From positions 1 to 64,000 of the forward strand of contig CALKGK010000012.1 of the NCBI GenBank assembly GCA_938085105.1: DNA of 64,000 bases, written 5' to 3'. Source of the stretch: an uncultured Flavobacteriales bacterium. Its GTDB lineage: Bacteria; Bacteroidota; Bacteroidia; Flavobacteriales_D; Sanyastnellaceae. The notes below the pieces were generated by a model. The model saw nothing but the letters and a program-made list of their open reading frames with translations, was not told where the DNA came from and made no database searches. Made by a program: the position numbers and the translations under genes. Of the stretch, positions 1 through 64,000 are shown piece by piece (the stretch's first letter is position 1; each line of letters opens with the position of its first letter).

Positions 1-693
1 AAAACGCAGTACACTATCCAAAGCCCAATGACTCTCTTCAATAAAATCCCAAGTGAAATCCAAAGGCTTTTCTACGTAAGCGGCTTTTCCGACAAAAAAG
101 TCATATTCCTCTTCGAACAGTTCTGGGAGGCGACTTTCCCAGAATCCATGTATTCCTTTTTGATTGGTCATTTGACCATTATAGTTCTCAGTGGTGTGAA
201 GAGGAACGTGTGCATCGGCAATGTAATGGCCCAATTCTGCACTGGTGCGTAAAATGCGGTTTACGTCCTTGGATTCAAATGCACGGCTCAGTCGGTTAAC
301 CATCACATGGATATGCCAAGGAACAATTCCGTATTCCTGTAGGGTGTCTTCAGTATGAAGCTTCACGGCTTCAAACCAAGAACGCGGCATTTTTAGAAAG
401 GGGTTGCAGTGTGGAGTTCCGTCACAGAAGTGGTCGATATCAATGAAATGTCGCTGAGCTTCTCCCTCCACACCGTACCTGCGCTTGTCGGGGTCTACGG
501 CATGTTCACTTAAAAAGTCCATGTGCTCCTTATAGAAGGAAAACATTTCTGGAGGAAGGGTATAAACGGCAAGTTCGTTGATTCTTCGATGGGCAAAGAA
601 TCCCCAAGCGTGCGCAATGGGTAAACTCGAGAAAAAGAGTGCTACAATGAGCAGACCGACGATGGGTTTTTTAATCTTGAGCAATTTCTTCAT
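1..693 (-). CDS. Zinc-dependent phospholipase C / S1-P1 nuclease-like secreted protein, 3' end cut off
   Basis: Translating the minus strand from the ATG at 693 gives an open frame of 231 codons that runs off the left edge of the window. Residues 1-28 are a signal peptide ending in AHA, so the mature protein would begin WGFFAHRRIN; an N-terminal Trp and early His are zinc ligands in the S1-P1/phospholipase C fold. Further on there is RHFIDIDHF and LGHYIADAHVPLHTTENY, the His/Asp-rich zinc-site blocks typical of this family. Function is therefore a secreted trinuclear-zinc phosphoesterase; lipid or nucleic-acid substrate cannot be decided. The start lies 23 bases inside the preceding comB-like gene, implying translational coupling. 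It is missed by ORF callers needing a stop codon. Confidence 0.8.
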   Translation of the reverse strand, partial: MKKLLKIKKPIVGLLIVALFFSSLPIAHAWGFFAHRRINELAVYTLPPEMFSFYKEHMDFLSEHAVDPDKRRYGVEGEAQRHFIDIDHFCDGTPHCNPFLKMPRSWFEAVKLHTEDTLQEYGIVPWHIHVMVNRLSRAFESKDVNRILRTSAELGHYIADAHVPLHTTENYNGQMTNQKGIHGFWESRLPELFEEEYDFFVGKAAYVEKPLDFTWDFIEESHWALDSVLRF

Positions 694-1417
694 GCACTAA
701 TTTAACAATTGCCCCATCTTTTAAGACAGGAATGCAGCGATTGTTGTTCGGGGTAAGACAGAATTTAACATCTTCATTCAAATTGAGTCTTCGCAATCGT
801 CGGCGATGTGAGCTGGCTTTGAGAAAGCTGAAAATGTTCTCTTTGGCAGAGCGGTAGATGAATTTGGCTGCAATACTGCTATCCTCTTCACTCTTGAACT
901 TTCTGGACTCCAAAAGAGCGTCCACAATGGCTCCGGCGCAAATGGTGTCTTCCAGATTGAATTTATTTTTCCAACCTGAGGCAAGCAGTAGTACCGGTTT
1001 TCCTTGCTCAATCAACCATTTGCTCAAAGCCTCAAGGTTGTTCAAACTTCCAATAACCACGGTTTCCATGTCGCGAGCAGTGTGCACTGCTTGGGTTCCG
1101 TTGGTGGTACTCAACACGACGTCTTTGCCTTTCAACGATGGATCCATGAAGGCATAAGGCGAGTTTCCAAAATCAAAACCTTCCACAATTTCTCCATTCC
1201 TTTCTGCTGCTGCGATGTATCCTTTCTTTTGAAGGGCCTGAGCTTCTTCAATCGTGGCAACAGGGATAATACTGTTTACCCCATTTTCAATTCCGGCGCA
1301 AATGGCAGAGGTTGCTCTCAACACATCGATCACAACACAGATGTCAAATTGCTCCTTATAAAGCTCAAATTGTCTGGGCGAAAAACAGACTTCTACGAGT
1401 ACTTGTTTATTGTGCAT
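671..1417 (-). CDS. comB: 2-phosphosulfolactate phosphatase family protein (ComB)
   Basis: The 248-residue product carries VVIDVLRATSAI at residues 28-39 and STTNGT at 103-108, the core signatures of the Mg-dependent ComB fold. ComB removes phosphate from 2-phosphosulfolactate in archaeal coenzyme M synthesis; bacteria without coenzyme M often keep homologues whose product, sulfolactate, has other or unknown uses. No comA or comC is visible nearby, so the physiological role here is open. The gene lies 17 bases downstream of gcvT and its end overlaps the start of the phospholipase-like gene, suggesting a gcvT-comB-phospholipase operon. No signal peptide; cytoplasmic. Confidence 0.85.
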   Translation of the reverse strand: MHNKQVLVEVCFSPRQFELYKEQFDICVVIDVLRATSAICAGIENGVNSIIPVATIEEAQALQKKGYIAAAERNGEIVEGFDFGNSPYAFMDPSLKGKDVVLSTTNGTQAVHTARDMETVVIGSLNNLEALSKWLIEQGKPVLLLASGWKNKFNLEDTICAGAIVDALLESRKFKSEEDSSIAAKFIYRSAKENIFSFLKASSHRRRLRRLNLNEDVKFCLTPNNNRCIPVLKDGAIVKLVHEEIAQD

Positions 1418-1434
1418 CTTCTGTATTTGTATTC

Positions 1435-2535
1435 TTATGCTTTGTAAAACGGCAACTTTACCACTTTGGCAGCAATTTGCTTGTTTCGAATGGAGAGGTA
1501 GATGGTGCTTCCTTCTTTCGCAAGCTCGCTAGGCACATAGCCCATTCCGATGGCTTTTTTGAGGGAGGGAGACTGGGTTCCTGAGGTTACTTCACCGATG
1601 GTTTCTCCACCTTCATTCACGATGGGGTAACCGTGGCGAGGGATTCCTCGATCAATCATTTCAAAGCCCACGAGCTTTCTACTTACTCCTTCTTCTTTTT
1701 GACGTTTCAGGTTTTCAGCATTGATGAAGTCTTTGCTGAATTTTGTAATCCAAGAGAGTCCTGCTTCAATAGGAGAGGTGCTGTCGTTGATGTCGTTCCC
1801 GTACAAACAAAAGCCCATTTCTAAACGCAGAGTATCACGCGCGGCCAAACCAATTGGTCGAATGTCTTGTTCTTTTCCTGCTTCAAAAATGGCATTCCAA
1901 ATGTTTTCAGCGGCTTCGTTCGGCATGTAAATTTCAAACCCACCCGCGCCAGTATATCCTGTGGCGCTGATGAGGATGTTGTCCTCGCCCGCAAAGGTCC
2001 CTGTTTCAAAGGTGTAGTATTTCATTCCTGCAAGGTCAATTCTGGTGAGGGATTGAAGGGCTTGAGCGGCATGCGGACCTTGAACAGCGAGTAGACTCAT
2101 TTCTTCGCTTCTGTTCTCAAGTTGAGCGTCAAAATCATTGTGTTTGCTGATCCAGTCCCAATCCTTATCCATGTTCGAAGCATTGACTACAAGCATGTAT
2201 TCTTCTTCACTGATGCGGTAAACGAGGAGGTCGTCCACAATTCCACCGTCTGCGTTTGGGAAACAAGAGTATTGGATCTTTCCATCGTGCAATTTAGAGG
2301 CATCGTTCGAGGTCACCTTTTGAATCAAATCAAGCGCCTGTGGCCCGCGCACCATGAATTCCCCCATGTGCGATACGTCAAAAACACCAACTCCAGCTCG
2401 AACGGCGAGGTGTTCATCGGTTACTCCTGTGTATTGAACAGGCATGTTATGGCCAGCGAAAGGCACCATTTTGGCTCCTAGTGCGATGTGCACATCATTG
2501 AGCGCTGTTAATTTCAAACTTGTTTCTGCAGCCAT
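1435..2535 (-). CDS. gcvT: Aminomethyltransferase, glycine cleavage system T protein
   Basis: GcvT moves the methylene group from aminomethyl-lipoyl GcvH to tetrahydrofolate and releases ammonia. The 366-residue length is normal. The N-terminus has [13 protein letters not shown] and FDVSHMGEF, followed by [14 protein letters not shown], a folate-binding region, and near the middle the [14 protein letters not shown] block; all are hallmarks of bacterial GcvT. The other glycine cleavage subunits (gcvH, gcvP) are not in the window, which is common in Bacteroidota, where these genes are dispersed. It is first of the minus-strand group leading into comB. The start ATG at 2535 aligns with the usual GcvT N-terminus after a short extension. 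Confidence 0.95.
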
Positions 2536-2592
2536 GAGTTCTCTGTTTTTTGCTTTGCAAAGAAACTCAATCTCTGGAAATTCTGGGTAGGT

Positions 2593-3678
2593 TTAGTGAG
2601 AGTTCATTGCTTTTTTATACACAGCGATGAGGATGGGACTCCACGTTTTTTTGGAATAGTCGTTAAGCACTTTTTGTCGGGCAGCGCTTCCCATGCCAAG
2701 TCGCTTTTCTGGGTGGTCGATCAAATCGGAGATGTGTTCCAGCCATTCTTCGGGAGTTTGCGCATGAAATCCATTTTTTCCGTGATCCACAATCTCGGCA
2801 TTCACACCGAGTGGGGTGACGATAGCTGGTTTGCTTGCTGCCATGTAAAGAAGGGCTTTCATTCCACATTTTCCTGAGGTCCATAAGCTCTCGGGTAAGG
2901 GCATCAACCCGATGTCGATTTGGTTGAGGTCTTCATTCTCACTCTCGGCTTTCCAAGGGGTGAAATCGATGTTCAAGCGCTCCGCAGCAGATGATTTTGC
3001 TCCAATGGTGAGCAGGCGGATGGATTCCCCATATCGCGCTCTTAGCTTTTCTAAAACGGGTAACAAGGTTTCAAAATGTGCCAAAGTAGTGTGACTTCCG
3101 CTCCAGCCAACACATACTTTTTCTTGTGTGGGTTTGGCTATTTCAAGATGGAAATTCTCATCAATGGTGGAAGGGATGATGTGAATTTGCTGGTTGTATT
3201 GTTTGGCGAAATCGGCCAGGTAGGCATTTCCTGCTGTTACCGCCTGGCAAAGAGGAAGGATTTTTCGAATCTTATTCTCGTCCTTGAAAGCACTTAATAT
3301 GCGATTGTTGGCGGATATGTCTTTGATCCAAATGGCGTCATCAAAGTCGAAGATCATCGGGATTCCTTTGCGATGAACGGCTTTCTCGAAGAAGATGGAC
3401 TTGGTCATGAGCGCTTCCCGAAAGATGACCACAAGATCAAATTCGTGAACACGCTTGAGGTCGGCTTTTCTCTTCTGAATGGACTTCAATGCGATGCGCA
3501 GTTTCGAAAGGTAGTTCCCTTTAGAGTAGATCACTTTATCATCCTCCTCACTCAAGAGGTGAGACAATTCTGCTTCGATACCGTTCTTGGAGAGTTCATC
3601 AAAAAACATCTCAAAACGAAAACGTTGTCCGGGAGCCCTTTGCGGACGATGACTAGCGATGAAGAGGATCTTTTTCAT
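2593..3678 (-). CDS. Glycosyltransferase, GT-B fold, family 4/1-like
   Basis: A 361-residue cytosolic protein with the GT-B layout: an N-terminal beta-alpha half starting KKILFIASHRP and a C-terminal nucleotide-sugar half with VGWSGSHTTLAHF (about residues 190-203) and GIGLMPLPESLWTSGKCGMKALLYM replaced by the equivalent acidic/Gly stretch IDIGLMPLPESL. The Glu-rich C-terminal block ASKPAIVTPLGVNAEIV is where GT4 enzymes bind the sugar nucleotide. Its start overlaps the stop of the upstream methyltransferase by four bases, so the two are co-translated. Together they look like a small surface-glycan modification pair. Donor and acceptor cannot be read from sequence. Confidence 0.8.
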   Translation of the reverse strand: MKKILFIASHRPQRAPGQRFRFEMFFDELSKNGIEAELSHLLSEEDDKVIYSKGNYLSKLRIALKSIQKRKADLKRVHEFDLVVIFREALMTKSIFFEKAVHRKGIPMIFDFDDAIWIKDISANNRILSAFKDENKIRKILPLCQAVTAGNAYLADFAKQYNQQIHIIPSTIDENFHLEIAKPTQEKVCVGWSGSHTTLAHFETLLPVLEKLRARYGESIRLLTIGAKSSAAERLNIDFTPWKAESENEDLNQIDIGLMPLPESLWTSGKCGMKALLYMAASKPAIVTPLGVNAEIVDHGKNGFHAQTPEEWLEHISDLIDHPEKRLGMGSAARQKVLNDYSKKTWSPILIAVYKKAMNSH

Positions 3679-4559
3679 CCTTTTTCAGCAATGCAATGCC
3701 AGTAGGGAGCATTGGGTGAAAAAACAACCTTCTTCATTCCCGCTTTTTGAAGCATTTCAGTGATTTGTTCCTGGGAAAATCGCTGCTCAAGCGGGGTACC
3801 AAAGCGATCTCGGGCATCGTTGCGAATAATGCGCCAAGATTTGTTTCGATAATAACTCAAAGGCATTTTCTTGGCTGCAGACGTTGAGATACTTCCCATT
3901 ACTTTGCTGAGAAAGATCAAGGGAAGATAGATCAAAGCTGCAATGAAATCGCAAAGCAGGTTTTTAATGAATTTCGGCATTCGATGAATGACTTTTCGAA
4001 ACACTTCACTGATTGAATGCAGCGTGCGAAAGAGGAGCCCCGTTTCACTCAAATCATAGTACAAGTAGAGAAGGAGCTTGCCTTTGGGTTGAATTTTTTT
4101 GCACAAGGCAGCGAGCGCTTCTTGGGTGTCCGGAATGTGATGCAAGACGCCCAAGCAGATCGCAAAATCGAAATAGGCATCTGGAAAAGGGATGTTCTCA
4201 ACACTTGCCTGTACAACTTGGACGTTATTGAGGTCCTTGGTGTTTCTTCGAGCAACATGGCACGCGAGACTAGGGTCCAATGCGGCTACTTGGGCTACAT
4301 GAGGAGCGATGTATCGGGTCCACCTTCCAGATCCACACCCCATGTCCAAAGTCCTTTGAAAGGTGCTGAGTTCGGCCTTTGAAATGAGGTCAAAATACTC
4401 ATCACCGGCGCCTTGAATTTCCTCTTCACTAAAAGCATCAAAGCGTTCCCACTCGTCTCCAAATGAGGCTACAGTTTCAGGATCAATGTTGTTCTTCCCC
4501 AAAGGAAAAACAGCAACGCCGTCCACATATTTTTCAGGCTCAATGGAGAAATGGAGCAT
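3675..4559 (-). CDS. SAM-dependent class I methyltransferase (type 11)
   Basis: The 294-residue product has the SAM-binding motif I LDMGCGSGRW near residue 72, an acidic motif II (AALDPS) and the post-motif DAYFDFAICLGVLHHIPD, which is the Methyltransf_11 pattern. A hydrophobic stretch around residues 205-222 (LIYLPLIFLSKVM) could tether the enzyme to the membrane. The ATG at 4559 comes immediately after the stop codon of the S9 peptidase gene with no gap, and the end overlaps the glycosyltransferase by four bases. The pairing with a glycosyltransferase suggests that it methylates a sugar or lipid precursor, but this is inference from context only. Confidence 0.8.
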   Translation of the reverse strand: MLHFSIEPEKYVDGVAVFPLGKNNIDPETVASFGDEWERFDAFSEEEIQGAGDEYFDLISKAELSTFQRTLDMGCGSGRWTRYIAPHVAQVAALDPSLACHVARRNTKDLNNVQVVQASVENIPFPDAYFDFAICLGVLHHIPDTQEALAALCKKIQPKGKLLLYLYYDLSETGLLFRTLHSISEVFRKVIHRMPKFIKNLLCDFIAALIYLPLIFLSKVMGSISTSAAKKMPLSYYRNKSWRIIRNDARDRFGTPLEQRFSQEQITEMLQKAGMKKVVFSPNAPYWHCIAEKG

Positions 4560-6668
4560 TTACAGGGCTGCTTTAATGTAGTTCAATACTTTCGTCATCA
4601 AGTGGACACGATCTTTCCCACGAACGTTGTGCGGGTGGTTGGGATAAACGAAGAAATCAATTTGAACGCCTTCAGCGATGCATGCGTTGATAAAACTCAT
4701 GTTGTGCTGCATCACCACCACGTCATCTTCGTTCCCGTGAATCATGAGCAACTTGCCTTCGAGCTGGTCCACGTAATTCTTTAGATTGGCTTTTTCGTAG
4801 CCTTCAGGATTGTCTTGTGGACTGTCCATGTATCGCTCAGTGTACATCACTTCGTAGTAATTCCAGTCGATAACAGGTCCGCCAGCAACTCCAACTTTAA
4901 ACACCCCAGGGTTTCTCAACATCAATGAGGTCGTCATGAATCCACCGAAGCTCCATCCGTGCACTGCCATTCGATTTGAATCGACATAGTTCAAGCTCTT
5001 AAGGTAGTTGACCCCTTCCAGTTGATCCATCATCTCCAAGTCGCCCAAATTAGCGTGAACAGCTTGTTCAAAGTTCTTTCCGCGATTGCTTGACCCTCGG
5101 CCATCAATGGTAAAAACGAGATACCCTTCTTCGGCAAAACTGTTCATCCAAAGCGGCGCACCACCGTTCCAAGAGTTGCTCACCAATTGTACATGCGGAC
5201 CATTATAGACATAAACCAAAACAGGGTATTTTTTGCTTTGGTCGAAATTGCTTGGCTTGATCATTCGGGCATGAAGTAGGGTTCCGTCGTCGGCGCGCAC
5301 TTCAAGCAGCTCCACTTTGCCTGTTTTTTTGTTTTCCAGAGGGTTGGCGGCAATGTGAATGGTTTTCTGCTTTTTTCCTTCTGCGTTGATGATTTGGGTA
5401 ACACCCGGAGTAGTCAGGTTGCTGTATTGATCAAAGAAGTAGGTGAAATCGTTAGAAGGAGTGATGCGGTGCGTTCCAGCTTCCGAGGTGAGGCGAGACA
5501 TGCTCATATCACTCAAGTTGACCTTAAAAAGGTGGTTTTCAGTGGCATTTTTACCTGAACCCATCACAAAACAAGCGTTTCCATCATCTGAAAAGCCTAA
5601 GAAATCATTGATGGGGAAGGAAGCTCTAGTTTGGGAAATGAGCTTTCCACTTTGCGTGTAGCGGTAAAGATTGTTGAACCCGTCTTTTTCTGAGATCCAG
5701 AGAAATTCGTTTTTGCCAGGAATGAAGTACATGGGATGCTCCGGCTCAACGTATTTTTGATCGTTTTCTTGAAAGAGTACTTTTTCGAGCTGACCCGTTC
5801 CCGCGTTGAAAGATTGCAAGATCATTTGGTTTTGATTTCGGGTAACTACCGCCACGTAAACAAATCGTCCGTCAGGAGACCAACTGAGATTGGTAGCGTA
5901 GAACTCATCGTTCTTCAATCGTTGAAAATCGAGGTAGATGGTTTTACCGCTATTTACATCGTAGACTCCCACTGAGGCGTATTCGCTCTCGCTTCCTGCC
6001 ATTGGGTATTTGATGTTTTTCAATTTAGCCGGTGTGGAGCCGTATTCCACCAAAGGATAGTCGGTAACATGACGCTCATCCTTTTGATAAAAGGCCAATT
6101 TCGTTCCTGCTTCGTTCCAGAAAGTACCTTTTGTGATTCCAAATTCATAGCGTGCAATGGCTTGTCCAGCCAAAACCCCTTCAGGATTATTCGTGATTGG
6201 ACGATCCTTCCCATCTTTTGAAATGTAGAGGTTTTGTCCGCGAGTAAAGACAACTGCTCCGGTACCTTTGTGCAAGTCTTGGTTCTGCGCGTCTTCTGGT
6301 AAAGCCTGTGTAGTGAACTTTTTTCTTCGTAGATCGACCGAATAGCGGAGCTGATCTCGCTCAAAGACAAGTCGTCCTTTTTCATCCCAAGAGTAGCTCG
6401 GAAATCGTTTCAGGTCGAAACCTAAGATGTTTTGAAGCTCTTCTTTGGTGCTGATTTTCTTTGCTTTTCCCTTGAGTCCTTCTTGCATCAGCTTTCCATC
6501 CTCAACGAATGTAAAGGTGCTGCCATTATTCATCCATTCAAGTTGTTTTTTTCCACTGGGGTAGAGGTCGTTCGAACGTCCCATTACGGCTTGTTCGATC
6601 GTAATTTCTTGAGAAGTGCTCGAAAAAGCAATGAGGAGAAGGAAGGCAAAGCAAAAGAATCGGGTCAT
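4560..6668 (-). CDS. Secreted S9 family prolyl dipeptidyl peptidase (DPP-IV type)
   Basis: At 702 residues this matches the periplasmic/secreted DPP-IV length. Residues 1-19 form a signal peptide (MTRFFCFAFLLLIAFSSTS). The N-terminal half is a beta-propeller with repeated W/DG blades such as WSPDGRFVYVAV and YLDFQRLKNDEFYATNLSW. The C-terminal alpha/beta hydrolase domain has HGWSFGG with nucleophile Ser573, Asp648 in GNEDDVV and His680 in NHPHNV. It would remove Xaa-Pro dipeptides from extracellular peptides. It is the first gene of the group with the methyltransferase and glycosyltransferase, divergent from the small plus-strand gene at 6730; a TATATTTA -7-like box lies in the 61-base gap. 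Confidence 0.93.
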   Translation of the reverse strand: MTRFFCFAFLLLIAFSSTSQEITIEQAVMGRSNDLYPSGKKQLEWMNNGSTFTFVEDGKLMQEGLKGKAKKISTKEELQNILGFDLKRFPSYSWDEKGRLVFERDQLRYSVDLRRKKFTTQALPEDAQNQDLHKGTGAVVFTRGQNLYISKDGKDRPITNNPEGVLAGQAIARYEFGITKGTFWNEAGTKLAFYQKDERHVTDYPLVEYGSTPAKLKNIKYPMAGSESEYASVGVYDVNSGKTIYLDFQRLKNDEFYATNLSWSPDGRFVYVAVVTRNQNQMILQSFNAGTGQLEKVLFQENDQKYVEPEHPMYFIPGKNEFLWISEKDGFNNLYRYTQSGKLISQTRASFPINDFLGFSDDGNACFVMGSGKNATENHLFKVNLSDMSMSRLTSEAGTHRITPSNDFTYFFDQYSNLTTPGVTQIINAEGKKQKTIHIAANPLENKKTGKVELLEVRADDGTLLHARMIKPSNFDQSKKYPVLVYVYNGPHVQLVSNSWNGGAPLWMNSFAEEGYLVFTIDGRGSSNRGKNFEQAVHANLGDLEMMDQLEGVNYLKSLNYVDSNRMAVHGWSFGGFMTTSLMLRNPGVFKVGVAGGPVIDWNYYEVMYTERYMDSPQDNPEGYEKANLKNYVDQLEGKLLMIHGNEDDVVVMQHNMSFINACIAEGVQIDFFVYPNHPHNVRGKDRVHLMTKVLNYIKAAL

Positions 6669-6717
6669 AATTTTAAATTTGATGCTAAATATAGCACCGT
6701 TGTTGGAATTCTCTTTC

Positions 6718-6725
6718 TAAATTTG
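6718..6725 (+). promoter_or_regulatory. Promoter -7 box TAAATTTG for the 6730 gene
   Basis: A perfect TAnnTTTG box ends four bases before the ATG at 6730. A TTG lies 15 bases upstream (6700-6702), slightly shorter than the usual 17-19. If used, transcription would begin at or within a base or so of the start codon, giving a leaderless mRNA. Confidence 0.4.
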
Positions 6726-6729
6726 TGAC

Positions 6730-7035
6730 ATGGCAAAAAGGCAAGTGATTATCAGCGACCGAGCTCTCAATGCTTTTCATCGAATTATTCAGCAAGTGAA
6801 AACCAATTCCTTGGTGGGGGCTGAAGATGCTAGAACGACCATTATCAGTCGTTTGAGAAAACTTGGTGCCAATCCTGGAATGAACACCCGAGTTGCAAAT
6901 TTTGCCACTTTGGATGGTGAATTTCGAAGTGCACTTGCTTGGAATTACCGTATCTATTTTAAGGTAGAGGAGGATCGCATTATTGTTTTGGACATGATTC
7001 TTGACAAAGACAATGCTGAGACCCTAGAAAAATAA
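6730..7035 (+). CDS. RelE/ParE-superfamily-like small protein, no antitoxin neighbour
   Basis: A 101-residue basic protein whose pattern, an N-terminal helix (SDRALNAFHRIIQQVK) followed by a beta-rich half ending FRSALAWNYRIYFKVEEDRIIVLDMI, resembles the RelE/ParE toxin fold, where the R-x-W-YRIYF-V strand pair is typical. I do not see a typical antitoxin gene adjacent: upstream is the divergent S9 peptidase and downstream the convergent WbqC-like gene. It may be a solitary toxin relative with a housekeeping role or a relic of a toxin-antitoxin pair. Gene orientation is opposite to the long minus-strand runs on both sides. Family assignment rests on fold-like pattern only. Confidence 0.55.
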   Translation: MAKRQVIISDRALNAFHRIIQQVKTNSLVGAEDARTTIISRLRKLGANPGMNTRVANFATLDGEFRSALAWNYRIYFKVEEDRIIVLDMILDKDNAETLEK

Positions 7036-7047
7036 GTCTCAATTTCA

Positions 7048-7632
7048 TTACAACAGCGATTGAGCTGTATTTCCTAAGTTAAATAAAGCATCCAAAGCAG
7101 ACAAGTTGGGAATGAATCCATGTCGGTCTTGATAGACTTGGTGATATTTCTTGGCCTCTTGTTCCCTGAAAGACGCTCGGCGATGGTCTTTGAAGAGCCC
7201 TGTATCATCTTGCTCAATATAGGTTTCGGTTCTTGAAGGCAAATCGAGGTCAAACTGCTCACACATGAACTCAATCCCTCTCCAGCTTACTGTGCTCAAT
7301 AGCTTACTTTCGATCTGAAGAATTTCCAGAACATCATCGCGATAATGCTCATAAAAAGCAGAGGCATTGTAACAGGTGTCCAGCGTTCGAATCACTTTAT
7401 TTACTGATAGTTCGTCGCTCAAGCGCACTTTTTTAATGGGCGTCTTGATTCCGCTCAAGCCTTCCACTTGCAAACTGATGGTTTGAAGATTGTTCGGCCC
7501 CATCAATTGAAAGCGGTTGCGATAGCTCTGTTTTTGATAGTGCTCTCCAAAATCCACCACTGGGTTTTTCGCCTGCTTCAAGCATTTGAAATATTCAAGA
7601 GGAGGGAACAGGAGTAAAGGGAATACCTCCAT
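7048..7632 (-). CDS. WbqC-like family protein
   Basis: The chosen start at 7632 overlaps the lepB stop in a TAATG junction, giving 194 residues; a longer frame to 7716 lies wholly inside lepB and is not supported. The N-terminus MEVFPLLLFPPLEYF followed by QSYRNRFQLMGPNN and a C-terminal SWRGIEFMCEQFDLDLPSRTE match the WbqC-like family found beside Bacteroidota signal peptidase genes. WbqC relatives occur in polysaccharide loci, but their activity is not established. Translational coupling to lepB is clear from the junction. Cytoplasmic, no membrane segment. Confidence 0.8.
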   Translation of the reverse strand: MEVFPLLLFPPLEYFKCLKQAKNPVVDFGEHYQKQSYRNRFQLMGPNNLQTISLQVEGLSGIKTPIKKVRLSDELSVNKVIRTLDTCYNASAFYEHYRDDVLEILQIESKLLSTVSWRGIEFMCEQFDLDLPSRTETYIEQDDTGLFKDHRRASFREQEAKKYHQVYQDRHGFIPNLSALDALFNLGNTAQSLL

Positions 7633-9218
7633 TAGTCCACCAATTTGAACATGCGGTTCCAACGAATGCCTCCGTTGCCTTTTCCTTGCTGAGCTTCGTT
7701 GGCTTTCGAGAACCAAGTGAAAACGGCTTTTCCAACAACATGGGTCTCGGGCACAAATCCCCAGAAACGAGCATCAAGTGAATTGTGTCGGTTATCTCCC
7801 ATCATCCAGAAATGGTCTTGTTCAAAAGTGTAAGAGGTTCGTACTTCTCCGTCAATGTAGATTTCTCCGTCTTTTACGTAAAGATCGTGACCTTCAAAAT
7901 GAGTGATGCTTCTTTTGTAAAGCGGAAGGTTCTGAAGGTCGAGGTCAATGGTCATTCCCTTGGCAGGGATTTGAATAGGACCAAAATTATCAATATCCCA
8001 AGTGTTATATGGTGCTTTGATGCTGTTCGGGAAGATGGCGAGCGTTCCTTGTTGTGCTTGATGTTCCACACGTGCAATGGTGTCCAAGATGCCCAGCGAC
8101 TTTAATTTCTCCACTTCAGACAAGGTGAGTGCAACGGTCATGTCTTCTCGTCCGCCCTGACCATAATCGAGATCGGTAAGCTCCAAAATTTCGTCCATTT
8201 TTCGCTGACTAGCTCTATTCTTGAGACGGTAAGTGTAGTTGAACTGAACCCCTTCTGGAGTTTCAATTTCCTTACCATCCACAAAGATGATTCCGTCTCT
8301 GATTTCAAATAAATCTCCCGGTAAACCAACACATCTTTTGATGTAGTGCTCTTTTTTATCGGTAGGACGTTCGCGGATACCAAATTTTTTGATCACTTGC
8401 GGACGAATGAGCGAAAGGTATTTTTCTGGGTTTTCCTCAAAGGCTTCAGGACTACCTGCAGCTCGTACAGCTTCATCTCTCAAAATTTGGTAATAATCAA
8501 AGGTAGAGAGCATTGGATCTACGATAATACTATCTCCAGGAGGGAAATTGAATACTACAGGGTCAAAGCGTTCTACATCTCCGAAACCTGGAAGGCGGAA
8601 ATACGGCAACTCAAACCAATCGACGTAGGATGGGGTCATGCTGCCCGGAAGTACATTGTGCACAAAAGGCATGCTCACCGGTGTTTGAGGTGATTTTGGT
8701 CCATAGCTCATTTTGCTCACGAAGAGGTAGTCACCCACCAACATACTGCCTTCCATGGAAGGAGTTGGAATGGTGAAGGCTTCTAGGAAGAAGGTACGGA
8801 TAATGGTGGCTGCGATTACGGCGAAAAGGATGGCCTCTCCCCATTCTCTAGGAATGCTCTTTTTATTTTTCTCATTCCAAACTCGCTGACCGATGAATTT
8901 GTCGTTCTTTCTCTTGAATGCCAACTCAGGAATGGCGAACCAAGGCAGAGCACCAAATTTCCATTGCTCTGCCGTTCCCTGTTGTCCGAAAGCAATTCCA
9001 AGCTCCACATTAATGATGATCAACATGAGCAGATTCACTCCAGGTACGAAAAGAATAAGGAACCAATACCAAGGTCTTTTGATGACTTGAATGAGAAAGA
9101 AGAGATTCAAAAGGGGCACGGCGCCTTTCCAAGCGGCAATATCGAGTCGCTTAAAAATGGCGGGCAGGCTGATGCTGTAAATAGCAAGAAGTAAAAAGAG
9201 TAAGGTCCAAGCAATCAT
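7632..9218 (-). CDS. lepB: Signal peptidase I with N-terminal membrane extension
   Basis: LepB removes signal peptides from exported proteins. At 528 residues it is longer than the E. coli enzyme. Residues 1-75 hold three hydrophobic segments of the DUF5684 type, then a further transmembrane helix at about 127-142. The S26 boxes follow: PTPSMEGSMLVGDYL with nucleophile Ser154, and HYIKRCVGLPGD with general base Lys294; MMGDNRHNSLDARFWG near residue 490 is the terminal box E. The long insert between the catalytic boxes is normal for Bacteroidota LepB. Its start overlaps the end of dapB by four bases (ATGA) and its stop overlaps the WbqC-like start. Confidence 0.95.
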   Translation of the reverse strand: MIAWTLLFLLLAIYSISLPAIFKRLDIAAWKGAVPLLNLFFLIQVIKRPWYWFLILFVPGVNLLMLIIINVELGIAFGQQGTAEQWKFGALPWFAIPELAFKRKNDKFIGQRVWNEKNKKSIPREWGEAILFAVIAATIIRTFFLEAFTIPTPSMEGSMLVGDYLFVSKMSYGPKSPQTPVSMPFVHNVLPGSMTPSYVDWFELPYFRLPGFGDVERFDPVVFNFPPGDSIIVDPMLSTFDYYQILRDEAVRAAGSPEAFEENPEKYLSLIRPQVIKKFGIRERPTDKKEHYIKRCVGLPGDLFEIRDGIIFVDGKEIETPEGVQFNYTYRLKNRASQRKMDEILELTDLDYGQGGREDMTVALTLSEVEKLKSLGILDTIARVEHQAQQGTLAIFPNSIKAPYNTWDIDNFGPIQIPAKGMTIDLDLQNLPLYKRSITHFEGHDLYVKDGEIYIDGEVRTSYTFEQDHFWMMGDNRHNSLDARFWGFVPETHVVGKAVFTWFSKANEAQQGKGNGGIRWNRMFKLVD

Positions 9219-9934
9219 AGTTGAGGGAAGTTGAGTAAGTCGGCCATGGTGTATTCACCAGTTTTGTTCTGCATGAATTCAGCAGCTTTGATGGCTCCCA
9301 ATGCAAATCCGTTTCGCGACTTAGCGGAGTGTTCTAATTTTATGGTGTCGATGTCCGATGTATAGCTCACAATGTGTGTGCCTTTTACATCTTCTAATCG
9401 GTCGTGACTAATATTAATGCTACCCAATTTTGGATCGGAGTTTTCGTTCCAATTTTCCAATTTTGGGTGGTATTTGATCATTTCTTCAGCAGTAGTGATG
9501 GCAGTTCCACTGGGCGCATCTTTTTTCTCGATGTGATGAACCTCGTGAATGGAACTTAAGTATTCTTGATGTTCTCCCATCAATTTTGCGAGAAAGCGAT
9601 TCGCTTGCCAGAAGAGGTGCACGCCCAAGCTGAAATTGCTGGCGTAGAAGATGCTTCCATTGCTTCTCTTTAGTTCGGAGCGCATGGTTTCCAGTTCATT
9701 ATACCAGGCTGTGGTTCCTACCACAACGGGTACTCCGGCTTCGAAACAGGTGAGAATGTTTTTCATTGCTGCTTGCGGAGTGGAGAATTCGATACAAACA
9801 TCGAGTCCTTGAAGGTCGGACGCAGTTGGAGGGGCTGCACTGGTGAAAGTGGCCGCAATGCGATGTCCTTTTTCGACCGCCAATGCTTCAATGGTTTTGC
9901 CCATTTTTCCATATCCAATGATTCCAATGTTCAT
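9215..9934 (-). CDS. dapB: 4-hydroxy-tetrahydrodipicolinate reductase
   Basis: DapB reduces hydroxy-tetrahydrodipicolinate with NAD(P)H on the way to diaminopimelate for peptidoglycan and lysine. The 239-residue product begins with the Rossmann motif GYGKMGK (7-13) and has EVHHIEKKDAPSGTA, with His133/His134 and Lys138 at the active site. Bacteroidota DapB proteins of this shorter type are about 240 residues. It lies between the DUF5683 gene and lepB, part of a long minus-strand operon that starts at or before parA. No other lysine genes are present in the window. Confidence 0.95.
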   Translation of the reverse strand: MNIGIIGYGKMGKTIEALAVEKGHRIAATFTSAAPPTASDLQGLDVCIEFSTPQAAMKNILTCFEAGVPVVVGTTAWYNELETMRSELKRSNGSIFYASNFSLGVHLFWQANRFLAKLMGEHQEYLSSIHEVHHIEKKDAPSGTAITTAEEMIKYHPKLENWNENSDPKLGSINISHDRLEDVKGTHIVSYTSDIDTIKLEHSAKSRNGFALGAIKAAEFMQNKTGEYTMADLLNFPQL

Positions 9935-9943
9935 GGGGGCAAA

Positions 9944-10543
9944 TTAAAAATTAAAGTTGAGGGATAGACCGGCGCTTCGCTCGAAGTTCGGTTTGAGCCA
10001 AGGGGTGACTTGCATGCTCAGATCTTCATTTACATCAAAGTAAAATAAGTGAGCATCCACATTGGCGTCCAGCATTTGGAGCAAGTAGACCGCAGCCAAG
10101 CTCACGTAGCTTAGATCACGCCAGCGTCGATACGTCTCTTGGAGTTGATCGAGCTGTGCTCCGTTGTATTCTGTGGTGTTCACGGTGTTGGGATCGCCAT
10201 CAACTTCAGCAATGTAAGCCTTTGAGAAGGTATTGAAGTTCTTGGTGTTGTCTTGGATGAAGTAAACACACAAGCCAATTCCTCCCCAAACGATGGGTGC
10301 TTTCCAGTATTTTTTGTTGTAAATCTGTCCGCTTCCCGGAAGCACTGCTGCCATGAGTGTGGCTCTTTTCGGTCGAAGGTTTTTGGCCGGAAGTTCTGAA
10401 TTCTGGACCGTACTATCTTTCAAAATGGAGAAGGAGTGCTGATTCCTTCCGAACGATGAAAAGCCACGTTTTTGCGCATGTAGCCCAGCTCCAAGGAGAA
10501 ATGCAAACACGAGCAAGAGATATTTAGTTTTCGTCGAGGGCAT
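9944..10543 (-). CDS. DUF5683 membrane protein
   Basis: A 199-residue protein with an N-terminal signal sequence (residues 1-23) and the family signature AVLPGSGQIYNKKYWKAPIVWGG around residues 70-92, which includes the start of a membrane helix (IGLCVYFIQ). A second hydrophobic stretch is at about 145-158. The family is almost always encoded just after parB in Flavobacteriia; its function is not known, and the linkage suggests a cell-envelope or division role. The start lies 20 bases inside parB, so the genes are translationally coupled. It ends nine bases before dapB. Confidence 0.85.
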   Translation of the reverse strand: MPSTKTKYLLLVFAFLLGAGLHAQKRGFSSFGRNQHSFSILKDSTVQNSELPAKNLRPKRATLMAAVLPGSGQIYNKKYWKAPIVWGGIGLCVYFIQDNTKNFNTFSKAYIAEVDGDPNTVNTTEYNGAQLDQLQETYRRWRDLSYVSLAAVYLLQMLDANVDAHLFYFDVNEDLSMQVTPWLKPNFERSAGLSLNFNF

Positions 10544-11429
10544 CTAAAATGGCTTGAAGATCGTCTTTGGATTTGAAGGCGACTTCGATTTTTCCGGAGC
10601 CATCCGAGTTGTTTTTCACCTGGACTGCCCGACCAAATCGAATCCGGAGGTCTGCTCGAAGCTTTTGCATTTCGAAGTTCAGGTTTTCGGCTTTTTTACT
10701 GGCCTTCTTTACCTCTTTTCCTTGGTTCCGAACCAATTCTTCCACTTTACGAACGCTGAGATCTTCATCAACAATACGTTCGAAAAGGGATTTTTGATTT
10801 TTTGGGTCTGAGAGTGTGAGCAAGGCACGGGCATGTCCCATACTGATCTTCTTCTCAATGATGCCTACTTGAATTTCAGCTGGCAAGTTGAGCAGTCGGA
10901 GGTAATTACTGATGGTTGAGCGATTTTTTCCAACGCGGGTGCTCATTTCATCTTGGGTGAGTTGACACTCGTCAATGAGTCGTTTATAGCTAATGGCTAC
11001 CTCGATAGCATCCAAGTTTTCTCGTTGGATGTTTTCCACCAAAGCCATTTCGAGCATCTCTTGATCATCGGCACTTCGAATGTAGGCGGGAATTTCATCG
11101 AGTTCAGCAAGTTGACTCGCTCGAAAACGACGCTCACCAGAAATGAGTTGATATTTCTTTGCTGATAGTTTTCTTACCGTAATAGGCTGAATGATGCCCA
11201 ATTCCCGAATGCTTTGTGCGAGGTCATTCAAGGCGCTTTCATCGAAATGTGTTCTTGGTTGAAAAGGGTTCGCTTCGACATCTGAAATGCGCAAAAGAGC
11301 AATCGCCCCGGCTACATTTCCAAGTGTTTTTTCTTTCGACTTTTTCTCTTCTACCTTGGGTGCAGGGCTGTTGTTGCTATTCTCCAACAGTGCACTCAAG
11401 CCTCTTCCCAGTGCTTGTCGTTTAGCCAT
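10524..11429 (-). CDS. parB: Chromosome-partitioning protein ParB
   Basis: ParB binds parS, clamps DNA using CTP and stimulates ParA. The 301-residue product has the N-terminal NPFQPRTHFDE block, the CTP-binding GERRFRA motif (98-104), the ENIQR motif and a helix-turn-helix (LTQDEMSTRVGKNRSTISNY, about 162-181). A short coiled C-terminus follows for dimerisation. It overlaps the upstream parA by eight bases. I found no perfect 16-base parS palindrome by eye, so the binding site is probably elsewhere. Confidence 0.96.
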   Translation of the reverse strand: MAKRQALGRGLSALLENSNNSPAPKVEEKKSKEKTLGNVAGAIALLRISDVEANPFQPRTHFDESALNDLAQSIRELGIIQPITVRKLSAKKYQLISGERRFRASQLAELDEIPAYIRSADDQEMLEMALVENIQRENLDAIEVAISYKRLIDECQLTQDEMSTRVGKNRSTISNYLRLLNLPAEIQVGIIEKKISMGHARALLTLSDPKNQKSLFERIVDEDLSVRKVEELVRNQGKEVKKASKKAENLNFEMQKLRADLRIRFGRAVQVKNNSDGSGKIEVAFKSKDDLQAILDALDEN

Positions 11430-12234
11430 TGTTCAGGTCTAAAAATTTTTCTTCGTCGCGAAGACGGGTCATTTCATTCTTTTGCAAGATCTCTCTTGCC
11501 AGGTTCAAGTAGTTGATGGAACCTTTGCAGCTTGCATCGTGCATGATGATGGTTTCACCAAAACTTGGAGCCTCTCCAAGACGGGTGTTCCGGTGAATCA
11601 CCGTGCTGAACACCATATCTCTAAAGTGAACTTGAACTTCTTCAACCACCTGATTTGCGAGTCTCAAGCGGGTATCGTACATGGTCAAAAGAATGCCTTC
11701 GATGTCCAAATCAGGATTGAGTTTGCTTTGAACAATCTTGATGGTGTTGAGTAATTTCCCTAATCCTTCCAAGGCAAAGTACTCACATTGTACTGGCACA
11801 ATTACGCTGTCAGAAGAAGTAAGCGCATTTACGGTAATCAAACCCAAAGATGGAGAGCAGTCGATAATGATAAAGTCATACTCATCTTTGATTTTTGAAA
11901 TGGCCTGCTTCATCATGTACTCCCGGTTGGGCATGTTGATGAGCTCAATCTCCGCCCCAACGAGATCGATGTGGGCAGGGAGTAGATCTAGATTAGGATT
12001 GTCAGTGCTGATGATGATGTCCCTTGGATCTACTTCATCCACTACGCACTCGTAAATGGATGTTTTGACTGATTTTGGGTCTACACCCACACCAGAAGTT
12101 GCATTGGCTTGCGGATCGGCATCGATCAACAGGGTTTTGTACTCCAACACTCCAAAGCACGCTGCCAAGTTAATGGCGGTCGTGGTTTTTCCAACTCCTC
12201 CTTTTTGGTTTGCAACCGTAATGACTTTTCCCAT
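11422..12234 (-). CDS. parA: Chromosome-partitioning ATPase ParA/Soj
   Basis: A 270-residue Walker-type ATPase beginning MGKVITVANQKGGVGKTTT, with the deviant Walker A motif KGGVGKT at 11-17 and the signature lysine at 12 of this class. Further motifs are LLIDADPQANAT and DFIIIDCSPSLGLIT. It works with ParB to move the chromosome origin regions apart. The gene is four bases downstream of the metal hydrolase gene at 12238 and overlaps parB by eight bases, so all are likely transcribed together from the 12922-13065 gap. Confidence 0.97.
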   Translation of the reverse strand: MGKVITVANQKGGVGKTTTAINLAACFGVLEYKTLLIDADPQANATSGVGVDPKSVKTSIYECVVDEVDPRDIIISTDNPNLDLLPAHIDLVGAEIELINMPNREYMMKQAISKIKDEYDFIIIDCSPSLGLITVNALTSSDSVIVPVQCEYFALEGLGKLLNTIKIVQSKLNPDLDIEGILLTMYDTRLRLANQVVEEVQVHFRDMVFSTVIHRNTRLGEAPSFGETIIMHDASCKGSINYLNLAREILQKNEMTRLRDEEKFLDLNNG

Positions 12235-12237
12235 GTT

Positions 12238-12921
12238 CTAATTTAGTTGACGTTCTGCTCCAATTTCGAGGAGCACCAATTCTTTCTTTGCTTTTTTGAA
12301 CGACATCTCCGCTGCATCTTTATCGATTTCGATGTAAGGGAAGGTGTCGTAATGCATTCCCAAAACGCGATCACACCCGATCAAATTGCAGGCTTGAATC
12401 GCGTCATCCACACCCATTGTGAAATTATCTCCAATAGGAAGAATGGCCCAATCGAGCTGAAACCGTTCGCGGATCAATTCCATGTCTTTGCTCAAAGCGG
12501 TATCTCCTGCAAAATAAATGCAGCCCTCTTCGTTTTCAATCACAAAACCTCCGGGGTTTCCGCCGTACGTTCCATCGGGAAGCACGCTACTGTGCACAGC
12601 ATTCACAAACTTCACCAAGCCAAAAGAGAACTGTTTTTGTCCGCCCAAATTCATTGGCCAAAGTGCTTCAATTCCTTTCTGTCCATACCACGTGGTGATT
12701 TCAAAAGCGGCAACAATGGTAGCTCCCGTTCTTCGAGCAATGCTTTCGGCATCTGCCACATGATCTTCATGACCGTGACTCAGTAAAATATAATCGGCCT
12801 CAATTGCATCTACATCAATCTCTTTGGCTAAAACGTTCGGTGAAATGAACGGATCGAAGAGAATTTTGTTATCCATTGTTTCCAACAAGAAACACGCGTG
12901 TCCATAGTAGGTAATCTTCAT
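12238..12921 (-). CDS. UPF0173 metal-dependent hydrolase (metallo-beta-lactamase fold)
   Basis: The 227-residue sequence starts MKITYYGHACFLLE and contains LSHGHEDHVAD, the HxHxDH zinc motif at residues 49-54, plus FAGDTALSKD and GMHYDTFP further on. These match the UPF0173/YtkL group. It is a cytoplasmic hydrolase of unknown substrate. It is the first gene of the minus-strand run that continues through parA, parB, dapB and lepB; its upstream gap carries an imperfect palindrome and two DnaA-box-like sites. Confidence 0.88.
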   Translation of the reverse strand: MKITYYGHACFLLETMDNKILFDPFISPNVLAKEIDVDAIEADYILLSHGHEDHVADAESIARRTGATIVAAFEITTWYGQKGIEALWPMNLGGQKQFSFGLVKFVNAVHSSVLPDGTYGGNPGGFVIENEEGCIYFAGDTALSKDMELIRERFQLDWAILPIGDNFTMGVDDAIQACNLIGCDRVLGMHYDTFPYIEIDKDAAEMSFKKAKKELVLLEIGAERQLN

Positions 12922-12948
12922 GAAAAGCTCATTTTTTGCATTTCAAAT

Positions 12949-12966
12949 CGCCTACATTTGCAGGCG
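12949..12966. promoter_or_regulatory. Imperfect palindrome in divergent gap, possible operator
   Basis: CGCCTACATTTGCAGGCG reads as two eight-base arms with one mismatch around a two-base centre. It lies 28 bases upstream of the minus-strand hydrolase start and contains TACATTTG, a -7-like box on the plus strand. Operator function is conjectural. Confidence 0.3.
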
Positions 12967-13014
12967 CAAATCAAAGAGTAAAGTTACGATTTTAGCCGTG
13001 AAGGTTGAAAGAAG

Positions 13015-13039
13015 TTATGCACACGATTCTTGTGGATAG
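13015..13039. other. Pair of DnaA-box-like sites
   Basis: TTATGCACA at 13015-13023 fits the DnaA box consensus TTATnCACA exactly, and TGTGGATAG at 13031-13039 matches the reverse-strand box TGTGGATAA at eight of nine positions. They face each other seven bases apart in the short gap between the parAB operon and the FMN reductase gene. This could be a DnaA-responsive promoter element or part of an origin region; gene orientations on the right side do not switch as expected at an origin. Confidence 0.4.
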
Positions 13040-13065
13040 AACGTGAATAAAACTAAGCAAAGAAG

Positions 13066-13590
13066 ATGAGTGAATTTTTGATCATTTCGGGTACAAACCG
13101 ACCGAAAAGCAACAGTTTGAAAGTAAGTGAGGCTTATTGCGAAGAACTCCTCAATTTGGGAGTGAACTGCAATCTTTTGAACCTCGAAGATTTGCCAAGG
13201 GATTTTGTTTTTTCAGATGCTTATGGTGAGCGGAGTGAGGAAATGCAATCTTGGATTGATGAATTGATTCAACCAGCAAGCCATTTTGTTTTTGTTGTGG
13301 CAGAATACAACGGGAGTTTTCCAGGGATACTGAAAGCTTTTATTGACTGTTTACCACCAGCAGTTTTTCATCACAAAAAGGCTTCGCTCATTGGCTTGAG
13401 TTCGGGTCACTCAGGTGCGCTTCGGGCACAAGATCAACTGACCTCCATTTTGAATTATCTGAAAGTCAATGTGCACTATTCGAAACCGAAATTTAGTGGA
13501 ATTGATCGAATGCTGAAAGAGGACGGTGCACTGAACGATCTCATCATTGAGAAGATCAAGGAACACGTTGCACTCAGCCTAGAATTCTAA
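13066..13590 (+). CDS. NAD(P)H-dependent FMN reductase family protein
   Basis: A 174-residue flavodoxin-fold protein. The phosphate-binding loop SGTNRPKSNSLK is at residues 8-19, and VVAEYNGSFPGILKAFIDCL (about 84-103) is the characteristic loop of the NADPH-dependent FMN reductase/azoreductase family. The length is normal. It is probably a cytosolic quinone or flavin reductase. It is transcribed alone on the plus strand, divergent from the parAB operon and convergent with the DUF3276 gene 22 bases away. Confidence 0.85.
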   Translation: MSEFLIISGTNRPKSNSLKVSEAYCEELLNLGVNCNLLNLEDLPRDFVFSDAYGERSEEMQSWIDELIQPASHFVFVVAEYNGSFPGILKAFIDCLPPAVFHHKKASLIGLSSGHSGALRAQDQLTSILNYLKVNVHYSKPKFSGIDRMLKEDGALNDLIIEKIKEHVALSLEF

Positions 13591-13612
13591 ATCACAAGAG
13601 GGCGCAAAGAAT

Positions 13613-13948
13613 TTAATCTTCCAAATCGTCAAAACTCAAATCAGCGTGCTCTTCGCCGTTGCTTTGGGTCTCAACATAATCTGGAGCGTCATATTCCCCT
13701 GTAGCTCGCAATTCTTCGATCTTTTGAACGGCAGAATTCAAGCCCTCAGAAAATTTGTCGAAGTCTTCCTTGTAAAGAAAAAGTTTGTGTTTCTCGTAGT
13801 GAAAATTACCGTCGTCTGCATAGCGACGTTTGCTCTCGGTGATGGTCAAATAAAGATCGTTTCCACGTGTCGATTTTACATCAAAGAAATAAGTGCGTTT
13901 TCCTGCACGAACAGCATTTGAGTATAAGTCTTCCCTTCCCTCAGACAT
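13613..13948 (-). CDS. DUF3276 PUR-alpha-like nucleic-acid-binding protein
   Basis: The 111-residue product has the family core GKRTYFFDVKSTRGNDLYLTITESKRR (about 16-42), KHKLFLYKEDFDKFSEGL and an acidic tail ending SFDDLED. DUF3276 proteins fold like eukaryotic PUR-alpha, bind single-stranded nucleic acid and are restricted largely to Bacteroidota and spirochaetes. The precise role is unknown. It is a single-gene unit; the 94-base upstream gap is AT-rich and holds poly-A runs but no clear -7 box. Confidence 0.85.
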   Translation of the reverse strand: MSEGREDLYSNAVRAGKRTYFFDVKSTRGNDLYLTITESKRRYADDGNFHYEKHKLFLYKEDFDKFSEGLNSAVQKIEELRATGEYDAPDYVETQSNGEEHADLSFDDLED

Positions 13949-14042
13949 AATATAGTTGTGATTTGGTTAATCTCAAATGTAGAAAAAAAACCAACCCTGT
14001 TTCTAGCGAATTCAAAATAGTGGAAAAAAATGCAGTGAGAAT

Positions 14043-16736
14043 TTATCTAAGTACGTTGACGTGTCCGAAAAATTCATGCGGATAGCTCAAGAGGTCTTTA
14101 ACGATGATGTGGTATTGATAGACCTCATTTTCAACAAAATGGGTATCTTTCATCCCTTCCCCAAGCCAAGGTTCATTGGGGTCGGTACTGGTCCAAATTT
14201 GTTCTCCCCAACGATTGTATATTTCAATGTAATATTCAGTAATTCCAGTTGTTGATGGTAAAAACACATCGTTCAATCCATCGCCGTTGGGAGTGAATGC
14301 ATTGGGAACGTAAAGGACAAAGCCTTCAACAGCGACTTCTCCTTCGGCTGTGGCAACACAGCCAAAATCATTCGTCACGGTTTGCACAACAGGAATTAAA
14401 CCTGCTTCACTCAAAAGGTAGGAGAAATCCCATTCTTGTGACGTACCCCCATCTCCAAACAAATAATAAACATTATCCGCTCCTTGAGCAGTTGTATTCA
14501 CTTGAATTTCAGGGTCGAGAATGTTGACAGTATTGGGTTCTATTTCAAAACCTGGCTGAGGCACAGGATAAACAAAAACAGCGTCTTCCATAGTCATACT
14601 CAAATTCGATGCGCAGCCATCATTTGTGGTGATGTCCAATTGCACGTCGTAAGTTCCTGGAACCTCATATCGGAGTTGTGGGTTGGGAAGGGTAGAGGTA
14701 CTTCCATTGCCAAATTGCCAAAAATAATTGATGGTGGTTTCTGCATAGGAACTGTCGAGAAAGCTGACGGTGAGTGGTGGGCAACCTTCTGAACGGTTGA
14801 GGTTGAAGCCAATGGTGGGATTGGGGACCACCTCTATGATCGAAGTGAAACTCGCCTCACAGCCTGTGACGGTCATGTCCAAGTCCACCTCATGGATGCC
14901 CGGTTCACTCCAAGAAATGTTCTGAGGAGCAAGGGATGTTGATGTGCTGGGAGAGGCAAACTCGCCAAAGTTCCACGAAAATTCGGTGTTCTGATCTTCA
15001 AATCCTTCAGCCAAAAAATCAAAACTATTGCCCTCAAAGCATTGGCTCCCCGGCGAGGTGAAAAAGGGGTTCAGCAAATAATAAATATCAAACCAAGCAG
15101 TGGTGGTGTCTGGACAAGTAAAGGGTGCCGATGCGATTAAAGTGACTTCGTAAGACCCTGAATCAGGATAGGTGTATGATGGAGCAGTTCCATTGCTGAT
15201 GTCGTCAATGGCTTCCAAGTCGCCAAAGTTCCACAGATATTGCTCGGCGTTTTCTGAGAGGTTCACAAAATCAATCGTGAGTCCTTGGCACAACAAACTT
15301 TGTTCTTCTAAAATCGCAACAGGTGGCGGTGGCACTTCAAAAGTATCGCTCACTTCAACAGTGCATCCATTATCAAAAACGGTTAAACTCAAAGACACAC
15401 TCTGTGCATTGTTGAAAAAGACATTGTCTACTGATTGACCCGTTGCTGTGAGAATATCAGCATTCTCAAATTCCCAAAAGAATTCTGCGTCAGCATCAAA
15501 ATTACCCACCGCATTAAAGTCAAAAAATATATCCTCGCCAGCGCAGGAGAAGTTATTTTGCAAAATGGCAGGATCGATGAGAGGATAGGCCAAATAAGTT
15601 GTACTTGTTGTATCGGCGCACGACCAGCCAGGGTTAGCGATGAGTGTGACGATGTATTGGCCGGTGTCTGGATAGGTATAAGTTGGGGAAGGAGATGTGC
15701 TGGTGTCTGCATCCGTGGTGAGGTCACCAAAATCCCAGAAAAAGCTTTCAGCATTGCTCGAGGTGTTGTCGAAATCGAAGGTGAGTCCGTCACAAAACTG
15801 GTTTTGTGTTGGGATGGATGCGATGATGTTGGGGTCGCAAATCGTTACGTTGAACTGAAAATCTCGATTGATGGTGTTGATGAGGACTCCGTTTCTGAAC
15901 TCTTTGACACAGATTCCGATAACGTATTGTCCAACCTGACTGGGTGTTCCTGTGATCAGTCCGGTGTTTGAATCAATGTTGAAGGCAGGACTGGAGGAGA
16001 TAGGGTAGTTGTTGTCAAAGCCCATTTCCCAGACCACAGGGTTGTAAGGCGGACCGTTGGGCGGGTTAGGGGCGGGGTCGTCCGGACTAGCTCCTGTGTA
16101 AGGCGTGCAAAACTCGTAAACCAAACTATCTCCGTCGGCATCAAGGGCGCTGTGATCGAAAATAAAAGCGGCATTGGCACACAAAGCCACTGGGGGGAAA
16201 TTAAGGAAGTAGGCGCTATTGTTATTGCTATTTTCTTCTACCAAGTCGGAGCCAGGAATGGTGGCAATAAAGGTCGCACCAGTATCTTCTGGGGCAATGA
16301 GGTTGGTAATTGAAGGGTTTCGACAGCAGCGCTCGTACACGAGGTCATAACTCGGACCAAATGGCAGCGTGATTTCACCTTGGTAGATTGCCTCTTCAAC
16401 GCAAACATCCGGAGGAAGCACAAAACAAGGGTTTTCAAGAACTAAGGGAATAAAATTCACTGTAGCATCGAAAAGGTCCAACTCTAAGTTTTCAACCAAA
16501 AAACCATTGCTAAACACTCCAACTGCTGCCGTATTGTCAAAGCCAGTTTGGTTGGTGTTTGTAGCGCCGCAATCACGATAGACCTTAAGGGTGACTAGGT
16601 ATTCATCATTCCCCAAATGCTCATAAAAAACTTCTCCTCCAACCAAGTGAGTGGCTTGAGAAGTCAAACTTAAAGTCAGCAAAGCAATTGCTAAGCAGAG
16701 TGTAAGTCGAATGTAGTTGGAAATGAGGTGGTTCAT
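14043..16736 (-). CDS. Secreted PKD-repeat protein with type IX (gliding motility-associated) C-terminal domain
   Basis: The ATG at 16736 is preferred because it opens directly on a signal peptide (SNYIRLTLCLAIALLTLSL); six extra codons upstream are possible. The 897-residue product has a Bacteroidota-specific N-terminal domain beginning ATHLVGGEVFYEHLG, then several PKD repeats with WDFGD/WNFGD cores, for example FFWDFGDLTTDADTSTSPSP. The last ~90 residues start YVPNAFTPNGDGLNDVF and end HVNVLR, which is the type B (TIGR04131) sorting domain used by the type IX secretion system. It is most likely a surface adhesin or matrix protein. It is monocistronic, opposite to the DEAD-box helicase gene. 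Confidence 0.93.
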   Translation of the reverse strand: MNHLISNYIRLTLCLAIALLTLSLTSQATHLVGGEVFYEHLGNDEYLVTLKVYRDCGATNTNQTGFDNTAAVGVFSNGFLVENLELDLFDATVNFIPLVLENPCFVLPPDVCVEEAIYQGEITLPFGPSYDLVYERCCRNPSITNLIAPEDTGATFIATIPGSDLVEENSNNNSAYFLNFPPVALCANAAFIFDHSALDADGDSLVYEFCTPYTGASPDDPAPNPPNGPPYNPVVWEMGFDNNYPISSSPAFNIDSNTGLITGTPSQVGQYVIGICVKEFRNGVLINTINRDFQFNVTICDPNIIASIPTQNQFCDGLTFDFDNTSSNAESFFWDFGDLTTDADTSTSPSPTYTYPDTGQYIVTLIANPGWSCADTTSTTYLAYPLIDPAILQNNFSCAGEDIFFDFNAVGNFDADAEFFWEFENADILTATGQSVDNVFFNNAQSVSLSLTVFDNGCTVEVSDTFEVPPPPVAILEEQSLLCQGLTIDFVNLSENAEQYLWNFGDLEAIDDISNGTAPSYTYPDSGSYEVTLIASAPFTCPDTTTAWFDIYYLLNPFFTSPGSQCFEGNSFDFLAEGFEDQNTEFSWNFGEFASPSTSTSLAPQNISWSEPGIHEVDLDMTVTGCEASFTSIIEVVPNPTIGFNLNRSEGCPPLTVSFLDSSYAETTINYFWQFGNGSTSTLPNPQLRYEVPGTYDVQLDITTNDGCASNLSMTMEDAVFVYPVPQPGFEIEPNTVNILDPEIQVNTTAQGADNVYYLFGDGGTSQEWDFSYLLSEAGLIPVVQTVTNDFGCVATAEGEVAVEGFVLYVPNAFTPNGDGLNDVFLPSTTGITEYYIEIYNRWGEQIWTSTDPNEPWLGEGMKDTHFVENEVYQYHIIVKDLLSYPHEFFGHVNVLR

Positions 16737-16869
16737 TGTCTCTGAAAGGTACAACTAATTGCATGTCTTCCCTAAATTCCTTCTGCACTATTCTTGTAAT
16801 TTTATACTTGTTCAACTGTTTTCTGTCAGCAGTGTTCATTTGCGTTAGGAACTCGTATCTTGCGCAACA

Positions 16870-18150
16870 ATGACATTTAAAGAGATGAACTTGCATCCCA
16901 CCCTTTTGGAAGGTATGGATGCGATGGGTTTTGAGAAGCCCACACCAATTCAAGAGCAAGCAATTCCCATTTGTTTGGGAGGTAAAGACATGATTGGCAT
17001 TGCCCAAACAGGTACGGGGAAGACCGCTGCTTTCGTGCTGCCAACAATTCATAAGGTACTTTCAACTCCGGATGAAAGCAAGATCAAAACATTGATCATT
17101 GTGCCCACGAGGGAACTTGCTGTACAAATCGATCAGGCCATCGAAGGCTTCGCTTATTTCACCGGGATTTCTTCCATGGCGATTTATGGGGGAGGAGATG
17201 GAAAGGAATTCAAACAAGAAAAAACAGCCCTTACTTCGGGAATTGATATCGTTATCGCTACTCCTGGAAGGATGATTAGTCACCTCAACTTGGGCTATGT
17301 GGATTTCTCCCAACTTCAAACATTGATTTTGGATGAGGCAGACCGGATGTTGGACATGGGCTTCCAACGCGACTTACAACGAATACTCGATCACGTCAAT
17401 AAAGACCGTCAAACTTTGTTCTTCAGTGCAACCATGCCGAGTAAGATCATGGATTTCGCCAAGGGCATTTTGAAATCACCTGAAGTGGTAAAAATTGCTT
17501 TGTCTAAACCGGCAGAAGGTGTTCTTCAAGGAGCTTATGTGCTTCATCAGAGTCAAAAACCAGAGATGTTGGTGGAGCTGTTCAAAGGTAAAGATGTGAA
17601 GAGCGCTATTGTGTTCTCATCGACCAAAAAGAACGTCATCAACATTCACCGCATTTTAAAGCGGGCGGGGATCTCCACAGGTGCAATTTCTTCCGATCTC
17701 GAACAAAAGGAACGGGAAGAGGTGCTTTTGCAGTTCAAAAACCGAAGAATTGCTGTTTTGGTGGCTACCGATGTGGTTTCTCGAGGTATCGATATCGATA
17801 ACATCGAATTGGTCGTGAATTACGATGTTCCGGGAGACGCTGAAGATTATGTTCACCGCATTGGACGAACTGCACGTGCTTCTGCGACAGGAGTTGGAAT
17901 CACTTTTGTAAGCCAAGACGAGCAATACAAATTCCTGAAAATCGAAGAACTGATTGGTTCTGAAATTCGCAAGCTTCAAGCACCAGAGCGTTTAGGCGAA
18001 ACTCCCGAGTATAAGCCAAAGAGTGGTGGGGGGCAGCGTCGTTTTGGCAACAAAGGGCGAGGAGGAAATCAGAAAAACAAAGGGAAATTCTCCAAAGGAA
18101 AAGGAGGAAATAACAGCAAGCGCAAGCCGCGCCCGAAAAAGGGAGAGTAA
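16870..18150 (+). CDS. DEAD-box ATP-dependent RNA helicase
   Basis: A 426-residue RNA helicase of the RhlE/DeaD type. Motifs in order: Q motif (FEKPTPIQEQAIP), AQTGTGKT (45-52), PTRELAVQ, ATPGRM, DEADRMLDMGF (155-165), SAT (186-188), VVSRGIDIDN and HRIGRTAR. The C-terminus is a basic Gly/Arg/Lys-rich tail (GGGQRRFGNKGRGGN...) suited to RNA binding. It would act in ribosome assembly, mRNA decay or cold adaptation. The stop codon overlaps the next ATG in a TAATG junction, so the hydrolase gene is coupled. The upstream gap has TATCTTGC nine bases before the ATG. Confidence 0.95.
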   Translation: MTFKEMNLHPTLLEGMDAMGFEKPTPIQEQAIPICLGGKDMIGIAQTGTGKTAAFVLPTIHKVLSTPDESKIKTLIIVPTRELAVQIDQAIEGFAYFTGISSMAIYGGGDGKEFKQEKTALTSGIDIVIATPGRMISHLNLGYVDFSQLQTLILDEADRMLDMGFQRDLQRILDHVNKDRQTLFFSATMPSKIMDFAKGILKSPEVVKIALSKPAEGVLQGAYVLHQSQKPEMLVELFKGKDVKSAIVFSSTKKNVINIHRILKRAGISTGAISSDLEQKEREEVLLQFKNRRIAVLVATDVVSRGIDIDNIELVVNYDVPGDAEDYVHRIGRTARASATGVGITFVSQDEQYKFLKIEELIGSEIRKLQAPERLGETPEYKPKSGGGQRRFGNKGRGGNQKNKGKFSKGKGGNNSKRKPRPKKGE

Positions 18151-18968
18151 TGCTAGGAATAAAGTTTCTTTCCAAGGTGGCCCCGGGTCTTCTAGCGAAG
18201 AAACTGATCCACCAATTGCATCACCCCAGCGTCAAAAAACTTCGTCCGCACGAGATTACCCGCTTGGAGGAGTCCAATCAAAACTTGGTGCATTTTAAAA
18301 GCCACGAGGTAAAATGCTATTCATGGAAAGGCACTTCAAATCCATCTCTTGGTGAGGTGGTTTTGGTGCACGGATGGGAAGGTCAGGCAGGAAACTTTGC
18401 CGATTTTATCCCCCTGCTCCTTGATGCGGGCTTCGATGTTTTTGCTTTTGATGCTCCCGGACACGGTTTCACTTTGTCTAACGATACTTCTGTTTTTGAA
18501 TTTCTAGAAGTGGTGAAGTTTTTCCTTGAGCAGCGCAAACCCCAATTCCTTGTGAGCCATAGCTTTGGTGGGGTAGCGGTGAGCAACGCCCTTGCCGAAT
18601 TGGATTTGAAGGTGAAGAAATACCTGCTTTTCACCACGCCCAATTCGTTTGGTGAACGCATTCGTGACCTTTCAGCTAAAATGGGTGTTTCTGAAAAGGT
18701 GGTGGAGCGAGTAAAACACTATTTTGTTGAAGAACAAGGCTTTGATTTGGATGCGCTCAGCGTTGCTCAATTTGTCCAGAAAGTGGACGTTAAGGAAGCT
18801 TTGATTCTGCACGATGAAAATGACGGAGTGATTGGCATCGATCAGTCAGAAACCGTAGCGAAAGTTTGGCCAGCAGCTCGTTTACATCGCATTCAAGGTA
18901 CAGGACATTTTCGCATTCTTCGGGACGATCGTTCACTGCAACTCGGGAAATCCTTCTTGCTAGAATAA
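18150..18968 (+). CDS. Alpha/beta hydrolase
   Basis: The 272-residue product shows the hydrolase core: oxyanion strand VLVHGWEGQAGNF (about 75-87), AFDAPGHGF, the nucleophile elbow VSHSFGG with Ser near residue 132, Asp in LHDENDGVIG and His in GTGHFRIL. The first elbow position is Ser instead of the usual Gly (SHSFG), which is tolerated in some members. No signal peptide; substrate unknown. It is coupled to the DEAD-box helicase by a TAATG overlap, an arrangement that looks incidental in function. Confidence 0.8.
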   Translation: MLGIKFLSKVAPGLLAKKLIHQLHHPSVKKLRPHEITRLEESNQNLVHFKSHEVKCYSWKGTSNPSLGEVVLVHGWEGQAGNFADFIPLLLDAGFDVFAFDAPGHGFTLSNDTSVFEFLEVVKFFLEQRKPQFLVSHSFGGVAVSNALAELDLKVKKYLLFTTPNSFGERIRDLSAKMGVSEKVVERVKHYFVEEQGFDLDALSVAQFVQKVDVKEALILHDENDGVIGIDQSETVAKVWPAARLHRIQGTGHFRILRDDRSLQLGKSFLLE

Positions 18969-19007
18969 GATTTAGAATCCCGTTTTTTATGTGAGGCGAT
19001 CCCTCAG

Positions 19008-19436
19008 CTATTCTCGTTCCAAGCGTTCTCTTAAGATTCGTTTTCTAAAATCAGCTTCCATGGTCATCAAGGCCAAACAACGTTCTGCTCCTAGGATGGG
19101 GATGAGGTCTTTGATAAGTTGGGCTTCAATCTCAACAAGTTCCTTTTTACTCAATTGAATTTTACTGTTTAAGTTCAAGAGTTCATCTTCGGTAATGGAA
19201 GATTTGTCTTGCACGTCCCGAATGGATCTTCTTTGATCGCGTTCGAGGGCTTTTTTCTGATCCCGAAAGGCATTGAAAATGGGCCAGAATTCCTGACTCT
19301 CTTCCACGCTCAAGTCCAGTTCTTCGGTAATAAATGCAACACGAAGTCGGTCGATCTGCGCTTTTCTATCTTGCTGAGCGAAGGCTCGAGGCATCATTGT
19401 GCTGAGCAACAGGGATAATACTATTATTCGTACCAT
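19008..19436 (-). CDS. Spy/CpxP-like periplasmic protein (sensor of ECF sigma unit)
   Basis: A 142-residue exported protein with a signal peptide ending in PRAFAQ (1-21). The mature part is all helical and includes FITEELDLSVEESQEFWPIFNAF, the motif of the Bacteroidota 'sensor of ECF-type sigma factor' and the LTxxQ-type periplasmic metal/stress sensors. It is the last gene of a triplet with a membrane-bound acidic protein and an ECF sigma factor, overlapping the former by 13 bases. It probably responds to envelope stress or ligand and feeds back to the membrane partner; this is inference from context. Confidence 0.72.
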   Translation of the reverse strand: MVRIIVLSLLLSTMMPRAFAQQDRKAQIDRLRVAFITEELDLSVEESQEFWPIFNAFRDQKKALERDQRRSIRDVQDKSSITEDELLNLNSKIQLSKKELVEIEAQLIKDLIPILGAERCLALMTMEADFRKRILRERLERE

Positions 19437-19966
19437 AATTCTTCAATTTCTAGCTCAGGATCTTCCATAAGCTCCATCAATTCATCGTCTGAAACCGAAT
19501 CAAAGTTCAATTCCTCATCTTCAATTAAAAGGAGAAGTTCATCATCACTATCTTCCACCAAAGTCAAAAGCTCTGCTTCGCTAAATTCACTTTCTTTTAG
19601 CAAACAAGCGAAAGTATCGCAGGATTTATTCTCATCAAAAAGAGAAAAGGCCACTGCGATGAAAATAGCGGCGGCAGAACTCCAAGCAAGCAGTTGGCGG
19701 ATTTTTATTTGTTTCTTTTTGCTAGAATTCACTTCAATGGACTCGAATACTTTTTCTTGAAGGTCTTGGAAATCTGTTTCTTTCGTGCTGAATGCTTGGT
19801 GTTTTGAATCCTCCCAAACACGCTTCAATTCCAATTCTTCCCCATCTTTCAAATGAAATGGTGAGCGTTTCTTCATCGAAAAAAGTTGGGGCGCAATGGC
19901 TTTGAGCGTCTCTTCTTCTTCTTGACGACCTACCATGTCTAGCTCTGGTTTTTTCTTCGGTTTCAT
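19424..19966 (-). CDS. Single-pass membrane protein with acidic repeat tail, likely anti-sigma factor
   Basis: The 180-residue product has a basic cytosolic N-terminus, one transmembrane segment (about 90-108, LLAWSSAAAIFIAVAFSL) and an exported tail made almost wholly of Asp/Glu/Leu. The tail repeats a short unit: EAELLTLVEDSDDELL, LLIEDEEL, DDELMELMEDPELEIEEL. Its order after an ECF sigma gene, with a four-base overlap, is that of an anti-sigma factor, but I see no zinc-binding HxxxCxxC motif, so the inhibitor mechanism would differ. The acidic tail may bind metal or the downstream Spy-like protein. No clear family match from sequence alone. Confidence 0.65.
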   Translation of the reverse strand: MKPKKKPELDMVGRQEEEETLKAIAPQLFSMKKRSPFHLKDGEELELKRVWEDSKHQAFSTKETDFQDLQEKVFESIEVNSSKKKQIKIRQLLAWSSAAAIFIAVAFSLFDENKSCDTFACLLKESEFSEAELLTLVEDSDDELLLLIEDEELNFDSVSDDELMELMEDPELEIEELWYE

Positions 19967-20508
19967 GCTTCTTCTCGAGTGAGGTATTCCTCAATTTTTT
20001 TTACTGCGTGATGGTAACTCGCCTTGAGCGCACCAACACTGGTTTGGGTGATTTCTGACATTTCAGCGTAGCTTTTTTCTTCAAAATAGCGCAAAAGAAA
20101 CACAGCCTTTTGTTTCTCCGGTAAGCGAGCAATGGCCACTTGCAGTTGTCGTTCAATCTCATCACCCGTAAAACGCTGGTCTGCCTGAAGCACCTGAGGT
20201 AGTTCCTTTTCAATGTTTTCAAGTGCAACCCCCGCCAATCTTTTGCGCTGACGAAGCAAGTCAATGCACTCGTTGTGGGTGATGCGAAAAAGCCAAGTGC
20301 TCATCTTACTTTGTCCTTTGAATTTATCAATTCCATTCCACGCTTTGATAAAAACATTCTGGGTAGCATCCAGCGCATCATTGTGGTCCACCAGCATTTT
20401 TCGCGCAAAGTGGTACACCGTTTCTTGATGCTGTTCCATCAAGACGGTAAAGCCAATTTTCTTGAGCTCGGGATGCTGAAGGTGCCGAATGATTTCCTTT
20501 TCTTCCAA
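19963..20508 (-). CDS. ECF-type RNA polymerase sigma factor
   Basis: The longer frame to 20676 overlaps the neighbouring T9SS gene by over 100 bases. Starting at the TTG codon at 20508 gives a 181-residue protein that begins like other Bacteroidota ECF sigmas (EEKEIIRHLQHPE). Region 2 includes ALDATQNVFIKAWNGIDKFKGQSKMSTWLFRITHNECIDLL and region 4 RLPEKQKAVFLLRYFEEKSYAEMSEITQTSVGALKASYHHAVKKIE. A later ATG at 20439 is the alternative. It heads the sigma / acidic membrane protein / Spy-like triplet, which probably regulates envelope or stress genes. Confidence 0.88.
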   Translation of the reverse strand: MEEKEIIRHLQHPELKKIGFTVLMEQHQETVYHFARKMLVDHNDALDATQNVFIKAWNGIDKFKGQSKMSTWLFRITHNECIDLLRQRKRLAGVALENIEKELPQVLQADQRFTGDEIERQLQVAIARLPEKQKAVFLLRYFEEKSYAEMSEITQTSVGALKASYHHAVKKIEEYLTREEA

Positions 20509-20557
20509 AAACAACTTACTTATTCGATAGACGAACGAAAAGGTAAAAGGTTTAATG

Positions 20558-22306
20558 CTACTGTCGATCTTTTCGCAAAAGAGAAATGTACCCAAACTTA
20601 TTGATGGGTTGTCCCTTAAAGTCTTCTCGATAGAAGAGATGATAGTGATAGATTCCGGCAGGAAGTGCTTCTCCATTGATGATTCCCAGCCAAGCCTCTT
20701 CAGGTTTATCGAGAGAGTCGATGATGCGTCCCCAACGGTCGTAAATGTCTAAACGATAATCAAAAGGATCACAATCGAAAACGGGAATGAAGACATCATT
20801 TAATCCATCATTATTAGGGGAGAAGCTGTTAGGGATGTAAAGCGGACAAGAGCAAATGATTTCACGAACCCAAGTGGTATCGGTCACGGTCCAGCAATCG
20901 TCATCATCTTCTATTGTGACCCAGTACGGACCAATGCTCGGCACTTGGAAGGTGGGAGCTCCAGATCCATTTTGCCATTCGTAAGTGCCTTCAAAGCGAC
21001 TCACATCCAGCAAGAAAGGAATACCGAAACAAATCTCGTATTCGCCTGCCAGTACTTCCAAGGGCTCTAAACTGTATTCCACAAATCGACTGTCTTCGCT
21101 CACTCCGCATTGGTTACTCACCAAAACGCTGTAGGTGGCAGATTCATCTCCGCTTACCGTAATGCTTGGTGTGTCTGCTCCTGTGGACCATTGATATGTG
21201 ACTTCTTCAAAATCGGCACTGGCATCCAAGATGAGCGTTTCTCCTTGACAAAGGGCCGTGTCTGGACCCAATTCAATGTCTGGAACATCATCGAAGTTCA
21301 CCGTAATTTCATCCACAAGATTGCTGCAATTATCGCTAATGCTCACCTCAAAAATGCCTGGCGCATCTACCACAAACAAGCTGTCAGTGCTTCCATCGGG
21401 CCAAACATTTGAAGTGTTGAATCCAACGGTTCTTAATTCCAATACTTCTCCTACGCAGATGGTGGTATCGCTCACATCGGGGAAGATGAATGGAGGTTCG
21501 TAGACCGTTACTTGGACATTTCCACTTGAAGCATTGCAATCATTGCTGCCGGTAACAATAAAAGTTCCCGTTGCGTCAACATCGATGGTATTGGCGTTGC
21601 TACCGTTGCTCCAAGTGAGACCAGCATTGCCCCAAGCAGGATTTCCGAGCGTCACACTTTCTCCAGCACATAGTTCAAGATCTGGACCTAAATCAAGATC
21701 CAAAACACCTGCTTCCATCTGGCAAAAATTCAAGAGTACACCGGAGCTCGTTTCTGGGATGACGAAAATCCATTGGTGTCCGTTTTGAGTTCCATTGGGG
21801 TTAAAAGCAAAGTTGTTGGTGTTCCAAACATTGCCCACAGGGGGAAGGTTTCCCACGAAAGTACCTTGAAGAAGACCGTCGCCAGTGTAAAGTTCCGGTC
21901 CGAATGCCGTATACACTGCCGGACTAAAACTCGCCGCGCTTCCCGCACCATGACTGATATACGTGAAGTCGAGATTAACTTGATTTCCTGCATTGATGGA
22001 TCCATTCAAACGAAAGCCAACTCCTTGCGCAACACCATCTTGATTTCGGAGAAAAACAGCGTTCACTACATCGCACTCAATGGGGGGAGGAGTGGAGACT
22101 CCCGTTCCTGAAGTACCTTCCCAAGAATTGTTTTGAAACTTGATGCCATCTGCACTTCCCAAAGGAGCGCCAGTAATGTCCGCAGATGCAGCAAAGTTCT
22201 GTTCAATAGGCAGGCTGTAGAAACAAGGATCTGCTAAGTTTTGAGAACAGAGGGACAAGGTCAACCCGAGCAAGAAGAGTACAGTAAGGTTTGATTTTAA
22301 TCCCAT
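20558..22306 (-). CDS. Secreted Ig-like repeat protein with type IX (gliding motility-associated) C-terminal domain
   Basis: Starting at the ATG at 22306 gives 582 residues and a good signal peptide (GLKSNLTVLFLLGLTLSLC); a start 12 codons earlier is possible but lies on a TATTTTG promoter-like stretch. The N-terminal ~200 residues form a globular lectin-like beta domain with WGNAGLTWSNGS cores. Then come several Ig-like repeats of the form LGPDxxLCxGExL with WSNGS/WPDGS cores, typical of Bacteroidota extracellular proteins. The C-terminus YIPNSFSPNNDGLNDVFIP...KFGYISLLR is a type B T9SS sorting domain. Likely a surface adhesin. It ends 50 bases upstream of the ECF sigma start. Confidence 0.92.
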   Translation of the reverse strand: MGLKSNLTVLFLLGLTLSLCSQNLADPCFYSLPIEQNFAASADITGAPLGSADGIKFQNNSWEGTSGTGVSTPPPIECDVVNAVFLRNQDGVAQGVGFRLNGSINAGNQVNLDFTYISHGAGSAASFSPAVYTAFGPELYTGDGLLQGTFVGNLPPVGNVWNTNNFAFNPNGTQNGHQWIFVIPETSSGVLLNFCQMEAGVLDLDLGPDLELCAGESVTLGNPAWGNAGLTWSNGSNANTIDVDATGTFIVTGSNDCNASSGNVQVTVYEPPFIFPDVSDTTICVGEVLELRTVGFNTSNVWPDGSTDSLFVVDAPGIFEVSISDNCSNLVDEITVNFDDVPDIELGPDTALCQGETLILDASADFEEVTYQWSTGADTPSITVSGDESATYSVLVSNQCGVSEDSRFVEYSLEPLEVLAGEYEICFGIPFLLDVSRFEGTYEWQNGSGAPTFQVPSIGPYWVTIEDDDDCWTVTDTTWVREIICSCPLYIPNSFSPNNDGLNDVFIPVFDCDPFDYRLDIYDRWGRIIDSLDKPEEAWLGIINGEALPAGIYHYHLFYREDFKGQPINKFGYISLLRKDRQ

Positions 22307-22441
22307 GAGTGGTATTCTATGAAGTGAATACAAAATAGACATCGAATGCCCTACGATATAACCACAGAATCGATGTGAAGTTGCATGATTGGTAAATTCT
22401 TAATGCTCGCACTGGAGAAAAGAGCTTCTTTTTCCTGTGAA

Positions 22442-23239
22442 TTATTCGAAATAGCGTTGAATGGTATTGCGCATTGAAGCATGTACTCCTTTGCTGCTGG
22501 CTAGTATCTCTTCATCAAACAAGGGAGAAGAATCATCATCAAACGCACTCACTTTTCCTCCGGCCTCTTGCACGATAATGATCCCCGCCGCCACATCCCA
22601 AGGGTTCAATCCGTACTCGTAAAAACCATCAAATTTCCCCCAAGCTACATAGGCCATATCCATGGCTGCAGAGCCTAAACGTCTTAAGCCTCGTGTTTTG
22701 TGAGTGAATTCTTTGAAGAGGCGTAGGTATTGCATCTCATATTCGAAATCATCATAAGGGAAACCGGTAGCCAAAAGAGCATCGGCCAGTTGTTTGTTCT
22801 TGTTGCAATGAATGGGTTTTCCATTCAGGAATGCTCCACCTCCTTTGTATGCATAAAAGGTGTGTTGATGTACAGGATCGTGGATCACACCCAAAACCAC
22901 TTCGTCTTCTTCCAAAAGGGCTACAGAAGTGCAATAGAAAGGAATCCCATGCAAGTAGTTGGTTGTTCCGTCCAAGGGATCGATGATCCAATTGGGCGCG
23001 TCATCTTCTGGCCACCCTGTTTCTTCTTCCGCAATGAACCCCGCTTGTGGCAATAAGGCTTTGAGTCCTTCGTAAAACCGACGCTCGGCTTCTTTATCGA
23101 CGTAACTCACCAAATTGTTTAGACTTTTGAGTTCAATGCTGATGGACTTGGATGATTCTTCCAAGAGAAATTGTCCTACTTCTTCTGACAAATTTCGAAC
23201 GGAAGTGCAGAGTTCTTTTAGGGACGGTGCTTTTGCCAT
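22442..23239 (-). CDS. suhB: Inositol-1-monophosphatase family phosphatase
   Basis: The 265-residue product contains the metal site EEE (71-73), IIDPLDGTTNY (86-95) and the second motif GLNPWDVAAGIIIVQEAGG (210-228), all the signatures of the lithium-sensitive inositol monophosphatase fold. The enzyme dephosphorylates inositol phosphate or a related sugar phosphate; in E. coli SuhB also affects rRNA transcription. It ends the lgt-suhB pair, with its ATG overlapping the lgt stop by one base. The symbol is assigned by family, not by shown function. Confidence 0.88.
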   Translation of the reverse strand: MAKAPSLKELCTSVRNLSEEVGQFLLEESSKSISIELKSLNNLVSYVDKEAERRFYEGLKALLPQAGFIAEEETGWPEDDAPNWIIDPLDGTTNYLHGIPFYCTSVALLEEDEVVLGVIHDPVHQHTFYAYKGGGAFLNGKPIHCNKNKQLADALLATGFPYDDFEYEMQYLRLFKEFTHKTRGLRRLGSAAMDMAYVAWGKFDGFYEYGLNPWDVAAGIIIVQEAGGKVSAFDDDSSPLFDEEILASSKGVHASMRNTIQRYFE

Positions 23240-24477
23240 TAGTGTGTATTTTCTTTGGGCTGAATCGCTTTCTTCCTTTTCATCAAAAGAAGGATCATCA
23301 CTAAGCCCGCAATAAACATGAGGGTAGAAATGATTTCTGCTTGAGTTATTTCAGCACCAAAAATGGTATACACGGAATTTACACGAATTTTTTCAATCCA
23401 GAAACGTTCAAAGCCATTGAACATGAGATACATGCCAAAAAGAATCCCTGGGGTTGTGATGCGTTTCCGCAAACTCCAAAGGAGAAGGAAGATGGCCACC
23501 GCCATGAGGGTTTCGTAAAATGCGGTGGGATATACTCCCGGATCGAGGTAGGTTCCATAGCCTTCAAAAATGGGCCAAGGGTCATTCTCAGTGATCATTT
23601 TACCAGAATATCCTCCTTGTGGGTAGTAACCGCGAACGGCGTTCACGTTGTTGGGAAAGCTGTAAGACCACATCCAGTCAGGAAGAAAACCCATCCAATC
23701 GGGCTTGGGATTGGGGTTTGCAATTCCCCAGTCGCCATCACCACTCACTTGACATCCGATTCTGCCCACACCATACGCGAGCATCAAACCAGGGCCTGCA
23801 CTGTCGAGCAAGTGCAATCCTGGAATTCCTTTTTTCCGGGCATAGAGGTAAGTAACGGTTCCACCCACGAGCAAACCACCGTAGATTGTTAGTCCGCCAA
23901 TAAAGCTTTCCAAACTGGGGTTTTCGAAAAACTGCATGAACTCTTTGGGGTTCTCAAACAGGTGGAAGAGTTTCGCACCAATCACTCCAGAAAATGCAGC
24001 AACCATGGTGATGTTACCGGTGTACTCATACTTGTGAAAGTCTACCGTCTTGGTGATGGGTTCGGGCAGTGTTGCTTTCTTTCCTTGCCAGTATCGATAT
24101 CCGGCGAAGGCTCCACCCAAAACCAAGCCCCATAGCCACGACCCTTCCAAACTGAAGATGTGTTTTTGAGGTAAGATTCCTCCTTGAAATAGAGTAGAAG
24201 CGTTGATGGCGAGGTAAACGAATTTGAAACCGAAAACAAAGCCTATGAGGCCAGAAAAAATTACTTCACTGATCGGAAGAGGTGCTCCTTCCACGAAGCT
24301 TCGTTTTTCTGCACTCATCAAACCTTCTTCCTCTTTTCTTTTGAGTTCACGAGAGAGGGTATAGCTCCCTGCAATGAAGGCCAAGGCTACAAAAAAGCCA
24401 AAACTGTTGATGAGTTTCAGAAAGGGATGAGAGAAACCAAAGAGGTCTTCAAAAAGAAAATATAAATTGGGGTACAT
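23239..24477 (-). CDS. lgt: Prolipoprotein diacylglyceryl transferase
   Basis: Lgt adds diacylglycerol to the lipobox cysteine of prolipoproteins. The 412-residue length fits the longer Bacteroidota form (E. coli has 291). Seven or more hydrophobic segments alternate with short loops. The family block YGVGRIGCQVSGDGDWG (about 231-247) contains the conserved Gly-Arg, and YPTAFYETLMA precedes a final membrane helix pair. The many FxSC lipoproteins in this window are its likely substrates. It lies three bases downstream of mtaB and overlaps suhB by one base, forming a three-gene operon. Confidence 0.93.
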   Translation of the reverse strand: MYPNLYFLFEDLFGFSHPFLKLINSFGFFVALAFIAGSYTLSRELKRKEEEGLMSAEKRSFVEGAPLPISEVIFSGLIGFVFGFKFVYLAINASTLFQGGILPQKHIFSLEGSWLWGLVLGGAFAGYRYWQGKKATLPEPITKTVDFHKYEYTGNITMVAAFSGVIGAKLFHLFENPKEFMQFFENPSLESFIGGLTIYGGLLVGGTVTYLYARKKGIPGLHLLDSAGPGLMLAYGVGRIGCQVSGDGDWGIANPNPKPDWMGFLPDWMWSYSFPNNVNAVRGYYPQGGYSGKMITENDPWPIFEGYGTYLDPGVYPTAFYETLMAVAIFLLLWSLRKRITTPGILFGMYLMFNGFERFWIEKIRVNSVYTIFGAEITQAEIISTLMFIAGLVMILLLMKRKKAIQPKENTH

Positions 24478-24480
24478 GGT

Positions 24481-25791
24481 TTAGGCTTCTTTAGGGGTGA
24501 GGATGTTCGATCTTACGTGACCGTCAGGATCAATGTGTTCCAATTGAACAGGGTGGAGTTGATTCACACGTTTTTCATCGTAAGGAAGCACCACTTTCAC
24601 ATAGTTTTCTGTGAATCCATGCATCATTCCGTCGTGATCATCGGCTTCGAAAAGTACTGTTTTTGTTTTGCCCAATTCCTGCTCATAAAAAGCGCGTTTC
24701 TTCTTCAATGAGAGAATGCGCAATTTTTTATTGCGTTCTTGCCTCACGGGGATAGGAATAACGTCATCAATGCGCAGTGCTGTGGTGTTTGCACGCTCAG
24801 AGTAGGTGAATACGTGGAGATAGGCGATGTTCAATTCGTGAAGAAAATCATAGGTTTCTTGGAAGTGGGCATCACTTTCTCCAGGGAAGCCTACAATCAC
24901 GTCCACACCAATGCAGGGCGAGTCAAAAGCGGCGTGAATGCGCTCGATGCGATTGCGGTAAAGATCGGTGAGGTATCTGCGGCGCATGCTCTTCAATACT
25001 TCATCTGATCCGCTTTGAAGGGGAATGTGAAAATGAGGAACGAACTTCTTGGATTGGGCACAAAAATCAATGATTTCGTCGCTGAGCAAATTCGGCTCGA
25101 TGGAACTGATTCGAAAACGTTCAATGCCTTCTACTTGATCCAATCCGCGAATGAGATCCAAAAAGTTTTCTCCATGTGCAGTGCCAAAATCCCCGATGTT
25201 CACTCCAGTGAGTACCACTTCTTTTGCACCGCTTTCAGCTACTTTTTGCGCTTCTTTGATGGTGTCTGCAACGTTTGCTGAACGACTCCTTCCTCGCGCC
25301 AAAGGGATGGTGCAGAAAGAACAGAAATAATTGCATCCATCCTGAACTTTAAGAAAAGTACGGGTGCGGTCTCCCGATGAAAAGCTGGGAATAAAGTCTT
25401 TGGTTTCTTTGATACGGGTTGCCACAATTTTTGCTTCCGCTTCCTTGCTCTCGTCGATATGATCGAGCAGATTGAACTTCTCATTGGCACCGAGTACGAT
25501 GTCCACTCCAGGGATGGCGGCAATTTCTTCGGGCTTGAGTTGTGCATAGCAACCAATCACGGCCACATAGGCTTGGTCGTTCAAGTTCATGGCCTTCCGA
25601 ACGATGTTCCGACACTTTTTATCGGCATGGTCGGTTACAGAACAGGTGTTGATGACCACCACATCGGCTCCTTCGTCGAGAGAAACTCGCGCATAGCCAG
25701 CATCTGCAAACTGACGAGCAATGGTGGATGTTTCTGAAAAATTCAGTTTACAACCGAGGGTATAAAGGGCAACTTTTCGATTCGGATTCAT
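24481..25791 (-). CDS. mtaB: tRNA t6A37 methylthiotransferase
   Basis: A 436-residue radical-SAM methylthiotransferase. N-terminal MTTase cluster cysteines are C14 (YTLGCKLNFSE), C50 (INTCSVTDHADKKC) and C81 (GCYAQ); the radical-SAM CxxxCxxC is C153/C157/C160 in DGCNYFCSFC. A TRAM-like end is seen from 370 onward. The KLNFSE motif and length favour MtaB over MiaB; MtaB makes 2-methylthio-t6A at position 37 of tRNA. A perfect TATCTTTG box ends eight bases before the ATG. It heads the operon with lgt and suhB. Confidence 0.9.
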   Translation of the reverse strand: MNPNRKVALYTLGCKLNFSETSTIARQFADAGYARVSLDEGADVVVINTCSVTDHADKKCRNIVRKAMNLNDQAYVAVIGCYAQLKPEEIAAIPGVDIVLGANEKFNLLDHIDESKEAEAKIVATRIKETKDFIPSFSSGDRTRTFLKVQDGCNYFCSFCTIPLARGRSRSANVADTIKEAQKVAESGAKEVVLTGVNIGDFGTAHGENFLDLIRGLDQVEGIERFRISSIEPNLLSDEIIDFCAQSKKFVPHFHIPLQSGSDEVLKSMRRRYLTDLYRNRIERIHAAFDSPCIGVDVIVGFPGESDAHFQETYDFLHELNIAYLHVFTYSERANTTALRIDDVIPIPVRQERNKKLRILSLKKKRAFYEQELGKTKTVLFEADDHDGMMHGFTENYVKVVLPYDEKRVNQLHPVQLEHIDPDGHVRSNILTPKEA

Positions 25792-25798
25792 GCGGTTG

Positions 25799-25806
25799 CA
25801 AAGATA
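25799..25806 (-). promoter_or_regulatory. Promoter -7 box TATCTTTG for mtaB
   Basis: A perfect TAnnTTTG box on the minus strand, with its last G eight bases before the mtaB ATG. Transcription would begin about four bases before the start codon. I do not see an exact TTG at the expected upstream distance. Confidence 0.45.
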
Positions 25807-25827
25807 GCGAAAAGCATTGAGCAGCCC

Positions 25828-26193
25828 TTATTCTTGAATGCTCGGGTGAAATGAGTAATGCCGTTCTACTTTCGCAATCCGTACTTCGTAACTTTCATAA
25901 AAACGTTCCTTCCCCATAATTTGTGCAAAACGATGGTCGCTATGGTGTTTCCAAGCTTGGATGGCTTCAAGTGTGGTCCAATAAGATACCGTAATTCCAA
26001 GTTCACTTCGAGCACTGTCCATGCCCAAAAATCCGGCCTGGTTTTTCGCAAGTTCAAGCATCATTTCAGCCACTTCAGCATAGTTTGGACTCACATTTAG
26101 GGCTTCGTTCTTCAAGGTGCTGGTGAAGATCACCGCGTAATAGGGCAGGGGAAATGTTTTTGCGTCGTCGGGAAGTTTTCGCTGTGGTTTCAT
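25828..26193 (-). CDS. Antibiotic biosynthesis monooxygenase (ABM) domain protein
   Basis: Starting at ATG 26193, which follows a purine-rich CAGGAA, gives 121 residues; a TTG start three codons upstream is less likely. The sequence has the ferredoxin-like ABM pattern, with YYAVIFTSTLKN at 20-31, GFLGMDSARSELGITVSYWTTLEAIQAWKHHSDH and a C-terminal YESYEVRIAKVERHY. Trp and His at the KHHSDHR end are typical of this family. Members oxidise small aromatics or degrade heme; no substrate can be named. It is single, cytosolic and lies divergent from dps. Confidence 0.75.
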   Translation of the reverse strand: MKPQRKLPDDAKTFPLPYYAVIFTSTLKNEALNVSPNYAEVAEMMLELAKNQAGFLGMDSARSELGITVSYWTTLEAIQAWKHHSDHRFAQIMGKERFYESYEVRIAKVERHYSFHPSIQE

Positions 26194-26257
26194 TTCCTGC
26201 AAGTTAGGGACTTATTTAATGATATATTATCGCTGTTGAATGTTTTTATCTATTGTA

Positions 26258-26285
26258 TTGATAGACTTAATCATTTTTATCTATG
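26258..26285 (+). promoter_or_regulatory. Promoter TTG-N17-TATCTATG upstream of dps
   Basis: TTG at 26258-26260 and TATCTATG at 26278-26285 are separated by 17 bases, the Bacteroidota spacing, with one mismatch from TAnnTTTG. The leader to the dps ATG would be about 50 bases. No clear OxyR palindrome is visible. Confidence 0.5.
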
Positions 26286-26341
26286 GGTAACATTGCTCAC
26301 CTTTGTAGCGACAAGAAAGCATTAATTTTAAAAGAAAAACG

Positions 26342-26809
26342 ATGAACAACTCAATAGGATTACACGAAGAAAGCGCCAAGAATAGAGCAGAACAACTCAA
26401 TGTACTTTTGGCCAACTACCAATTGTACTACCAAAATGTAAGGGGCTTTCACTGGAACATCAAAGGCCCACAGTTTTTTGAACTGCACGCCAAGTTTGAA
26501 TTGATGTACACCCATGCGCAAGAAATGATTGACATGATTGCAGAGCGTATTCTCACCTTGGGCGAACAACCGAAACACAGTTTTACTGCTTACCTCGACA
26601 GCGCTCAAATCAAAGAAGCGGTGAGCGTATCAAGCGGTAAGGAAACGGTAAAAACGGTGCTGGAAAACCTCAACGTCTTGCTCAGTATGGAACGCCAAAT
26701 TCTTCAAGATGCCGGTGAGGTTGGAGACGAAGGTACGGCCACTTTGATGAGCGATGACATCGCCCTTCAGGAAAAAGAGGTGTGGATGTTGGGAGCGTAT
26801 TTGGGGTAG
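26342..26809 (+). CDS. dps: Dps family ferritin-like DNA-protection protein
   Basis: Dps forms a dodecamer that oxidises and stores iron and shields DNA in stress. The 155-residue length is normal. All ferroxidase ligands are present in the correct spacing: His37, His49, Asp64 and Glu68 (NVRGFHWNIKG, FFELHAKFE, MIDMIAERI). There is no basic N-terminal tail of the E. coli type, so DNA binding may be weak. It is a single-gene unit on the plus strand with a matching promoter upstream and is convergent with the histidine kinase gene nine bases later. Confidence 0.94.
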   Translation: MNNSIGLHEESAKNRAEQLNVLLANYQLYYQNVRGFHWNIKGPQFFELHAKFELMYTHAQEMIDMIAERILTLGEQPKHSFTAYLDSAQIKEAVSVSSGKETVKTVLENLNVLLSMERQILQDAGEVGDEGTATLMSDDIALQEKEVWMLGAYLG

Positions 26810-26818
26810 TTACAAACT

Positions 26819-28666
26819 TTATTTCTTTAACCACTTGGCTTCGAAAGGATTTCTTGCATTAGGATTTCCTGGACTTTCCATGATTTGAAAAGGCAAACGA
26901 ACAATGGCACAAACACCGGCAGATTGTCCTTTTGAAGTATACTTGTCTATGATTTCAAAGGGGGTGTAGTTCTCTCCTTGACAGAGGATACTCATTCGCT
27001 GTTGGATGAGTTTGATTCCAACAGAAGTGCGCATTTTGCTCAGACTTTTGGGTTGATTCGGTTTTGTATGAGGCTTCTTTTGTCTTCCCAAACCGTTATC
27101 GTCCACCCGCACTTCAATGTGGTTTTGACAATGGATGAACTCGATCAGTAACTTTGGCTTTCGCGATTTCAAATTTTGCAAACCATGAATGATGGCATTT
27201 TCAATCAAGGGTTGAATGAGCATGTTTGGTAAACTGATTTCCTTCATGTTGATGTTTTTAGAACAATAAATTTGAATGTCTATACTGCCCTGTAGCCGAA
27301 GGTTCTCCATTACGAGGAAGGCGTTCAGGGCAGTACATTCTTCATACATGAGAATAAAGTCATTCTTGGGCTGATGAAGCATTTGCCTCATGAGTCGGCC
27401 AAAGTTCACGATGTACTTGCTCGCCGTAGTATTTCTTCTTCTGAGGATGAGTGAGTTGATGTTATTCAATGAATTGGCAATGTAGTGGGGTTTGAGCTGT
27501 AAGAGGAATAGTTTCTGTCGAACATCATCCAGTTGAGTGCTGAGTTTTTTGTTTTCTTCTTGCAGCGCAATCTTGGCCAGGTTGGCGCGCTCCTTTTGCT
27601 CATAGAACAGTCTTTTTTCTTCCGAAATACCACGCATTCGGAAGGAAATCGCCAAACCAATAAATACACACTCTATTCCTGATCCGAGCGTCATTCCGTT
27701 TTGAGTGATCCAATTCCAAGGAAGTACACCAAAATCTTTTAAAATGTACAGTACCACACCACAACTAAAGAAACTCCAAGCCAATAAAAAGATTCCGGCA
27801 CCTTCATGTCCTCTTCGATAAGCGAGCAAGGTTACCCAAGTGATCCAAACTGCGGCTAACAGGTTGTTCCAAATGAGGACAAAATAGGACCAAGTTCCCA
27901 AGCCCATCAAACTCAGCACAACCGAAATACCACCAACAAGGTAAAAGCACCTCACAATCCAAGAAATCGAACGGTTTTCATGTTTTTCGTTGATAAAATG
28001 TTGGATGAAGAATAAACTTCCAACCAAGCTAAGATTAGCACAAACGACTACGGTGGTGCATTCAGACAAAAATGTAAAGGTCTCCAAATAATCAGCGCCA
28101 AAGGCATGAACGCTTAATTGTGCCAAAGCAATTCCCACACACATAACAGAAAAATTTCTAAAATTCTTTTCTCCGTTGTACCAATAGATGCTGAGCGATA
28201 CAGTAATAACCAAAAAGATGATGCCCAAATAAAGTCCAAGGAACATACCGATGTTCTGTCGGTATTCTAGAAATTCATTGGCCGACATACAGGTGATGGC
28301 TGCGGGACCAAAATGGTAGGAGTTGTTGACCAATACCAAAGAGTCTCTGAACGGAGGTTTGATCCATACTTTTCCACCAAATAGGAGTTTTAATGGGGTG
28401 ATTTTTTCTATTCTTTTTTCAGAGGTGTAAAGCTTAAGATTCCTTATCAGAGGGTTGTTGGAGACGATGAAAACGGGCTCTTCATCTTGAATGGTTTCTG
28501 AACTCTCACGTTCAAAAAGAAGTTCGAGCTGTGATTCTTTAACCGAGAAATCCTCCTGTGCAGATTCAACATTTAAAAGCGCCTCGATGTGCTGACACCC
28601 AAAAGCATGGATAGCACAAGTCACTCCAAGAAGGAGCACAAAAACGTAGCGGTAAAATAAAGTCAT
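26819..28666 (-). CDS. 7TM-DISM sensor histidine kinase (LytS/His_kinase type)
   Basis: A 615-residue protein with signal sequence (1-21), a periplasmic 7TMR-DISM-type domain (about 40-130), seven hydrophobic helices from about 138 to 343 with the typical 7TM-DISM spacing, a coiled coil (345-390) and the His_kinase domain LQLKPHYIANSLNNINSLI with His394. The usual motif is NPHFLFN, here KPHYIAN. The ATPase part has LPNMLIQPLIENAIIHG and VDDNGLG. Such kinases normally act on LytTR regulators; none is adjacent, but one lies at 57708. It is a single-gene unit. Confidence 0.88.
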   Translation of the reverse strand: MTLFYRYVFVLLLGVTCAIHAFGCQHIEALLNVESAQEDFSVKESQLELLFERESSETIQDEEPVFIVSNNPLIRNLKLYTSEKRIEKITPLKLLFGGKVWIKPPFRDSLVLVNNSYHFGPAAITCMSANEFLEYRQNIGMFLGLYLGIIFLVITVSLSIYWYNGEKNFRNFSVMCVGIALAQLSVHAFGADYLETFTFLSECTTVVVCANLSLVGSLFFIQHFINEKHENRSISWIVRCFYLVGGISVVLSLMGLGTWSYFVLIWNNLLAAVWITWVTLLAYRRGHEGAGIFLLAWSFFSCGVVLYILKDFGVLPWNWITQNGMTLGSGIECVFIGLAISFRMRGISEEKRLFYEQKERANLAKIALQEENKKLSTQLDDVRQKLFLLQLKPHYIANSLNNINSLILRRRNTTASKYIVNFGRLMRQMLHQPKNDFILMYEECTALNAFLVMENLRLQGSIDIQIYCSKNINMKEISLPNMLIQPLIENAIIHGLQNLKSRKPKLLIEFIHCQNHIEVRVDDNGLGRQKKPHTKPNQPKSLSKMRTSVGIKLIQQRMSILCQGENYTPFEIIDKYTSKGQSAGVCAIVRLPFQIMESPGNPNARNPFEAKWLKK

Positions 28667-28771
28667 TGCTTCAGGAGTTCCCAGATCAGCGGGCTGAAGC
28701 TAAATCAGACAGAAATGATAACACGTTCTAGTTTGTAAACGACAAGTGGAAGTTTGCGAGCGTTAGCCCTA

Positions 28772-30292
28772 TCAATACCCGAACCTTCTTCGAATCACCA
28801 ACTCCAACTTTCGTTTGTAGTCTTCTTGCAGCCAGTTGAGGTAGTTTTCGGTGGTTTTGGCAATGCAGTAGGAGTATTGCTTCACGCGAAATTCAATGTC
28901 TTGCTCCAAGATGTCGATGAGTTCGAGTCCGTCCCAAAGTTCTTCGCTGTTCGTTTCCACCATATCGGCATGCTGCTCAATGCTGTTTTCGATGGCGCGT
29001 TTTGGTCGGTCTCCCGCACGGGTTACGCGCAAGTACTCTTCCTTCATGTTGAATTCTTCGCCCTTGTAGCCTTTGAAAAGCGCGCGCACCTTGTTGGGCA
29101 TTTCATACACAAACTCCTTTTCAATCTCTTCGTCAGAATAGAGTCCGTCGATATACGAGTTGGGCGATTTGAAGATCTCCTGCCAATTCACATGGGAGTC
29201 CCAGAGATCAAATCTTCGGCAATTGTTGCCCAAATCAATTACATTGAAGTCTTTTTTGTTCGGCAAAACACGCGACCCCCTTCCAATCATTTGGTGGTAG
29301 AGGGTGAGGGATTTGGTAGCGCGGTTGAGGATGATAGTTTGCACCGTTGGCTCATCGAAACCGGTGGTGAGGATGCTCACGGAACTCAAAATAGCGTCGG
29401 GCTTTTCCTTGAACCAGCGCAAAATTTCTTCCCGTTCTTTTTCGCTGTGGGTATTGTCGAGATGACGAATTTCATACCCTTCATCCAAAAACATCTGATA
29501 CACCTGCTTGGAGGTATTGATCCCGTTGTTGAAGATCAGTGTTTTGGTTCCCTTGGCCTTTTCTTCATAAGCATAGAGCAGTTTCTCTTGCATGAAGTAA
29601 TTCCCGTAGAGGCGCTCCGAAGAACTCACGGTATAATCTCCGTTGATTCCGATCTTCAAAGAGCGAAGGTTAACGTCGTAGCTGTATGTGGTTGCCTTTG
29701 CCAAAAATCCGCTATCCACCAACGTTTTGATGCTTTCTCCAACAATCAATTCATTGTAATTGTCGTTGAGCGGAAGCTTGATGTTCGAACTGAGTGGGGT
29801 AGCGGTCACCCCAAGAATGATTTGTTTTTGAAAGAAGCCAAACAATTTCCTGAAGGAGTTGTAGTGGGCCTCATCCACAATCACCAAACCAACGTCTTTC
29901 ATTTCCACCTTCTCATCGTTCAAACGATTGTTCAAGGTTTCCACCATGGCAACAAAGCAGAAGTAGTCTTTTTCATCCTTCAGCTCTTTGACCTTGCTGT
30001 TGATGATTTTGTTTTTTACACCTATGTCTGTCAGCATCTTGCTGGTTTGCGCTAGAAGCTCAATACGGTGGGTAAGGATGAGTACTTTCTTCTTGGTTTC
30101 AAGGATGTATCGCTTGGCGATTTCACTGAAGATCACTGTTTTACCACCGCCAGTAGGCAGTTGAAAAAGCAGGTTGTAATCTTCGGGATACTTCCGGATA
30201 CGTTCAAAAATCTGGTCAATAGCATTGATCTGATATTCGTAAAGTTTCTTCCCTTCGTTCTGTTCCAATTGCTCGAAAATATCCTCTGACAT
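28772..30292 (-). CDS. SF2 DEAD/DEAH helicase, RadD/type III Res-like
   Basis: Starting at the ATG at 30292 gives 506 residues; a longer frame to 30403 runs into the promoter region of the divergent gene. Motifs: PTGGGKT (46-52), VIVDEAHYNS (DEAH 140-143), TATP (163-166), SILTTGFDEP and HQMIGRGSR. The C-terminal ~150 residues are charged with no zinc-finger. Order and spacing resemble RadD and the ResIII helicase of type III restriction systems, but no methylase or other restriction subunit is nearby, so a DNA-repair or R-loop role is more likely. It is divergent from the uracil-DNA glycosylase gene. Confidence 0.8.
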   Translation of the reverse strand: MSEDIFEQLEQNEGKKLYEYQINAIDQIFERIRKYPEDYNLLFQLPTGGGKTVIFSEIAKRYILETKKKVLILTHRIELLAQTSKMLTDIGVKNKIINSKVKELKDEKDYFCFVAMVETLNNRLNDEKVEMKDVGLVIVDEAHYNSFRKLFGFFQKQIILGVTATPLSSNIKLPLNDNYNELIVGESIKTLVDSGFLAKATTYSYDVNLRSLKIGINGDYTVSSSERLYGNYFMQEKLLYAYEEKAKGTKTLIFNNGINTSKQVYQMFLDEGYEIRHLDNTHSEKEREEILRWFKEKPDAILSSVSILTTGFDEPTVQTIILNRATKSLTLYHQMIGRGSRVLPNKKDFNVIDLGNNCRRFDLWDSHVNWQEIFKSPNSYIDGLYSDEEIEKEFVYEMPNKVRALFKGYKGEEFNMKEEYLRVTRAGDRPKRAIENSIEQHADMVETNSEELWDGLELIDILEQDIEFRVKQYSYCIAKTTENYLNWLQEDYKRKLELVIRRRFGY

Positions 30293-30423
30293 GCGGTAGA
30301 CGACTTTTTTTTGGTGATTTGCAAAGATACCCACAATTAAATGGGAGACAAAATGAATTGCAGGGGTAAATGAAAAAAGTCCAAATTCCTTCATTTTTCG
30401 CACTCATTTTTCACCTTTGTTGC

Positions 30424-31086
30424 ATGATAGCAAGCTTAGAACCTTCTTGGAGGGCAGCATTGAGTGATGAACTGAATGCCCCTTACTTCCAAAGGCTGGA
30501 ATCTATGGTCAATGAGGCCTATGCAGAAGGGGTGTGTTTCCCCCCAAAGTCGGAGATTTTTCGGGCTTTTGATCTTTGTCCGCTCGAAGAAGTAAAGGTG
30601 CTCATTTTGGGACAAGACCCCTACATTCAATCCGGACAAGCGAACGGACTCGCTTTTTCTGTGAGGGAAGGAATGCCCTTTCCCCCAAGTTTGAGAAACA
30701 TCCACAAGACCTTGCTTGAGAGCAATGCTTTGACTGAAGAGTTCAGTGGAGATCTCAGTGCTTGGGCCAAACAGGGAGTGCTTTTGCTGAATGCTTGCTT
30801 GACAGTGAAAGCGGGAGAGAGCAACTCGCATCAGCATTTTCCCTGGGACCAATTCACCGATGCAGTGATTCGCGTTTTGAATGAAAAGAAAAGAGGAACG
30901 GTCTTCCTGCTTTGGGGGAGTTTTGCTCAGAAGAAGGCCAAGATGGTGGATGAAAAAGCCAATCTTGTTTTGAAAGCTCCGCATCCATCTCCGCTCAGCG
31001 CTTATCGCGGATTTTTCACCTGCAATCATTTTAATTTGGCGAATGATTACCTTGTTCAACAAAATCAAACCCCCATCCGATGGTGA
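30424..31086 (+). CDS. ung: Uracil-DNA glycosylase, variant GQDPYI motif
   Basis: Ung removes uracil from DNA to begin base-excision repair. The ATG at 30424 gives 220 residues; the extension to 30370 is not conserved-looking. Motif A is GQDPYI with catalytic Asp65, Tyr67 and Ile68, where almost all Ung enzymes have His. Other blocks match well: SWAKQGVLLLNACLTVKAG, FLLWGSFAQKK and HPSPLSAYRGFF with His187. The C-terminal DNA-intercalating loop is HPSPLSAYR. The His-to-Ile change removes a backbone-phosphate contact and may tune activity; two base changes would be needed, so it is not a simple reading error. Overlaps the lipoprotein gene by seven bases. Confidence 0.93.
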   Translation: MIASLEPSWRAALSDELNAPYFQRLESMVNEAYAEGVCFPPKSEIFRAFDLCPLEEVKVLILGQDPYIQSGQANGLAFSVREGMPFPPSLRNIHKTLLESNALTEEFSGDLSAWAKQGVLLLNACLTVKAGESNSHQHFPWDQFTDAVIRVLNEKKRGTVFLLWGSFAQKKAKMVDEKANLVLKAPHPSPLSAYRGFFTCNHFNLANDYLVQQNQTPIRW

Positions 31087-31841
31087 ACCGTTTCCGTTTG
31101 TGCTCCGTTTTCATTTTAAGTGCCTTGTGCTTGTTTTCTTGCCGAAAGGAAGAAGATCAAGACCTGCCCGTAATTTCTTCTCCTGCTTGGGACTTGTCTG
31201 ATGGCAGTTTTTTCGAGAACGACACACTCTATGTGCTGGCCAATAACGCATTACGTTTTTCAGCAGACCTGAGCGACGATGAAGCGTTGAATCAATACCG
31301 TTTGCGTTTCGACCCCGAGAGCAGTTCAGAATTGCATCCCGATCAAGGGAATTATCTTTTTCAAGACATCTCGTCTTTGAATGGGACAGAAGGGGAGGTG
31401 ACCTTCGATGTTACTTTGGGTGAATTGCTTCGCGGTTCTTGGAATTTTGAGTTGAGTTTGTTGGATGAATCGGGAAAACAAGCCTCACCTTATGCTCAAG
31501 CCGTGGAAATTCTAAATCCCAACCTTCCCGTCTTGCAATTGGACAGTTTGGGCAGTTCCACCTCTTTTCAAAACCTCAATTTTTCGGTAGGAGCTTCTTT
31601 CCTCATGCATGGAAACGTTTCCTGTCAGCAGCCCTTGGATTATTTGGAACTCACCTATTTCCAAGGTGGAAATTCTTTGGGTACGTCCAACTTCTTTTTG
31701 AGCGGAACGTCTTTTGATTTGACGGAATTGGGAACACTTGCTTTGCCGGGCAATTTGGAAGGGGATTTCACGCTTCACGCTACTTTTTATTCGCAGGACA
31801 ATTTGGGCTTGAAGACGGTCATGAGTGGAACGGTGAATTGA
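31080..31841 (+). CDS. DUF4625-like lipoprotein
   Basis: A 253-residue lipoprotein. The signal ends in LCLFSC with lipobox Cys near residue 21. The mature part has two similar halves of beta-rich sequence: DTLYVLANNALRFSADLSDDEALNQYRLRF and SSTSFQNLNFSVGASFLMHG, patterned like the DUF4625 Ig-like lipoproteins of Bacteroidota, which carry DxTIYVGxxxHF-type repeats. Function is unknown; it would be anchored in the outer membrane. Its start overlaps the ung stop by seven bases. Confidence 0.65.
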   Translation: MVNRFRLCSVFILSALCLFSCRKEEDQDLPVISSPAWDLSDGSFFENDTLYVLANNALRFSADLSDDEALNQYRLRFDPESSSELHPDQGNYLFQDISSLNGTEGEVTFDVTLGELLRGSWNFELSLLDESGKQASPYAQAVEILNPNLPVLQLDSLGSSTSFQNLNFSVGASFLMHGNVSCQQPLDYLELTYFQGGNSLGTSNFFLSGTSFDLTELGTLALPGNLEGDFTLHATFYSQDNLGLKTVMSGTVN

Positions 31842-31843
31842 GC

Positions 31844-32170
31844 TTATTCCTCCAATTCATCTTCAATCATCCACAAGGTTTCCTGCATTTCGCCCGCGGC
31901 TTTTAATTCTTTGGTGGACTTGGCAAGTTCAATTCCTGCCTCAACAATGGTTTTTGCTTCTTCGAAACGCGCTTCTTCAAAAAGCCACAGCCCAACTTGA
32001 TGATATGCCCCAAGGTAATCGGCTTGCTTTTCTAGCAGTGATAAGCCCGCATTGATGGCTTCCTCTTTTTTGCCTTCTTTGGCCAATTCTAGCGTCAATG
32101 CGTAGTTCAGAAAAGCGTCTTCGGGCTGTTCTGTGAGCATGTCTAGGAGCAATTCTTTACGCGTTTTCAT
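31844..32170 (-). CDS. Tetratricopeptide-repeat protein
   Basis: A 108-residue helical protein with three TPR-like helix pairs, for example DAFLNYALTLELAKEGKKEEAINAGLSLLEKQADYLGAYHQVGLWLFEEARFEEAKTIVEAGIELA. The spacing of small residues (A, G, Y) at TPR positions is clear. It has no signal peptide. It overlaps the WD40 gene by 14 bases, so the two are probably partners or at least co-translated. Convergent with the lipoprotein gene two bases away. Confidence 0.75.
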   Translation of the reverse strand: MKTRKELLLDMLTEQPEDAFLNYALTLELAKEGKKEEAINAGLSLLEKQADYLGAYHQVGLWLFEEARFEEAKTIVEAGIELAKSTKELKAAGEMQETLWMIEDELEE

Positions 32171-33074
32171 CTATTTTCCAGAAAATTATTCGTCGGTCAT
32201 CACCCGCACTCACCAATATTTCGAGTTCTTCGTTCCAAATCAAGGAATTGATGGAATGGGTGTGCATGTTCAATTGGGGGCGGCGAGCTCGGTGGAGTAA
32301 ATCCATGCTATCCAAATCCCACAGGGCAAGCGTCTTGTCCCTACTCGCACTCACCAAATACTTGTTTTTCAAGATTTTGAGATCATAAATTCCAAAGTTG
32401 TGCGCAGGAATGGCCAAAACTTCTTCAAAGTTGTCTTTTTTCCATAAACGAAGGTATCCGTCCTTCCCGCCGCTAATCAAAACCTTCTTTTTCGGATGCT
32501 TGAGCAAAGGGAAAACCCCTCCTTCGTGGGCTTTCCATTCTGCGATGGTGTTGAAGAAGACATCGTCCAAAACCGTTGCCATTCCGTTGCTCTGACCAAT
32601 AAAGATCTTTCCATCTTCCAAAGCTTCGATGCATCGAATTTTCGATGGTGCCATCACAATGGTTCGGTAGAGTTTCATTTCAGGATACTTCCAAATTTGG
32701 AGCTTTCCCGCTCCGCCACCGCTCAGTAAAAGCACCTTTCCATCTTGGTTTTTCACCCTTAAAAAAGAGAACACTCCTTTTTCATGAACTTGAAGCAAGC
32801 GAAGCTCCTTGGAGGCCTTGAGGTCGATGAGGTGGATTCCACCCAAGCTATTTCCCAGAAGCAGTAAGTTTTGCTCTTGGTCGTGCTCAATGGTAAAACA
32901 AGGCTGTTCGAGTCGGACACTGAAAGGACTCGCGCTCATCGTTTTGAGGTCCCATTCTGCCAGAAAACGATCGCCCGAACAAGTGAAGATGCTGTTCTTT
33001 GACTTACCTAAACTTGAATCGTAAATCGGACCTGTATGTCCTTTGGCCTCGCCTATTTTGATCAAACTACTCAC
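32157..33074 (-). CDS. WD40-repeat protein
   Basis: The 305-residue product is a beta-propeller with about six or seven WD40 blades; blade ends include IFTCSGDRFLAEWDLKT, VLISGGKDGYLRLWKKD, YLVSASRDKTLALWDLDS and ILVSAGDDRRIIFWKID. No other domain or signal sequence is visible. The start is GTG at 33074; no ATG exists upstream in the frame. It is coupled to the TPR gene. WD40 and TPR proteins act as scaffolds, and the pair could form a complex, but no client is evident. Confidence 0.85.
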   Translation of the reverse strand: MSSLIKIGEAKGHTGPIYDSSLGKSKNSIFTCSGDRFLAEWDLKTMSASPFSVRLEQPCFTIEHDQEQNLLLLGNSLGGIHLIDLKASKELRLLQVHEKGVFSFLRVKNQDGKVLLLSGGGAGKLQIWKYPEMKLYRTIVMAPSKIRCIEALEDGKIFIGQSNGMATVLDDVFFNTIAEWKAHEGGVFPLLKHPKKKVLISGGKDGYLRLWKKDNFEEVLAIPAHNFGIYDLKILKNKYLVSASRDKTLALWDLDSMDLLHRARRPQLNMHTHSINSLIWNEELEILVSAGDDRRIIFWKIDENA

Positions 33075-33088
33075 GCTTCAAAGATACA

Positions 33089-33119
33089 TTGCGAAAACGA
33101 AATGAGCAGCCTATCTTAG
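33089..33119 (+). promoter_or_regulatory. Promoter-like TTG-N20-TATCTTAG
   Basis: TTG at 33089-33091 and TATCTTAG at 33112-33119 (one mismatch from TAnnTTTG) lie 20 bases apart. The box ends seven bases before the ATG of the 27-residue peptide at 33127, giving an almost leaderless mRNA. Confidence 0.4.
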
Positions 33120-33126
33120 CAATACT

Positions 33127-33210
33127 ATGAACAAGATTTTTGCCGCCGCCGCCGTACTCATTGTCATTCTCTACATCATCAATCGTGTGAAATTACGCAA
33201 GGGAGAGTAG
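33127..33210 (+). CDS. 27-residue single-pass membrane peptide
   Basis: A short frame reading MNKIFAAAAVLIVILY then IINRVKLRKGE: an N-terminal Lys, about 18 hydrophobic residues and a basic tail, the layout of a small bitopic membrane protein. The promoter-like site just upstream and the high hydrophobicity make it credible, but at this length chance remains possible. It lies in the gap between the divergent WD40 gene and hisS and ends 48 bases before hisS. Function unknown. Confidence 0.5.
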   Translation: MNKIFAAAAVLIVILYIINRVKLRKGE

Positions 33211-33232
33211 GCGGCTTACGTCGCAGTTTTTG

Positions 33233-33240
33233 TAGTTTTG
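33233..33240 (+). promoter_or_regulatory. Promoter -7 box TAGTTTTG for hisS
   Basis: A perfect TAnnTTTG box 18 bases before the hisS ATG at 33259. It overlaps an upstream in-frame GTG/ATG-like start at 33238, which favours 33259 as the true start. No exact TTG is found 17 bases upstream. Confidence 0.45.
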
Positions 33241-33258
33241 CGCCACAACTCTAAGCGC

Positions 33259-34623
33259 ATGTCAAAACCCTCCATATTGAAAGGAACCCGTGACTTTGGA
33301 CCAGAAGTCATGGTGAAAAGAAACTACATTTTCGACACCATTCGCAGTACTTTCGAACGCTTCGGATTTCTACCCATTGAAACTCCTGCCATGGAGCGCA
33401 TCGAAACCCTCACGGGCAAATACGGTGAAGAAGGCGATCAGTTGATTTTTAAGATCCTGAACAATGGCGATTTCTTGTCCAAGGCAGATCAAGAAGCCAT
33501 TGAGCAAGGCGATTCCAAAAAAACGAGTTTCAGCATTTCAAAAAAGGCATTGCGCTATGACCTAACGGTGCCCTTTGCCCGTTTTGTGGTGATGAACCAA
33601 AGTGCATTGAGCTTTCCCTTCAAGAGGTACCAAATTCAACCCGTTTGGCGAGGTGATCGCCCTGGAAGAGGTCGTTACCAAGAATTCTATCAATGCGATG
33701 TGGACGTTGTGGGAAGTGATAGCTTGATCAATGAAGTGGAGCTGATTCAAATTTTTGATGAGGTATTAAGCAACTTGTCCATTCCCAATTTCAAGATTAA
33801 ACTGAACAACCGCAAAATTTTGGCCGGACTAGCTGAAAAGATTGGAGCAGGGGATAAGATGACGGAGATGTGTGTTGCCATCGATAAGCTCGATAAGATT
33901 GGCGAAGAAAAGGTGAAGGAAGAACTTCAACAACGCGGATTTGATACAGAACAAATCGATGGTCTTTCTCCCGTTTTTGCTTTGCCCAACAACACCAAGG
34001 CGGCCTTAGAAATGATGTCCGAAACCTTAGCTGGAAATGAGCTTGGAGAAAAAGGGTTGGAAGAATTGCGTTACGTTTTGTCTCGCTGCGAACAGCTTGG
34101 AGTAGCTCAAGAGAGTTTGGAGTTTGATCCCTTGCTCGCTCGTGGATTGAATTATTACACCGGAGCGATCTTTGAAGTGAAGGTCGAAGGAGCTAGTGTA
34201 GGAAGCATTTGCGGCGGTGGTCGCTACGACGATCTTACGGGAATTTTCGGTTTGCCGAATGTATCTGGTGTGGGCATCTCGTTTGGGGCCGATCGTATTT
34301 ACGATGTACTGGAAGAATTGAACCTCTTTCCAGCAAGCACCAAAGAGACGGTGAAATTGCTTTTCGTGAATTTTGGGGAAGAAGAAGCCTTGTATTGCAT
34401 GAAACTTTTGAGAGAGCTGAGAGCAAAGGGTTTACGTGCCGAGATCTACCCAAGTGCTGCCAAGATGGCCAAGCAGATGAAGTATGCCAACGACAAAAGT
34501 ATTCCTTATGTCGCCGTAGTGGGATCAAGAGAAATGGAAACAGGCACGATAGCCGTCAAGAACATGGAGACAGGCGAACAGTCGGCTGTAGAACGTAATG
34601 AGCTCTTAGAATTTTTGGCCTAA
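33259..34623 (+). CDS. hisS: Histidyl-tRNA synthetase
   Basis: HisRS charges tRNA-His. The 454-residue product (start MSKPSILKGTRDFGPE) has class II motif 1 region, motif 2 with WRGDRPGRGRYQEFYQCDVDVVG, the histidine-specific block ARGLNYYTGAIFEV and GGGRYDDL near the end of the catalytic domain, then the anticodon-binding domain from about residue 360. Length is slightly above the E. coli enzyme because of an insertion after motif 2, as in other Bacteroidota. It is followed by two plus-strand terminators. Confidence 0.97.
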   Translation: MSKPSILKGTRDFGPEVMVKRNYIFDTIRSTFERFGFLPIETPAMERIETLTGKYGEEGDQLIFKILNNGDFLSKADQEAIEQGDSKKTSFSISKKALRYDLTVPFARFVVMNQSALSFPFKRYQIQPVWRGDRPGRGRYQEFYQCDVDVVGSDSLINEVELIQIFDEVLSNLSIPNFKIKLNNRKILAGLAEKIGAGDKMTEMCVAIDKLDKIGEEKVKEELQQRGFDTEQIDGLSPVFALPNNTKAALEMMSETLAGNELGEKGLEELRYVLSRCEQLGVAQESLEFDPLLARGLNYYTGAIFEVKVEGASVGSICGGGRYDDLTGIFGLPNVSGVGISFGADRIYDVLEELNLFPASTKETVKLLFVNFGEEEALYCMKLLRELRAKGLRAEIYPSAAKMAKQMKYANDKSIPYVAVVGSREMETGTIAVKNMETGEQSAVERNELLEFLA

Positions 34624-34671
34624 ATAATTTTGGCTTCTTGAAGCGAAAGGAATAATGTTCGCCAAAGTTTT

Positions 34672-34790
34672 TATTTTTGGTGACAGGAAAAGGGAGAAAT
34701 GATCCCTCAGCTCCAAGACTTTGCTACCGTCACTAAGTGACATACTAATTTAAAACATGGACAAGCCCTTTCAATTTGATAGGGCTTTTT
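34672..34790 (+). ncRNA. Candidate structured small RNA A after hisS
   Basis: A perfect TAnnTTTG box (TATTTTTG, 34672-34679) precedes a stretch with three stem-loops: AGGGA-N7-TCCCT near 34691, the palindrome GTCACT-A-AGTGAC near 34728-34740, and a terminator AAGCCCT-N11-AGGGCTT with a T run at 34763-34790. It could be a discrete transcript of about 105 nucleotides, or just the 3' end of the hisS mRNA. A 13-codon reading frame starts inside the first stem and has a purine-rich leader. Confidence 0.35.
34763..34790 (+). terminator. Intrinsic terminator
   Basis: Seven-base-pair stem AAGCCCT/AGGGCTT with an 11-base loop followed by five T residues on the plus strand; no T run follows it on the minus strand. 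It ends hisS transcription or the candidate RNA before it. Confidence 0.75.
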
Positions 34791-34843
34791 CATGCTTGTA
34801 ATTTTAAGACGTTCTTCGGTTTTCGAGCTATTATGTAATGGTG

Positions 34844-34944
34844 TATGTTTGGCACTTAAACGAATGTCTAATGCATGCTACCTGTCAGTGGATAAGGAAT
34901 TATCAACTAACAGTGAAGGACCCCACTCTGAGATGGGGTTTTTT
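34844..34944 (+). ncRNA. Candidate structured small RNA B between two terminators
   Basis: The gap after the first terminator holds a perfect -7 box TATGTTTG (34844-34851) with a weak TTTC in the -33 position, then about 90 bases with nested pairing (CTGT...ACAG around GATA...TATC, 34881-34912) and a second plus-strand terminator. A second terminator only 130 bases after the first on the same strand suggests an independent short transcription unit. No reading frame of note is present. Confidence is modest because the promoter lacks a clear -33 element. Confidence 0.4.
34920..34944 (+). terminator. Intrinsic terminator
   Basis: Stem ACCCCA/TGGGGT with an eight-base loop and six T residues (34939-34944) on the plus strand. 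No plus-strand protein gene precedes it closely, so it probably ends the candidate small RNA. Confidence 0.75.
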
Positions 34945-34966
34945 GGTTTAAATTAGTTTTTGGAAA

Positions 34967-35992
34967 TTACTTTAACAGTTGCTCTACTGCTGTTTGTGGA
35001 TCAATGAGTCCTTCATTAACTTTTGCTTTGAGGGCGATCAATGAAGCTGCTTTTTCTGGTTGAGAGAGGAAGTCGAGCAAAATGGCTTCTTTCAACAAAC
35101 TGTCAAACCAACCCAAGTTTTGTGACTTGCGTTGCTTTTCTAAAAAGCCATTTTCTTTGAGTTGAAGAAAGAATTCATCCATATTGGATTGAACTTCATC
35201 CAAACCTGTTCCTTCGTAAGCAGAAGTTAGGAAAACTTTCGTGTACCATTCGCTTTCCGAAGGAGGAAAGAGGTGCAAGGCGTTGCTGTATTCTGCTTTG
35301 GCCCGTTTGGAGGCCATTTCGTTTCCGCTATCCACCTTGGTGATGGCAATTCCATCGGCCATTTCCATGATTCCCCGCTTGATGCCTTGCAGTTCATCTC
35401 CCGCTCCTGCAAGCATAAGAAGGAGGAAGTAATCCACCATGGATCGAACGGCAATTTCGGACTGACCCACCCCCACAGTTTCAATAAGAATAACATCATA
35501 TCCTGCGGCTTCGCACAATAACATGGCTTCACGGGTTCGGGCTGCAACACCACCAAGTGCGTCGTTTGCCGGACTAGGACGGATGAATGCAGAAACGTGA
35601 TTGGACAACTTCTCCATCCGAGTTTTATCACCAAGAATGCTTCCTTTGCTTCTTTGGCTGCTCGGATCAATTGCTAAAACAGCAACACGAAGACCGGATT
35701 CGATCAACTGCAATCCAAATTCTTCGATGAAGGTACTTTTTCCAACACCTGGAACTCCGGTTATTCCAATTCTTTTGGCTTTGCCCGTGTAAGGGAGGAG
35801 GTTTTGAATCAGTTTTCGGCTCAAGGACCGATCGTCTTGCGCGCTGCTTTCACACAAGGTAATGGCCGTAGCCAATGCACTTCGATCTCCTTTCAGAAGT
35901 GAAGTTTCAATCGTATTGATGTCCTTTCTTGCTTTGGAGCGTGCCTGAAGTCGTTCTTGCGCTAGCGCTTTGGCTTTTTTGCTTTGATTCAT
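34967..35992 (-). CDS. meaB: Methylmalonyl-CoA mutase-associated GTPase MeaB/ArgK
   Basis: MeaB protects and reloads B12-dependent methylmalonyl-CoA mutase. The 341-residue G3E GTPase has Walker A GITGVPGVGKST (about 76-87), a switch block DPSSQRSKGSILGDKTRME, the family loop FIRPSPANDALGG, Walker B-like LIETVGVGQSE and the NKxD-equivalent ITKVDSG. The N-terminal helix (1-40) and C-terminal dimerisation helices are present. The mutase subunits are not in the window. It is monocistronic; the 35-base upstream gap separates it from the response regulator gene. Confidence 0.93.
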   Translation of the reverse strand: MNQSKKAKALAQERLQARSKARKDINTIETSLLKGDRSALATAITLCESSAQDDRSLSRKLIQNLLPYTGKAKRIGITGVPGVGKSTFIEEFGLQLIESGLRVAVLAIDPSSQRSKGSILGDKTRMEKLSNHVSAFIRPSPANDALGGVAARTREAMLLCEAAGYDVILIETVGVGQSEIAVRSMVDYFLLLMLAGAGDELQGIKRGIMEMADGIAITKVDSGNEMASKRAKAEYSNALHLFPPSESEWYTKVFLTSAYEGTGLDEVQSNMDEFFLQLKENGFLEKQRKSQNLGWFDSLLKEAILLDFLSQPEKAASLIALKAKVNEGLIDPQTAVEQLLK

Positions 35993-36027
35993 CCTAAAGC
36001 GAAGATACTACAAGGAATTGATAAGAA

Positions 36028-36435
36028 TCAAAAGTCCATTCTCCGTTCTGTGGTAGAGAGAATTTCTGTGAGTGTTCGAACTGTAATTGGCTTGCAAATA
36101 AATCCATAAACCGAGTCAAAACTGAAGGCTTTTTCACGATCTCTCAGGTCTAAAGAAGAAGTAATCATGAAAATCTTTGTGCTTTGAGTGCTCTCTTTTG
36201 GAAGTTTTTCAAAGGTTTGAAGGAATTCGAAACCGTTGATTTCGGGCATGTTGATGTCGAGAAAAATATACTCGGGCAATTCACCACCTTCTTGAACCGT
36301 CTCTTTGAGAAAGTCCAAGGCAAGCAGACTCGATTTGAACTCCATCACCTGAGCATCTTTTTTGTGATACTTAATGGTTGTGGAATGCACCAAATTCATT
36401 GTGCTATCATCGTCAACTAAAATAAACTTACTCAT
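36028..36435 (-). CDS. Single-domain response regulator
   Basis: A 135-residue receiver domain with acidic pair Asp8/Asp9, phosphorylation site Asp60 in YIFLDINMPEINGFEF and Lys115 in FICKPIT. No output domain follows. Its start overlaps the end of the multi-PAS kinase gene by eight bases, so kinase and regulator form a two-component pair. Single receivers of this kind pass signals by protein contact, as CheY does, or shuttle phosphate; the kinase here has no receiver or Hpt of its own. Confidence 0.9.
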   Translation of the reverse strand: MSKFILVDDDSTMNLVHSTTIKYHKKDAQVMEFKSSLLALDFLKETVQEGGELPEYIFLDINMPEINGFEFLQTFEKLPKESTQSTKIFMITSSLDLRDREKAFSFDSVYGFICKPITVRTLTEILSTTERRMDF

Positions 36436-39340
36436 GTTTTAACACTTTATGTGGGTGTATAATGGTAAAGGTGCTTCCTTTTCCCCATTCAGCGTCCACC
36501 TTAATCTTCCCGCCAAATTTTTCGATGATCTCTCTGCAAAGGTACAAACCTAATCCGGTTCCAATGCTTTCACTGGTGCCTCGATAAAACATGTCGAATA
36601 CTTTCTCGATGCTTTGCTGACTAATTCCCTGGCCATTGTCTGAAATCTCAATCATGGTTGCTTCTTCAGTATGGAAGACCTTAACCATTACATAAGCATC
36701 AGGAATGGATCTACGGTATTTCACAGCATTTCCGATGATGTTTTTAAGAAGGACATTCATCCGGGTTTCATCACTTACAATGATCGGACTTCCTTCTACT
36801 TCCATGTTTAGAGCAATGCCTTCGGGTGCAGAAAATTTGAGGTCAGTAAAAATCGTACTCACCAATTGCGCGAGGTCTATCGGTTTCAAACTGAGATCCA
36901 GGCGGGCATTTCTTGAGTAGTCCAATATCTCTTGAATGGTACTGTCCAAGCGCAAAACACTGTCTTCTGCAAGACGGAGATAATTTTCTACATTGGGTTC
37001 CACCGTGGTGGTTTGAAAAATCAAGTGAATCAAACCTTTGATCGCCAGTAAAGGAGACCTCAAATCATGGGATACACTGTAAACAAAGTTGTCCAACTCC
37101 GCATTGATCTTTTTGAGCTCATTATTTTTAGTGATGACAGAATTTTGAATTTCTTTCATCTGTGTAATGTTCACTCCTGAAATCACGAGGTATTCTAGTT
37201 CTTTCTTTTCATTGAGGTGAGGTAGTATATTTCTTAAAACGAATTTGTCATTTCCGTATTTGTCCAAGAGGTGCTCCTCCATCTGCACAAGGGAGTTTCC
37301 TTTTTGAGCTTCTTTGATTTTGGCTAAAAACTCTGGGCGGTCCTTCAAGACCTCCTCGACCGCTTTACCTTCGCTGTTTTTCCAATTTAATTCTTGGTCT
37401 TCTAAGAGTTTGTTGATGAAGACAATATTTAATTTTGGACTTAAAACTGCAATTTTCGCAGGAGAATTATTCAGTACATTTTCATAGAATTGCTTCAAAG
37501 AATCCAGTTCATTGACGTAGGAATCTCGTTCTTTAAGCGCATTTTCTAAACTCTTTGTCAGTTGTTTTTCCGAGGTGATGTCTAGAATAATATTGATGAA
37601 GCCGCTCAATTCTTTTTCTTGGTTGAAGACCCTTCCAGAACTCACCAAAAGGAAAAGCGATTCTTTCTTCACGTTTTCGATTTCCACTTCGAACACAGCT
37701 TCATCAATTCTCCGATAGGAGAGGAGTTCTCCTTTTTGGATTCGATCTTGAAGTGTGCGTTCGGGTTCCAGTCCAAGAATGAGCGCTTCTGGATGCCTAA
37801 TACCTGATTTTTCGAAGAATGGGGCATTCATGAAGACTAAATCATCTTTAAGATTGGTTTCCACCAAGCCTAGATTCATGTTTTCAATCAGCTTACGGTA
37901 CTTCTCTTCACTTGCGATAAGCTTTTCTTGGGCTTGCTTGGTCTCAGTAATGTCGATGGAAGAACCAATGAGTCTCAAGATGTTCCCTTCATCGTCCGTT
38001 TCACAAATGGTCAAGGTTTTCAAGGTTCTCCATTCACCGTTGTCTAATCGACGAATGCGGTACTCCATTTCTACTGATTCTAATTCTTTCGCGTAAAGTC
38101 TTTCTTGGCTCTTCAGCACTCGATCAATATCATCTGGGTGAATTGAGGCACGCCAAAACCCAACAAGGTCATGCTTGATTTCTTCTTTTACTGAACCGTA
38201 TTGCTCGAGCAAAACATCGTTCCAAACGATGGTATTATCAATGAACTCCAGTTCCCAAATTCCAATTTGAGATTTCTTGGCAATTTGTTCAAACCTGGAA
38301 TTGATGCGCAGAATTTCTTCTTTTGCTTTGATTTCATTCGTGATGTCCTTCTGCAAGGAAATGAAATTGATCAACTCGTCTTGTTCGTTAAAAACAGGAG
38401 TGATTTCAATTTGATTGTAGTACTTACTTCCCGACTTGTGATAATTCAGCAAAGTGAGTTCTACGTTTTCTTTGTTGGCAAGAGCATTGCTCAGTATTTC
38501 CTTTGAAGTGCTGTCGGTTTCTGAACCGTGGAGAATATCCTTCGGTTTCTTTCCAACAATTTCTTCCAGGGTGAATCCAGAGGATTCTGAAAATGAATCA
38601 TTTACCCACTCAATTCTTCCTTTGCTATCGGTGATGATTACCCCATTTTTGGTTTTGGTAGCAATGAGGGAGAGCTTTTTCAGTTCCAGCTCAGAGGCGG
38701 TGATGGTCTCGATTTGTTGCTGGATTTGCTCTGATTTTTTAATGTTTCCAAGTATGGATTGTACTTGCTGACTAAACACTTTGAAAATCGTATCGTGTAG
38801 GGAGTCGATGGATTTGTATAGTGGTAAGTTTTTGAGTGAAATCAGGCCTATAATTACCAGACAGCTGCCGGATTCGACATCGGTGTATCGAAAGAAAAAG
38901 GCTTTTGAAAAATGTTTTAAAGCAAGCAGATTTTCCCGAAGGTTCAATTTTTCTCGAATAACGCCAACCCCTTGAGTTGGAGCGGTAATCAATTCGAGGT
39001 CGTGGATGATGTTTTGAGCTTCTTTCGGATTTACTTCAATGCCATCATGAAAAAGCTGAGCATCGTCTTTTCCATCAATATTTTGCTCTAAAACGAAGGC
39101 CGTTTCAAACTCGAAAACATCCACTACAGCTTCTGAACTCAGGGCAAGAAGTGTTTTTGAATCCGGACACTTCAAGGCCTCTGAGTAAAAGTCGCTCATC
39201 CGCTTATACAACACCAACTCCTGATCCAAGCGATCACGAGTATTGATGAGTTCTTGTTCGGTGTGGGAAAAACGGGTCACTCTCAACTGCAGTTTCCTGT
39301 AGTCTTCGAGCAAAGTATTAAAGTCTGGTTGGTCGAGCAA
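36428..39340 (-). CDS. Multi-PAS hybrid-type sensor histidine kinase (soluble)
   Basis: A 970-residue cytosolic kinase with no transmembrane segment. After a coiled N-terminus (1-55) and a GAF-like stretch (60-200) come at least four PAS/PAC units: FSESSGFTLEEIVGKKPKD with KHDVT-like PAC, GSVKEEIKHDLVGFWRASIHPDD, a third from about 490 and a fourth from about 615. The catalytic core is FVYSVSHDLRSPLLAIKG (phospho-His about 743) and the ATPase blocks ISDNGQGIS and GTGLGLYLC. The start is TTG at 39340; no ATG lies upstream before a stop. It is encoded after a FIST-domain protein and before a single-domain regulator, so FIST is likely to supply the input. Confidence 0.88.
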   Translation of the reverse strand: MLDQPDFNTLLEDYRKLQLRVTRFSHTEQELINTRDRLDQELVLYKRMSDFYSEALKCPDSKTLLALSSEAVVDVFEFETAFVLEQNIDGKDDAQLFHDGIEVNPKEAQNIIHDLELITAPTQGVGVIREKLNLRENLLALKHFSKAFFFRYTDVESGSCLVIIGLISLKNLPLYKSIDSLHDTIFKVFSQQVQSILGNIKKSEQIQQQIETITASELELKKLSLIATKTKNGVIITDSKGRIEWVNDSFSESSGFTLEEIVGKKPKDILHGSETDSTSKEILSNALANKENVELTLLNYHKSGSKYYNQIEITPVFNEQDELINFISLQKDITNEIKAKEEILRINSRFEQIAKKSQIGIWELEFIDNTIVWNDVLLEQYGSVKEEIKHDLVGFWRASIHPDDIDRVLKSQERLYAKELESVEMEYRIRRLDNGEWRTLKTLTICETDDEGNILRLIGSSIDITETKQAQEKLIASEEKYRKLIENMNLGLVETNLKDDLVFMNAPFFEKSGIRHPEALILGLEPERTLQDRIQKGELLSYRRIDEAVFEVEIENVKKESLFLLVSSGRVFNQEKELSGFINIILDITSEKQLTKSLENALKERDSYVNELDSLKQFYENVLNNSPAKIAVLSPKLNIVFINKLLEDQELNWKNSEGKAVEEVLKDRPEFLAKIKEAQKGNSLVQMEEHLLDKYGNDKFVLRNILPHLNEKKELEYLVISGVNITQMKEIQNSVITKNNELKKINAELDNFVYSVSHDLRSPLLAIKGLIHLIFQTTTVEPNVENYLRLAEDSVLRLDSTIQEILDYSRNARLDLSLKPIDLAQLVSTIFTDLKFSAPEGIALNMEVEGSPIIVSDETRMNVLLKNIIGNAVKYRRSIPDAYVMVKVFHTEEATMIEISDNGQGISQQSIEKVFDMFYRGTSESIGTGLGLYLCREIIEKFGGKIKVDAEWGKGSTFTIIHPHKVLKHE

Positions 39341-39359
39341 AATGGATCGTGCTTTTCGT

Positions 39360-40544
39360 TTATCGATAAATCACATAGAGTGCAGTGGTGTAGTTGTGAT
39401 ATTCATTTTTACCATTCAATCGAGCAAATTCACCAAAACCATACATACCAAGCCAAGGCGGACATTCACCATTTTGATAGAATGGAAACTGCATTTTTCC
39501 AACCAATTCTTCTTTAATGATTCTGTTGAATAGGAATCTTCCCCGAGCCAAACAATCGGCGTGAAATACAGCTACCGGCTTTCCATCTCCCATGCGTTCA
39601 ATCATGTTTTCAACCATGCGATCCATCTCAGAAAAAATCAACTCCTCATCACGAGTGGTGAGCCAAAGTTTCGTTCCTTCTGGAATATCGCAGGCGTAGT
39701 GCATGTCGTTTCCATCCTTGGTAGTAACCACACGCAAAATATGTTGATTTCCATATTCCTTAGCCAATTCAGGACTCAGTTCTTCTCCCAAAGCACCAAT
39801 TGGAATGGTGTCTCCACAATCTGCACTGGGTTCAAGGCCTAAGCGACCAGTATATTCTTCCCAAGCTGGTTTACCGTTCAATTCTTGAATGGTGTTTCCA
39901 TGAGACTTCGTGACAATCAGCGGTTCTCCAACGGCAACGAATCCATGAGTAGCTTGTGTTTCTATCTTCAAAGAGGGATCTGAAAAACCAAGGGCAAAGG
40001 CACCGTGTTCAAAGACTTCCTCATCCACCGCTTGATAACTAATATGCCCCTTCATGTTATCAGAAGAAGTAGCACCAAAAATGGTCACATCTTCTCCAAG
40101 AACCTCTTCAAAGGCTTGAATACAGAGGTCGTTGGCGATATCGATTCCCGAAGCTAGGAAATAAACCATGTTGATGTTGTTGGACTGTTCCTTCAGTGAT
40201 TTGGCCATTTTCAAAGCTTCTTGATAGGCCGTTTCTCCAGAAATATTTGAAGTGCTCGCAATGTGAAACTCTTTTCCCTTTACGGCCATGATGCCGATGT
40301 CTTTCATGGATTCACTTACACCTTCTCTCCCTACGATACCACAACAAGAGGAAGCGAGCACACGGGCATTCGGTGCCATGGCTTTTGTTTGATCGACGAG
40401 CTCTTGGAAGTTATGTCCAATGGAAGCATTGATGACAACCAGGTCTGCGGAATCATAAGCCTCGCCCAAAGCGATTTCCATGCATTCCATGATGGCGCGT
40501 TTTGAATTAACGATGCGCGCACTTGCTGAAAAAAATTCCAACAT
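39360..40544 (-). CDS. FIST-domain (FIST_N + FIST_C) sensory protein
   Basis: A 394-residue protein with the FIST_N region (SSCCGIVGREGVSE, GIMAVKGKEFHIASTSN) and FIST_C region (IGALGEELSPELAKEYGNQHILRVV, then VENMIERMGDGKPVAVFHADCLARGR). FIST proteins are predicted to bind small ligands, often amino acids, and are commonly linked to signal transduction. Here it is the first gene of an operon with a multi-PAS kinase (20 bases downstream) and a response regulator. It has no membrane helix, so it would sense a cytosolic ligand and act on the kinase by contact. Confidence 0.85.
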   Translation of the reverse strand: MLEFFSASARIVNSKRAIMECMEIALGEAYDSADLVVINASIGHNFQELVDQTKAMAPNARVLASSCCGIVGREGVSESMKDIGIMAVKGKEFHIASTSNISGETAYQEALKMAKSLKEQSNNINMVYFLASGIDIANDLCIQAFEEVLGEDVTIFGATSSDNMKGHISYQAVDEEVFEHGAFALGFSDPSLKIETQATHGFVAVGEPLIVTKSHGNTIQELNGKPAWEEYTGRLGLEPSADCGDTIPIGALGEELSPELAKEYGNQHILRVVTTKDGNDMHYACDIPEGTKLWLTTRDEELIFSEMDRMVENMIERMGDGKPVAVFHADCLARGRFLFNRIIKEELVGKMQFPFYQNGECPPWLGMYGFGEFARLNGKNEYHNYTTALYVIYR

Positions 40545-40657
40545 AGTTTTGATTATTAGAGGTTAGTTGAAGCAATATTACGGAATCCCAAAAGATGTTT
40601 TGTAAGAATTGGTCTGATAAGGAGAAACTCCTTGCAATGAATGCAAAACTCACCCGT

Positions 40658-41299
40658 TCAATACTTTCTCACCCATTCCGGATCGTTGGCCGCTTTGATG
40701 AGTGCAAAGGCCTTACTTCCAATAGCAAAATCATTGAGTCGATGCACACCAAATGGATTCAATTTGATAAGCTGACTTTTGTCTGGAGCGTGTTTAAAAT
40801 TCGACCAACCCCGTTCTTTTGAAGTAGCTTCTTCCACGTTACTTGATTCAAGCGGCTCCGTTTCAAAATCTCCGGGTTTGGTTTGGTGCCTCAATTTCCA
40901 GAGCTGATCCATTACATGGCAAGAGCCATAATAACGTCCTGAAAGAGAATCGTATTTGGCTTTGCACATATTGATTCCATGCTTCAGAAAAAGGTGCTCT
41001 GCTTTAAGGTTACTTTTCGCCGCAAGATTGCCAGTGGCGATAGCGATAAATTCTTGTTGGTTGATGTGTTTCTTAGCGACAATTAGCCCCTTGTGCATGC
41101 TTACTTCTGCATAGGTGATGGGCTCCGTGTAATTCGGCATGAGCGAGAAGGCAAGCTCATAAGTCACTGCAGGAGTAGGATTGGCAAGTGCTGTTTTTGA
41201 GCACTTGGAGATGGAAGAATGCTTTGAAAAGTCGCGAGGACTTGGAATCAAGAAAAGCAAACACCAACTGAAAAGGTATTGAGTAAAATGGCTTGACAT
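40658..41299 (-). CDS. Exported protein of unknown family
   Basis: I do not recognise this 213-residue product. It has a hydrophobic N-terminal segment (FTQYLFSWCLLFLIP) consistent with a signal peptide, an even mix of beta and helix in the mature part, and a Cys pair in KHGINMCKAKYDSLSGRYYGSC. Two segments, TYAEVSMHKGLIVAKKH and EFIAIATGNLAAKSNLKAEHL, look like conserved beta strands. It is a lone minus-strand gene between the FIST operon and a plus-strand lipoprotein. No function is suggested. Confidence 0.6.
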   Translation of the reverse strand: MSSHFTQYLFSWCLLFLIPSPRDFSKHSSISKCSKTALANPTPAVTYELAFSLMPNYTEPITYAEVSMHKGLIVAKKHINQQEFIAIATGNLAAKSNLKAEHLFLKHGINMCKAKYDSLSGRYYGSCHVMDQLWKLRHQTKPGDFETEPLESSNVEEATSKERGWSNFKHAPDKSQLIKLNPFGVHRLNDFAIGSKAFALIKAANDPEWVRKY

Positions 41300-41398
41300 G
41301 TTTTGTTAGGTGTTTGAATCTCTACGTTTTATAATAAAAAATGTTCCAAATGAGTACCGGATGTACCTTTAAACGAGGAACATTATTAACTTCGTATC

Positions 41399-41878
41399 AT
41401 GCTCAAGCACGGACTACTTCTTTTTTCCTTTTGTCTTATTTTATTCTCTTGTGGAGTGAATGATCCTGGCACTGGCGAAGGTTTTGATTTTGACCGACTG
41501 TGCGGAAAGTGGATGGACATTAGTGAAGATACTGCCTTCAATGAAGAGTGGAGAAAAGCTTCGGAGGGGCTTTATGAAGGCAGAGGATACGTTTTGAGTG
41601 AGAACGATACTGTATTTATTGAAACACTTGCAATTGAGGTGGAAGGAACAAAGGCAGTGTATCAAGCCCAGGTGAGCAATCAAAACAAAGAGCGCAAGAT
41701 TCCTTTCGAAGCCCTCGAACAAAAGAAAAACAAAGTCGTTTTTGAAAATGTACAGCACGATTTCCCCCAACGTATCATCTACGAACTCAAGTCCAATGAA
41801 GAGCTTCGAGTAGCCATTGAAGGATATGAAAATGGAGTTTATCGCAAGTTGAAATTTGATTTTAAACGAGCAGAGTAG
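41399..41878 (+). CDS. DUF6265-like lipoprotein
   Basis: A 159-residue lipoprotein with lipobox CLILFSC at residues 12-18. The mature part ends in VVFENVQHDFPQRIIYELKSNEELRVAIEGY, the characteristic motif of DUF6265, together with LCGKWMDI near the start. The fold is probably a small beta-barrel. The upstream TAACTTCG (41387-41394), a -7-like box with one mismatch, ends five bases before the ATG. Monocistronic; role unknown. Confidence 0.78.
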   Translation: MLKHGLLLFSFCLILFSCGVNDPGTGEGFDFDRLCGKWMDISEDTAFNEEWRKASEGLYEGRGYVLSENDTVFIETLAIEVEGTKAVYQAQVSNQNKERKIPFEALEQKKNKVVFENVQHDFPQRIIYELKSNEELRVAIEGYENGVYRKLKFDFKRAE

Positions 41879-41994
41879 CCCAGCTTTCAATTCCATTTTA
41901 TGGTTATCACATCTTTGAGAAAAGCCGAGAGTGCAAATCAAGATTTTCGGTCTTATAATTGTAGTAGATGGAAAGCACAGAACGTTCCAATAAC

Positions 41995-42762
41995 ATGATA
42001 AAACCCCAACTTCTTATATTCTTATCCCTTTTGGTCTTTCTAGATCTACGCGCTCAAGAAACGCAAGTGAGTTTTAATGATAGCAGCATCTATGTGAGTG
42101 GTGTGGTGATGGATGAACAGGGGATAGGTTTGGGAGATTTGATGGTGGTGAACCGTTCAACCGGACAAGGGATCTTTGGTGAAGCCGATGGTTCATTTTT
42201 GGTGAAGATTAAAAAAGGAGATGCCCTTCAGTTTGGCGCTTTTGGCTTCAATTCCTATCGTATTTCCTTCAAAGATAGCGCTTATCAACCCCAGTACGAG
42301 GTCAACATCCGTCTGAAAAGACTTCAGATAGAACTCGCCGAAGCTCAAGTCATCGCACCCCGTGAACTTCGAGACATCATTGCTGACATTGAAGAGCTGG
42401 GCTACAACGAAAAAGACTACAAAGTGAGCGGTGTAGACGCGTTCTCCAGCCCCATTACCTTCCTCTATGAAACCTTCTCCAAACGAGAACAAAGCAAACG
42501 AGAAGCTTTTGCCCTAGAGAACAGAGATCAGCGAAGAGATCTATTGAAAGAGCTTTTCATTAAATATGTAGAGTACGATATCATTCAACTTAACGATGAA
42601 GAGTTTGATGATTTTATTGCCTACGTTGATCCTGGTGATGCGGTGCTTCAAAGGTGGTCTCAGTACGAATTCATCATGTATGTGAAAGATCGCTTTGTGG
42701 ACTTCAAAAGCATCGGTACACGGATGAAAGACAGCGATTTCAATTACCATTTGGACGATTAA
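41995..42762 (+). CDS. Carboxypeptidase-regulatory-like (CarboxypepD_reg) secreted protein
   Basis: The ATG at 41995 gives a clean signal peptide (MIKPQLLIFLSLLVFLDLRAQ); a nine-codon-longer start at 41968 is possible. The 255-residue product has a carboxypeptidase-regulatory-like beta domain (VSGVVMDEQGIGLGDLMVVNRSTGQGIFGEADGSFLVKIKKGD), then a helical, charged C-terminal half that includes DYKVSGVDAFSSPITFLYETFSKREQSKRE. This architecture is common in Bacteroidota and resembles proteins anchored near TonB or surface systems. Monocistronic. Confidence 0.75.
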   Translation: MIKPQLLIFLSLLVFLDLRAQETQVSFNDSSIYVSGVVMDEQGIGLGDLMVVNRSTGQGIFGEADGSFLVKIKKGDALQFGAFGFNSYRISFKDSAYQPQYEVNIRLKRLQIELAEAQVIAPRELRDIIADIEELGYNEKDYKVSGVDAFSSPITFLYETFSKREQSKREAFALENRDQRRDLLKELFIKYVEYDIIQLNDEEFDDFIAYVDPGDAVLQRWSQYEFIMYVKDRFVDFKSIGTRMKDSDFNYHLDD

Positions 42763-42887
42763 AATCATTGATCAAACCTCTTCCCAATTTTCGAAATTAT
42801 CGCCTTGCATAAACCTCTTCAGGCTAGGTTTGAATGCTTATTGATTTAGGTCGCCAAGATTGATCAAAAGCTTGGTTTTCTAGACTT

Positions 42888-42915
42888 TTGTTGGAAAGGA
42901 AAAGTGGTATCTTCG
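42888..42915 (+). promoter_or_regulatory. Promoter TTG-N17-TATCTTCG
   Basis: TTG at 42888-42890 and TATCTTCG at 42908-42915 are 17 bases apart, the best promoter match in this window, with one mismatch in TAnnTTTG. It precedes the 97-residue lipoprotein ATG by 19 bases. Confidence 0.6.
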
Positions 42916-42933
42916 CCGCTCTAAAATTAAATT

Positions 42934-43227
42934 ATGAAGAAAGTATACTACTGCACGGCAGCTGTCTTGGCCATGGTTTCGATGAATTCATGCATTTGCG
43001 AAGAAGGACAGTTAGAAATTGTAAATGAAGACAATGATGGTTGGTTCATCTACGTGGATGAAGACGAAGAGCATTACGTGGATCCAGAAGGAACCTTGGT
43101 TCTTGACCTGGATGAAGGTGAGCACGATATCTTCGGTTTAGAAGATAACATTGGTCCTGACGATAGCTACTCTTGGACGGTTGACATTGAAGGTTGTGAA
43201 GAAGAGACCATTTTCATCAACGACTAG
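42934..43227 (+). CDS. Small acidic lipoprotein
   Basis: A 97-residue protein with signal MKKVYYCTAAVLAMVSMNSC (Cys20 the likely lipid site). The mature 77 residues contain roughly a third Asp/Glu and a Trp pair (WFIYVDEDEEHYVDPEG, YSWTVDIEGCEEETIF), with two further Cys that could form a disulfide. It may be a small PEGA-like or beta-sandwich protein; I cannot name a family. It has a strong promoter match upstream, so it may be abundant. Role unknown. Confidence 0.68.
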   Translation: MKKVYYCTAAVLAMVSMNSCICEEGQLEIVNEDNDGWFIYVDEDEEHYVDPEGTLVLDLDEGEHDIFGLEDNIGPDDSYSWTVDIEGCEEETIFIND

Positions 43228-43326
43228 CATCCAGTGAGGAGTTTTCCTAGCATTTGAATTCTTTTTCAAATAACATATGAGCGGTGATTGAAGAGCAGTA
43301 GCTTTAAGATCGTCGCTTTTTTTGTG

Positions 43327-43668
43327 CTATTCAGTGAGGTAAGCGCTGTCGATGTAAAAGACGAAAATCTTGACGAGGAACATCACCATGATGAAGGCCA
43401 CGGCTAACACGCGAAGTATTTTAGCGTTTTTAGAAAATTGCTCAAACCGTCCAATCAAATCCACAAAAAGTGTGGCCACACCAAGGAACTCTAGAGCTGT
43501 GAAATAGCCTCGGTTTTCTTTCATCATCTGGAATACTTCAGTACAGAAGTTGGGCGATTGAAGGGGGTAGAATTTACCTAAAATGAACATCAAGTTCATC
43601 AACACAAACAGCACCGTGATGAAAACAAGCAAAACTTGGTCGGTTGTAGATTTTTCGCGCTTTTTCAA
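43327..43668 (-). CDS. Three-helix membrane protein of unknown function
   Basis: A 113-residue protein with three hydrophobic segments (about 12-33, 53-72 and 82-106) and a basic N-terminus (KKREKS), suggesting Nin topology. The start is TTG at 43668 because a stop codon lies close upstream. No recognised domain. It stands alone between the acidic lipoprotein and PorP/SprF genes. A weak imperfect hairpin with a T run (about 43275-43322) may end the upstream transcript. Confidence 0.6.
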   Translation of the reverse strand: MKKREKSTTDQVLLVFITVLFVLMNLMFILGKFYPLQSPNFCTEVFQMMKENRGYFTALEFLGVATLFVDLIGRFEQFSKNAKILRVLAVAFIMVMFLVKIFVFYIDSAYLTE

Positions 43669-43730
43669 GGACTTTTAAATTTCGACAAAGGTGAGGAATC
43701 TTTCACAAGCAAACAACGTCTTGTTCCCGC

Positions 43731-44738
43731 TTATAAGTAATCGGGGCATGGACGCACTTTGAATTCGGGCGGACGAAATTTGTGCATCAAATAGACCACG
43801 CTGATTTCAAATCCACCCCGATTTGCACTCGCGACTTCCAAGTCTGAATAGTTGATGTCGTAACTCAATCCTACCTTCCATTGATCGTATTCCATCCCGG
43901 CTACCAAATACCCCGCGTCTCTGGTTCGGAAGAAAACACCTCCATAAATGGCTCGCCAAAAACGATCATCATCCATCAAAATGTACCTTCCTTGTGCACC
44001 AATGAGAATTTCACGGTAGCGTGCTTGGAAACTCATCATGAGTCCAGGTTGAATGTCCCAGTGCTCATCGAGGGGGAGGGAAGCATCGAATTGAAGCCCG
44101 ATTCTAGGGTTGAGCCGAACATCCTCCTCATCGTAAAAGGTTTGAGTTGGTGCGTGCCATTGGTAAAACGACAGCCCCGTTTGAATGTGTTTTCTTCTCG
44201 ACCATGTTTTGAAGTAAGCAGCGCCAAGATTTAGCTGTAAGAAGGAGAAATTTTCTCGGCTGAGGTTCTCTCTGGAAGACAAGCTCGAGCTGTATTGAAC
44301 GCCGTTCCACTGATTGTCGAACTGAAGTGCGCTCAAATCAATGTTTTGACGAGTGAAGCCCAATTGTGCGCCTACCGCTAAAGATTCGCCTTCCCGACCA
44401 TCAAACAAGAATCGTCTGGCCAAGGAGGTGTTCAATTGAAAGGTGTTGAAACGAGAATCACCCGCTCGGTCTTGCATGAGGTAAATTCCACCGGCGTAAT
44501 CTTCTCGGCCAAAAATGGACTTGGCGTCTCCCGCAAAACCGAAAGTAACGAACGGAGTACTCACCGAACGCCACTGGGTACGTTGAATGGCAGAAAGTCG
44601 GTAATCGGCGTCAAACTGACCGGTAAAGGCGGGGTTATAATGCAAAGGTGCTGCTTGGAATTGAGAAAAATGGATGTCCTGAGCTTGGACTGTTCCAAAC
44701 AATATAAACAACACTATGAGCAAGGAGAACTTTCTCAT
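43731..44738 (-). CDS. PorP/SprF family type IX secretion outer-membrane protein
   Basis: The 335-residue product has a signal peptide (residues 1-19, ending VQAQ) and the family start DIHFSQFQAAPLHYNPAFTGQFDADYRLSAIQRTQWRSVSTPF. The rest is an outer-membrane beta-barrel pattern ending in GGFEISVVYLMHKFRPPEFKVRPCPDYL. PorP/SprF proteins receive type IX cargo bearing type B C-terminal domains and tether it at the surface. Its ATG overlaps the end of the adjacent cargo gene by four bases, matching the usual cargo/SprF pair. Confidence 0.93.
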   Translation of the reverse strand: MRKFSLLIVLFILFGTVQAQDIHFSQFQAAPLHYNPAFTGQFDADYRLSAIQRTQWRSVSTPFVTFGFAGDAKSIFGREDYAGGIYLMQDRAGDSRFNTFQLNTSLARRFLFDGREGESLAVGAQLGFTRQNIDLSALQFDNQWNGVQYSSSLSSRENLSRENFSFLQLNLGAAYFKTWSRRKHIQTGLSFYQWHAPTQTFYDEEDVRLNPRIGLQFDASLPLDEHWDIQPGLMMSFQARYREILIGAQGRYILMDDDRFWRAIYGGVFFRTRDAGYLVAGMEYDQWKVGLSYDINYSDLEVASANRGGFEISVVYLMHKFRPPEFKVRPCPDYL

Positions 44739-47700
44739 CTCAGTAAGGTGATGTTTCCTTTTTCAAAATGCTCTTGGCCATCTTCGCAAACCACAGTGAG
44801 GTGATACACAAACACGGCGGGGTCTGCGGGCTTACCCTTGTAAATTCCGTCCCAAGGCTCATTCAGCTTTGTGCTTTCAAACACCAATTCGCCCCAGCGG
44901 TTAAAGACTTGGAATTTCATTTCGGTAATGAAGTTCCCTCGAACAAACAAGAGGTCATTTTCCCCATCGCCGTTGGGGGAAAAGGCATTGGGAACAAAGA
45001 CGTTGGGCGGACCACAAGTGAAGTCAAAAACGCGTAGTTCGATGCCGCTGGAATACACGCATTCCCCATCGATGATTTCCACGGTGTAGAGAGTGCTTTC
45101 TTCCGGACTAGCAATCACCGATTCGGCAGTGGTGGTATTGAGTCCTTCGGCCGGACTCCATAAGTAATCATATCCTCCCGGTTCAGCTGTGAGCACCGCC
45201 GATTCTCCCGATTGGACCAAGCTAGGGTTGGCGCTTACCGAAATGCTGGTGGGGTTGATTGTGGACACCGCAACAAAGACATCATCTTCGCTCGTACAGC
45301 CATCTCCATTGTCGGCAAAAACAGTGAAAAGAGCATCTTCATTCACTACAGCCGTAATGTTTGGAGAATCTGCCCCTGAGAGAATCTGCGCATCACTGCT
45401 CCAGGAATAGGAGAGAAGGTCGCTGGGATTGAGTACATTCAATTGAATGGTATCCCCGAAACAAGCATTGAAGTCGCCCACAATTTGGGTTTGTGCTTGA
45501 ATGAACTCCACGTTTACCACTTCCTCTCTCGAACAAAATTCACCTTCAAGCAATACATAGTAGGTAGTATTATCGATTGGAGAAACCACAATGTCGGGAT
45601 CCTGCTCATCGTCGTTCAAAATGGTAGTGAAGTCAAAGCTATCGCTCCAAGTAATGGCACTTCCTGGGGGATAATTGCTCACCTCCAGAATCAGCTCTTC
45701 TTCGTCGCAAAGCAGGAGGTCAGGAGAATGATCAAAACTCAGTTCTTCTACAAAAACATCTTGGTAAAGCGTGTCAATACAAACTCCCGTATCGATCAAA
45801 AGCGTGTATGAAGTACTTTCTTCTGCAATTAGAAAGGTGCTTGCGCTGGTGGGCGAAACAAGACCGGAACTTGGCGTCCACAAATAATTGTATTCCGGGT
45901 TTTCAGATTCAAGTCCGATGGTAAGGGAATCGCCAAGGCAAACACTTTCTAAGGCGGCAGAACTGCTGTTGGCTTCGACGATTTCAATGGTTCTTCTCAA
46001 GGTATCGCTCATGTTGCAAGTCAGTGGATTGCTTACTGCAAGCGTTACCTCATAAATTCCTGGTTCCAGGTATTGATGTTGGGGCGAGTAGGTAGAGCTT
46101 CCCGTATCGTCTCCAAAGTCCCAATCTACCTGACTCACATTTGTGCTGCTGTTGATGAAGGGCAGAGCCTCATTGGCGCAAGCTGTTGGTGGTACATAAA
46201 AGTCGGCAATGGTAATTGGCAGCTCAAAGTCAAACTTAAAAACCCCGTTGTTGCAATTGTTACTATTGTTCACCGGGCTATGCGCATTGGCTGGAAAAAT
46301 GGGGAAGTCGTCGTTGCTCCCACAACCCGCACAAACCGACTGGTAGATCTGTCCTTTTCGGTCAAACCTACTCGTTCCACCATCCACATGCTCGTTGCTA
46401 GTTCCACCACCGAAGTAGGAAGCATAGACCAGGGCCGAAGCATCATCTTCAATCACCAAAATGTAGAAATCAGAACCGTTCGTGGTGCTTTGGAAGGCAT
46501 CTGGGGTGATGTCCATATTGAAGACATTGTCTGTATTTGGGTTGGACGAAGTGTTGGTGCTTCCTCCCCAGCCGGAGAGGTAAATTTTACCGCAAACATC
46601 TACCAAGAAGGCGGTCGGACTCAAGTTGGGTTCTCCCGATCCCGTTCCAAAAACAGTACTCCAGATCAATTCATTCAGGTCTTCGCTGAACTTCGCCACA
46701 TGCATTCCGCTTGAAGGTGTTCCATATTCTGCGTTGATGATGAATTCATCTCCGGGCGCTTGGGTTTGTCCGTAAATATGCACTTGATTGTCGCCATCCA
46801 ACTCCACAAAGTAAGCTTGATCGTATGCCGCAGAACCGAGGTAAGTTCCCGTGCTAATTGCCGCACCATCTCCGCTAATTCTCCCTACAAAACCATCGGC
46901 AATCCCTCCTTGGTAGTTTGGCTCCCAGTTGTTCATCTCGGGAAGGTCCATGGAATTTGTTCCACCGCAAAAAGCAATATCGTCCACATCACTCACCGCC
47001 AAAGAATACACCCCATCATCTCCTGAACCCCCAAAATAAGTGCTCCAAATGACCTCGCTGAGGTTCGGGTTGAGTTTCGTGATGATGCCATCTAAACCAC
47101 CGTTGTTATTGGTTTGAATGGGGTTGAGTAGGGGGAAGTCGGGGCTGTAGGTACAAGAAGCGATGAGAATGTTTTCTTCATCATCCAGTTCAATCTCTCC
47201 ACGAAATTCATCGGCATAGTTAAATTTCAGTGTGCTTGAGGTGTTTACTCCATCGTTTCCGCTGCCGCCTAAAAAAGTAGAGCCCACCAAGCTTCCACCG
47301 CTGGCGCTTAGTTTGGAAATCACGATATCCGAACCGTTCACGTACTGCACCCCAACGCCTGAAGGAGCTACATTTGATCCGCCTTGAAACCCTTCGGAAT
47401 AGGCACCTGAGGTGGTTGGGTAGTTGAAGGAGGAGGAAGTCCCCATTACAATGAGTTCGCCCGCTGAAGTACAAATCAAGCTATGGGGCAGTTCGTCGTT
47501 CGCACCGCCAATAAAGGTGGAGTAAATCATCGAAGTGCCGTCCAAAGCATATTTTGAAATGGCGATGTCCGTTCCAGCAAGGGATCCCTGACCGTTTCCG
47601 CCTCCCCAAGTTTCTTGATAAGCACCAAGCGTTGTGGGGTATCCGTTTCCAAAAGCCGAACTCCCGCTGTACAAATGACCTTCGTCATCAAAGGTCGCAG

Positions 47701-48454
47701 TGTAGCCGAAATTGTCTGAAAAGGAACCGCTGTAAGTAGAAAAAATCAATTCAGGATCTATGGTTAGGGGATAGGAAGCGTCATAACCTTTTGGGAAGTT
47801 GAAATGGAGGACATTCTCATCCAGCACATATTCGCAAGCCACGCGAATCCGTTCTCCTTCGATTTCTTGAAAGGCAATGGGACGCTGTTCGATCACCATC
47901 CCTGTGCTTAGGGAAACGTTTAAGCGACCGTTTTTGATGCTGATTTTGTTTTGCCCCGAGTACTTGAGTTGAATCTGTTCGTGCTTGGAACCTGGCGAGA
48001 GAATGAAGTCATACTTCAGCACCCCATCTTTACTATAAAAGTGAGCATCTATTCCTTCATAAACCCCTTTTATCCATGCGCCTCGAAACGACTTTGCTTT
48101 GGAAGCCCAGCGGGAGGGATCGTCTCCCAAGAAATAGTTGTAATAGGTATCGAAAGCAGCTTCTGGGAGGAATTCACCGCCATTGGATCCTTCAAAAGAA
48201 ACCTCGTAGGCATGACCGTAAGACTTGGCTTCTGCATTGTTTTCTCCACCACCATGAATGGCTTGAATCTCACTAAAATCATGCAGGTCGTAGCGAAGTG
48301 CTGTTTCCTCGAGGAAAAGGTGTCCGCCCTGAAATTTAAACGCTCCATGAACGTGTTCTGGCCATTGACCTTTGTTTTCAATTAAAGGAAGCGAGCTTTG
48401 GGCCAAAGAAAAGCACGAACAAAGCAAGAGACAGAAAAGGAAGAAGTACCTCAT
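44735..48454 (-). CDS. Giant T9SS type B cargo: DUF7948, SBBP repeats, PKD
   Basis: Starting at ATG 48454 gives 1239 residues and a signal peptide MRYFFLFCLLLCSCFSLAQ; a TTG four codons upstream is possible. Order: DUF7948 head (ENKGQWPEHVHGAFKFQGG, about 25-230), a beta-propeller of SBBP repeats with STFIGGANDELP and STFLGGSGNDGV blades, a PKD repeat (VDWDFGDDTGSSTYSPQHQYLEPGIYEVTL), Ig-like repeats (LCLGDSLTIGL) and the type B sorting domain FVPNAFSPNGDGENDLLFV...ITLLR. It is a secreted, likely surface-bound adhesion or matrix protein, exported with the SprF-like partner next to it. Confidence 0.93.
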   Translation of the reverse strand: MRYFFLFCLLLCSCFSLAQSSLPLIENKGQWPEHVHGAFKFQGGHLFLEETALRYDLHDFSEIQAIHGGGENNAEAKSYGHAYEVSFEGSNGGEFLPEAAFDTYYNYFLGDDPSRWASKAKSFRGAWIKGVYEGIDAHFYSKDGVLKYDFILSPGSKHEQIQLKYSGQNKISIKNGRLNVSLSTGMVIEQRPIAFQEIEGERIRVACEYVLDENVLHFNFPKGYDASYPLTIDPELIFSTYSGSFSDNFGYTATFDDEGHLYSGSSAFGNGYPTTLGAYQETWGGGNGQGSLAGTDIAISKYALDGTSMIYSTFIGGANDELPHSLICTSAGELIVMGTSSSFNYPTTSGAYSEGFQGGSNVAPSGVGVQYVNGSDIVISKLSASGGSLVGSTFLGGSGNDGVNTSSTLKFNYADEFRGEIELDDEENILIASCTYSPDFPLLNPIQTNNNGGLDGIITKLNPNLSEVIWSTYFGGSGDDGVYSLAVSDVDDIAFCGGTNSMDLPEMNNWEPNYQGGIADGFVGRISGDGAAISTGTYLGSAAYDQAYFVELDGDNQVHIYGQTQAPGDEFIINAEYGTPSSGMHVAKFSEDLNELIWSTVFGTGSGEPNLSPTAFLVDVCGKIYLSGWGGSTNTSSNPNTDNVFNMDITPDAFQSTTNGSDFYILVIEDDASALVYASYFGGGTSNEHVDGGTSRFDRKGQIYQSVCAGCGSNDDFPIFPANAHSPVNNSNNCNNGVFKFDFELPITIADFYVPPTACANEALPFINSSTNVSQVDWDFGDDTGSSTYSPQHQYLEPGIYEVTLAVSNPLTCNMSDTLRRTIEIVEANSSSAALESVCLGDSLTIGLESENPEYNYLWTPSSGLVSPTSASTFLIAEESTSYTLLIDTGVCIDTLYQDVFVEELSFDHSPDLLLCDEEELILEVSNYPPGSAITWSDSFDFTTILNDDEQDPDIVVSPIDNTTYYVLLEGEFCSREEVVNVEFIQAQTQIVGDFNACFGDTIQLNVLNPSDLLSYSWSSDAQILSGADSPNITAVVNEDALFTVFADNGDGCTSEDDVFVAVSTINPTSISVSANPSLVQSGESAVLTAEPGGYDYLWSPAEGLNTTTAESVIASPEESTLYTVEIIDGECVYSSGIELRVFDFTCGPPNVFVPNAFSPNGDGENDLLFVRGNFITEMKFQVFNRWGELVFESTKLNEPWDGIYKGKPADPAVFVYHLTVVCEDGQEHFEKGNITLLR

Positions 48455-48497
48455 GTTGCAAGCCAAGTTACGGATTTATTGGCTGTAGTTTGGATGC

Positions 48498-48531
48498 AAA
48501 AAAGCAGGAAACCGTTGCCTCCTGCTTTTTT
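48498..48531 (-). terminator. Bidirectional-looking intrinsic terminator
   Basis: AAAAAAGCAGGA, an 11-base loop and TCCTGCTTTTTT form a strong hairpin with T runs on both strands. It lies just downstream of the minus-strand PspC gene (end 48564) and upstream of the giant T9SS gene, insulating the two units. Confidence 0.85.
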
Positions 48532-48563
48532 GATTGTTGATAAGAAATAGTATTCGACTTGGC

Positions 48564-50135
48564 TTAGTCGCAATTCAAACACTCTACTTCATTCAGAAGC
48601 ACGCGAACCGTTTTTCCACGCAAATTTCTGGGGTGAAGATTTTTAAATCCAGCTCTTCCTCGGGTAATGCGTTCGATGTTTTGAGGAAGGATGAGTTGGG
48701 TACTGTCTGGTAGGTAGAGGTCCAATTGAACTTCATGCCCCCGGTATTTATCTGCCAATTGACCGCTGAAGAATGGTGATAAGAAGAGCGTATCCTCTTT
48801 GAAACGATAGTTGTACTCCATGCGATCAGCAATTTCTAAGGCATTGGAGCGTGTGCTTCCATTCACCGAGAACTCCACTTTTAGTCGGGCTTCATCATCG
48901 GAAGTGCTGTTGATTCGAAACTCAGGGAACCCATAGACGATGCGATCTTGATCTACTTTCATCAACTCTTGATAATCCCCATCGCTCAAAACGATTTGAT
49001 TGTGGAAATAGGGATCATTCTCGAGCACTACAAAAATGGAGTCGTTGGAAAGCGGCAGAAATTGGGAACTTACCTCGATGCTTGCTTCAGACTTGTATTT
49101 CGTTCCTTGAGAAACAGCCACCGTGATGGCGAATCCAATTCCAACCAAGAAAAGGATGAATAGAGCGAGACCAATACCTTTTACGCGGTTCTCTGTTCGA
49201 AGGAGGAGGCGTATTCCCAAATATATGGCGCTCAACAATGGCACTCCAATCAAAATGGTTAGGGCAATAGTGGCGAAAAGCAACATCAAGGGATCAAAGA
49301 AGATGAAGTCTTTTAAAAACTGGTAACTCGCGGTGTCTCCCATAGGTGTAGCCGTGAGGAACCCCACCAAGCTTACGATGAGGAAGACCGACATCAATAA
49401 ACCAAAGATCAGGGCTGCACCACCGAGGAGCACACGCAAGATATGTACGAGTCCGCCCGCCACTTTTTCTATGTTTTCGGCCACTTTCTTGGAGCCCGTT
49501 TTGCTAAAACGTTCTCCCTTTTCGGCGGCCTTTTTGCCAAAACCCTTGATGGATTCCCCCACATTATTGAGTTCATCGTTGATGCTTTTCGAAATGTTTT
49601 CGACATTGATTTGCTCTCCTTTCATGTGTAATTTCTCCGCACGAGTTCGCGCTTCTGGGAGAAGAATCCAAAGGAGAATGTAGATGGGGATGCCGGCAAA
49701 TCCGAGGAGAACGAGGGCAATGAAGATGCCTCTTAACCAGATGGGGTCCCAATCGAGGTAATGACTCAATCCTGAGCACACTCCACCAATCATCCCCTCT
49801 TCGGTATCTCTGTAGAATTTACGTTTTCTTCTTTTTTCCGATTGTTGCTCTGCTCTGAAATCATCTTCGCCTTCCACCTCATATTGCTCCGGTTTCCCCA
49901 TGATGGCGATCACATCATCCACGTCCGAAGAAGTAATGATTTGCTTGGAGTCGTCCAGCTTTTCCTGAAACAATTCGGCGATACGCGCTTCGATATCAGC
50001 AATGATTTCGTCTCCACCTTCTTGATTACCGTATGCGGCTTCGATGGATTTAAGGTAGTTGAGCAGGAGTTGATAGGCCTGTTCATCGATGTTGAAGGCA
50101 AAGCCTCCGATGTTTGCGGTGATGGTTTTGTTCAT
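48564..50135 (-). CDS. PspC-domain membrane protein
   Basis: A 523-residue protein. The N-terminal region is soluble (ITANIGGFAFNIDEQAYQLLLNYL and IIADIEARIAELFQEKL), then comes the PspC domain FYRDTEEGMIGGVCSGLSHYLDWDPIWLRGIFIALVLLGFAGIPIYILLWILLPEA (about 108-163). Further hydrophobic segments span about 230-260, 280-310 and 320-350, followed by a beta-rich C-terminal part with two PspC-like dimer segments. PspC proteins sense membrane stress. It is directly after a PadR regulator, overlapping by four bases, so PadR probably controls it. Confidence 0.88.
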   Translation of the reverse strand: MNKTITANIGGFAFNIDEQAYQLLLNYLKSIEAAYGNQEGGDEIIADIEARIAELFQEKLDDSKQIITSSDVDDVIAIMGKPEQYEVEGEDDFRAEQQSEKRRKRKFYRDTEEGMIGGVCSGLSHYLDWDPIWLRGIFIALVLLGFAGIPIYILLWILLPEARTRAEKLHMKGEQINVENISKSINDELNNVGESIKGFGKKAAEKGERFSKTGSKKVAENIEKVAGGLVHILRVLLGGAALIFGLLMSVFLIVSLVGFLTATPMGDTASYQFLKDFIFFDPLMLLFATIALTILIGVPLLSAIYLGIRLLLRTENRVKGIGLALFILFLVGIGFAITVAVSQGTKYKSEASIEVSSQFLPLSNDSIFVVLENDPYFHNQIVLSDGDYQELMKVDQDRIVYGFPEFRINSTSDDEARLKVEFSVNGSTRSNALEIADRMEYNYRFKEDTLFLSPFFSGQLADKYRGHEVQLDLYLPDSTQLILPQNIERITRGRAGFKNLHPRNLRGKTVRVLLNEVECLNCD

Positions 50136-50470
50136 GATTTGGCCGAATTAGAAGTCGTGAGTGTTACTGCCTTGCTGAGCTCATTCCAAGTTTTGTCGAG
50201 CTCCTTGAGGAAAAGGCTTCCAGTTTCTGTGAGTGAATAGTATTTGCGGGGTGGTCCGGAACTGGACTCTTCCCAGCGGTATTGGAGTAAGCCTGCATTC
50301 TTCAAGCGGGTGAGGAGCGGATAAAGTGTTCCTTCTACGATGATCAACTTGGCTTCTTTCAAAGCTGCGATGATATCGGAAGGGTAGGCTTCCTGTTTCG
50401 CAAGAATGGAAAGAATGCAGTATTCCAAGACCCCTTTTCGCATTTGGGCTTTTGTGTTCTCTATGTTCAT
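50132..50470 (-). CDS. PadR family transcriptional regulator
   Basis: A 112-residue winged-helix regulator. Signatures: RKGVLEYCILSILAKQEAYPSDIIAALKE at 11-39 and EGTLYPLLTRLKNAGLLQYRWEESSSGPPRKYYSLTETG at 48-86, which are the PadR DNA-binding and dimer contacts. It represses its own operon in most cases. A perfect inverted repeat on its own promoter supports autoregulation. It is the first gene of the padR-pspC operon. Effector unknown. Confidence 0.93.
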   Translation of the reverse strand: MNIENTKAQMRKGVLEYCILSILAKQEAYPSDIIAALKEAKLIIVEGTLYPLLTRLKNAGLLQYRWEESSSGPPRKYYSLTETGSLFLKELDKTWNELSKAVTLTTSNSAKS

Positions 50471-50486
50471 TCCGTTCTATTTATTG

Positions 50487-50518
50487 CAAATATATGTCTA
50501 AAAGAAGGTACTATGCAA
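50487..50518 (-). promoter_or_regulatory. Promoter of padR-pspC operon
   Basis: On the minus strand, a perfect -7 box TATATTTG (50487-50494) lies 21 bases from TTG (50516-50518), matching the longer Bacteroidota spacing. The start codon is 17 bases downstream. The -33 element falls inside the PadR inverted repeat. Confidence 0.55.
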
Positions 50519-50528
50519 CACATAGTAC
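50508..50528. promoter_or_regulatory. Putative PadR operator (perfect inverted repeat)
   Basis: GTACTATG-CAACA-CATAGTAC is a perfect eight-base inverted repeat. Its ATG-N5-CAT core fits the ATGT/ACAT-type operators known for PadR regulators, and it covers the -33 region of the padR promoter, 38-58 bases upstream of padR. Binding there would block transcription. It may also influence the divergent small genes. Confidence 0.65.
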
Positions 50529-50687
50529 TGTTAAAATATACTTTTGTGCCCTTTTGGTGGATAGATAATGTGCTAAAATGGAACTAGGATTGGGGCATCT
50601 TACTGAAAATGAAACCTTTTGTAAGTCCACTCGTAAATATTGGTCCATGTTGTTAAAACATGGCTTAAACTTTAAAAACTGATCAAG

Positions 50688-50789
50688 ATGGCTACTATTC
50701 GAACCAAGGCTCGGACCTTTAGCTCGGGCACACGTAAAACCGTTATTTTTCTGCTAGGAATCGGAGCATTAGCTCTTTTGCTCGTCTAA
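50688..50789 (+). CDS. 33-residue single-pass membrane peptide
   Basis: A 33-residue frame: a basic N-terminus (MATIRTKARTFSSGTRK) and a hydrophobic helix (TVIFLLGIGALALLLV) to the stop. It is preceded by a TACTTTTG -7-like box at 50539-50546, close to the PadR operator, and an AT-rich leader of about 140 bases. The shape is that of a small membrane peptide, as in phage-shock or stress regulators. Real but unproven; could be chance in a short gap. Confidence 0.5.
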   Translation: MATIRTKARTFSSGTRKTVIFLLGIGALALLLV

Positions 50790-50902
50790 AAAATTTGTGA
50801 ATTCTAAAATGACGTCGTATTTTCCTCACCTTATTGAAACCAAAAGTGGAGACGTTGCGTAGGAATAGAGCATAACGAATCTAACTTTAAATCAAATTTA
50901 AG

Positions 50903-51076
50903 ATGCATATTACGGAAGAGAAGTACCACGAGGTACTGCAGAAGCTCATTATGTTGTTCCTCGGATTACTCACGATGAGTGTTGTTCTTACTTCTTGTTA
51001 CTCAGCAGAGTCCTGCGCAGCTTATGGCGGAGTTGAGCAAGAATCAACCACCCAAGAAATTCTAGTGGAAGACTAA
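50903..51076 (+). CDS. 57-residue small lipoprotein
   Basis: A 57-residue frame with a charged N-terminus (HITEEKYHEVLQK), a hydrophobic stretch (LIMLFLGLLTMSVVL) and a lipobox TSCYSAES with Cys32, followed by an acidic, short mature part rich in Ser, Glu and Thr (ESTTQEILVED). The long N-terminal region before the lipobox is unusual. A strong terminator follows 27 bases after the stop, which supports a transcribed unit. It is too short for most callers. Confidence 0.6.
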   Translation: MHITEEKYHEVLQKLIMLFLGLLTMSVVLTSCYSAESCAAYGGVEQESTTQEILVED

Positions 51077-51102
51077 CAAGTGTTTCGCATTGATATGATA
51101 TT

Positions 51103-51131
51103 AAGCCTCGTTATGAACGGGGCTTTTTTTT
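51103..51131 (+). terminator. Intrinsic terminator after the small lipoprotein
   Basis: AGCCTCGTT-ATG-AACGGGGCT pairs with one G/T wobble and is followed by eight T residues on the plus strand. On the minus strand the hairpin follows the MBOAT gene (end 51134) and lacks a T run. Confidence 0.85.
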
Positions 51132-51133
51132 GC

Positions 51134-52864
51134 TTAAAACTGGAAGTAAATGAAGGGTTGTGCATCTGCGGTAATCACCTGATACAGTAACAGTAATACC
51201 AAGAAGGTGCAGACCAGTTGTAAAGGAATGGGCAAGCTGATGAAGGTTTGACGATACCACATTTTCCATTTGGAGGGCAAAACGTGGATCACATAACCCA
51301 ATCCCATCACGATGAATACCGGTGCGAAGGAAGCAATCACTTCCCAAGCGATGCTCAAATCCATGTTCCCAACGATTTGATTCAACATGGTATTGGCGGT
51401 AAAGAGCTCTTCCATGATGTTGTGAGCTTCTCCGAGGTTTTCCCAAGAATTGTTGGATCCGCTTCGAAACCATATTCTTGTGAAACTGATGAAGTTAAAG
51501 GTGAGGAATACTCCCCAAACACGGTTCCACCATTTCGCTTTGTTTTTCCACGGACTCACTTTGTTCCAAAGCTTGAAAACCACAAGTCCAAGACCGTTCA
51601 ACGCGCCCCAAATCACGAAGTTCCAGCTCGCGCCGTGCCACAATCCTCCGAGAAGCATGGTCATCATCATGTTGATGTTCGTGGTGCTCCATTTTCCAAA
51701 AGAGGGTACAAATCTACCTAGGATGTAAGCTGATATTAAGATTCCAATAGTTAGCCCCAATACCCAAAAAGATCCTGAGATGAAAAAGATGAAGCCAACA
51801 ATGAAACTCAATGAGACGAAACTGAATAGCGATCCACCGCGATTTCCTCCCATAGGAATGTACAAGTAATCCTTCAGCCAAGAACTCAAACTCATGTGCC
51901 AGCGTTTCCAAAAATTGCCCACACTGTCTGCCTTGTACGGCGAATTGAAGTTTTGAGGCAAGGAGAAGCCCAGCAATAAAGCAATCCCTATGGCGATGTC
52001 GGTATAACCGGAGAAATCAGCATATACTTGGAGGCTGTAACCATAAAGCGCCATTAAATTCTCAAAGCCAGTGTAGGAACCCGGTGCGGCAAAAACCCGA
52101 TCGATGAAGTTCAAGGCGAGATAATCGGCCAAAAAGAGTTTTTTCAAGAGTCCGTTCAAGATCCAAAATAGAGCGAGACCAAAGGTGGCTTTACTAAGCT
52201 GGTATTTCTGATAAAGCTGAGGAACGAAGTCGGCCGCACGTACGATCGGACCAGCAACGAGTTGGGGGAAGAAACTAACGTAGAAGCCAAAATCAATGAT
52301 GTTTTTGACCGGACGAACGTCTTTTCGGTAAACGTCGACAGCGTAGGAAATGGTTTGAAAGGTGTAAAAACTGATTCCCACAGGCAATGCGATGGTCTCA
52401 AATCGAAAACCTGTTCCAAAGAGTTGATTCGAAACCAGTGCAAAGTGGTTGATGGGGTGGAATTCGGTTCCAAAGAGGTTGTTGAAACTGTCGGCAAAGA
52501 AGTAGGCATACTTGAAATAAATCAAGATGAGCAAATTGATGGTGATGCTGAGCGCGAGCCATAATTTCCGCACGATGACTTTCTCGCTTTTATGAATGGC
52601 ATTCCCAATAAAGTAATCCGAAACAGTGGAAAAGAGCAGGAGGTAGAAAAACCACTCTGATGTTTTGTAATAAAAGTAGATGCTGACCAAAAACAGGAAG
52701 CCATTGCGCACGGCGGTGTGTTTGTGCACAAGACTGTAACCCAAAAGCACAAAGGCAAAGAAGTACCAGAACAGCAGGTTGGTAAAGATCAACGGCGAGC
52801 TTTTATCGAAAAAGATGACGGGTTTGATGGTTTCCCAAGATATTTCCAATAGACTCATGCTCAT
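51134..52864 (-). CDS. MBOAT family O-acyltransferase (AlgI/PatA/DltB-like)
   Basis: A 576-residue integral membrane acyltransferase with about 10-12 hydrophobic segments. The MBOAT signatures are RWHMSLSSWLKDYLYIPMGGNR (His323) and LLGGLWHGASWNFVIWG with invariant His410. It would move acetyl groups across the membrane to an SGNH partner for transfer to a sugar or murein. It is the last gene of a four-gene unit, overlapping the GGS-type SGNH gene by four bases. The AlgI/PatA families are indistinguishable by motif; context favours a cell-wall or exported glycan acceptor. Confidence 0.92.
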   Translation of the reverse strand: MSMSLLEISWETIKPVIFFDKSSPLIFTNLLFWYFFAFVLLGYSLVHKHTAVRNGFLFLVSIYFYYKTSEWFFYLLLFSTVSDYFIGNAIHKSEKVIVRKLWLALSITINLLILIYFKYAYFFADSFNNLFGTEFHPINHFALVSNQLFGTGFRFETIALPVGISFYTFQTISYAVDVYRKDVRPVKNIIDFGFYVSFFPQLVAGPIVRAADFVPQLYQKYQLSKATFGLALFWILNGLLKKLFLADYLALNFIDRVFAAPGSYTGFENLMALYGYSLQVYADFSGYTDIAIGIALLLGFSLPQNFNSPYKADSVGNFWKRWHMSLSSWLKDYLYIPMGGNRGGSLFSFVSLSFIVGFIFFISGSFWVLGLTIGILISAYILGRFVPSFGKWSTTNINMMMTMLLGGLWHGASWNFVIWGALNGLGLVVFKLWNKVSPWKNKAKWWNRVWGVFLTFNFISFTRIWFRSGSNNSWENLGEAHNIMEELFTANTMLNQIVGNMDLSIAWEVIASFAPVFIVMGLGYVIHVLPSKWKMWYRQTFISLPIPLQLVCTFLVLLLLYQVITADAQPFIYFQF

Positions 52865-54141
52865 TTGATATTGTTGGTCAGGTATTTTTCTTCGAGGTGC
52901 TTTCCGTACGATTGGCGGATGGCTTCAAACATCATGTCGGCCTGCAAAACATAGCCTTCCCGAGAAAAGTGAATTTTATCTGCTTTGGCCAATCCAGCGC
53001 TCTCCCAATCCGAGATGCTTCCGAGTCCGCCCATGACTTCAAAAAGATCGTAAACGGCTCCTCCATATTCTTCGGCAAGCTCATACATGACCTCTTGAAC
53101 AGCAAAGGCGTTTTTATTGGGGTAACGTCTTCGATAGTAACTGTCGTTATTGGTGATCCACAAGAACTGTACGTTTTCTTTAACGGCGCGAAACTGCTCT
53201 GCAATGGCTTTATAACGCAATTTGAAGTCCTCCTTGTCAAAGTCGTTTTTACTCATGTATGCGTCGTTGATGCCGATGCCAAAGACCACAAGGTCAGCTT
53301 GCAGTAGCTCCAATTCCTTGGGCATTTTTTCACATCTCAAGTAGCTTTTGGTGCTGGCTCCATTGACGCCAATTTCGTGATAAGCGATGCCGCCTTTCTC
53401 ATGGTCCAGGAGTCCTCCAAAGATCTTCACTTCTTCTCCATCTTGAGGATAAAACCTCAGAGCAAGACTGTCTTGTGGGCTGTTCCAATAGTACGTCGTG
53501 GTTCTCAATGTGCTGTCCACTTCAATGCGATCGGCCTTAAGCAAACTTTGGTCGGCCTGAATTTCAATGCTGTGAATGAGGGTGAAGGAATGAAAGCCAT
53601 AGCGACTACTGTCTGTTCGAATGGCGTAGAGATCGAGTCCGCAAGTATCAGAAACACTGCTCACTTCCATGCCACACATTCCCCAAATAGCATCGTGTCT
53701 GCTATGGGCACATCGTTGGGCATCCCATTCCCCGATGCGTTCAAATCTGAGGTTGGATGGTCCGTTGGTTTTGGCCAATTTAAAGGGGAAAAAGAGTCCA
53801 CGTTTCGCGTCCATCCCCGGAGAGATGTTCTGAAAATGCTCCCGCAATCGTTCGCTCAAAACACCCGCTTGAACATGGCTGCCTCCCATGTGAACGATGT
53901 TGAAACTGGCGCTGTCTTCAAACAATGCTCGATCCAAGCTTTCCCAAACATCATCATAGGAGTTCGAATGCTGCGGGAAGTGCAGCACGTTTTCAGCGAG
54001 GTTCAGAAATTCATAATGGGGAAGAGGTAAGGGAAGCGGGTCGTAGCTGAGCTGTGGTTTTTGTTCTTCTTCGCGAAAAGCAAAAATAACGGTAAGCACG
54101 ACGAGGCTGCTAATCAATCCGGTAATTCCAATGTTTCTCAT
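52861..54141 (-). CDS. SGNH/GDSL-type protein with GGS motif, membrane-anchored
   Basis: Starting at ATG 54141 (one base after the neighbour's TAG) gives 426 residues; a GTG four codons earlier overlaps the neighbour. One transmembrane helix at about 5-21 places the rest outside the membrane. The nucleophile block is HMGGSHVQAG, i.e. GGS (Ser88) where SGNH enzymes have GDS. The other sites fit: Asn292 in GIGINDAY and the Asp388/His391 pair in DKIHF. The block VYDLFEVMGGLGS matches the second SGNH gene upstream, so they are divergent paralogues. Likely O-acetyltransferase or esterase of the cell envelope. Confidence 0.82.
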   Translation of the reverse strand: MRNIGITGLISSLVVLTVIFAFREEEQKPQLSYDPLPLPLPHYEFLNLAENVLHFPQHSNSYDDVWESLDRALFEDSASFNIVHMGGSHVQAGVLSERLREHFQNISPGMDAKRGLFFPFKLAKTNGPSNLRFERIGEWDAQRCAHSRHDAIWGMCGMEVSSVSDTCGLDLYAIRTDSSRYGFHSFTLIHSIEIQADQSLLKADRIEVDSTLRTTTYYWNSPQDSLALRFYPQDGEEVKIFGGLLDHEKGGIAYHEIGVNGASTKSYLRCEKMPKELELLQADLVVFGIGINDAYMSKNDFDKEDFKLRYKAIAEQFRAVKENVQFLWITNNDSYYRRRYPNKNAFAVQEVMYELAEEYGGAVYDLFEVMGGLGSISDWESAGLAKADKIHFSREGYVLQADMMFEAIRQSYGKHLEEKYLTNNIK

Positions 54142-54142
54142 T

Positions 54143-55633
54143 CTATTGCTCACCCTTTCGCTGTTTCCACTGATTGTATTCTTTCATGAAGGATTGATTG
54201 AAGAGTTCTCCAATTTCCTTAGCTCCCTTCGAGGTGAAGTGAACGTAATCTTTTCCAGCTAGTGGCGGATCGGCGTTTACCCAACTTTCCATGGAATTTT
54301 CTCCTCCCATCACTTCATAGATGTCCCAAAATCCACATCCGTTACTGAGTGCAGCTTCCTTGAGTGCGTCGCGAACGACGGTGAGATAGGGGTAGGTGAT
54401 AAATTCATCGTCCACTTTTTTGGCCATATCTGAAGGACCTATTACTACGAATGTTGCTTCAGGCATCAGGCTTTTAAGACGAACGATTTGTGATGCAAAC
54501 CACCTCCCGTAGTTCTTAGCTTGGGTACTGTCTTTCACGTAAGGCACACTATTCCCACCATACTGAAGCAAAACGAGTCTTGGGTTCAATTGCTTGTAGT
54601 GCTGAGCGAGTTGTTCTTGATCGATTTTCTTGAACAAGGTTCCCGAGCTTCCTCTCATGGGGATGTTGTGTACTTGAACTCCTTTGTACGAACCGAAATT
54701 CACGGCATAGAACTCAGGAGAAGCACTTCCGAGGACTTCGATTTTGAAGTTTTTCACCTTTTCATTGAAGCCAATATTCTTGTATTTCAACTCTTCACTA
54801 ACCAATAAGGTATCGCTTGCTATAATGCTGTCGTTCAGCCAGTAGTTAACTCTTCCTGGGGCTGGAGTGTGTCCGTAAAAAATCCCAGCACGTTGAAAGC
54901 TTCGTGTATTGGAATAGCCCAATCGGGAAGGTTCAAAGGTGACGAAAGCTGAGCTGTCTTCAATGCTCATTGCTTGAGCAAAGGCGGCGAGCAAGCCATA
55001 CCTTTTATGTTCGATGCGTTCATCGGTTTTTCCATAGAGGGTGAAGCGCTCAAAGGATTGTTTTTCTTTTTGTTTGATGGCGGAAGAGGGCACAACTTCA
55101 ACAACGGGAACGAGTCCGGGACCTTTTCCTCCCCATTTGCCTTGCCAGTGTTTTCTCAAGATATTGGTAATGCGGTCGGTTTCAATTTGCGAATCGCCAT
55201 AGTGCAAGATGTCCACGAGCTCTTTGTCGCTATTCTCTAGCGCTTCAAACAAGGGGGCAAAAAAGGAAGTTTCTCCTTTTGGAACTTGAATTTTTAAACG
55301 TTCCAAGGCTTTTTGAACTTCGATGGCTTTCAACCTTGCTGTTTCGATAGAGTCCAGACGCATTTCTTTGGCGCTAGGGGCACTTTTGCTTTTTACGCTG
55401 CTGCTATCTTCTGGGCTGTCTTCATCTGTGTGATAGCTGCTCAATAGTGCATTCACATCAAGCTTCTTTTTTTTCTTTTTGAAGGGTTGAAAGTCTTCCA
55501 CCTGAGCAAATTTCAGCTCAAAATCATCGCCAATTTGAATGCCTTCTTTTGGCCAAACGCTTGCAATGGCGAAAGAGGCTGCACCTACGATGAAGAGACA
55601 TAAAAAGGTAGTAAAGGGTGAAATTGTACTCAT
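54143..55633 (-). CDS. SGNH/GDSL-type protein with canonical GDS, membrane-anchored
   Basis: A 496-residue paralogue of the neighbouring gene. One N-terminal membrane helix (about 9-27) then a Lys-rich linker (FKKKKKK at 51-57) and a charged coil (90-115). The SGNH domain has the canonical HYGDSQIE (Ser148), Gly328 in MRGSSGT, Asn361 in QYGGNS and Asp462/His465 in DYVHF, so all four family blocks are intact. It shares the YEVMGGENS block with the GGS paralogue. It overlaps the LysM gene by four bases. The likely role is transfer of acetyl groups to, or removal from, peptidoglycan or glycan. Confidence 0.87.
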   Translation of the reverse strand: MSTISPFTTFLCLFIVGAASFAIASVWPKEGIQIGDDFELKFAQVEDFQPFKKKKKKLDVNALLSSYHTDEDSPEDSSSVKSKSAPSAKEMRLDSIETARLKAIEVQKALERLKIQVPKGETSFFAPLFEALENSDKELVDILHYGDSQIETDRITNILRKHWQGKWGGKGPGLVPVVEVVPSSAIKQKEKQSFERFTLYGKTDERIEHKRYGLLAAFAQAMSIEDSSAFVTFEPSRLGYSNTRSFQRAGIFYGHTPAPGRVNYWLNDSIIASDTLLVSEELKYKNIGFNEKVKNFKIEVLGSASPEFYAVNFGSYKGVQVHNIPMRGSSGTLFKKIDQEQLAQHYKQLNPRLVLLQYGGNSVPYVKDSTQAKNYGRWFASQIVRLKSLMPEATFVVIGPSDMAKKVDDEFITYPYLTVVRDALKEAALSNGCGFWDIYEVMGGENSMESWVNADPPLAGKDYVHFTSKGAKEIGELFNQSFMKEYNQWKQRKGEQ

Positions 55634-57012
55634 GGTTTTTGACGAATAATGAGTTTTTGTCCTGGACGGATATCAGTACTGATCTTGTTCCATTTCATGA
55701 TGTCATCAGCGGAAACACCGGGGTATTTCTGGGCAATCAACCAAAGACTATCTCCACTTTTAACGGTGTAAACGCTTTCTTTTGCAGCCGGGCTCAATGA
55801 AACATCAGAAGTAGATGCTTCTCGGTCTTCTGATTTGTTTTTGTTTTTCTTCGTTTCAGGTTTTGTGATGGCATAGATGAGCAATCTTTGTCCAACATCA
55901 ATGCGATCACTTCGGAGCTGATTCCAATCCATGATTTGACTTACGCGAACTCCAAACTTTCCTGCAATTTTTCCCAGGACATCTCCACTTTGAACGATGT
56001 ATTCGTTCTCTTCTCCTTTGGGAGCGGGCGGCGGACTGGGTTTTTTAACGGTTGGTTTCCAAGCATAAAGCGAATCTGCTCGTTGTTTGAAAAGCTCCAT
56101 TTTTTCCACAGGAATGATTAATGGAACTGCTCGGTATGGTCCAGGGATGAGCTGACCGATGTACGCAGGATTCATGCTATTGAAGGTGTTTTTCTCAAGT
56201 TGAAGGATGGAAATCAAGGCTTCTTTATGAATGGTATCAGTGATGGGGATGGCGTCAAAAGCATTGAATTCATTCAACCAAAAAACAAGTTGGTTCTCTC
56301 TTTCAAAGTTTTCTCTCAATCGAATACACACCTTCAAAGCGCGAAAAACATTGATCATTTCTGGGTCGAGAAGAATTTCAGCCTCAGTTCGAGCATTGGT
56401 CCACTTCGCACCTTTCACAAAAGCGGCGATGGTTTTGATGTGACTTTCCTCGAATACATCAAAATAAGCCCGAAGTAGCTCAGTAGCCGACTCCGTAGCA
56501 ATGGAAGGAGCTCTGCGTTCGTCGATGTTCTGATCAACTCGAAGACCTTGTCTTTTTGCCCGCACGAAATCCAAGGCCCAGAGTCCTGCTTGGTCTTTGT
56601 TGTTTCTAAAAGAAGGGTTTAGTCCGCTCAACACCATGGTTAAAAAAGCATAATCTCGATCCATGCCTACGCGCTCGAGATGTTTATGCAAGAGTGGGAA
56701 ATAAACATCAGCCAAAGACTGTATTTCTAGAAAACGCTGGCAGTTTTGGTTTAAAAGCAATTCAATGTATTCGTTTTCTTTCTCAGGGTTCAGGGGAAGT
56801 GCTTCTAGTGCAATTTCAAATGGACTTTTACTTGCGATGATGTCTTTGAATGGGGGAGGACAAGCAGGATTTTGAGGCAAGCGTTTTGTAATGCTTTGAT
56901 GAAACCAAGAGTTGACATCGGGTTGCCAGCGTTGAGAGACTTCCGTAGCACTGTGTTGTGCAATCGCGGCCAAAGGGATCAAGCACCAAAAAAGTAGCGC
57001 GAAAAATTTCAT
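55630..57012 (-). CDS. LysM protein with inactive lytic transglycosylase-like domain
   Basis: A 460-residue exported protein: signal peptide (1-19), an N-terminal domain aligned to MltD-type lytic transglycosylases (about 100-215) and two LysM domains (336-382 and 414-457) that bind peptidoglycan. In active enzymes the domain begins ESxxNP; here it is MVLSGLNPSF with Leu128 at the Glu position, and the later AYNxGxxxV is AAFVKGAKW. Other marks such as QAGLWALDF and DERRAPSIATESA are conserved. It is thus likely a catalytically dead murein-binding subunit. A -7-like TATCTTTA box (57017-57024) sits four bases before the ATG. It heads the acylation operon. Confidence 0.85.
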   Translation of the reverse strand: MKFFALLFWCLIPLAAIAQHSATEVSQRWQPDVNSWFHQSITKRLPQNPACPPPFKDIIASKSPFEIALEALPLNPEKENEYIELLLNQNCQRFLEIQSLADVYFPLLHKHLERVGMDRDYAFLTMVLSGLNPSFRNNKDQAGLWALDFVRAKRQGLRVDQNIDERRAPSIATESATELLRAYFDVFEESHIKTIAAFVKGAKWTNARTEAEILLDPEMINVFRALKVCIRLRENFERENQLVFWLNEFNAFDAIPITDTIHKEALISILQLEKNTFNSMNPAYIGQLIPGPYRAVPLIIPVEKMELFKQRADSLYAWKPTVKKPSPPPAPKGEENEYIVQSGDVLGKIAGKFGVRVSQIMDWNQLRSDRIDVGQRLLIYAITKPETKKNKNKSEDREASTSDVSLSPAAKESVYTVKSGDSLWLIAQKYPGVSADDIMKWNKISTDIRPGQKLIIRQKP

Positions 57013-57016
57013 GGAG

Positions 57017-57024
57017 TAAAGATA
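57017..57024 (-). promoter_or_regulatory. Promoter -7 box TATCTTTA of the acylation operon
   Basis: TATCTTTA, one mismatch from TAnnTTTG, ends four bases before the first ATG. A TTC about 21 bases upstream may serve as -33. Transcription would start at about the start codon. Confidence 0.4.
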
Positions 57025-57188
57025 CTAGGGGGAGCACCAGCATTCGAAGTTGAAAAGTAGGAAGTTATGAACGTGACAATATGAGTACGTTTTGAAGCTT
57101 CGGAAATGTCCTACGAACAGGGAAGCATACGGACGAAACCTTTCCTCTTTTTGTTCCGTAATATCACACAACCTCTTTAAACAATGCT

Positions 57189-57671
57189 ATGAAAATGCAC
57201 GCCAACTATGCCAACGCTTTGAGCGCTCGCGTTAAAGAAATGAAAGATCGCGGCTACTCTTCTCAGGATGTAACCATCAATTTTAAGCCACATGATTTTG
57301 TGTTCTCTACCTTCTTTGAGGCCAGCGATTTACATGGTTTTTATATCGGCGGACTACCTCATACCATTGAGCTTTTTGAAATATTCAGATCTGCATTTCC
57401 AAAAAAGTGGGAAGAACTCACTTGTGGGATGCGCGATAAAGACGGAGACCAAGTTTACCACGCTGCACACAATCTAAAACCGCTCTTTCGGATGATTGGG
57501 ATTTGCCGCTTCAATGAATTTTTGAATATCCTCACTCAACGAAAAACAGCGGTAGATCAAGACAAAGAAAATGCCTTTCAGAGCATTGAGTCCAGATTAC
57601 CACAAATCATGTATATGACCGCTGTTGAAGTAGCACGAATGAAAAACTACATCGCAACGAGTGCCCAATAA
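57189..57671 (+). CDS. Hpt-domain-like phosphotransfer protein
   Basis: A 160-residue helical protein containing YHAAHNLKPLFRMIG, matching the Hpt motif HxLKGxxxxxG with His94 as phospho-acceptor; the usual Gly after Lys is Pro here, which is unusual. The flanking helices (62-80, 105-125) fit a four-helix bundle. No kinase or other domain. It sits 36 bases upstream of a LytTR regulator, so the two may form a phosphorelay output. The first ATG (57189) is followed by a second two codons later. Confidence 0.7.
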   Translation: MKMHANYANALSARVKEMKDRGYSSQDVTINFKPHDFVFSTFFEASDLHGFYIGGLPHTIELFEIFRSAFPKKWEELTCGMRDKDGDQVYHAAHNLKPLFRMIGICRFNEFLNILTQRKTAVDQDKENAFQSIESRLPQIMYMTAVEVARMKNYIATSAQ

Positions 57672-57707
57672 CCTTTAAAATCTCTCTAACCACCAACACC
57701 CTAGCTT

Positions 57708-58409
57708 ATGAAACTCAGATGTATCGTTGTTGATGACGAAACCATGGCCAGAGCTTCCGTGAAGCATCTTTGCCAAACGCACGAGAATATTGAATTTGAC
57801 TGCGCCTTCGAAAATGCGAAGGATGCCTTGCATTACTTAAAGCACAACCACGTGGATCTTGTTTTTCTTGATGTTGAGATGCCCGACCTCAACGGCTTTC
57901 AATTACTGAAATCTTTAGAGTCCGCTCCCAACGTGATCTTCACAACATCGCACAAGAGCTATGCCTTTGATGCCTTTGAAGTGAAGGCTGTGGATTTTAT
58001 TTCTAAACCCATCAAGTCGAGCCGTTTTCAAGAAGCGGTTCAAAAAGTACTCGATTTGGAAGAATTAAAACAAAGCAATGGAGCAGAGGAAGGATACATT
58101 TACGTTAAAACTGACGGAAAACTCACTCGTGTAGAGTATACTGACATTCTTTATATCGAAAGCATGAAGGACTATGTGAATATTCGCACCAAGGCAGGAC
58201 GATTAGTCGTTCACTCTACCTTAAAAAAGATGCAGGAAACTTTGGAGGAGGATGGTCGTTTTGTTCGAGTTCATAGAAGCTTTATTTGCAACGTCAACCA
58301 AGTGGTCGATTTCTTGAAAAATGAGATCATCATAGGCGATTATTCTTTGCCCGTTTCAAGAGCACATAAACAAGGATTATTGTTGCATCTCAGAGATAAA
58401 AGCGCATGA
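57708..58409 (+). CDS. LytTR family response regulator
   Basis: A 233-residue regulator with a receiver domain (1-110; Asp55 in LVFLDVEMPDLNGF, acidic pair near residues 9-10, Lys100 in FISKPIK) and a LytTR DNA-binding domain (about 127-228; IYVKTDGKLTRVEYTDILYIESMKDYVNI, then FVRVHRSFICN). It would bind direct-repeat sites as a dimer after phosphorylation. It follows the Hpt gene on the same strand. A LytS-type kinase is encoded at 26819-28666 but not next to it. Confidence 0.92.
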   Translation: MKLRCIVVDDETMARASVKHLCQTHENIEFDCAFENAKDALHYLKHNHVDLVFLDVEMPDLNGFQLLKSLESAPNVIFTTSHKSYAFDAFEVKAVDFISKPIKSSRFQEAVQKVLDLEELKQSNGAEEGYIYVKTDGKLTRVEYTDILYIESMKDYVNIRTKAGRLVVHSTLKKMQETLEEDGRFVRVHRSFICNVNQVVDFLKNEIIIGDYSLPVSRAHKQGLLLHLRDKSA

Positions 58410-58534
58410 ACTCCCGAATAACGTGAAAAAACAACCATCCATCGAAAGTTTGATTGGGCTTCGGATGAAGCATAGTATTTTCGTCTTGCGATAGAGGATG
58501 GTGAACTGAAATCGCAACACATTTATTTGTGTTT

Positions 58535-58565
58535 AAAGGGGTTGGATGGTGTTCCAACCCTTTTT
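58535..58565 (+). terminator. Intrinsic terminator after the LytTR gene
   Basis: AAAGGGGTTGGA, a short loop and TCCAACCC followed by five or more T residues on the plus strand make a strong hairpin. It lies 126 bases beyond the LytTR stop; no other plus-strand gene is closer, so a long 3' UTR or a short RNA may be present between. Confidence 0.8.
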
Positions 58566-58609
58566 CGTTTGTTTAACAGATTTTCCCATTCCAACTGCTG
58601 ACCAAAAGT

Positions 58610-58617
58610 TACCTTTG
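58610..58617 (+). promoter_or_regulatory. Promoter -7 box TACCTTTG for the 58636 gene
   Basis: A perfect TAnnTTTG box whose last G lies 19 bases before the ATG at 58636. I find no TTG at the expected 17-base distance upstream, so activation by a factor is possible. Confidence 0.35.
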
Positions 58618-58635
58618 ACACAGACTTAGTCAGTA

Positions 58636-59208
58636 ATGAGACCTCTCTACTATATTGTCCTTTGTAGCGCTTTTTTGCTACTCACGAAACCACTGTTGAG
58701 CCAAGGAGCCAAGGGGGGCGAATTGCGTCCAGTTATTGGAGGCGGCTTTTTGAGTGGAGGGAGTTTTTCTCCAAATCAATTTAATTATTTAAGTGGTGGA
58801 ATGGCCCGTTTCGGACTCCAGAGATCATTCCTACAGAAGCATGATGTAGCACTCATCTTAGGGGTGAACCAGTTCGATAAAGATGTCTTTTTTCCATTGG
58901 CAGTTCAGTTCAGGTGGGTGAATGATCCAAACAAAGCTTTGGGCTTGTTGACTACTTTTGGTTACTCTTCCGGAAAGGGAGAGTTTGAAATCGAGAGCGA
59001 CGAATATGAACTCGAAGGAGGTTTCTACTTCGAACTTGGAGCCCAATGGAAATTCGATCTTGGAAAAGATTGGGCAATGATGCCCAGTGTGTCCTTATCT
59101 CGTCAGCCTGCAATTTTGGAATTCACTCCTGATTTTGGAGATGAATACAAAATCAAAGACGATCGGATCGCTCTTATGTTTGCCGTTTATCTTCAATTGG
59201 GTCGATGA
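58636..59208 (+). CDS. Exported beta-barrel-like protein of unknown function
   Basis: The 190-residue product has a signal peptide (1-22, ending LLSQ) and alternating short strands rich in Gly, Phe and Tyr (GLLTTFGYSSGKGEFEI, GFYFELGAQWKFDLG, MFAVYLQLGR), as in small outer-membrane barrels of about eight strands. I cannot assign a family. Its end overlaps the CotH gene by four bases, so they are probably one operon and may function together at the surface. Confidence 0.6.
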   Translation: MRPLYYIVLCSAFLLLTKPLLSQGAKGGELRPVIGGGFLSGGSFSPNQFNYLSGGMARFGLQRSFLQKHDVALILGVNQFDKDVFFPLAVQFRWVNDPNKALGLLTTFGYSSGKGEFEIESDEYELEGGFYFELGAQWKFDLGKDWAMMPSVSLSRQPAILEFTPDFGDEYKIKDDRIALMFAVYLQLGR

Positions 59209-61370
59209 GAATTCTCTTCACCATATTCCTTTTTACTTTCGTGTTGATGAGTTCAAGCCTGCACTCTCAGGATTTGCGTTTGACGGAATACGGGGAAACC
59301 ACGGGCTTTCATGATTGGCCAAGCTGGTTTGAAATTCAGAATATTGGAGATGAAGCCTTGAACATTCAAGGTGCCGTTCTGAAGTGGAAGGATGAAGTAC
59401 TCTACTCGGCAGCGAACCTGCAACTACAGCCGGGGGAATATTTTACTTTCAGCGTAGAAAACTATCCTTCTAGCGAACGTAAACTGCTTGTGCACCAAAG
59501 CATGTTTGATCCAAGTAGATCGCATTTTAGTCTTCATTTCGAGGGCGATTCAAGTCGATTGAAACACCAATGTGTACCTGAGGGCAGAAGCTATGGTATC
59601 AATGGCTTATTTCAAGAAGTTCATTTTGCCATCCCTTCTTTTGGAACTGAAAACGGAGGAGAAGAGTTGCTCTTTTTACCGATGAATGTTGAAACGAGCC
59701 ATGCATCCGGTTTCTATGGAGAGGAGGTTCATTTGGAATTGACCGATCCCGATTGGCCTGATCAGTACGTGGTTCACAGTATGGAGGGACAAAACTTGGA
59801 GGGAAGAGGAGAAATTTTTCCTGAAGAGGGCATTGTTTTAACAGAACAAACTCCAGTTGCTGAACTCAGCTACATTCCAGCTTCAGGAGAATTTATTCCA
59901 CCTCAAGGAACCATTCAAACAGCTCATGTCCTTCAGATACAGGGGTTCCAAGAAGCTTGTCCGGTAAGTGATGTTCAAAGAGATGTTTACTTTATTGGTG
60001 GCGAAGTGGGGTCCAAATACGAGCTGCCAATCATCAGCATCAGTACCCAAAGAGATGCCCTCTTCGGCGCTGAAGGGATTTATGATTTTGGATCTACGGG
60101 CTTTAATTTTGGCTTCCAAGGAAGAGATTGGGAGCGAGATGCAAGTGTTCACTACTTTGAAAACAACGATCTGAAGCTTCAGCAAAATGTAGGTGTGCGC
60201 ATTCGAGGGAAGTCGAGCCGCTGGTCACCTCAGAAGTCCTTCAAAATTTATGCGCGAGAAGAATATGGGAGAAGCAAGTTGCCCAATGTCTTTTTTGAGG
60301 ATGGCCCCAATGTGCTCAAACGGATCAACATTCGTGGACACCACAACGATTTTATTCGAAGCATGATGACCGATCACTTGGCGATGAATGCGGTGAAAGG
60401 GCTGGACATCGATGCCCCCAACAGCAAGCAAGCCATTCTTTTCCTCAATGGTGAATACTGGGGAATTTACACTCTACAGGACAGCATGGACGATCATTAT
60501 CCCGAGACCTATTATGGTGTGGATGACGATAATGTAGAGTTGTTGGACGGAACAGAGAGTACTTCTTTGAGCTATCATGAAATCATTGCTTACGTTCGAG
60601 ATCATCCCGCTTTAGACGATGAAAACCTCGAATGGATCAGAGAACGTGTGGATTTGGATGCTCTTTTGGTGTACAACGCCGTTCAGATCTACATGGCGAA
60701 TTGGGATTGGCCACAAAAGAACATGAAAGCTTGGACCAGTCCGATCGAAGGGGAGCGACTTCGGTATTTTTTCTTCGATTGTGATGCTTGTTTTAACGAG
60801 TTCCGGCATGAGAGTTTGGGACGATTCTATCCTGAACTGAACCCTAACGAACACTCGATATTTTTATCGACTCTCCTTCGCAACCCTCAAATTCGTGAGC
60901 AATTTGGCCAACTCATGATGAATCTTGTTTCAGATCCTTTGAGCAGTTCAACATTATTAGGCATGATCGATGAAACCGAAGCTCAAATCGTACCTCACAT
61001 TGAAGAACACATCGCAAGATGGAGCTATCCGCAGAATCGCGCCAATTGGGAAAATTCCGTTGAGAGTCTCAGATCCTTTGTGATTCGTAGACCCGAAAAA
61101 ATAGGGAGGATGATGGAATCACTCTTGGGAGACAACATCGTGGTTTATCCCAATCCTATTCAATCCAACCAATTCCTTCATGTAGAGAGTTTTGGCTTTC
61201 TGATGAGCGACTTTGATTACCAAGTCATGAATATTACGGGTGGAGTAGTACAATCTGGATCTTCGAGCATTGAGCAGGTGTTCATTGGAGACCTTCGTCC
61301 GGGAAACTACCTCCTTCAAGTCAAAAAGAACGGATTTGTAGCTTATGCTCGTTTTGTGGTGATGAATTGA
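59205..61370 (+). CDS. CotH-kinase family protein with T9SS type A sorting tail
   Basis: A 721-residue secreted protein. Signal peptide (1-21), an LTD-like beta domain (EYGETTGFHDWPSWFEIQNIGDEALNIQ), a beta-sandwich, then the CotH kinase domain (about 300-560) with RIRGKSSRWSPQKSFKIY, INIRGHHND, ILFLNGEYWGIYTLQDSM and FFFDCDACF. CotH kinases phosphorylate spore-coat and other surface proteins; here the C-terminus VVYPNPIQSN...YARFVVMN is a type A type IX sorting domain, so the kinase acts outside the cell. It may modify exported proteins such as the barrel partner, but this is inference. Confidence 0.85.
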   Translation: MRILFTIFLFTFVLMSSSLHSQDLRLTEYGETTGFHDWPSWFEIQNIGDEALNIQGAVLKWKDEVLYSAANLQLQPGEYFTFSVENYPSSERKLLVHQSMFDPSRSHFSLHFEGDSSRLKHQCVPEGRSYGINGLFQEVHFAIPSFGTENGGEELLFLPMNVETSHASGFYGEEVHLELTDPDWPDQYVVHSMEGQNLEGRGEIFPEEGIVLTEQTPVAELSYIPASGEFIPPQGTIQTAHVLQIQGFQEACPVSDVQRDVYFIGGEVGSKYELPIISISTQRDALFGAEGIYDFGSTGFNFGFQGRDWERDASVHYFENNDLKLQQNVGVRIRGKSSRWSPQKSFKIYAREEYGRSKLPNVFFEDGPNVLKRINIRGHHNDFIRSMMTDHLAMNAVKGLDIDAPNSKQAILFLNGEYWGIYTLQDSMDDHYPETYYGVDDDNVELLDGTESTSLSYHEIIAYVRDHPALDDENLEWIRERVDLDALLVYNAVQIYMANWDWPQKNMKAWTSPIEGERLRYFFFDCDACFNEFRHESLGRFYPELNPNEHSIFLSTLLRNPQIREQFGQLMMNLVSDPLSSSTLLGMIDETEAQIVPHIEEHIARWSYPQNRANWENSVESLRSFVIRRPEKIGRMMESLLGDNIVVYPNPIQSNQFLHVESFGFLMSDFDYQVMNITGGVVQSGSSSIEQVFIGDLRPGNYLLQVKKNGFVAYARFVVMN

Positions 61371-61375
61371 GCCAT

Positions 61376-61771
61376 TCACCCACCAAAAAATAAGTCGTGC
61401 AAATACCTTCCAGGAGCAAAGGTGAAGATTCCAGCCACGATAATCCCCGCGAAATACAGAATGAGCATGCCTCTTCGATGCGCCTTGATTCTTTTCTTAC
61501 GAACGTGAATGATGGAACTCGGAACCGTGTATAGGGTGAGCAAACTCAAAAGGTGAATCCACCCGAAATGACCCAAGAATTGCGGACCAACGCGCGCTTC
61601 GAGAAATACACTTACGGCGGCAGTGAAGAACATCAAAACCATGTATATCCACCCCAAACGTTTGTGAAGAGGCGTTCCTTTTTTCATGAGGAGAACAATG
61701 GTGCCCAAGAAGAAGGCTATGAGGACGGTCCACATGTGGAGCATCATCAAAACAAAGTAGTTACTCTCCAT
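61376..61771 (-). CDS. DUF2306-like integral membrane protein
   Basis: A 131-residue protein with four hydrophobic segments: about 5-27, 41-58, 70-88 and 103-123. The loop KKGTPLHKRLGWIYMVLMF and the His-Arg-Arg of KAHRRGMLILYFAG are the DUF2306 signatures. The ATG at 61771 is used; a longer start at 61795 is possible. It overlaps the end of the S33 peptidase gene, suggesting coupling. Function unknown. Confidence 0.75.
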   Translation of the reverse strand: MESNYFVLMMLHMWTVLIAFFLGTIVLLMKKGTPLHKRLGWIYMVLMFFTAAVSVFLEARVGPQFLGHFGWIHLLSLLTLYTVPSSIIHVRKKRIKAHRRGMLILYFAGIIVAGIFTFAPGRYLHDLFFGG

Positions 61772-62843
61772 CTGCAACAGTATGGTGCTCATCATTCACT
61801 TCAAGGATAAAATCGATCAAGCCTTTGAAGTAAACTTCAGGGTTGTCGTACTGGCTCAAATGTGAACCAGTGGGGCAGAAGAGGTAGGTGCCGTTTTGAA
61901 CATTTTCGGCGAGCCACTTCATTTGTTCGGGATCCATGGTGTCGTGCTTCGCCCCAATGCTGAGTATCGGAACTTCGATTTTGTGTACATCTGGCTTCAC
62001 ATCCCAAGTTTTCAAATTCGCATCGCCTTTGATGCCAAATTCAGACGGACCCTGCATGTGGTTGTACACAACTGCATTGATGTGATTAAACGAGCGGTTG
62101 ACCGGCTCTGGCCATTCATCCAAAGGCCTTCTCAAAATGTGTTCTGTATAATAATGCTCGCTCACCAATTCCGCATACCTCGGGTTGGAATAATCTCCAG
62201 CATCTTCTAAGGCCTGTATTTCGGCTTGTACCTCCGGGTCCAACATTGGTGCAAGTACCTCAGCGGAGTAGTCTTGATATTCAGGAAGGGAAGGAACCAT
62301 GTTGGATACAATCAAACCTTTCATGTTTTCCTGGTACTTTAGGGCATATTGGAGTCCGAGAATCCCGCCCCAGCTCTGGCCATAGAGATAGAAATTATCT
62401 TCATTCAAGTTCAAGGCAATGCGCACTTGTTCTACCTCTTCTACAAAACGATCCAACTGCCAAAGTGAAGTATCTTGAGGTTGATCGCTGTAATAACTTC
62501 CCAATTGGTCGTAATAAATAAATTCAATCCCTGCTTGCGGAAAGTAACTCTCAAAGCACTCAAAAAGCTCATGAGTGAGTCCCGGACCTCCATGCAAGAG
62601 CAGCACCCGCATTTTTGGAGCATTGCCCACTTGCTTGGTCCATACCTGAAATGTTCCTTTGTCCGTTTCGATAGGAACCATTTTAACACCGCCCGTATTT
62701 TTAAGAAGGGAATCGGTGTAACTGAGGTATTCTTTACAGGAAGACGAGCTTGTCTCATCCATGGGGGTAACATCTCTTGTTTTTTCTGAACAAGAGAAGA
62801 AGAGGAGTGTGCACGAAGCGAGAAGGACAAAGTACTTTTTCAT
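61761..62843 (-). CDS. S33-family proline iminopeptidase-like lipoprotein
   Basis: Starting at ATG 62843 gives 360 residues and a clean lipoprotein signal (MKKYFVLLASCTLLFFSC); the frame extends 38 codons upstream without a plausible start. The alpha/beta hydrolase has LLHGGPGLTHELF, LYGQSWGGILGLQYA (Ser in GxSxG), Asp in the GAKHDTMD strand and His in GSHLSQYDNPE. The pattern HGGPG is typical of proline iminopeptidases of family S33. It would cleave N-terminal Pro or similar residues in the periplasm. It is coupled to the DUF2306 gene. Confidence 0.86.
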   Translation of the reverse strand: MKKYFVLLASCTLLFFSCSEKTRDVTPMDETSSSSCKEYLSYTDSLLKNTGGVKMVPIETDKGTFQVWTKQVGNAPKMRVLLLHGGPGLTHELFECFESYFPQAGIEFIYYDQLGSYYSDQPQDTSLWQLDRFVEEVEQVRIALNLNEDNFYLYGQSWGGILGLQYALKYQENMKGLIVSNMVPSLPEYQDYSAEVLAPMLDPEVQAEIQALEDAGDYSNPRYAELVSEHYYTEHILRRPLDEWPEPVNRSFNHINAVVYNHMQGPSEFGIKGDANLKTWDVKPDVHKIEVPILSIGAKHDTMDPEQMKWLAENVQNGTYLFCPTGSHLSQYDNPEVYFKGLIDFILEVNDEHHTVADGE

Positions 62844-62874
62844 GATGGAAAAGATACGTGCTCTTCTTGAAATA

Positions 62875-64000
62875 TCAGATGGTTTTGCTAAATCGTTGGG
62901 ATTGTTCCCGTTTTGCATTGAGATGGGCGTCAAAACACATGCAAATGTTGCGCACAAAAGCTTCTCCTTCTGGAAGGACGATGAGCTCTCCTGTTTTCAA
63001 TTCACACAAGCCATCTTCAATGAGTTCTTGAAGTTTGGATTGAATGGTTTTGAAGAAGGGCTTTTGCTCGAATTCATTGCTCCATGTTGCCTTGAAGTGA
63101 CAAATAATGTCCAAAATAATGGTGCGAAGTTCGAGATCTTCCTGGCTGTGCTGGTGTCCGCGAAAAACGGGGATAATTCCAGAATGAACCAGTTCTTCAT
63201 ACTCCTTCACACTTTTCACATTCTGAGCAAATCCACCCCAAACATCGCTAATGGCAGACATCCCTAGACCAATCATCAAGCGGTTGGTGTTGGTGGTGTA
63301 GCCCATGAAGTTTCTGTGAAGTGCCTTGTTCTTTAAAGCTATGGCCAAGGAGTCGCTTGGTAAGGCAAAGTGATCCATTCCCACTTCCACATAACCGGCA
63401 TCAAGTAACATCCCTTTTGCTGTTTCGTAAAGCGCTCTTTTCTCTTCCGGTTGAGGTAAGTCAGACTCATCGTAGGCGCGCTGACCCAAACCTGGAATCC
63501 ATGGGACATGGGCGTAGCTGTACAGACTGATTCTTTCAGGACGCAGGCTCAAAGTTAGTTCAATGCTGTTTTTGATGTCTGTTAGTCCCTGCTTTGGAAG
63601 ACCAAAAACGAGATCATGGCTGATGCTGGTGTAGCCTGCTTCCTGTGCGGCAAGGTGCGCCGTCTTTACCGTATCGAAACTTTGGAAACGGCGAATCACT
63701 TTTTGTACTTCTTCGGAGTAATCCTGAACACCATAGCTTACTCTCGTGAAACCGAGCTTGGCAAGTTCTTCAAGATGTTCTGCTCGAGTATTGTTGGGGT
63801 GTCCTTCAAAGCCCAGTTCCACGTTGGGCGAAACCTCACAGCTTGAGAGGATAAAATTCAAAAGATCGCTGAGGTTTTCGGGGCTGAAGAAGGTAGGCGT
63901 ACCTCCCCCGAGGTGCAATTCTTTGAGTAGGGGTTTCTTCTGAAAGAGGTCCAAGTACAGCAGCCACTCTTTTTTCAAAGCCGCGATGTAAGGTTCTTCC
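62875..64000 (-). CDS. hemN: Oxygen-independent coproporphyrinogen III oxidase-like protein, 5' end cut off
   Basis: The open frame continues past the right edge of the window; about 375 codons are visible, lacking the N-terminal part with the radical-SAM CxxxCxxC. The visible part has LHLGGGTPTFFSPENL, RVSYGVQDY, HDLVFGLPKQGLTDI, RISLYSYAHVPWIPG, YVEVGMDHFALP and FMGYTTNTNRLMIGLGMSAIS, all matching HemN. HemN decarboxylates coproporphyrinogen III to protoporphyrinogen IX without oxygen. It is separated from the S33 lipoprotein by 31 bases on the same strand. HemW/HutW-like alternatives cannot be excluded from the truncated part, but the SAISDVWGGF block favours HemN. Confidence 0.88.
   Translation of the reverse strand, partial: EEPYIAALKKEWLLYLDLFQKKPLLKELHLGGGTPTFFSPENLSDLLNFILSSCEVSPNVELGFEGHPNNTRAEHLEELAKLGFTRVSYGVQDYSEEVQKVIRRFQSFDTVKTAHLAAQEAGYTSISHDLVFGLPKQGLTDIKNSIELTLSLRPERISLYSYAHVPWIPGLGQRAYDESDLPQPEEKRALYETAKGMLLDAGYVEVGMDHFALPSDSLAIALKNKALHRNFMGYTTNTNRLMIGLGMSAISDVWGGFAQNVKSVKEYEELVHSGIIPVFRGHQHSQEDLELRTIILDIICHFKATWSNEFEQKPFFKTIQSKLQELIEDGLCELKTGELIVLPEGEAFVRNICMCFDAHLNAKREQSQRFSKTI

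Follow-up and report, generated by a model that had tools for sequence, protein, structure and literature searches.

A probable peptidoglycan O-acetylation operon of the Bacteroidota type headed by a LysM protein without the catalytic glutamate of MltD-type transglycosylases

The window analyzed here, that is, the whole stretch of 64,000 nucleotides from an uncultured Flavobacteriales bacterium, carries four co-oriented genes on the minus strand, which run from position 57012 down to 51134 in the order LysM protein, SGNH1, SGNH2, and MBOAT. All four open reading frames were confirmed by an ORF check:

55630..57012, minus strand: LysM protein, pseudo-lytic transglycosylase of the MltD type, 460 aa; a signal peptide, an SLT-like domain with Leu128 in place of the catalytic Glu, and two LysM domains at the C-terminus
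54143..55633, minus strand: SGNH1, predicted Ape1-type SGNH protein, 496 aa
52861..54153, minus strand: SGNH2, predicted second Ape1-type SGNH protein, 430 aa, GTG start
51134..52864, minus strand: MBOAT acyltransferase, PatA-like, 576 aa

The Pfam matches over the cut-offs were SLT (1.1e-07) and two LysM domains (1.5e-31) in the LysM protein, Lipase_GDSL_2 in both SGNH proteins, and MBOAT (2e-21) in the acyltransferase. This agrees with an earlier note on this DNA, which had listed an MBOAT protein (His410), a GDS and a GGS SGNH protein, and a LysM protein with a dead transglycosylase-like domain. Its assignment to an MBOAT/SGNH O-acylation cluster is supported. It had also placed all junctions at overlaps of 1-4 bases, which has to be corrected: in operon order, the genes overlap by 4, 11, and 4 bases. 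If SGNH2 started at the in-frame ATG at position 54141 instead, the SGNH1/SGNH2 junction would be a 1-base gap. A scan of the region from 48.4 to 59.0 kb against Rfam gave zero matches.

A number of small and regulatory genes flank the operon. Just past the end of the MBOAT gene and convergent to the operon lies an ORF of 57 aa (50903-51076, plus strand) whose N-terminus resembles that of a lipoprotein (LTSC). Its homologues occupy the same place in five relatives (G001, G002, G006, G013, G016). A 33-aa ORF at 50688-50789 has a counterpart in G001 alone. Behind the operon (48564-50470, minus strand) lie genes for a PadR regulator and for PspC, an envelope-stress protein, and they are kept there in the same five genomes. 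On the other side (57189-58409, plus strand), a protein with weak similarity to Hpt and a response regulator of the LytTR type are encoded facing away from the operon. The corresponding position in G006 and G013 is occupied by a LytTR regulator together with an ∼800-aa protein that weakly matches a regulator gene.

We subsequently compared the locus with 40 related genomes and with a wider sample of 392 genomes. SGNH1 is present in 29 of the 40 relatives, and in 11 of the 40 the genes for LysM protein, SGNH1, SGNH2, and MBOAT are contiguous and in the same order. This count includes one genome (G021) in which ∼1 kb separates SGNH2 from MBOAT. Beyond these 11, the four-gene set of two further relatives (G002, G028) is split apparently only by contig ends. 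The same set is also found outside the order, in G223 (locus L111). The search for this gene order across genomes, proposed in the earlier note as a check, thus showed it to be conserved, and an arrangement that is contiguous both in 11 of 40 relatives and in a genome outside the order is not explained by chance. Six relatives (G007, G008, G009, G012, G017, G019) have scattered genes and still possess all four, and three (G003, G015, G022) keep SGNH1 and MBOAT without SGNH2. In the wider sample, an SGNH1 match was obtained for 76 of the 392 genomes, and core clusters without the LysM gene reach across the phylum.

The three-gene core is already known. Clusters of ape1b, ape1c, and pat ("OAP" clusters) have been described for B. 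thetaiotaomicron, B. fragilis, and P. gingivalis, and murein O-acetylation amounts to 69% in B. fragilis and 27% in B. thetaiotaomicron (Weadge et al. 2005; PMC1199599). In them, as in the operon described here, an MBOAT gene comes after two SGNH genes of the Ape1 family. Therefore, the proposal that the operon represents a new machine does not hold for its SGNH1-SGNH2-MBOAT part, which matches these Bacteroides and Porphyromonas loci from 2005. Our scan of named genomes revealed orthologous SGNH1-SGNH2-MBOAT clusters behind efflux-type genes in Bacteroides caecigallinarum, Phocaeicola, and other Bacteroidaceae, which we equated with the 2005 loci by genus, gene order, insert pattern, and the upstream efflux-type genes. 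In trees obtained with a quick method (SH-aLRT support), SGNH1 groups with the first SGNH protein of the Bacteroidaceae (Ape1b type; 100), SGNH2 with the second (Ape1c type; 100), and the MBOAT protein with the OAP-type MBOATs of the Bacteroidaceae (99), apart from the two other MBOATs of its own genome.

However, three differences to the OAP clusters were observed. First, SGNH2 contains an insert, a segment of ∼100 aa after motif I, which is missing from Ape1c and, in agreement with PMC1199599, from the SGNH2 proteins of the named Bacteroidaceae. Second, motifs I and VII read GDS(H/F) and Dx(V/T)H in the OAP proteins, but GDSQ and DYVH in SGNH1 and GGSH and DKIH in SGNH2. Third, the gene for the LysM pseudo-transglycosylase is added here, and none was seen in the Bacteroidaceae clusters. 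It is this fourth protein, a cell-wall-binding enzyme without its catalytic residue, that looks new. In the literature, which was searched largely outside subscription journals, we found no description of a LysM/dead-transglycosylase gene in an O-acetylation operon.

The LysM protein shares with MltD an SLT domain followed by two LysM domains, and it is 27% identical to the MltD-type protein encoded elsewhere in the same genome. But while the latter retains the catalytic Glu (V-E-S) and the AYNAG motif, the LysM protein reads V-L128-S and AFVKG at these positions. Among 53 sequences compared, 20 have Leu, Ala, Ile, or Thr in place of the catalytic Glu, which the remaining 33 possess. The two groups fall on opposite sides of a single branch with a support of 100/98, so that Glu occurs in 0 of the 20 pseudo-transglycosylases but in all 33 MltD-type relatives. 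The description of a dead transglycosylase-like domain therefore applies not only to this protein but to a clade of its own. Its 20 members, all full-length ORFs, come from nineteen related genomes and one genome outside the order.

Is this protein functionally linked to the core? A pseudo-transglycosylase was found in 19 of the 29 relatives with SGNH1 versus 0 of the 11 without (Fisher p=1.9e-4, a value that overstates the independence of the genomes because of their kinship). The six genomes with scattered genes are better evidence that this link exceeds operon hitch-hiking. Nevertheless, ten relatives with SGNH1 lack a recognizable pseudo-transglycosylase, and therefore the protein is not essential to the core. 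One could argue that it is a decaying MltD copy, or a protein with an unrelated role, that came to lie in the operon by chance. Its absence from these ten relatives and its fast evolution fit this explanation, as does the region upstream of SGNH1 in G003, G015, and G022, where only weak or short matches were detected. But the Glu-less proteins are full-length and lie together on one side of the branch, and plain decay is also argued against by the retention of the G-x-W motif and, in most members, of both LysM domains. Moreover, the gene heads the operon and has been retained in the six genomes in which the operon is broken up. We therefore regard decay or chance as unlikely. That the pseudo-transglycosylase is kept beside the core in many genera suggests that it guides or regulates the other three proteins, and we infer a docking or regulatory subunit.

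A precedent for such a function exists in Neisseria meningitidis, where the lytic transglycosylase LtgA was shown to form a complex with Ape1 and to stimulate it, the stimulation being mutual (PMC7083599). Both cases combine a protein of transglycosylase fold with an Ape1-type esterase. LtgA is an active outer-membrane lipoprotein, whereas the operon protein is of the MltD type, Glu-less, LysM-bearing, and encoded in the same operon as the SGNH proteins. LtgA is nonetheless the nearest functional precedent for the pseudo-transglycosylase, and we see about even odds that in Bacteroidota this dead, LysM-bearing MltD derivative does an LtgA-like job. The idea of the earlier note that the LysM and dead domains dock the complex on murein fits these data and the LtgA-Ape1 precedent, and we retain it as a conjecture.

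Both SGNH proteins are, judged by their sequences, of the Ape1 (peptidoglycan O-acetylesterase) type. Almost the whole of each protein aligns with the Ape1 structures of N. meningitidis and C. jejuni, and all catalytic positions correspond; the profile matches to N. meningitidis Ape1 (4K3U) had E values of 1.8e-38 for SGNH1 and 9e-42 for SGNH2. The S/G/N/D/H positions are Ser148 (GDSQ), Gly328, Asn361, Asp462, and His465 (DYVH) in SGNH1, and Ser92 (GGSH), Gly265, Asn296, Asp392, and His395 (DKIH) in SGNH2. Ape1 is an SGNH protein into which a CBM35-like module is inserted; SGNH1 contains an inserted carbohydrate-module-like segment, and SGNH2 has an N-terminal hydrophobic anchor besides its own insert. 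For SGNH1 (model with a mean pLDDT of 73), the first five PDB matches of a fold search were Ape1 structures. The SGNH2 model was set aside because of its poor insert (pLDDT 54), and the fold evidence thus covers SGNH1 alone. Structure modeling was confined to sequences from the window and from related loci. The GGS protein had been taken for a divergent paralogue. A dead or degenerate SGNH2 can be ruled out, since Ser, Asn, Asp, and His are conserved and GGSH is typical of its clade.

The PatA-PatB-Ape1 operons of Neisseria and Campylobacter likewise encode an MBOAT protein with a catalytic His and the FXYXXF motif together with an Ape1-type SGNH protein. But the operon described here has a different gene order, two Ape1-type proteins instead of one, and no PatB; the lack of PatB and the pseudo-MltD gene at the operon head are its departures from this set. 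PatB belongs to the DUF459 family (PMC9487903). The search of the genome with PF04311 (DUF459) yielded nothing over the cut-off of 27.2 bits, the best signal being SGNH2 with 21.4 bits, and PatB was therefore rejected as a partner of the MBOAT protein. The match to the PatB structure 8TLB was restricted to 25 residues (E=0.19). No AlgX-type partner (PF16822) was matched in the genome, but neither was one in the control genomes.

Since no DUF459 match in the genome exceeds the cut-off, acetyl transfer is probably carried out by an SGNH protein of the Ape1 type or by one encoded elsewhere. Neither SGNH1 nor SGNH2 looks like a PatB-type transferase, because the hydrolase-type Gly of block II is retained in both (Gly328 and Gly265), whereas PatB and OatA have Ser or Asn there. 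We consider SGNH1 the candidate transferase, since it stays with the MBOAT gene in the three relatives without SGNH2; this is the weakest step of our model. Alternatively, both proteins could be pure esterases, so that the MBOAT protein would use a third SGNH protein and the operon would couple acetylation to removal. The Ape1 type and the hydrolase-like block II Gly of both proteins are compatible with this, and the genome offers two potential third partners: contig 27 encodes one more GDSL_2 protein, and on contig 88 an SGNH-like ORF (L102) adjoins another MBOAT gene. The latter, however, has its own MBOAT alongside, and the Bacteroides-type cluster likewise contains only two SGNH genes, yet the murein of Bacteroides is O-acetylated. 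Taken together, we judge this alternative quite improbable. The missing PatB raises a clean and testable question, namely which Ape1-type protein transfers the acetyl group.

The MBOAT protein itself is PatA-like. The catalytic His410 is part of a WHG motif and occurs in all 58 homologues. The C-terminus, FIYFQF (F571-I-Y573-F-Q-F576), fits the consensus FXYXXF, and its Tyr as well as the final Phe are conserved in 58/58 homologues each. PatA shuttles acetyl to PatB on the Tyr of this motif (PMC12148441).

Because both SGNH proteins belong to the O-acetyl-peptidoglycan esterase type, peptidoglycan is the most likely acceptor, and the orthology of the core to the OAP cluster and the shuttle motif FIYFQF of the MBOAT protein point in the same direction. 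The murein acetylation proposed in the earlier note thus stands as a likely reading, with the acceptor deduced from sequence. Alginate, cellulose, and secondary wall polymers are also acetylated by MBOAT/SGNH pairs (PMC12148441), and binding of other glycans by the CBM-like inserts is conceivable, but an exopolysaccharide or O-antigen as acceptor, with the LysM protein merely tethering the system to the wall, is very improbable, given that the nearest solved relatives are murein O-acetylesterases (for both SGNH proteins by sequence, for SGNH1 by fold), that an MltD-derived LysM gene travels with the core, and that no polysaccharide synthesis genes were seen adjoining the operon by ORF and Pfam reading or in the neighborhoods of relatives.

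We therefore favor, with a probability of roughly 0.7, a peptidoglycan O-acetylation/de-O-acetylation operon of the Bacteroidota type in which the pseudo-transglycosylase would place or stimulate the SGNH proteins on murein. According to this model, the MBOAT protein would take acetyl from cytoplasmic acetyl-CoA via His410, load it on its own Tyr573, and present it in the periplasm. One Ape1-type protein, preferably SGNH1, would accept it on its serine and pass it on to murein, while the other SGNH would strip acetyl groups. The LysM pseudo-transglycosylase, which would no longer cut glycan, might hold murein by its LysM domains and the empty groove and thereby place or stimulate the SGNH enzymes there.

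O-acetylated murein resists lysozyme as well as the lytic transglycosylases of the cell itself. For the question of how the acetylation sites are chosen, a pseudo-transglycosylase that is genetically tied to the acetylation genes is a concrete targeting candidate. A bolder version, which we put forward tentatively and as a possibility, is that Bacteroidota acetylate murein without PatB by means of an Ape1-fold SGNH protein turned transferase, and that the pseudo-lytic transglycosylase of many genera is a murein-reading subunit that directs or gates both transfer and removal of acetyl groups. If true, a dead autolysin would decide where live autolysins may cut.

Some variations of the core were also noted. 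Divergent core clusters with MBOAT proteins ending in PIYLQF occur at L137, L138, and L140 (G158, G093, and G082), where the order is SGNH1-MBOAT-SGNH2, and at L059 and L061 (G004 and G023). Several SGNH1 homologues have no adjoining MBOAT gene (L117, L119, L120, L125, L130, L141) and perhaps act on a different glycan target. At L117, a TPR protein is encoded before the SGNH1 homologue and a polysaccharide-synthase-like glycosyltransferase after it, and the other five loci show the same order of similarly sized genes. In some genomes of other classes, an AMP-ligase-like gene (∼570 aa) was read between SGNH1 and MBOAT (L116, L126), and a gene of like size and place is present at L118, L123, L127, and L129; it might indicate a different acyl donor.
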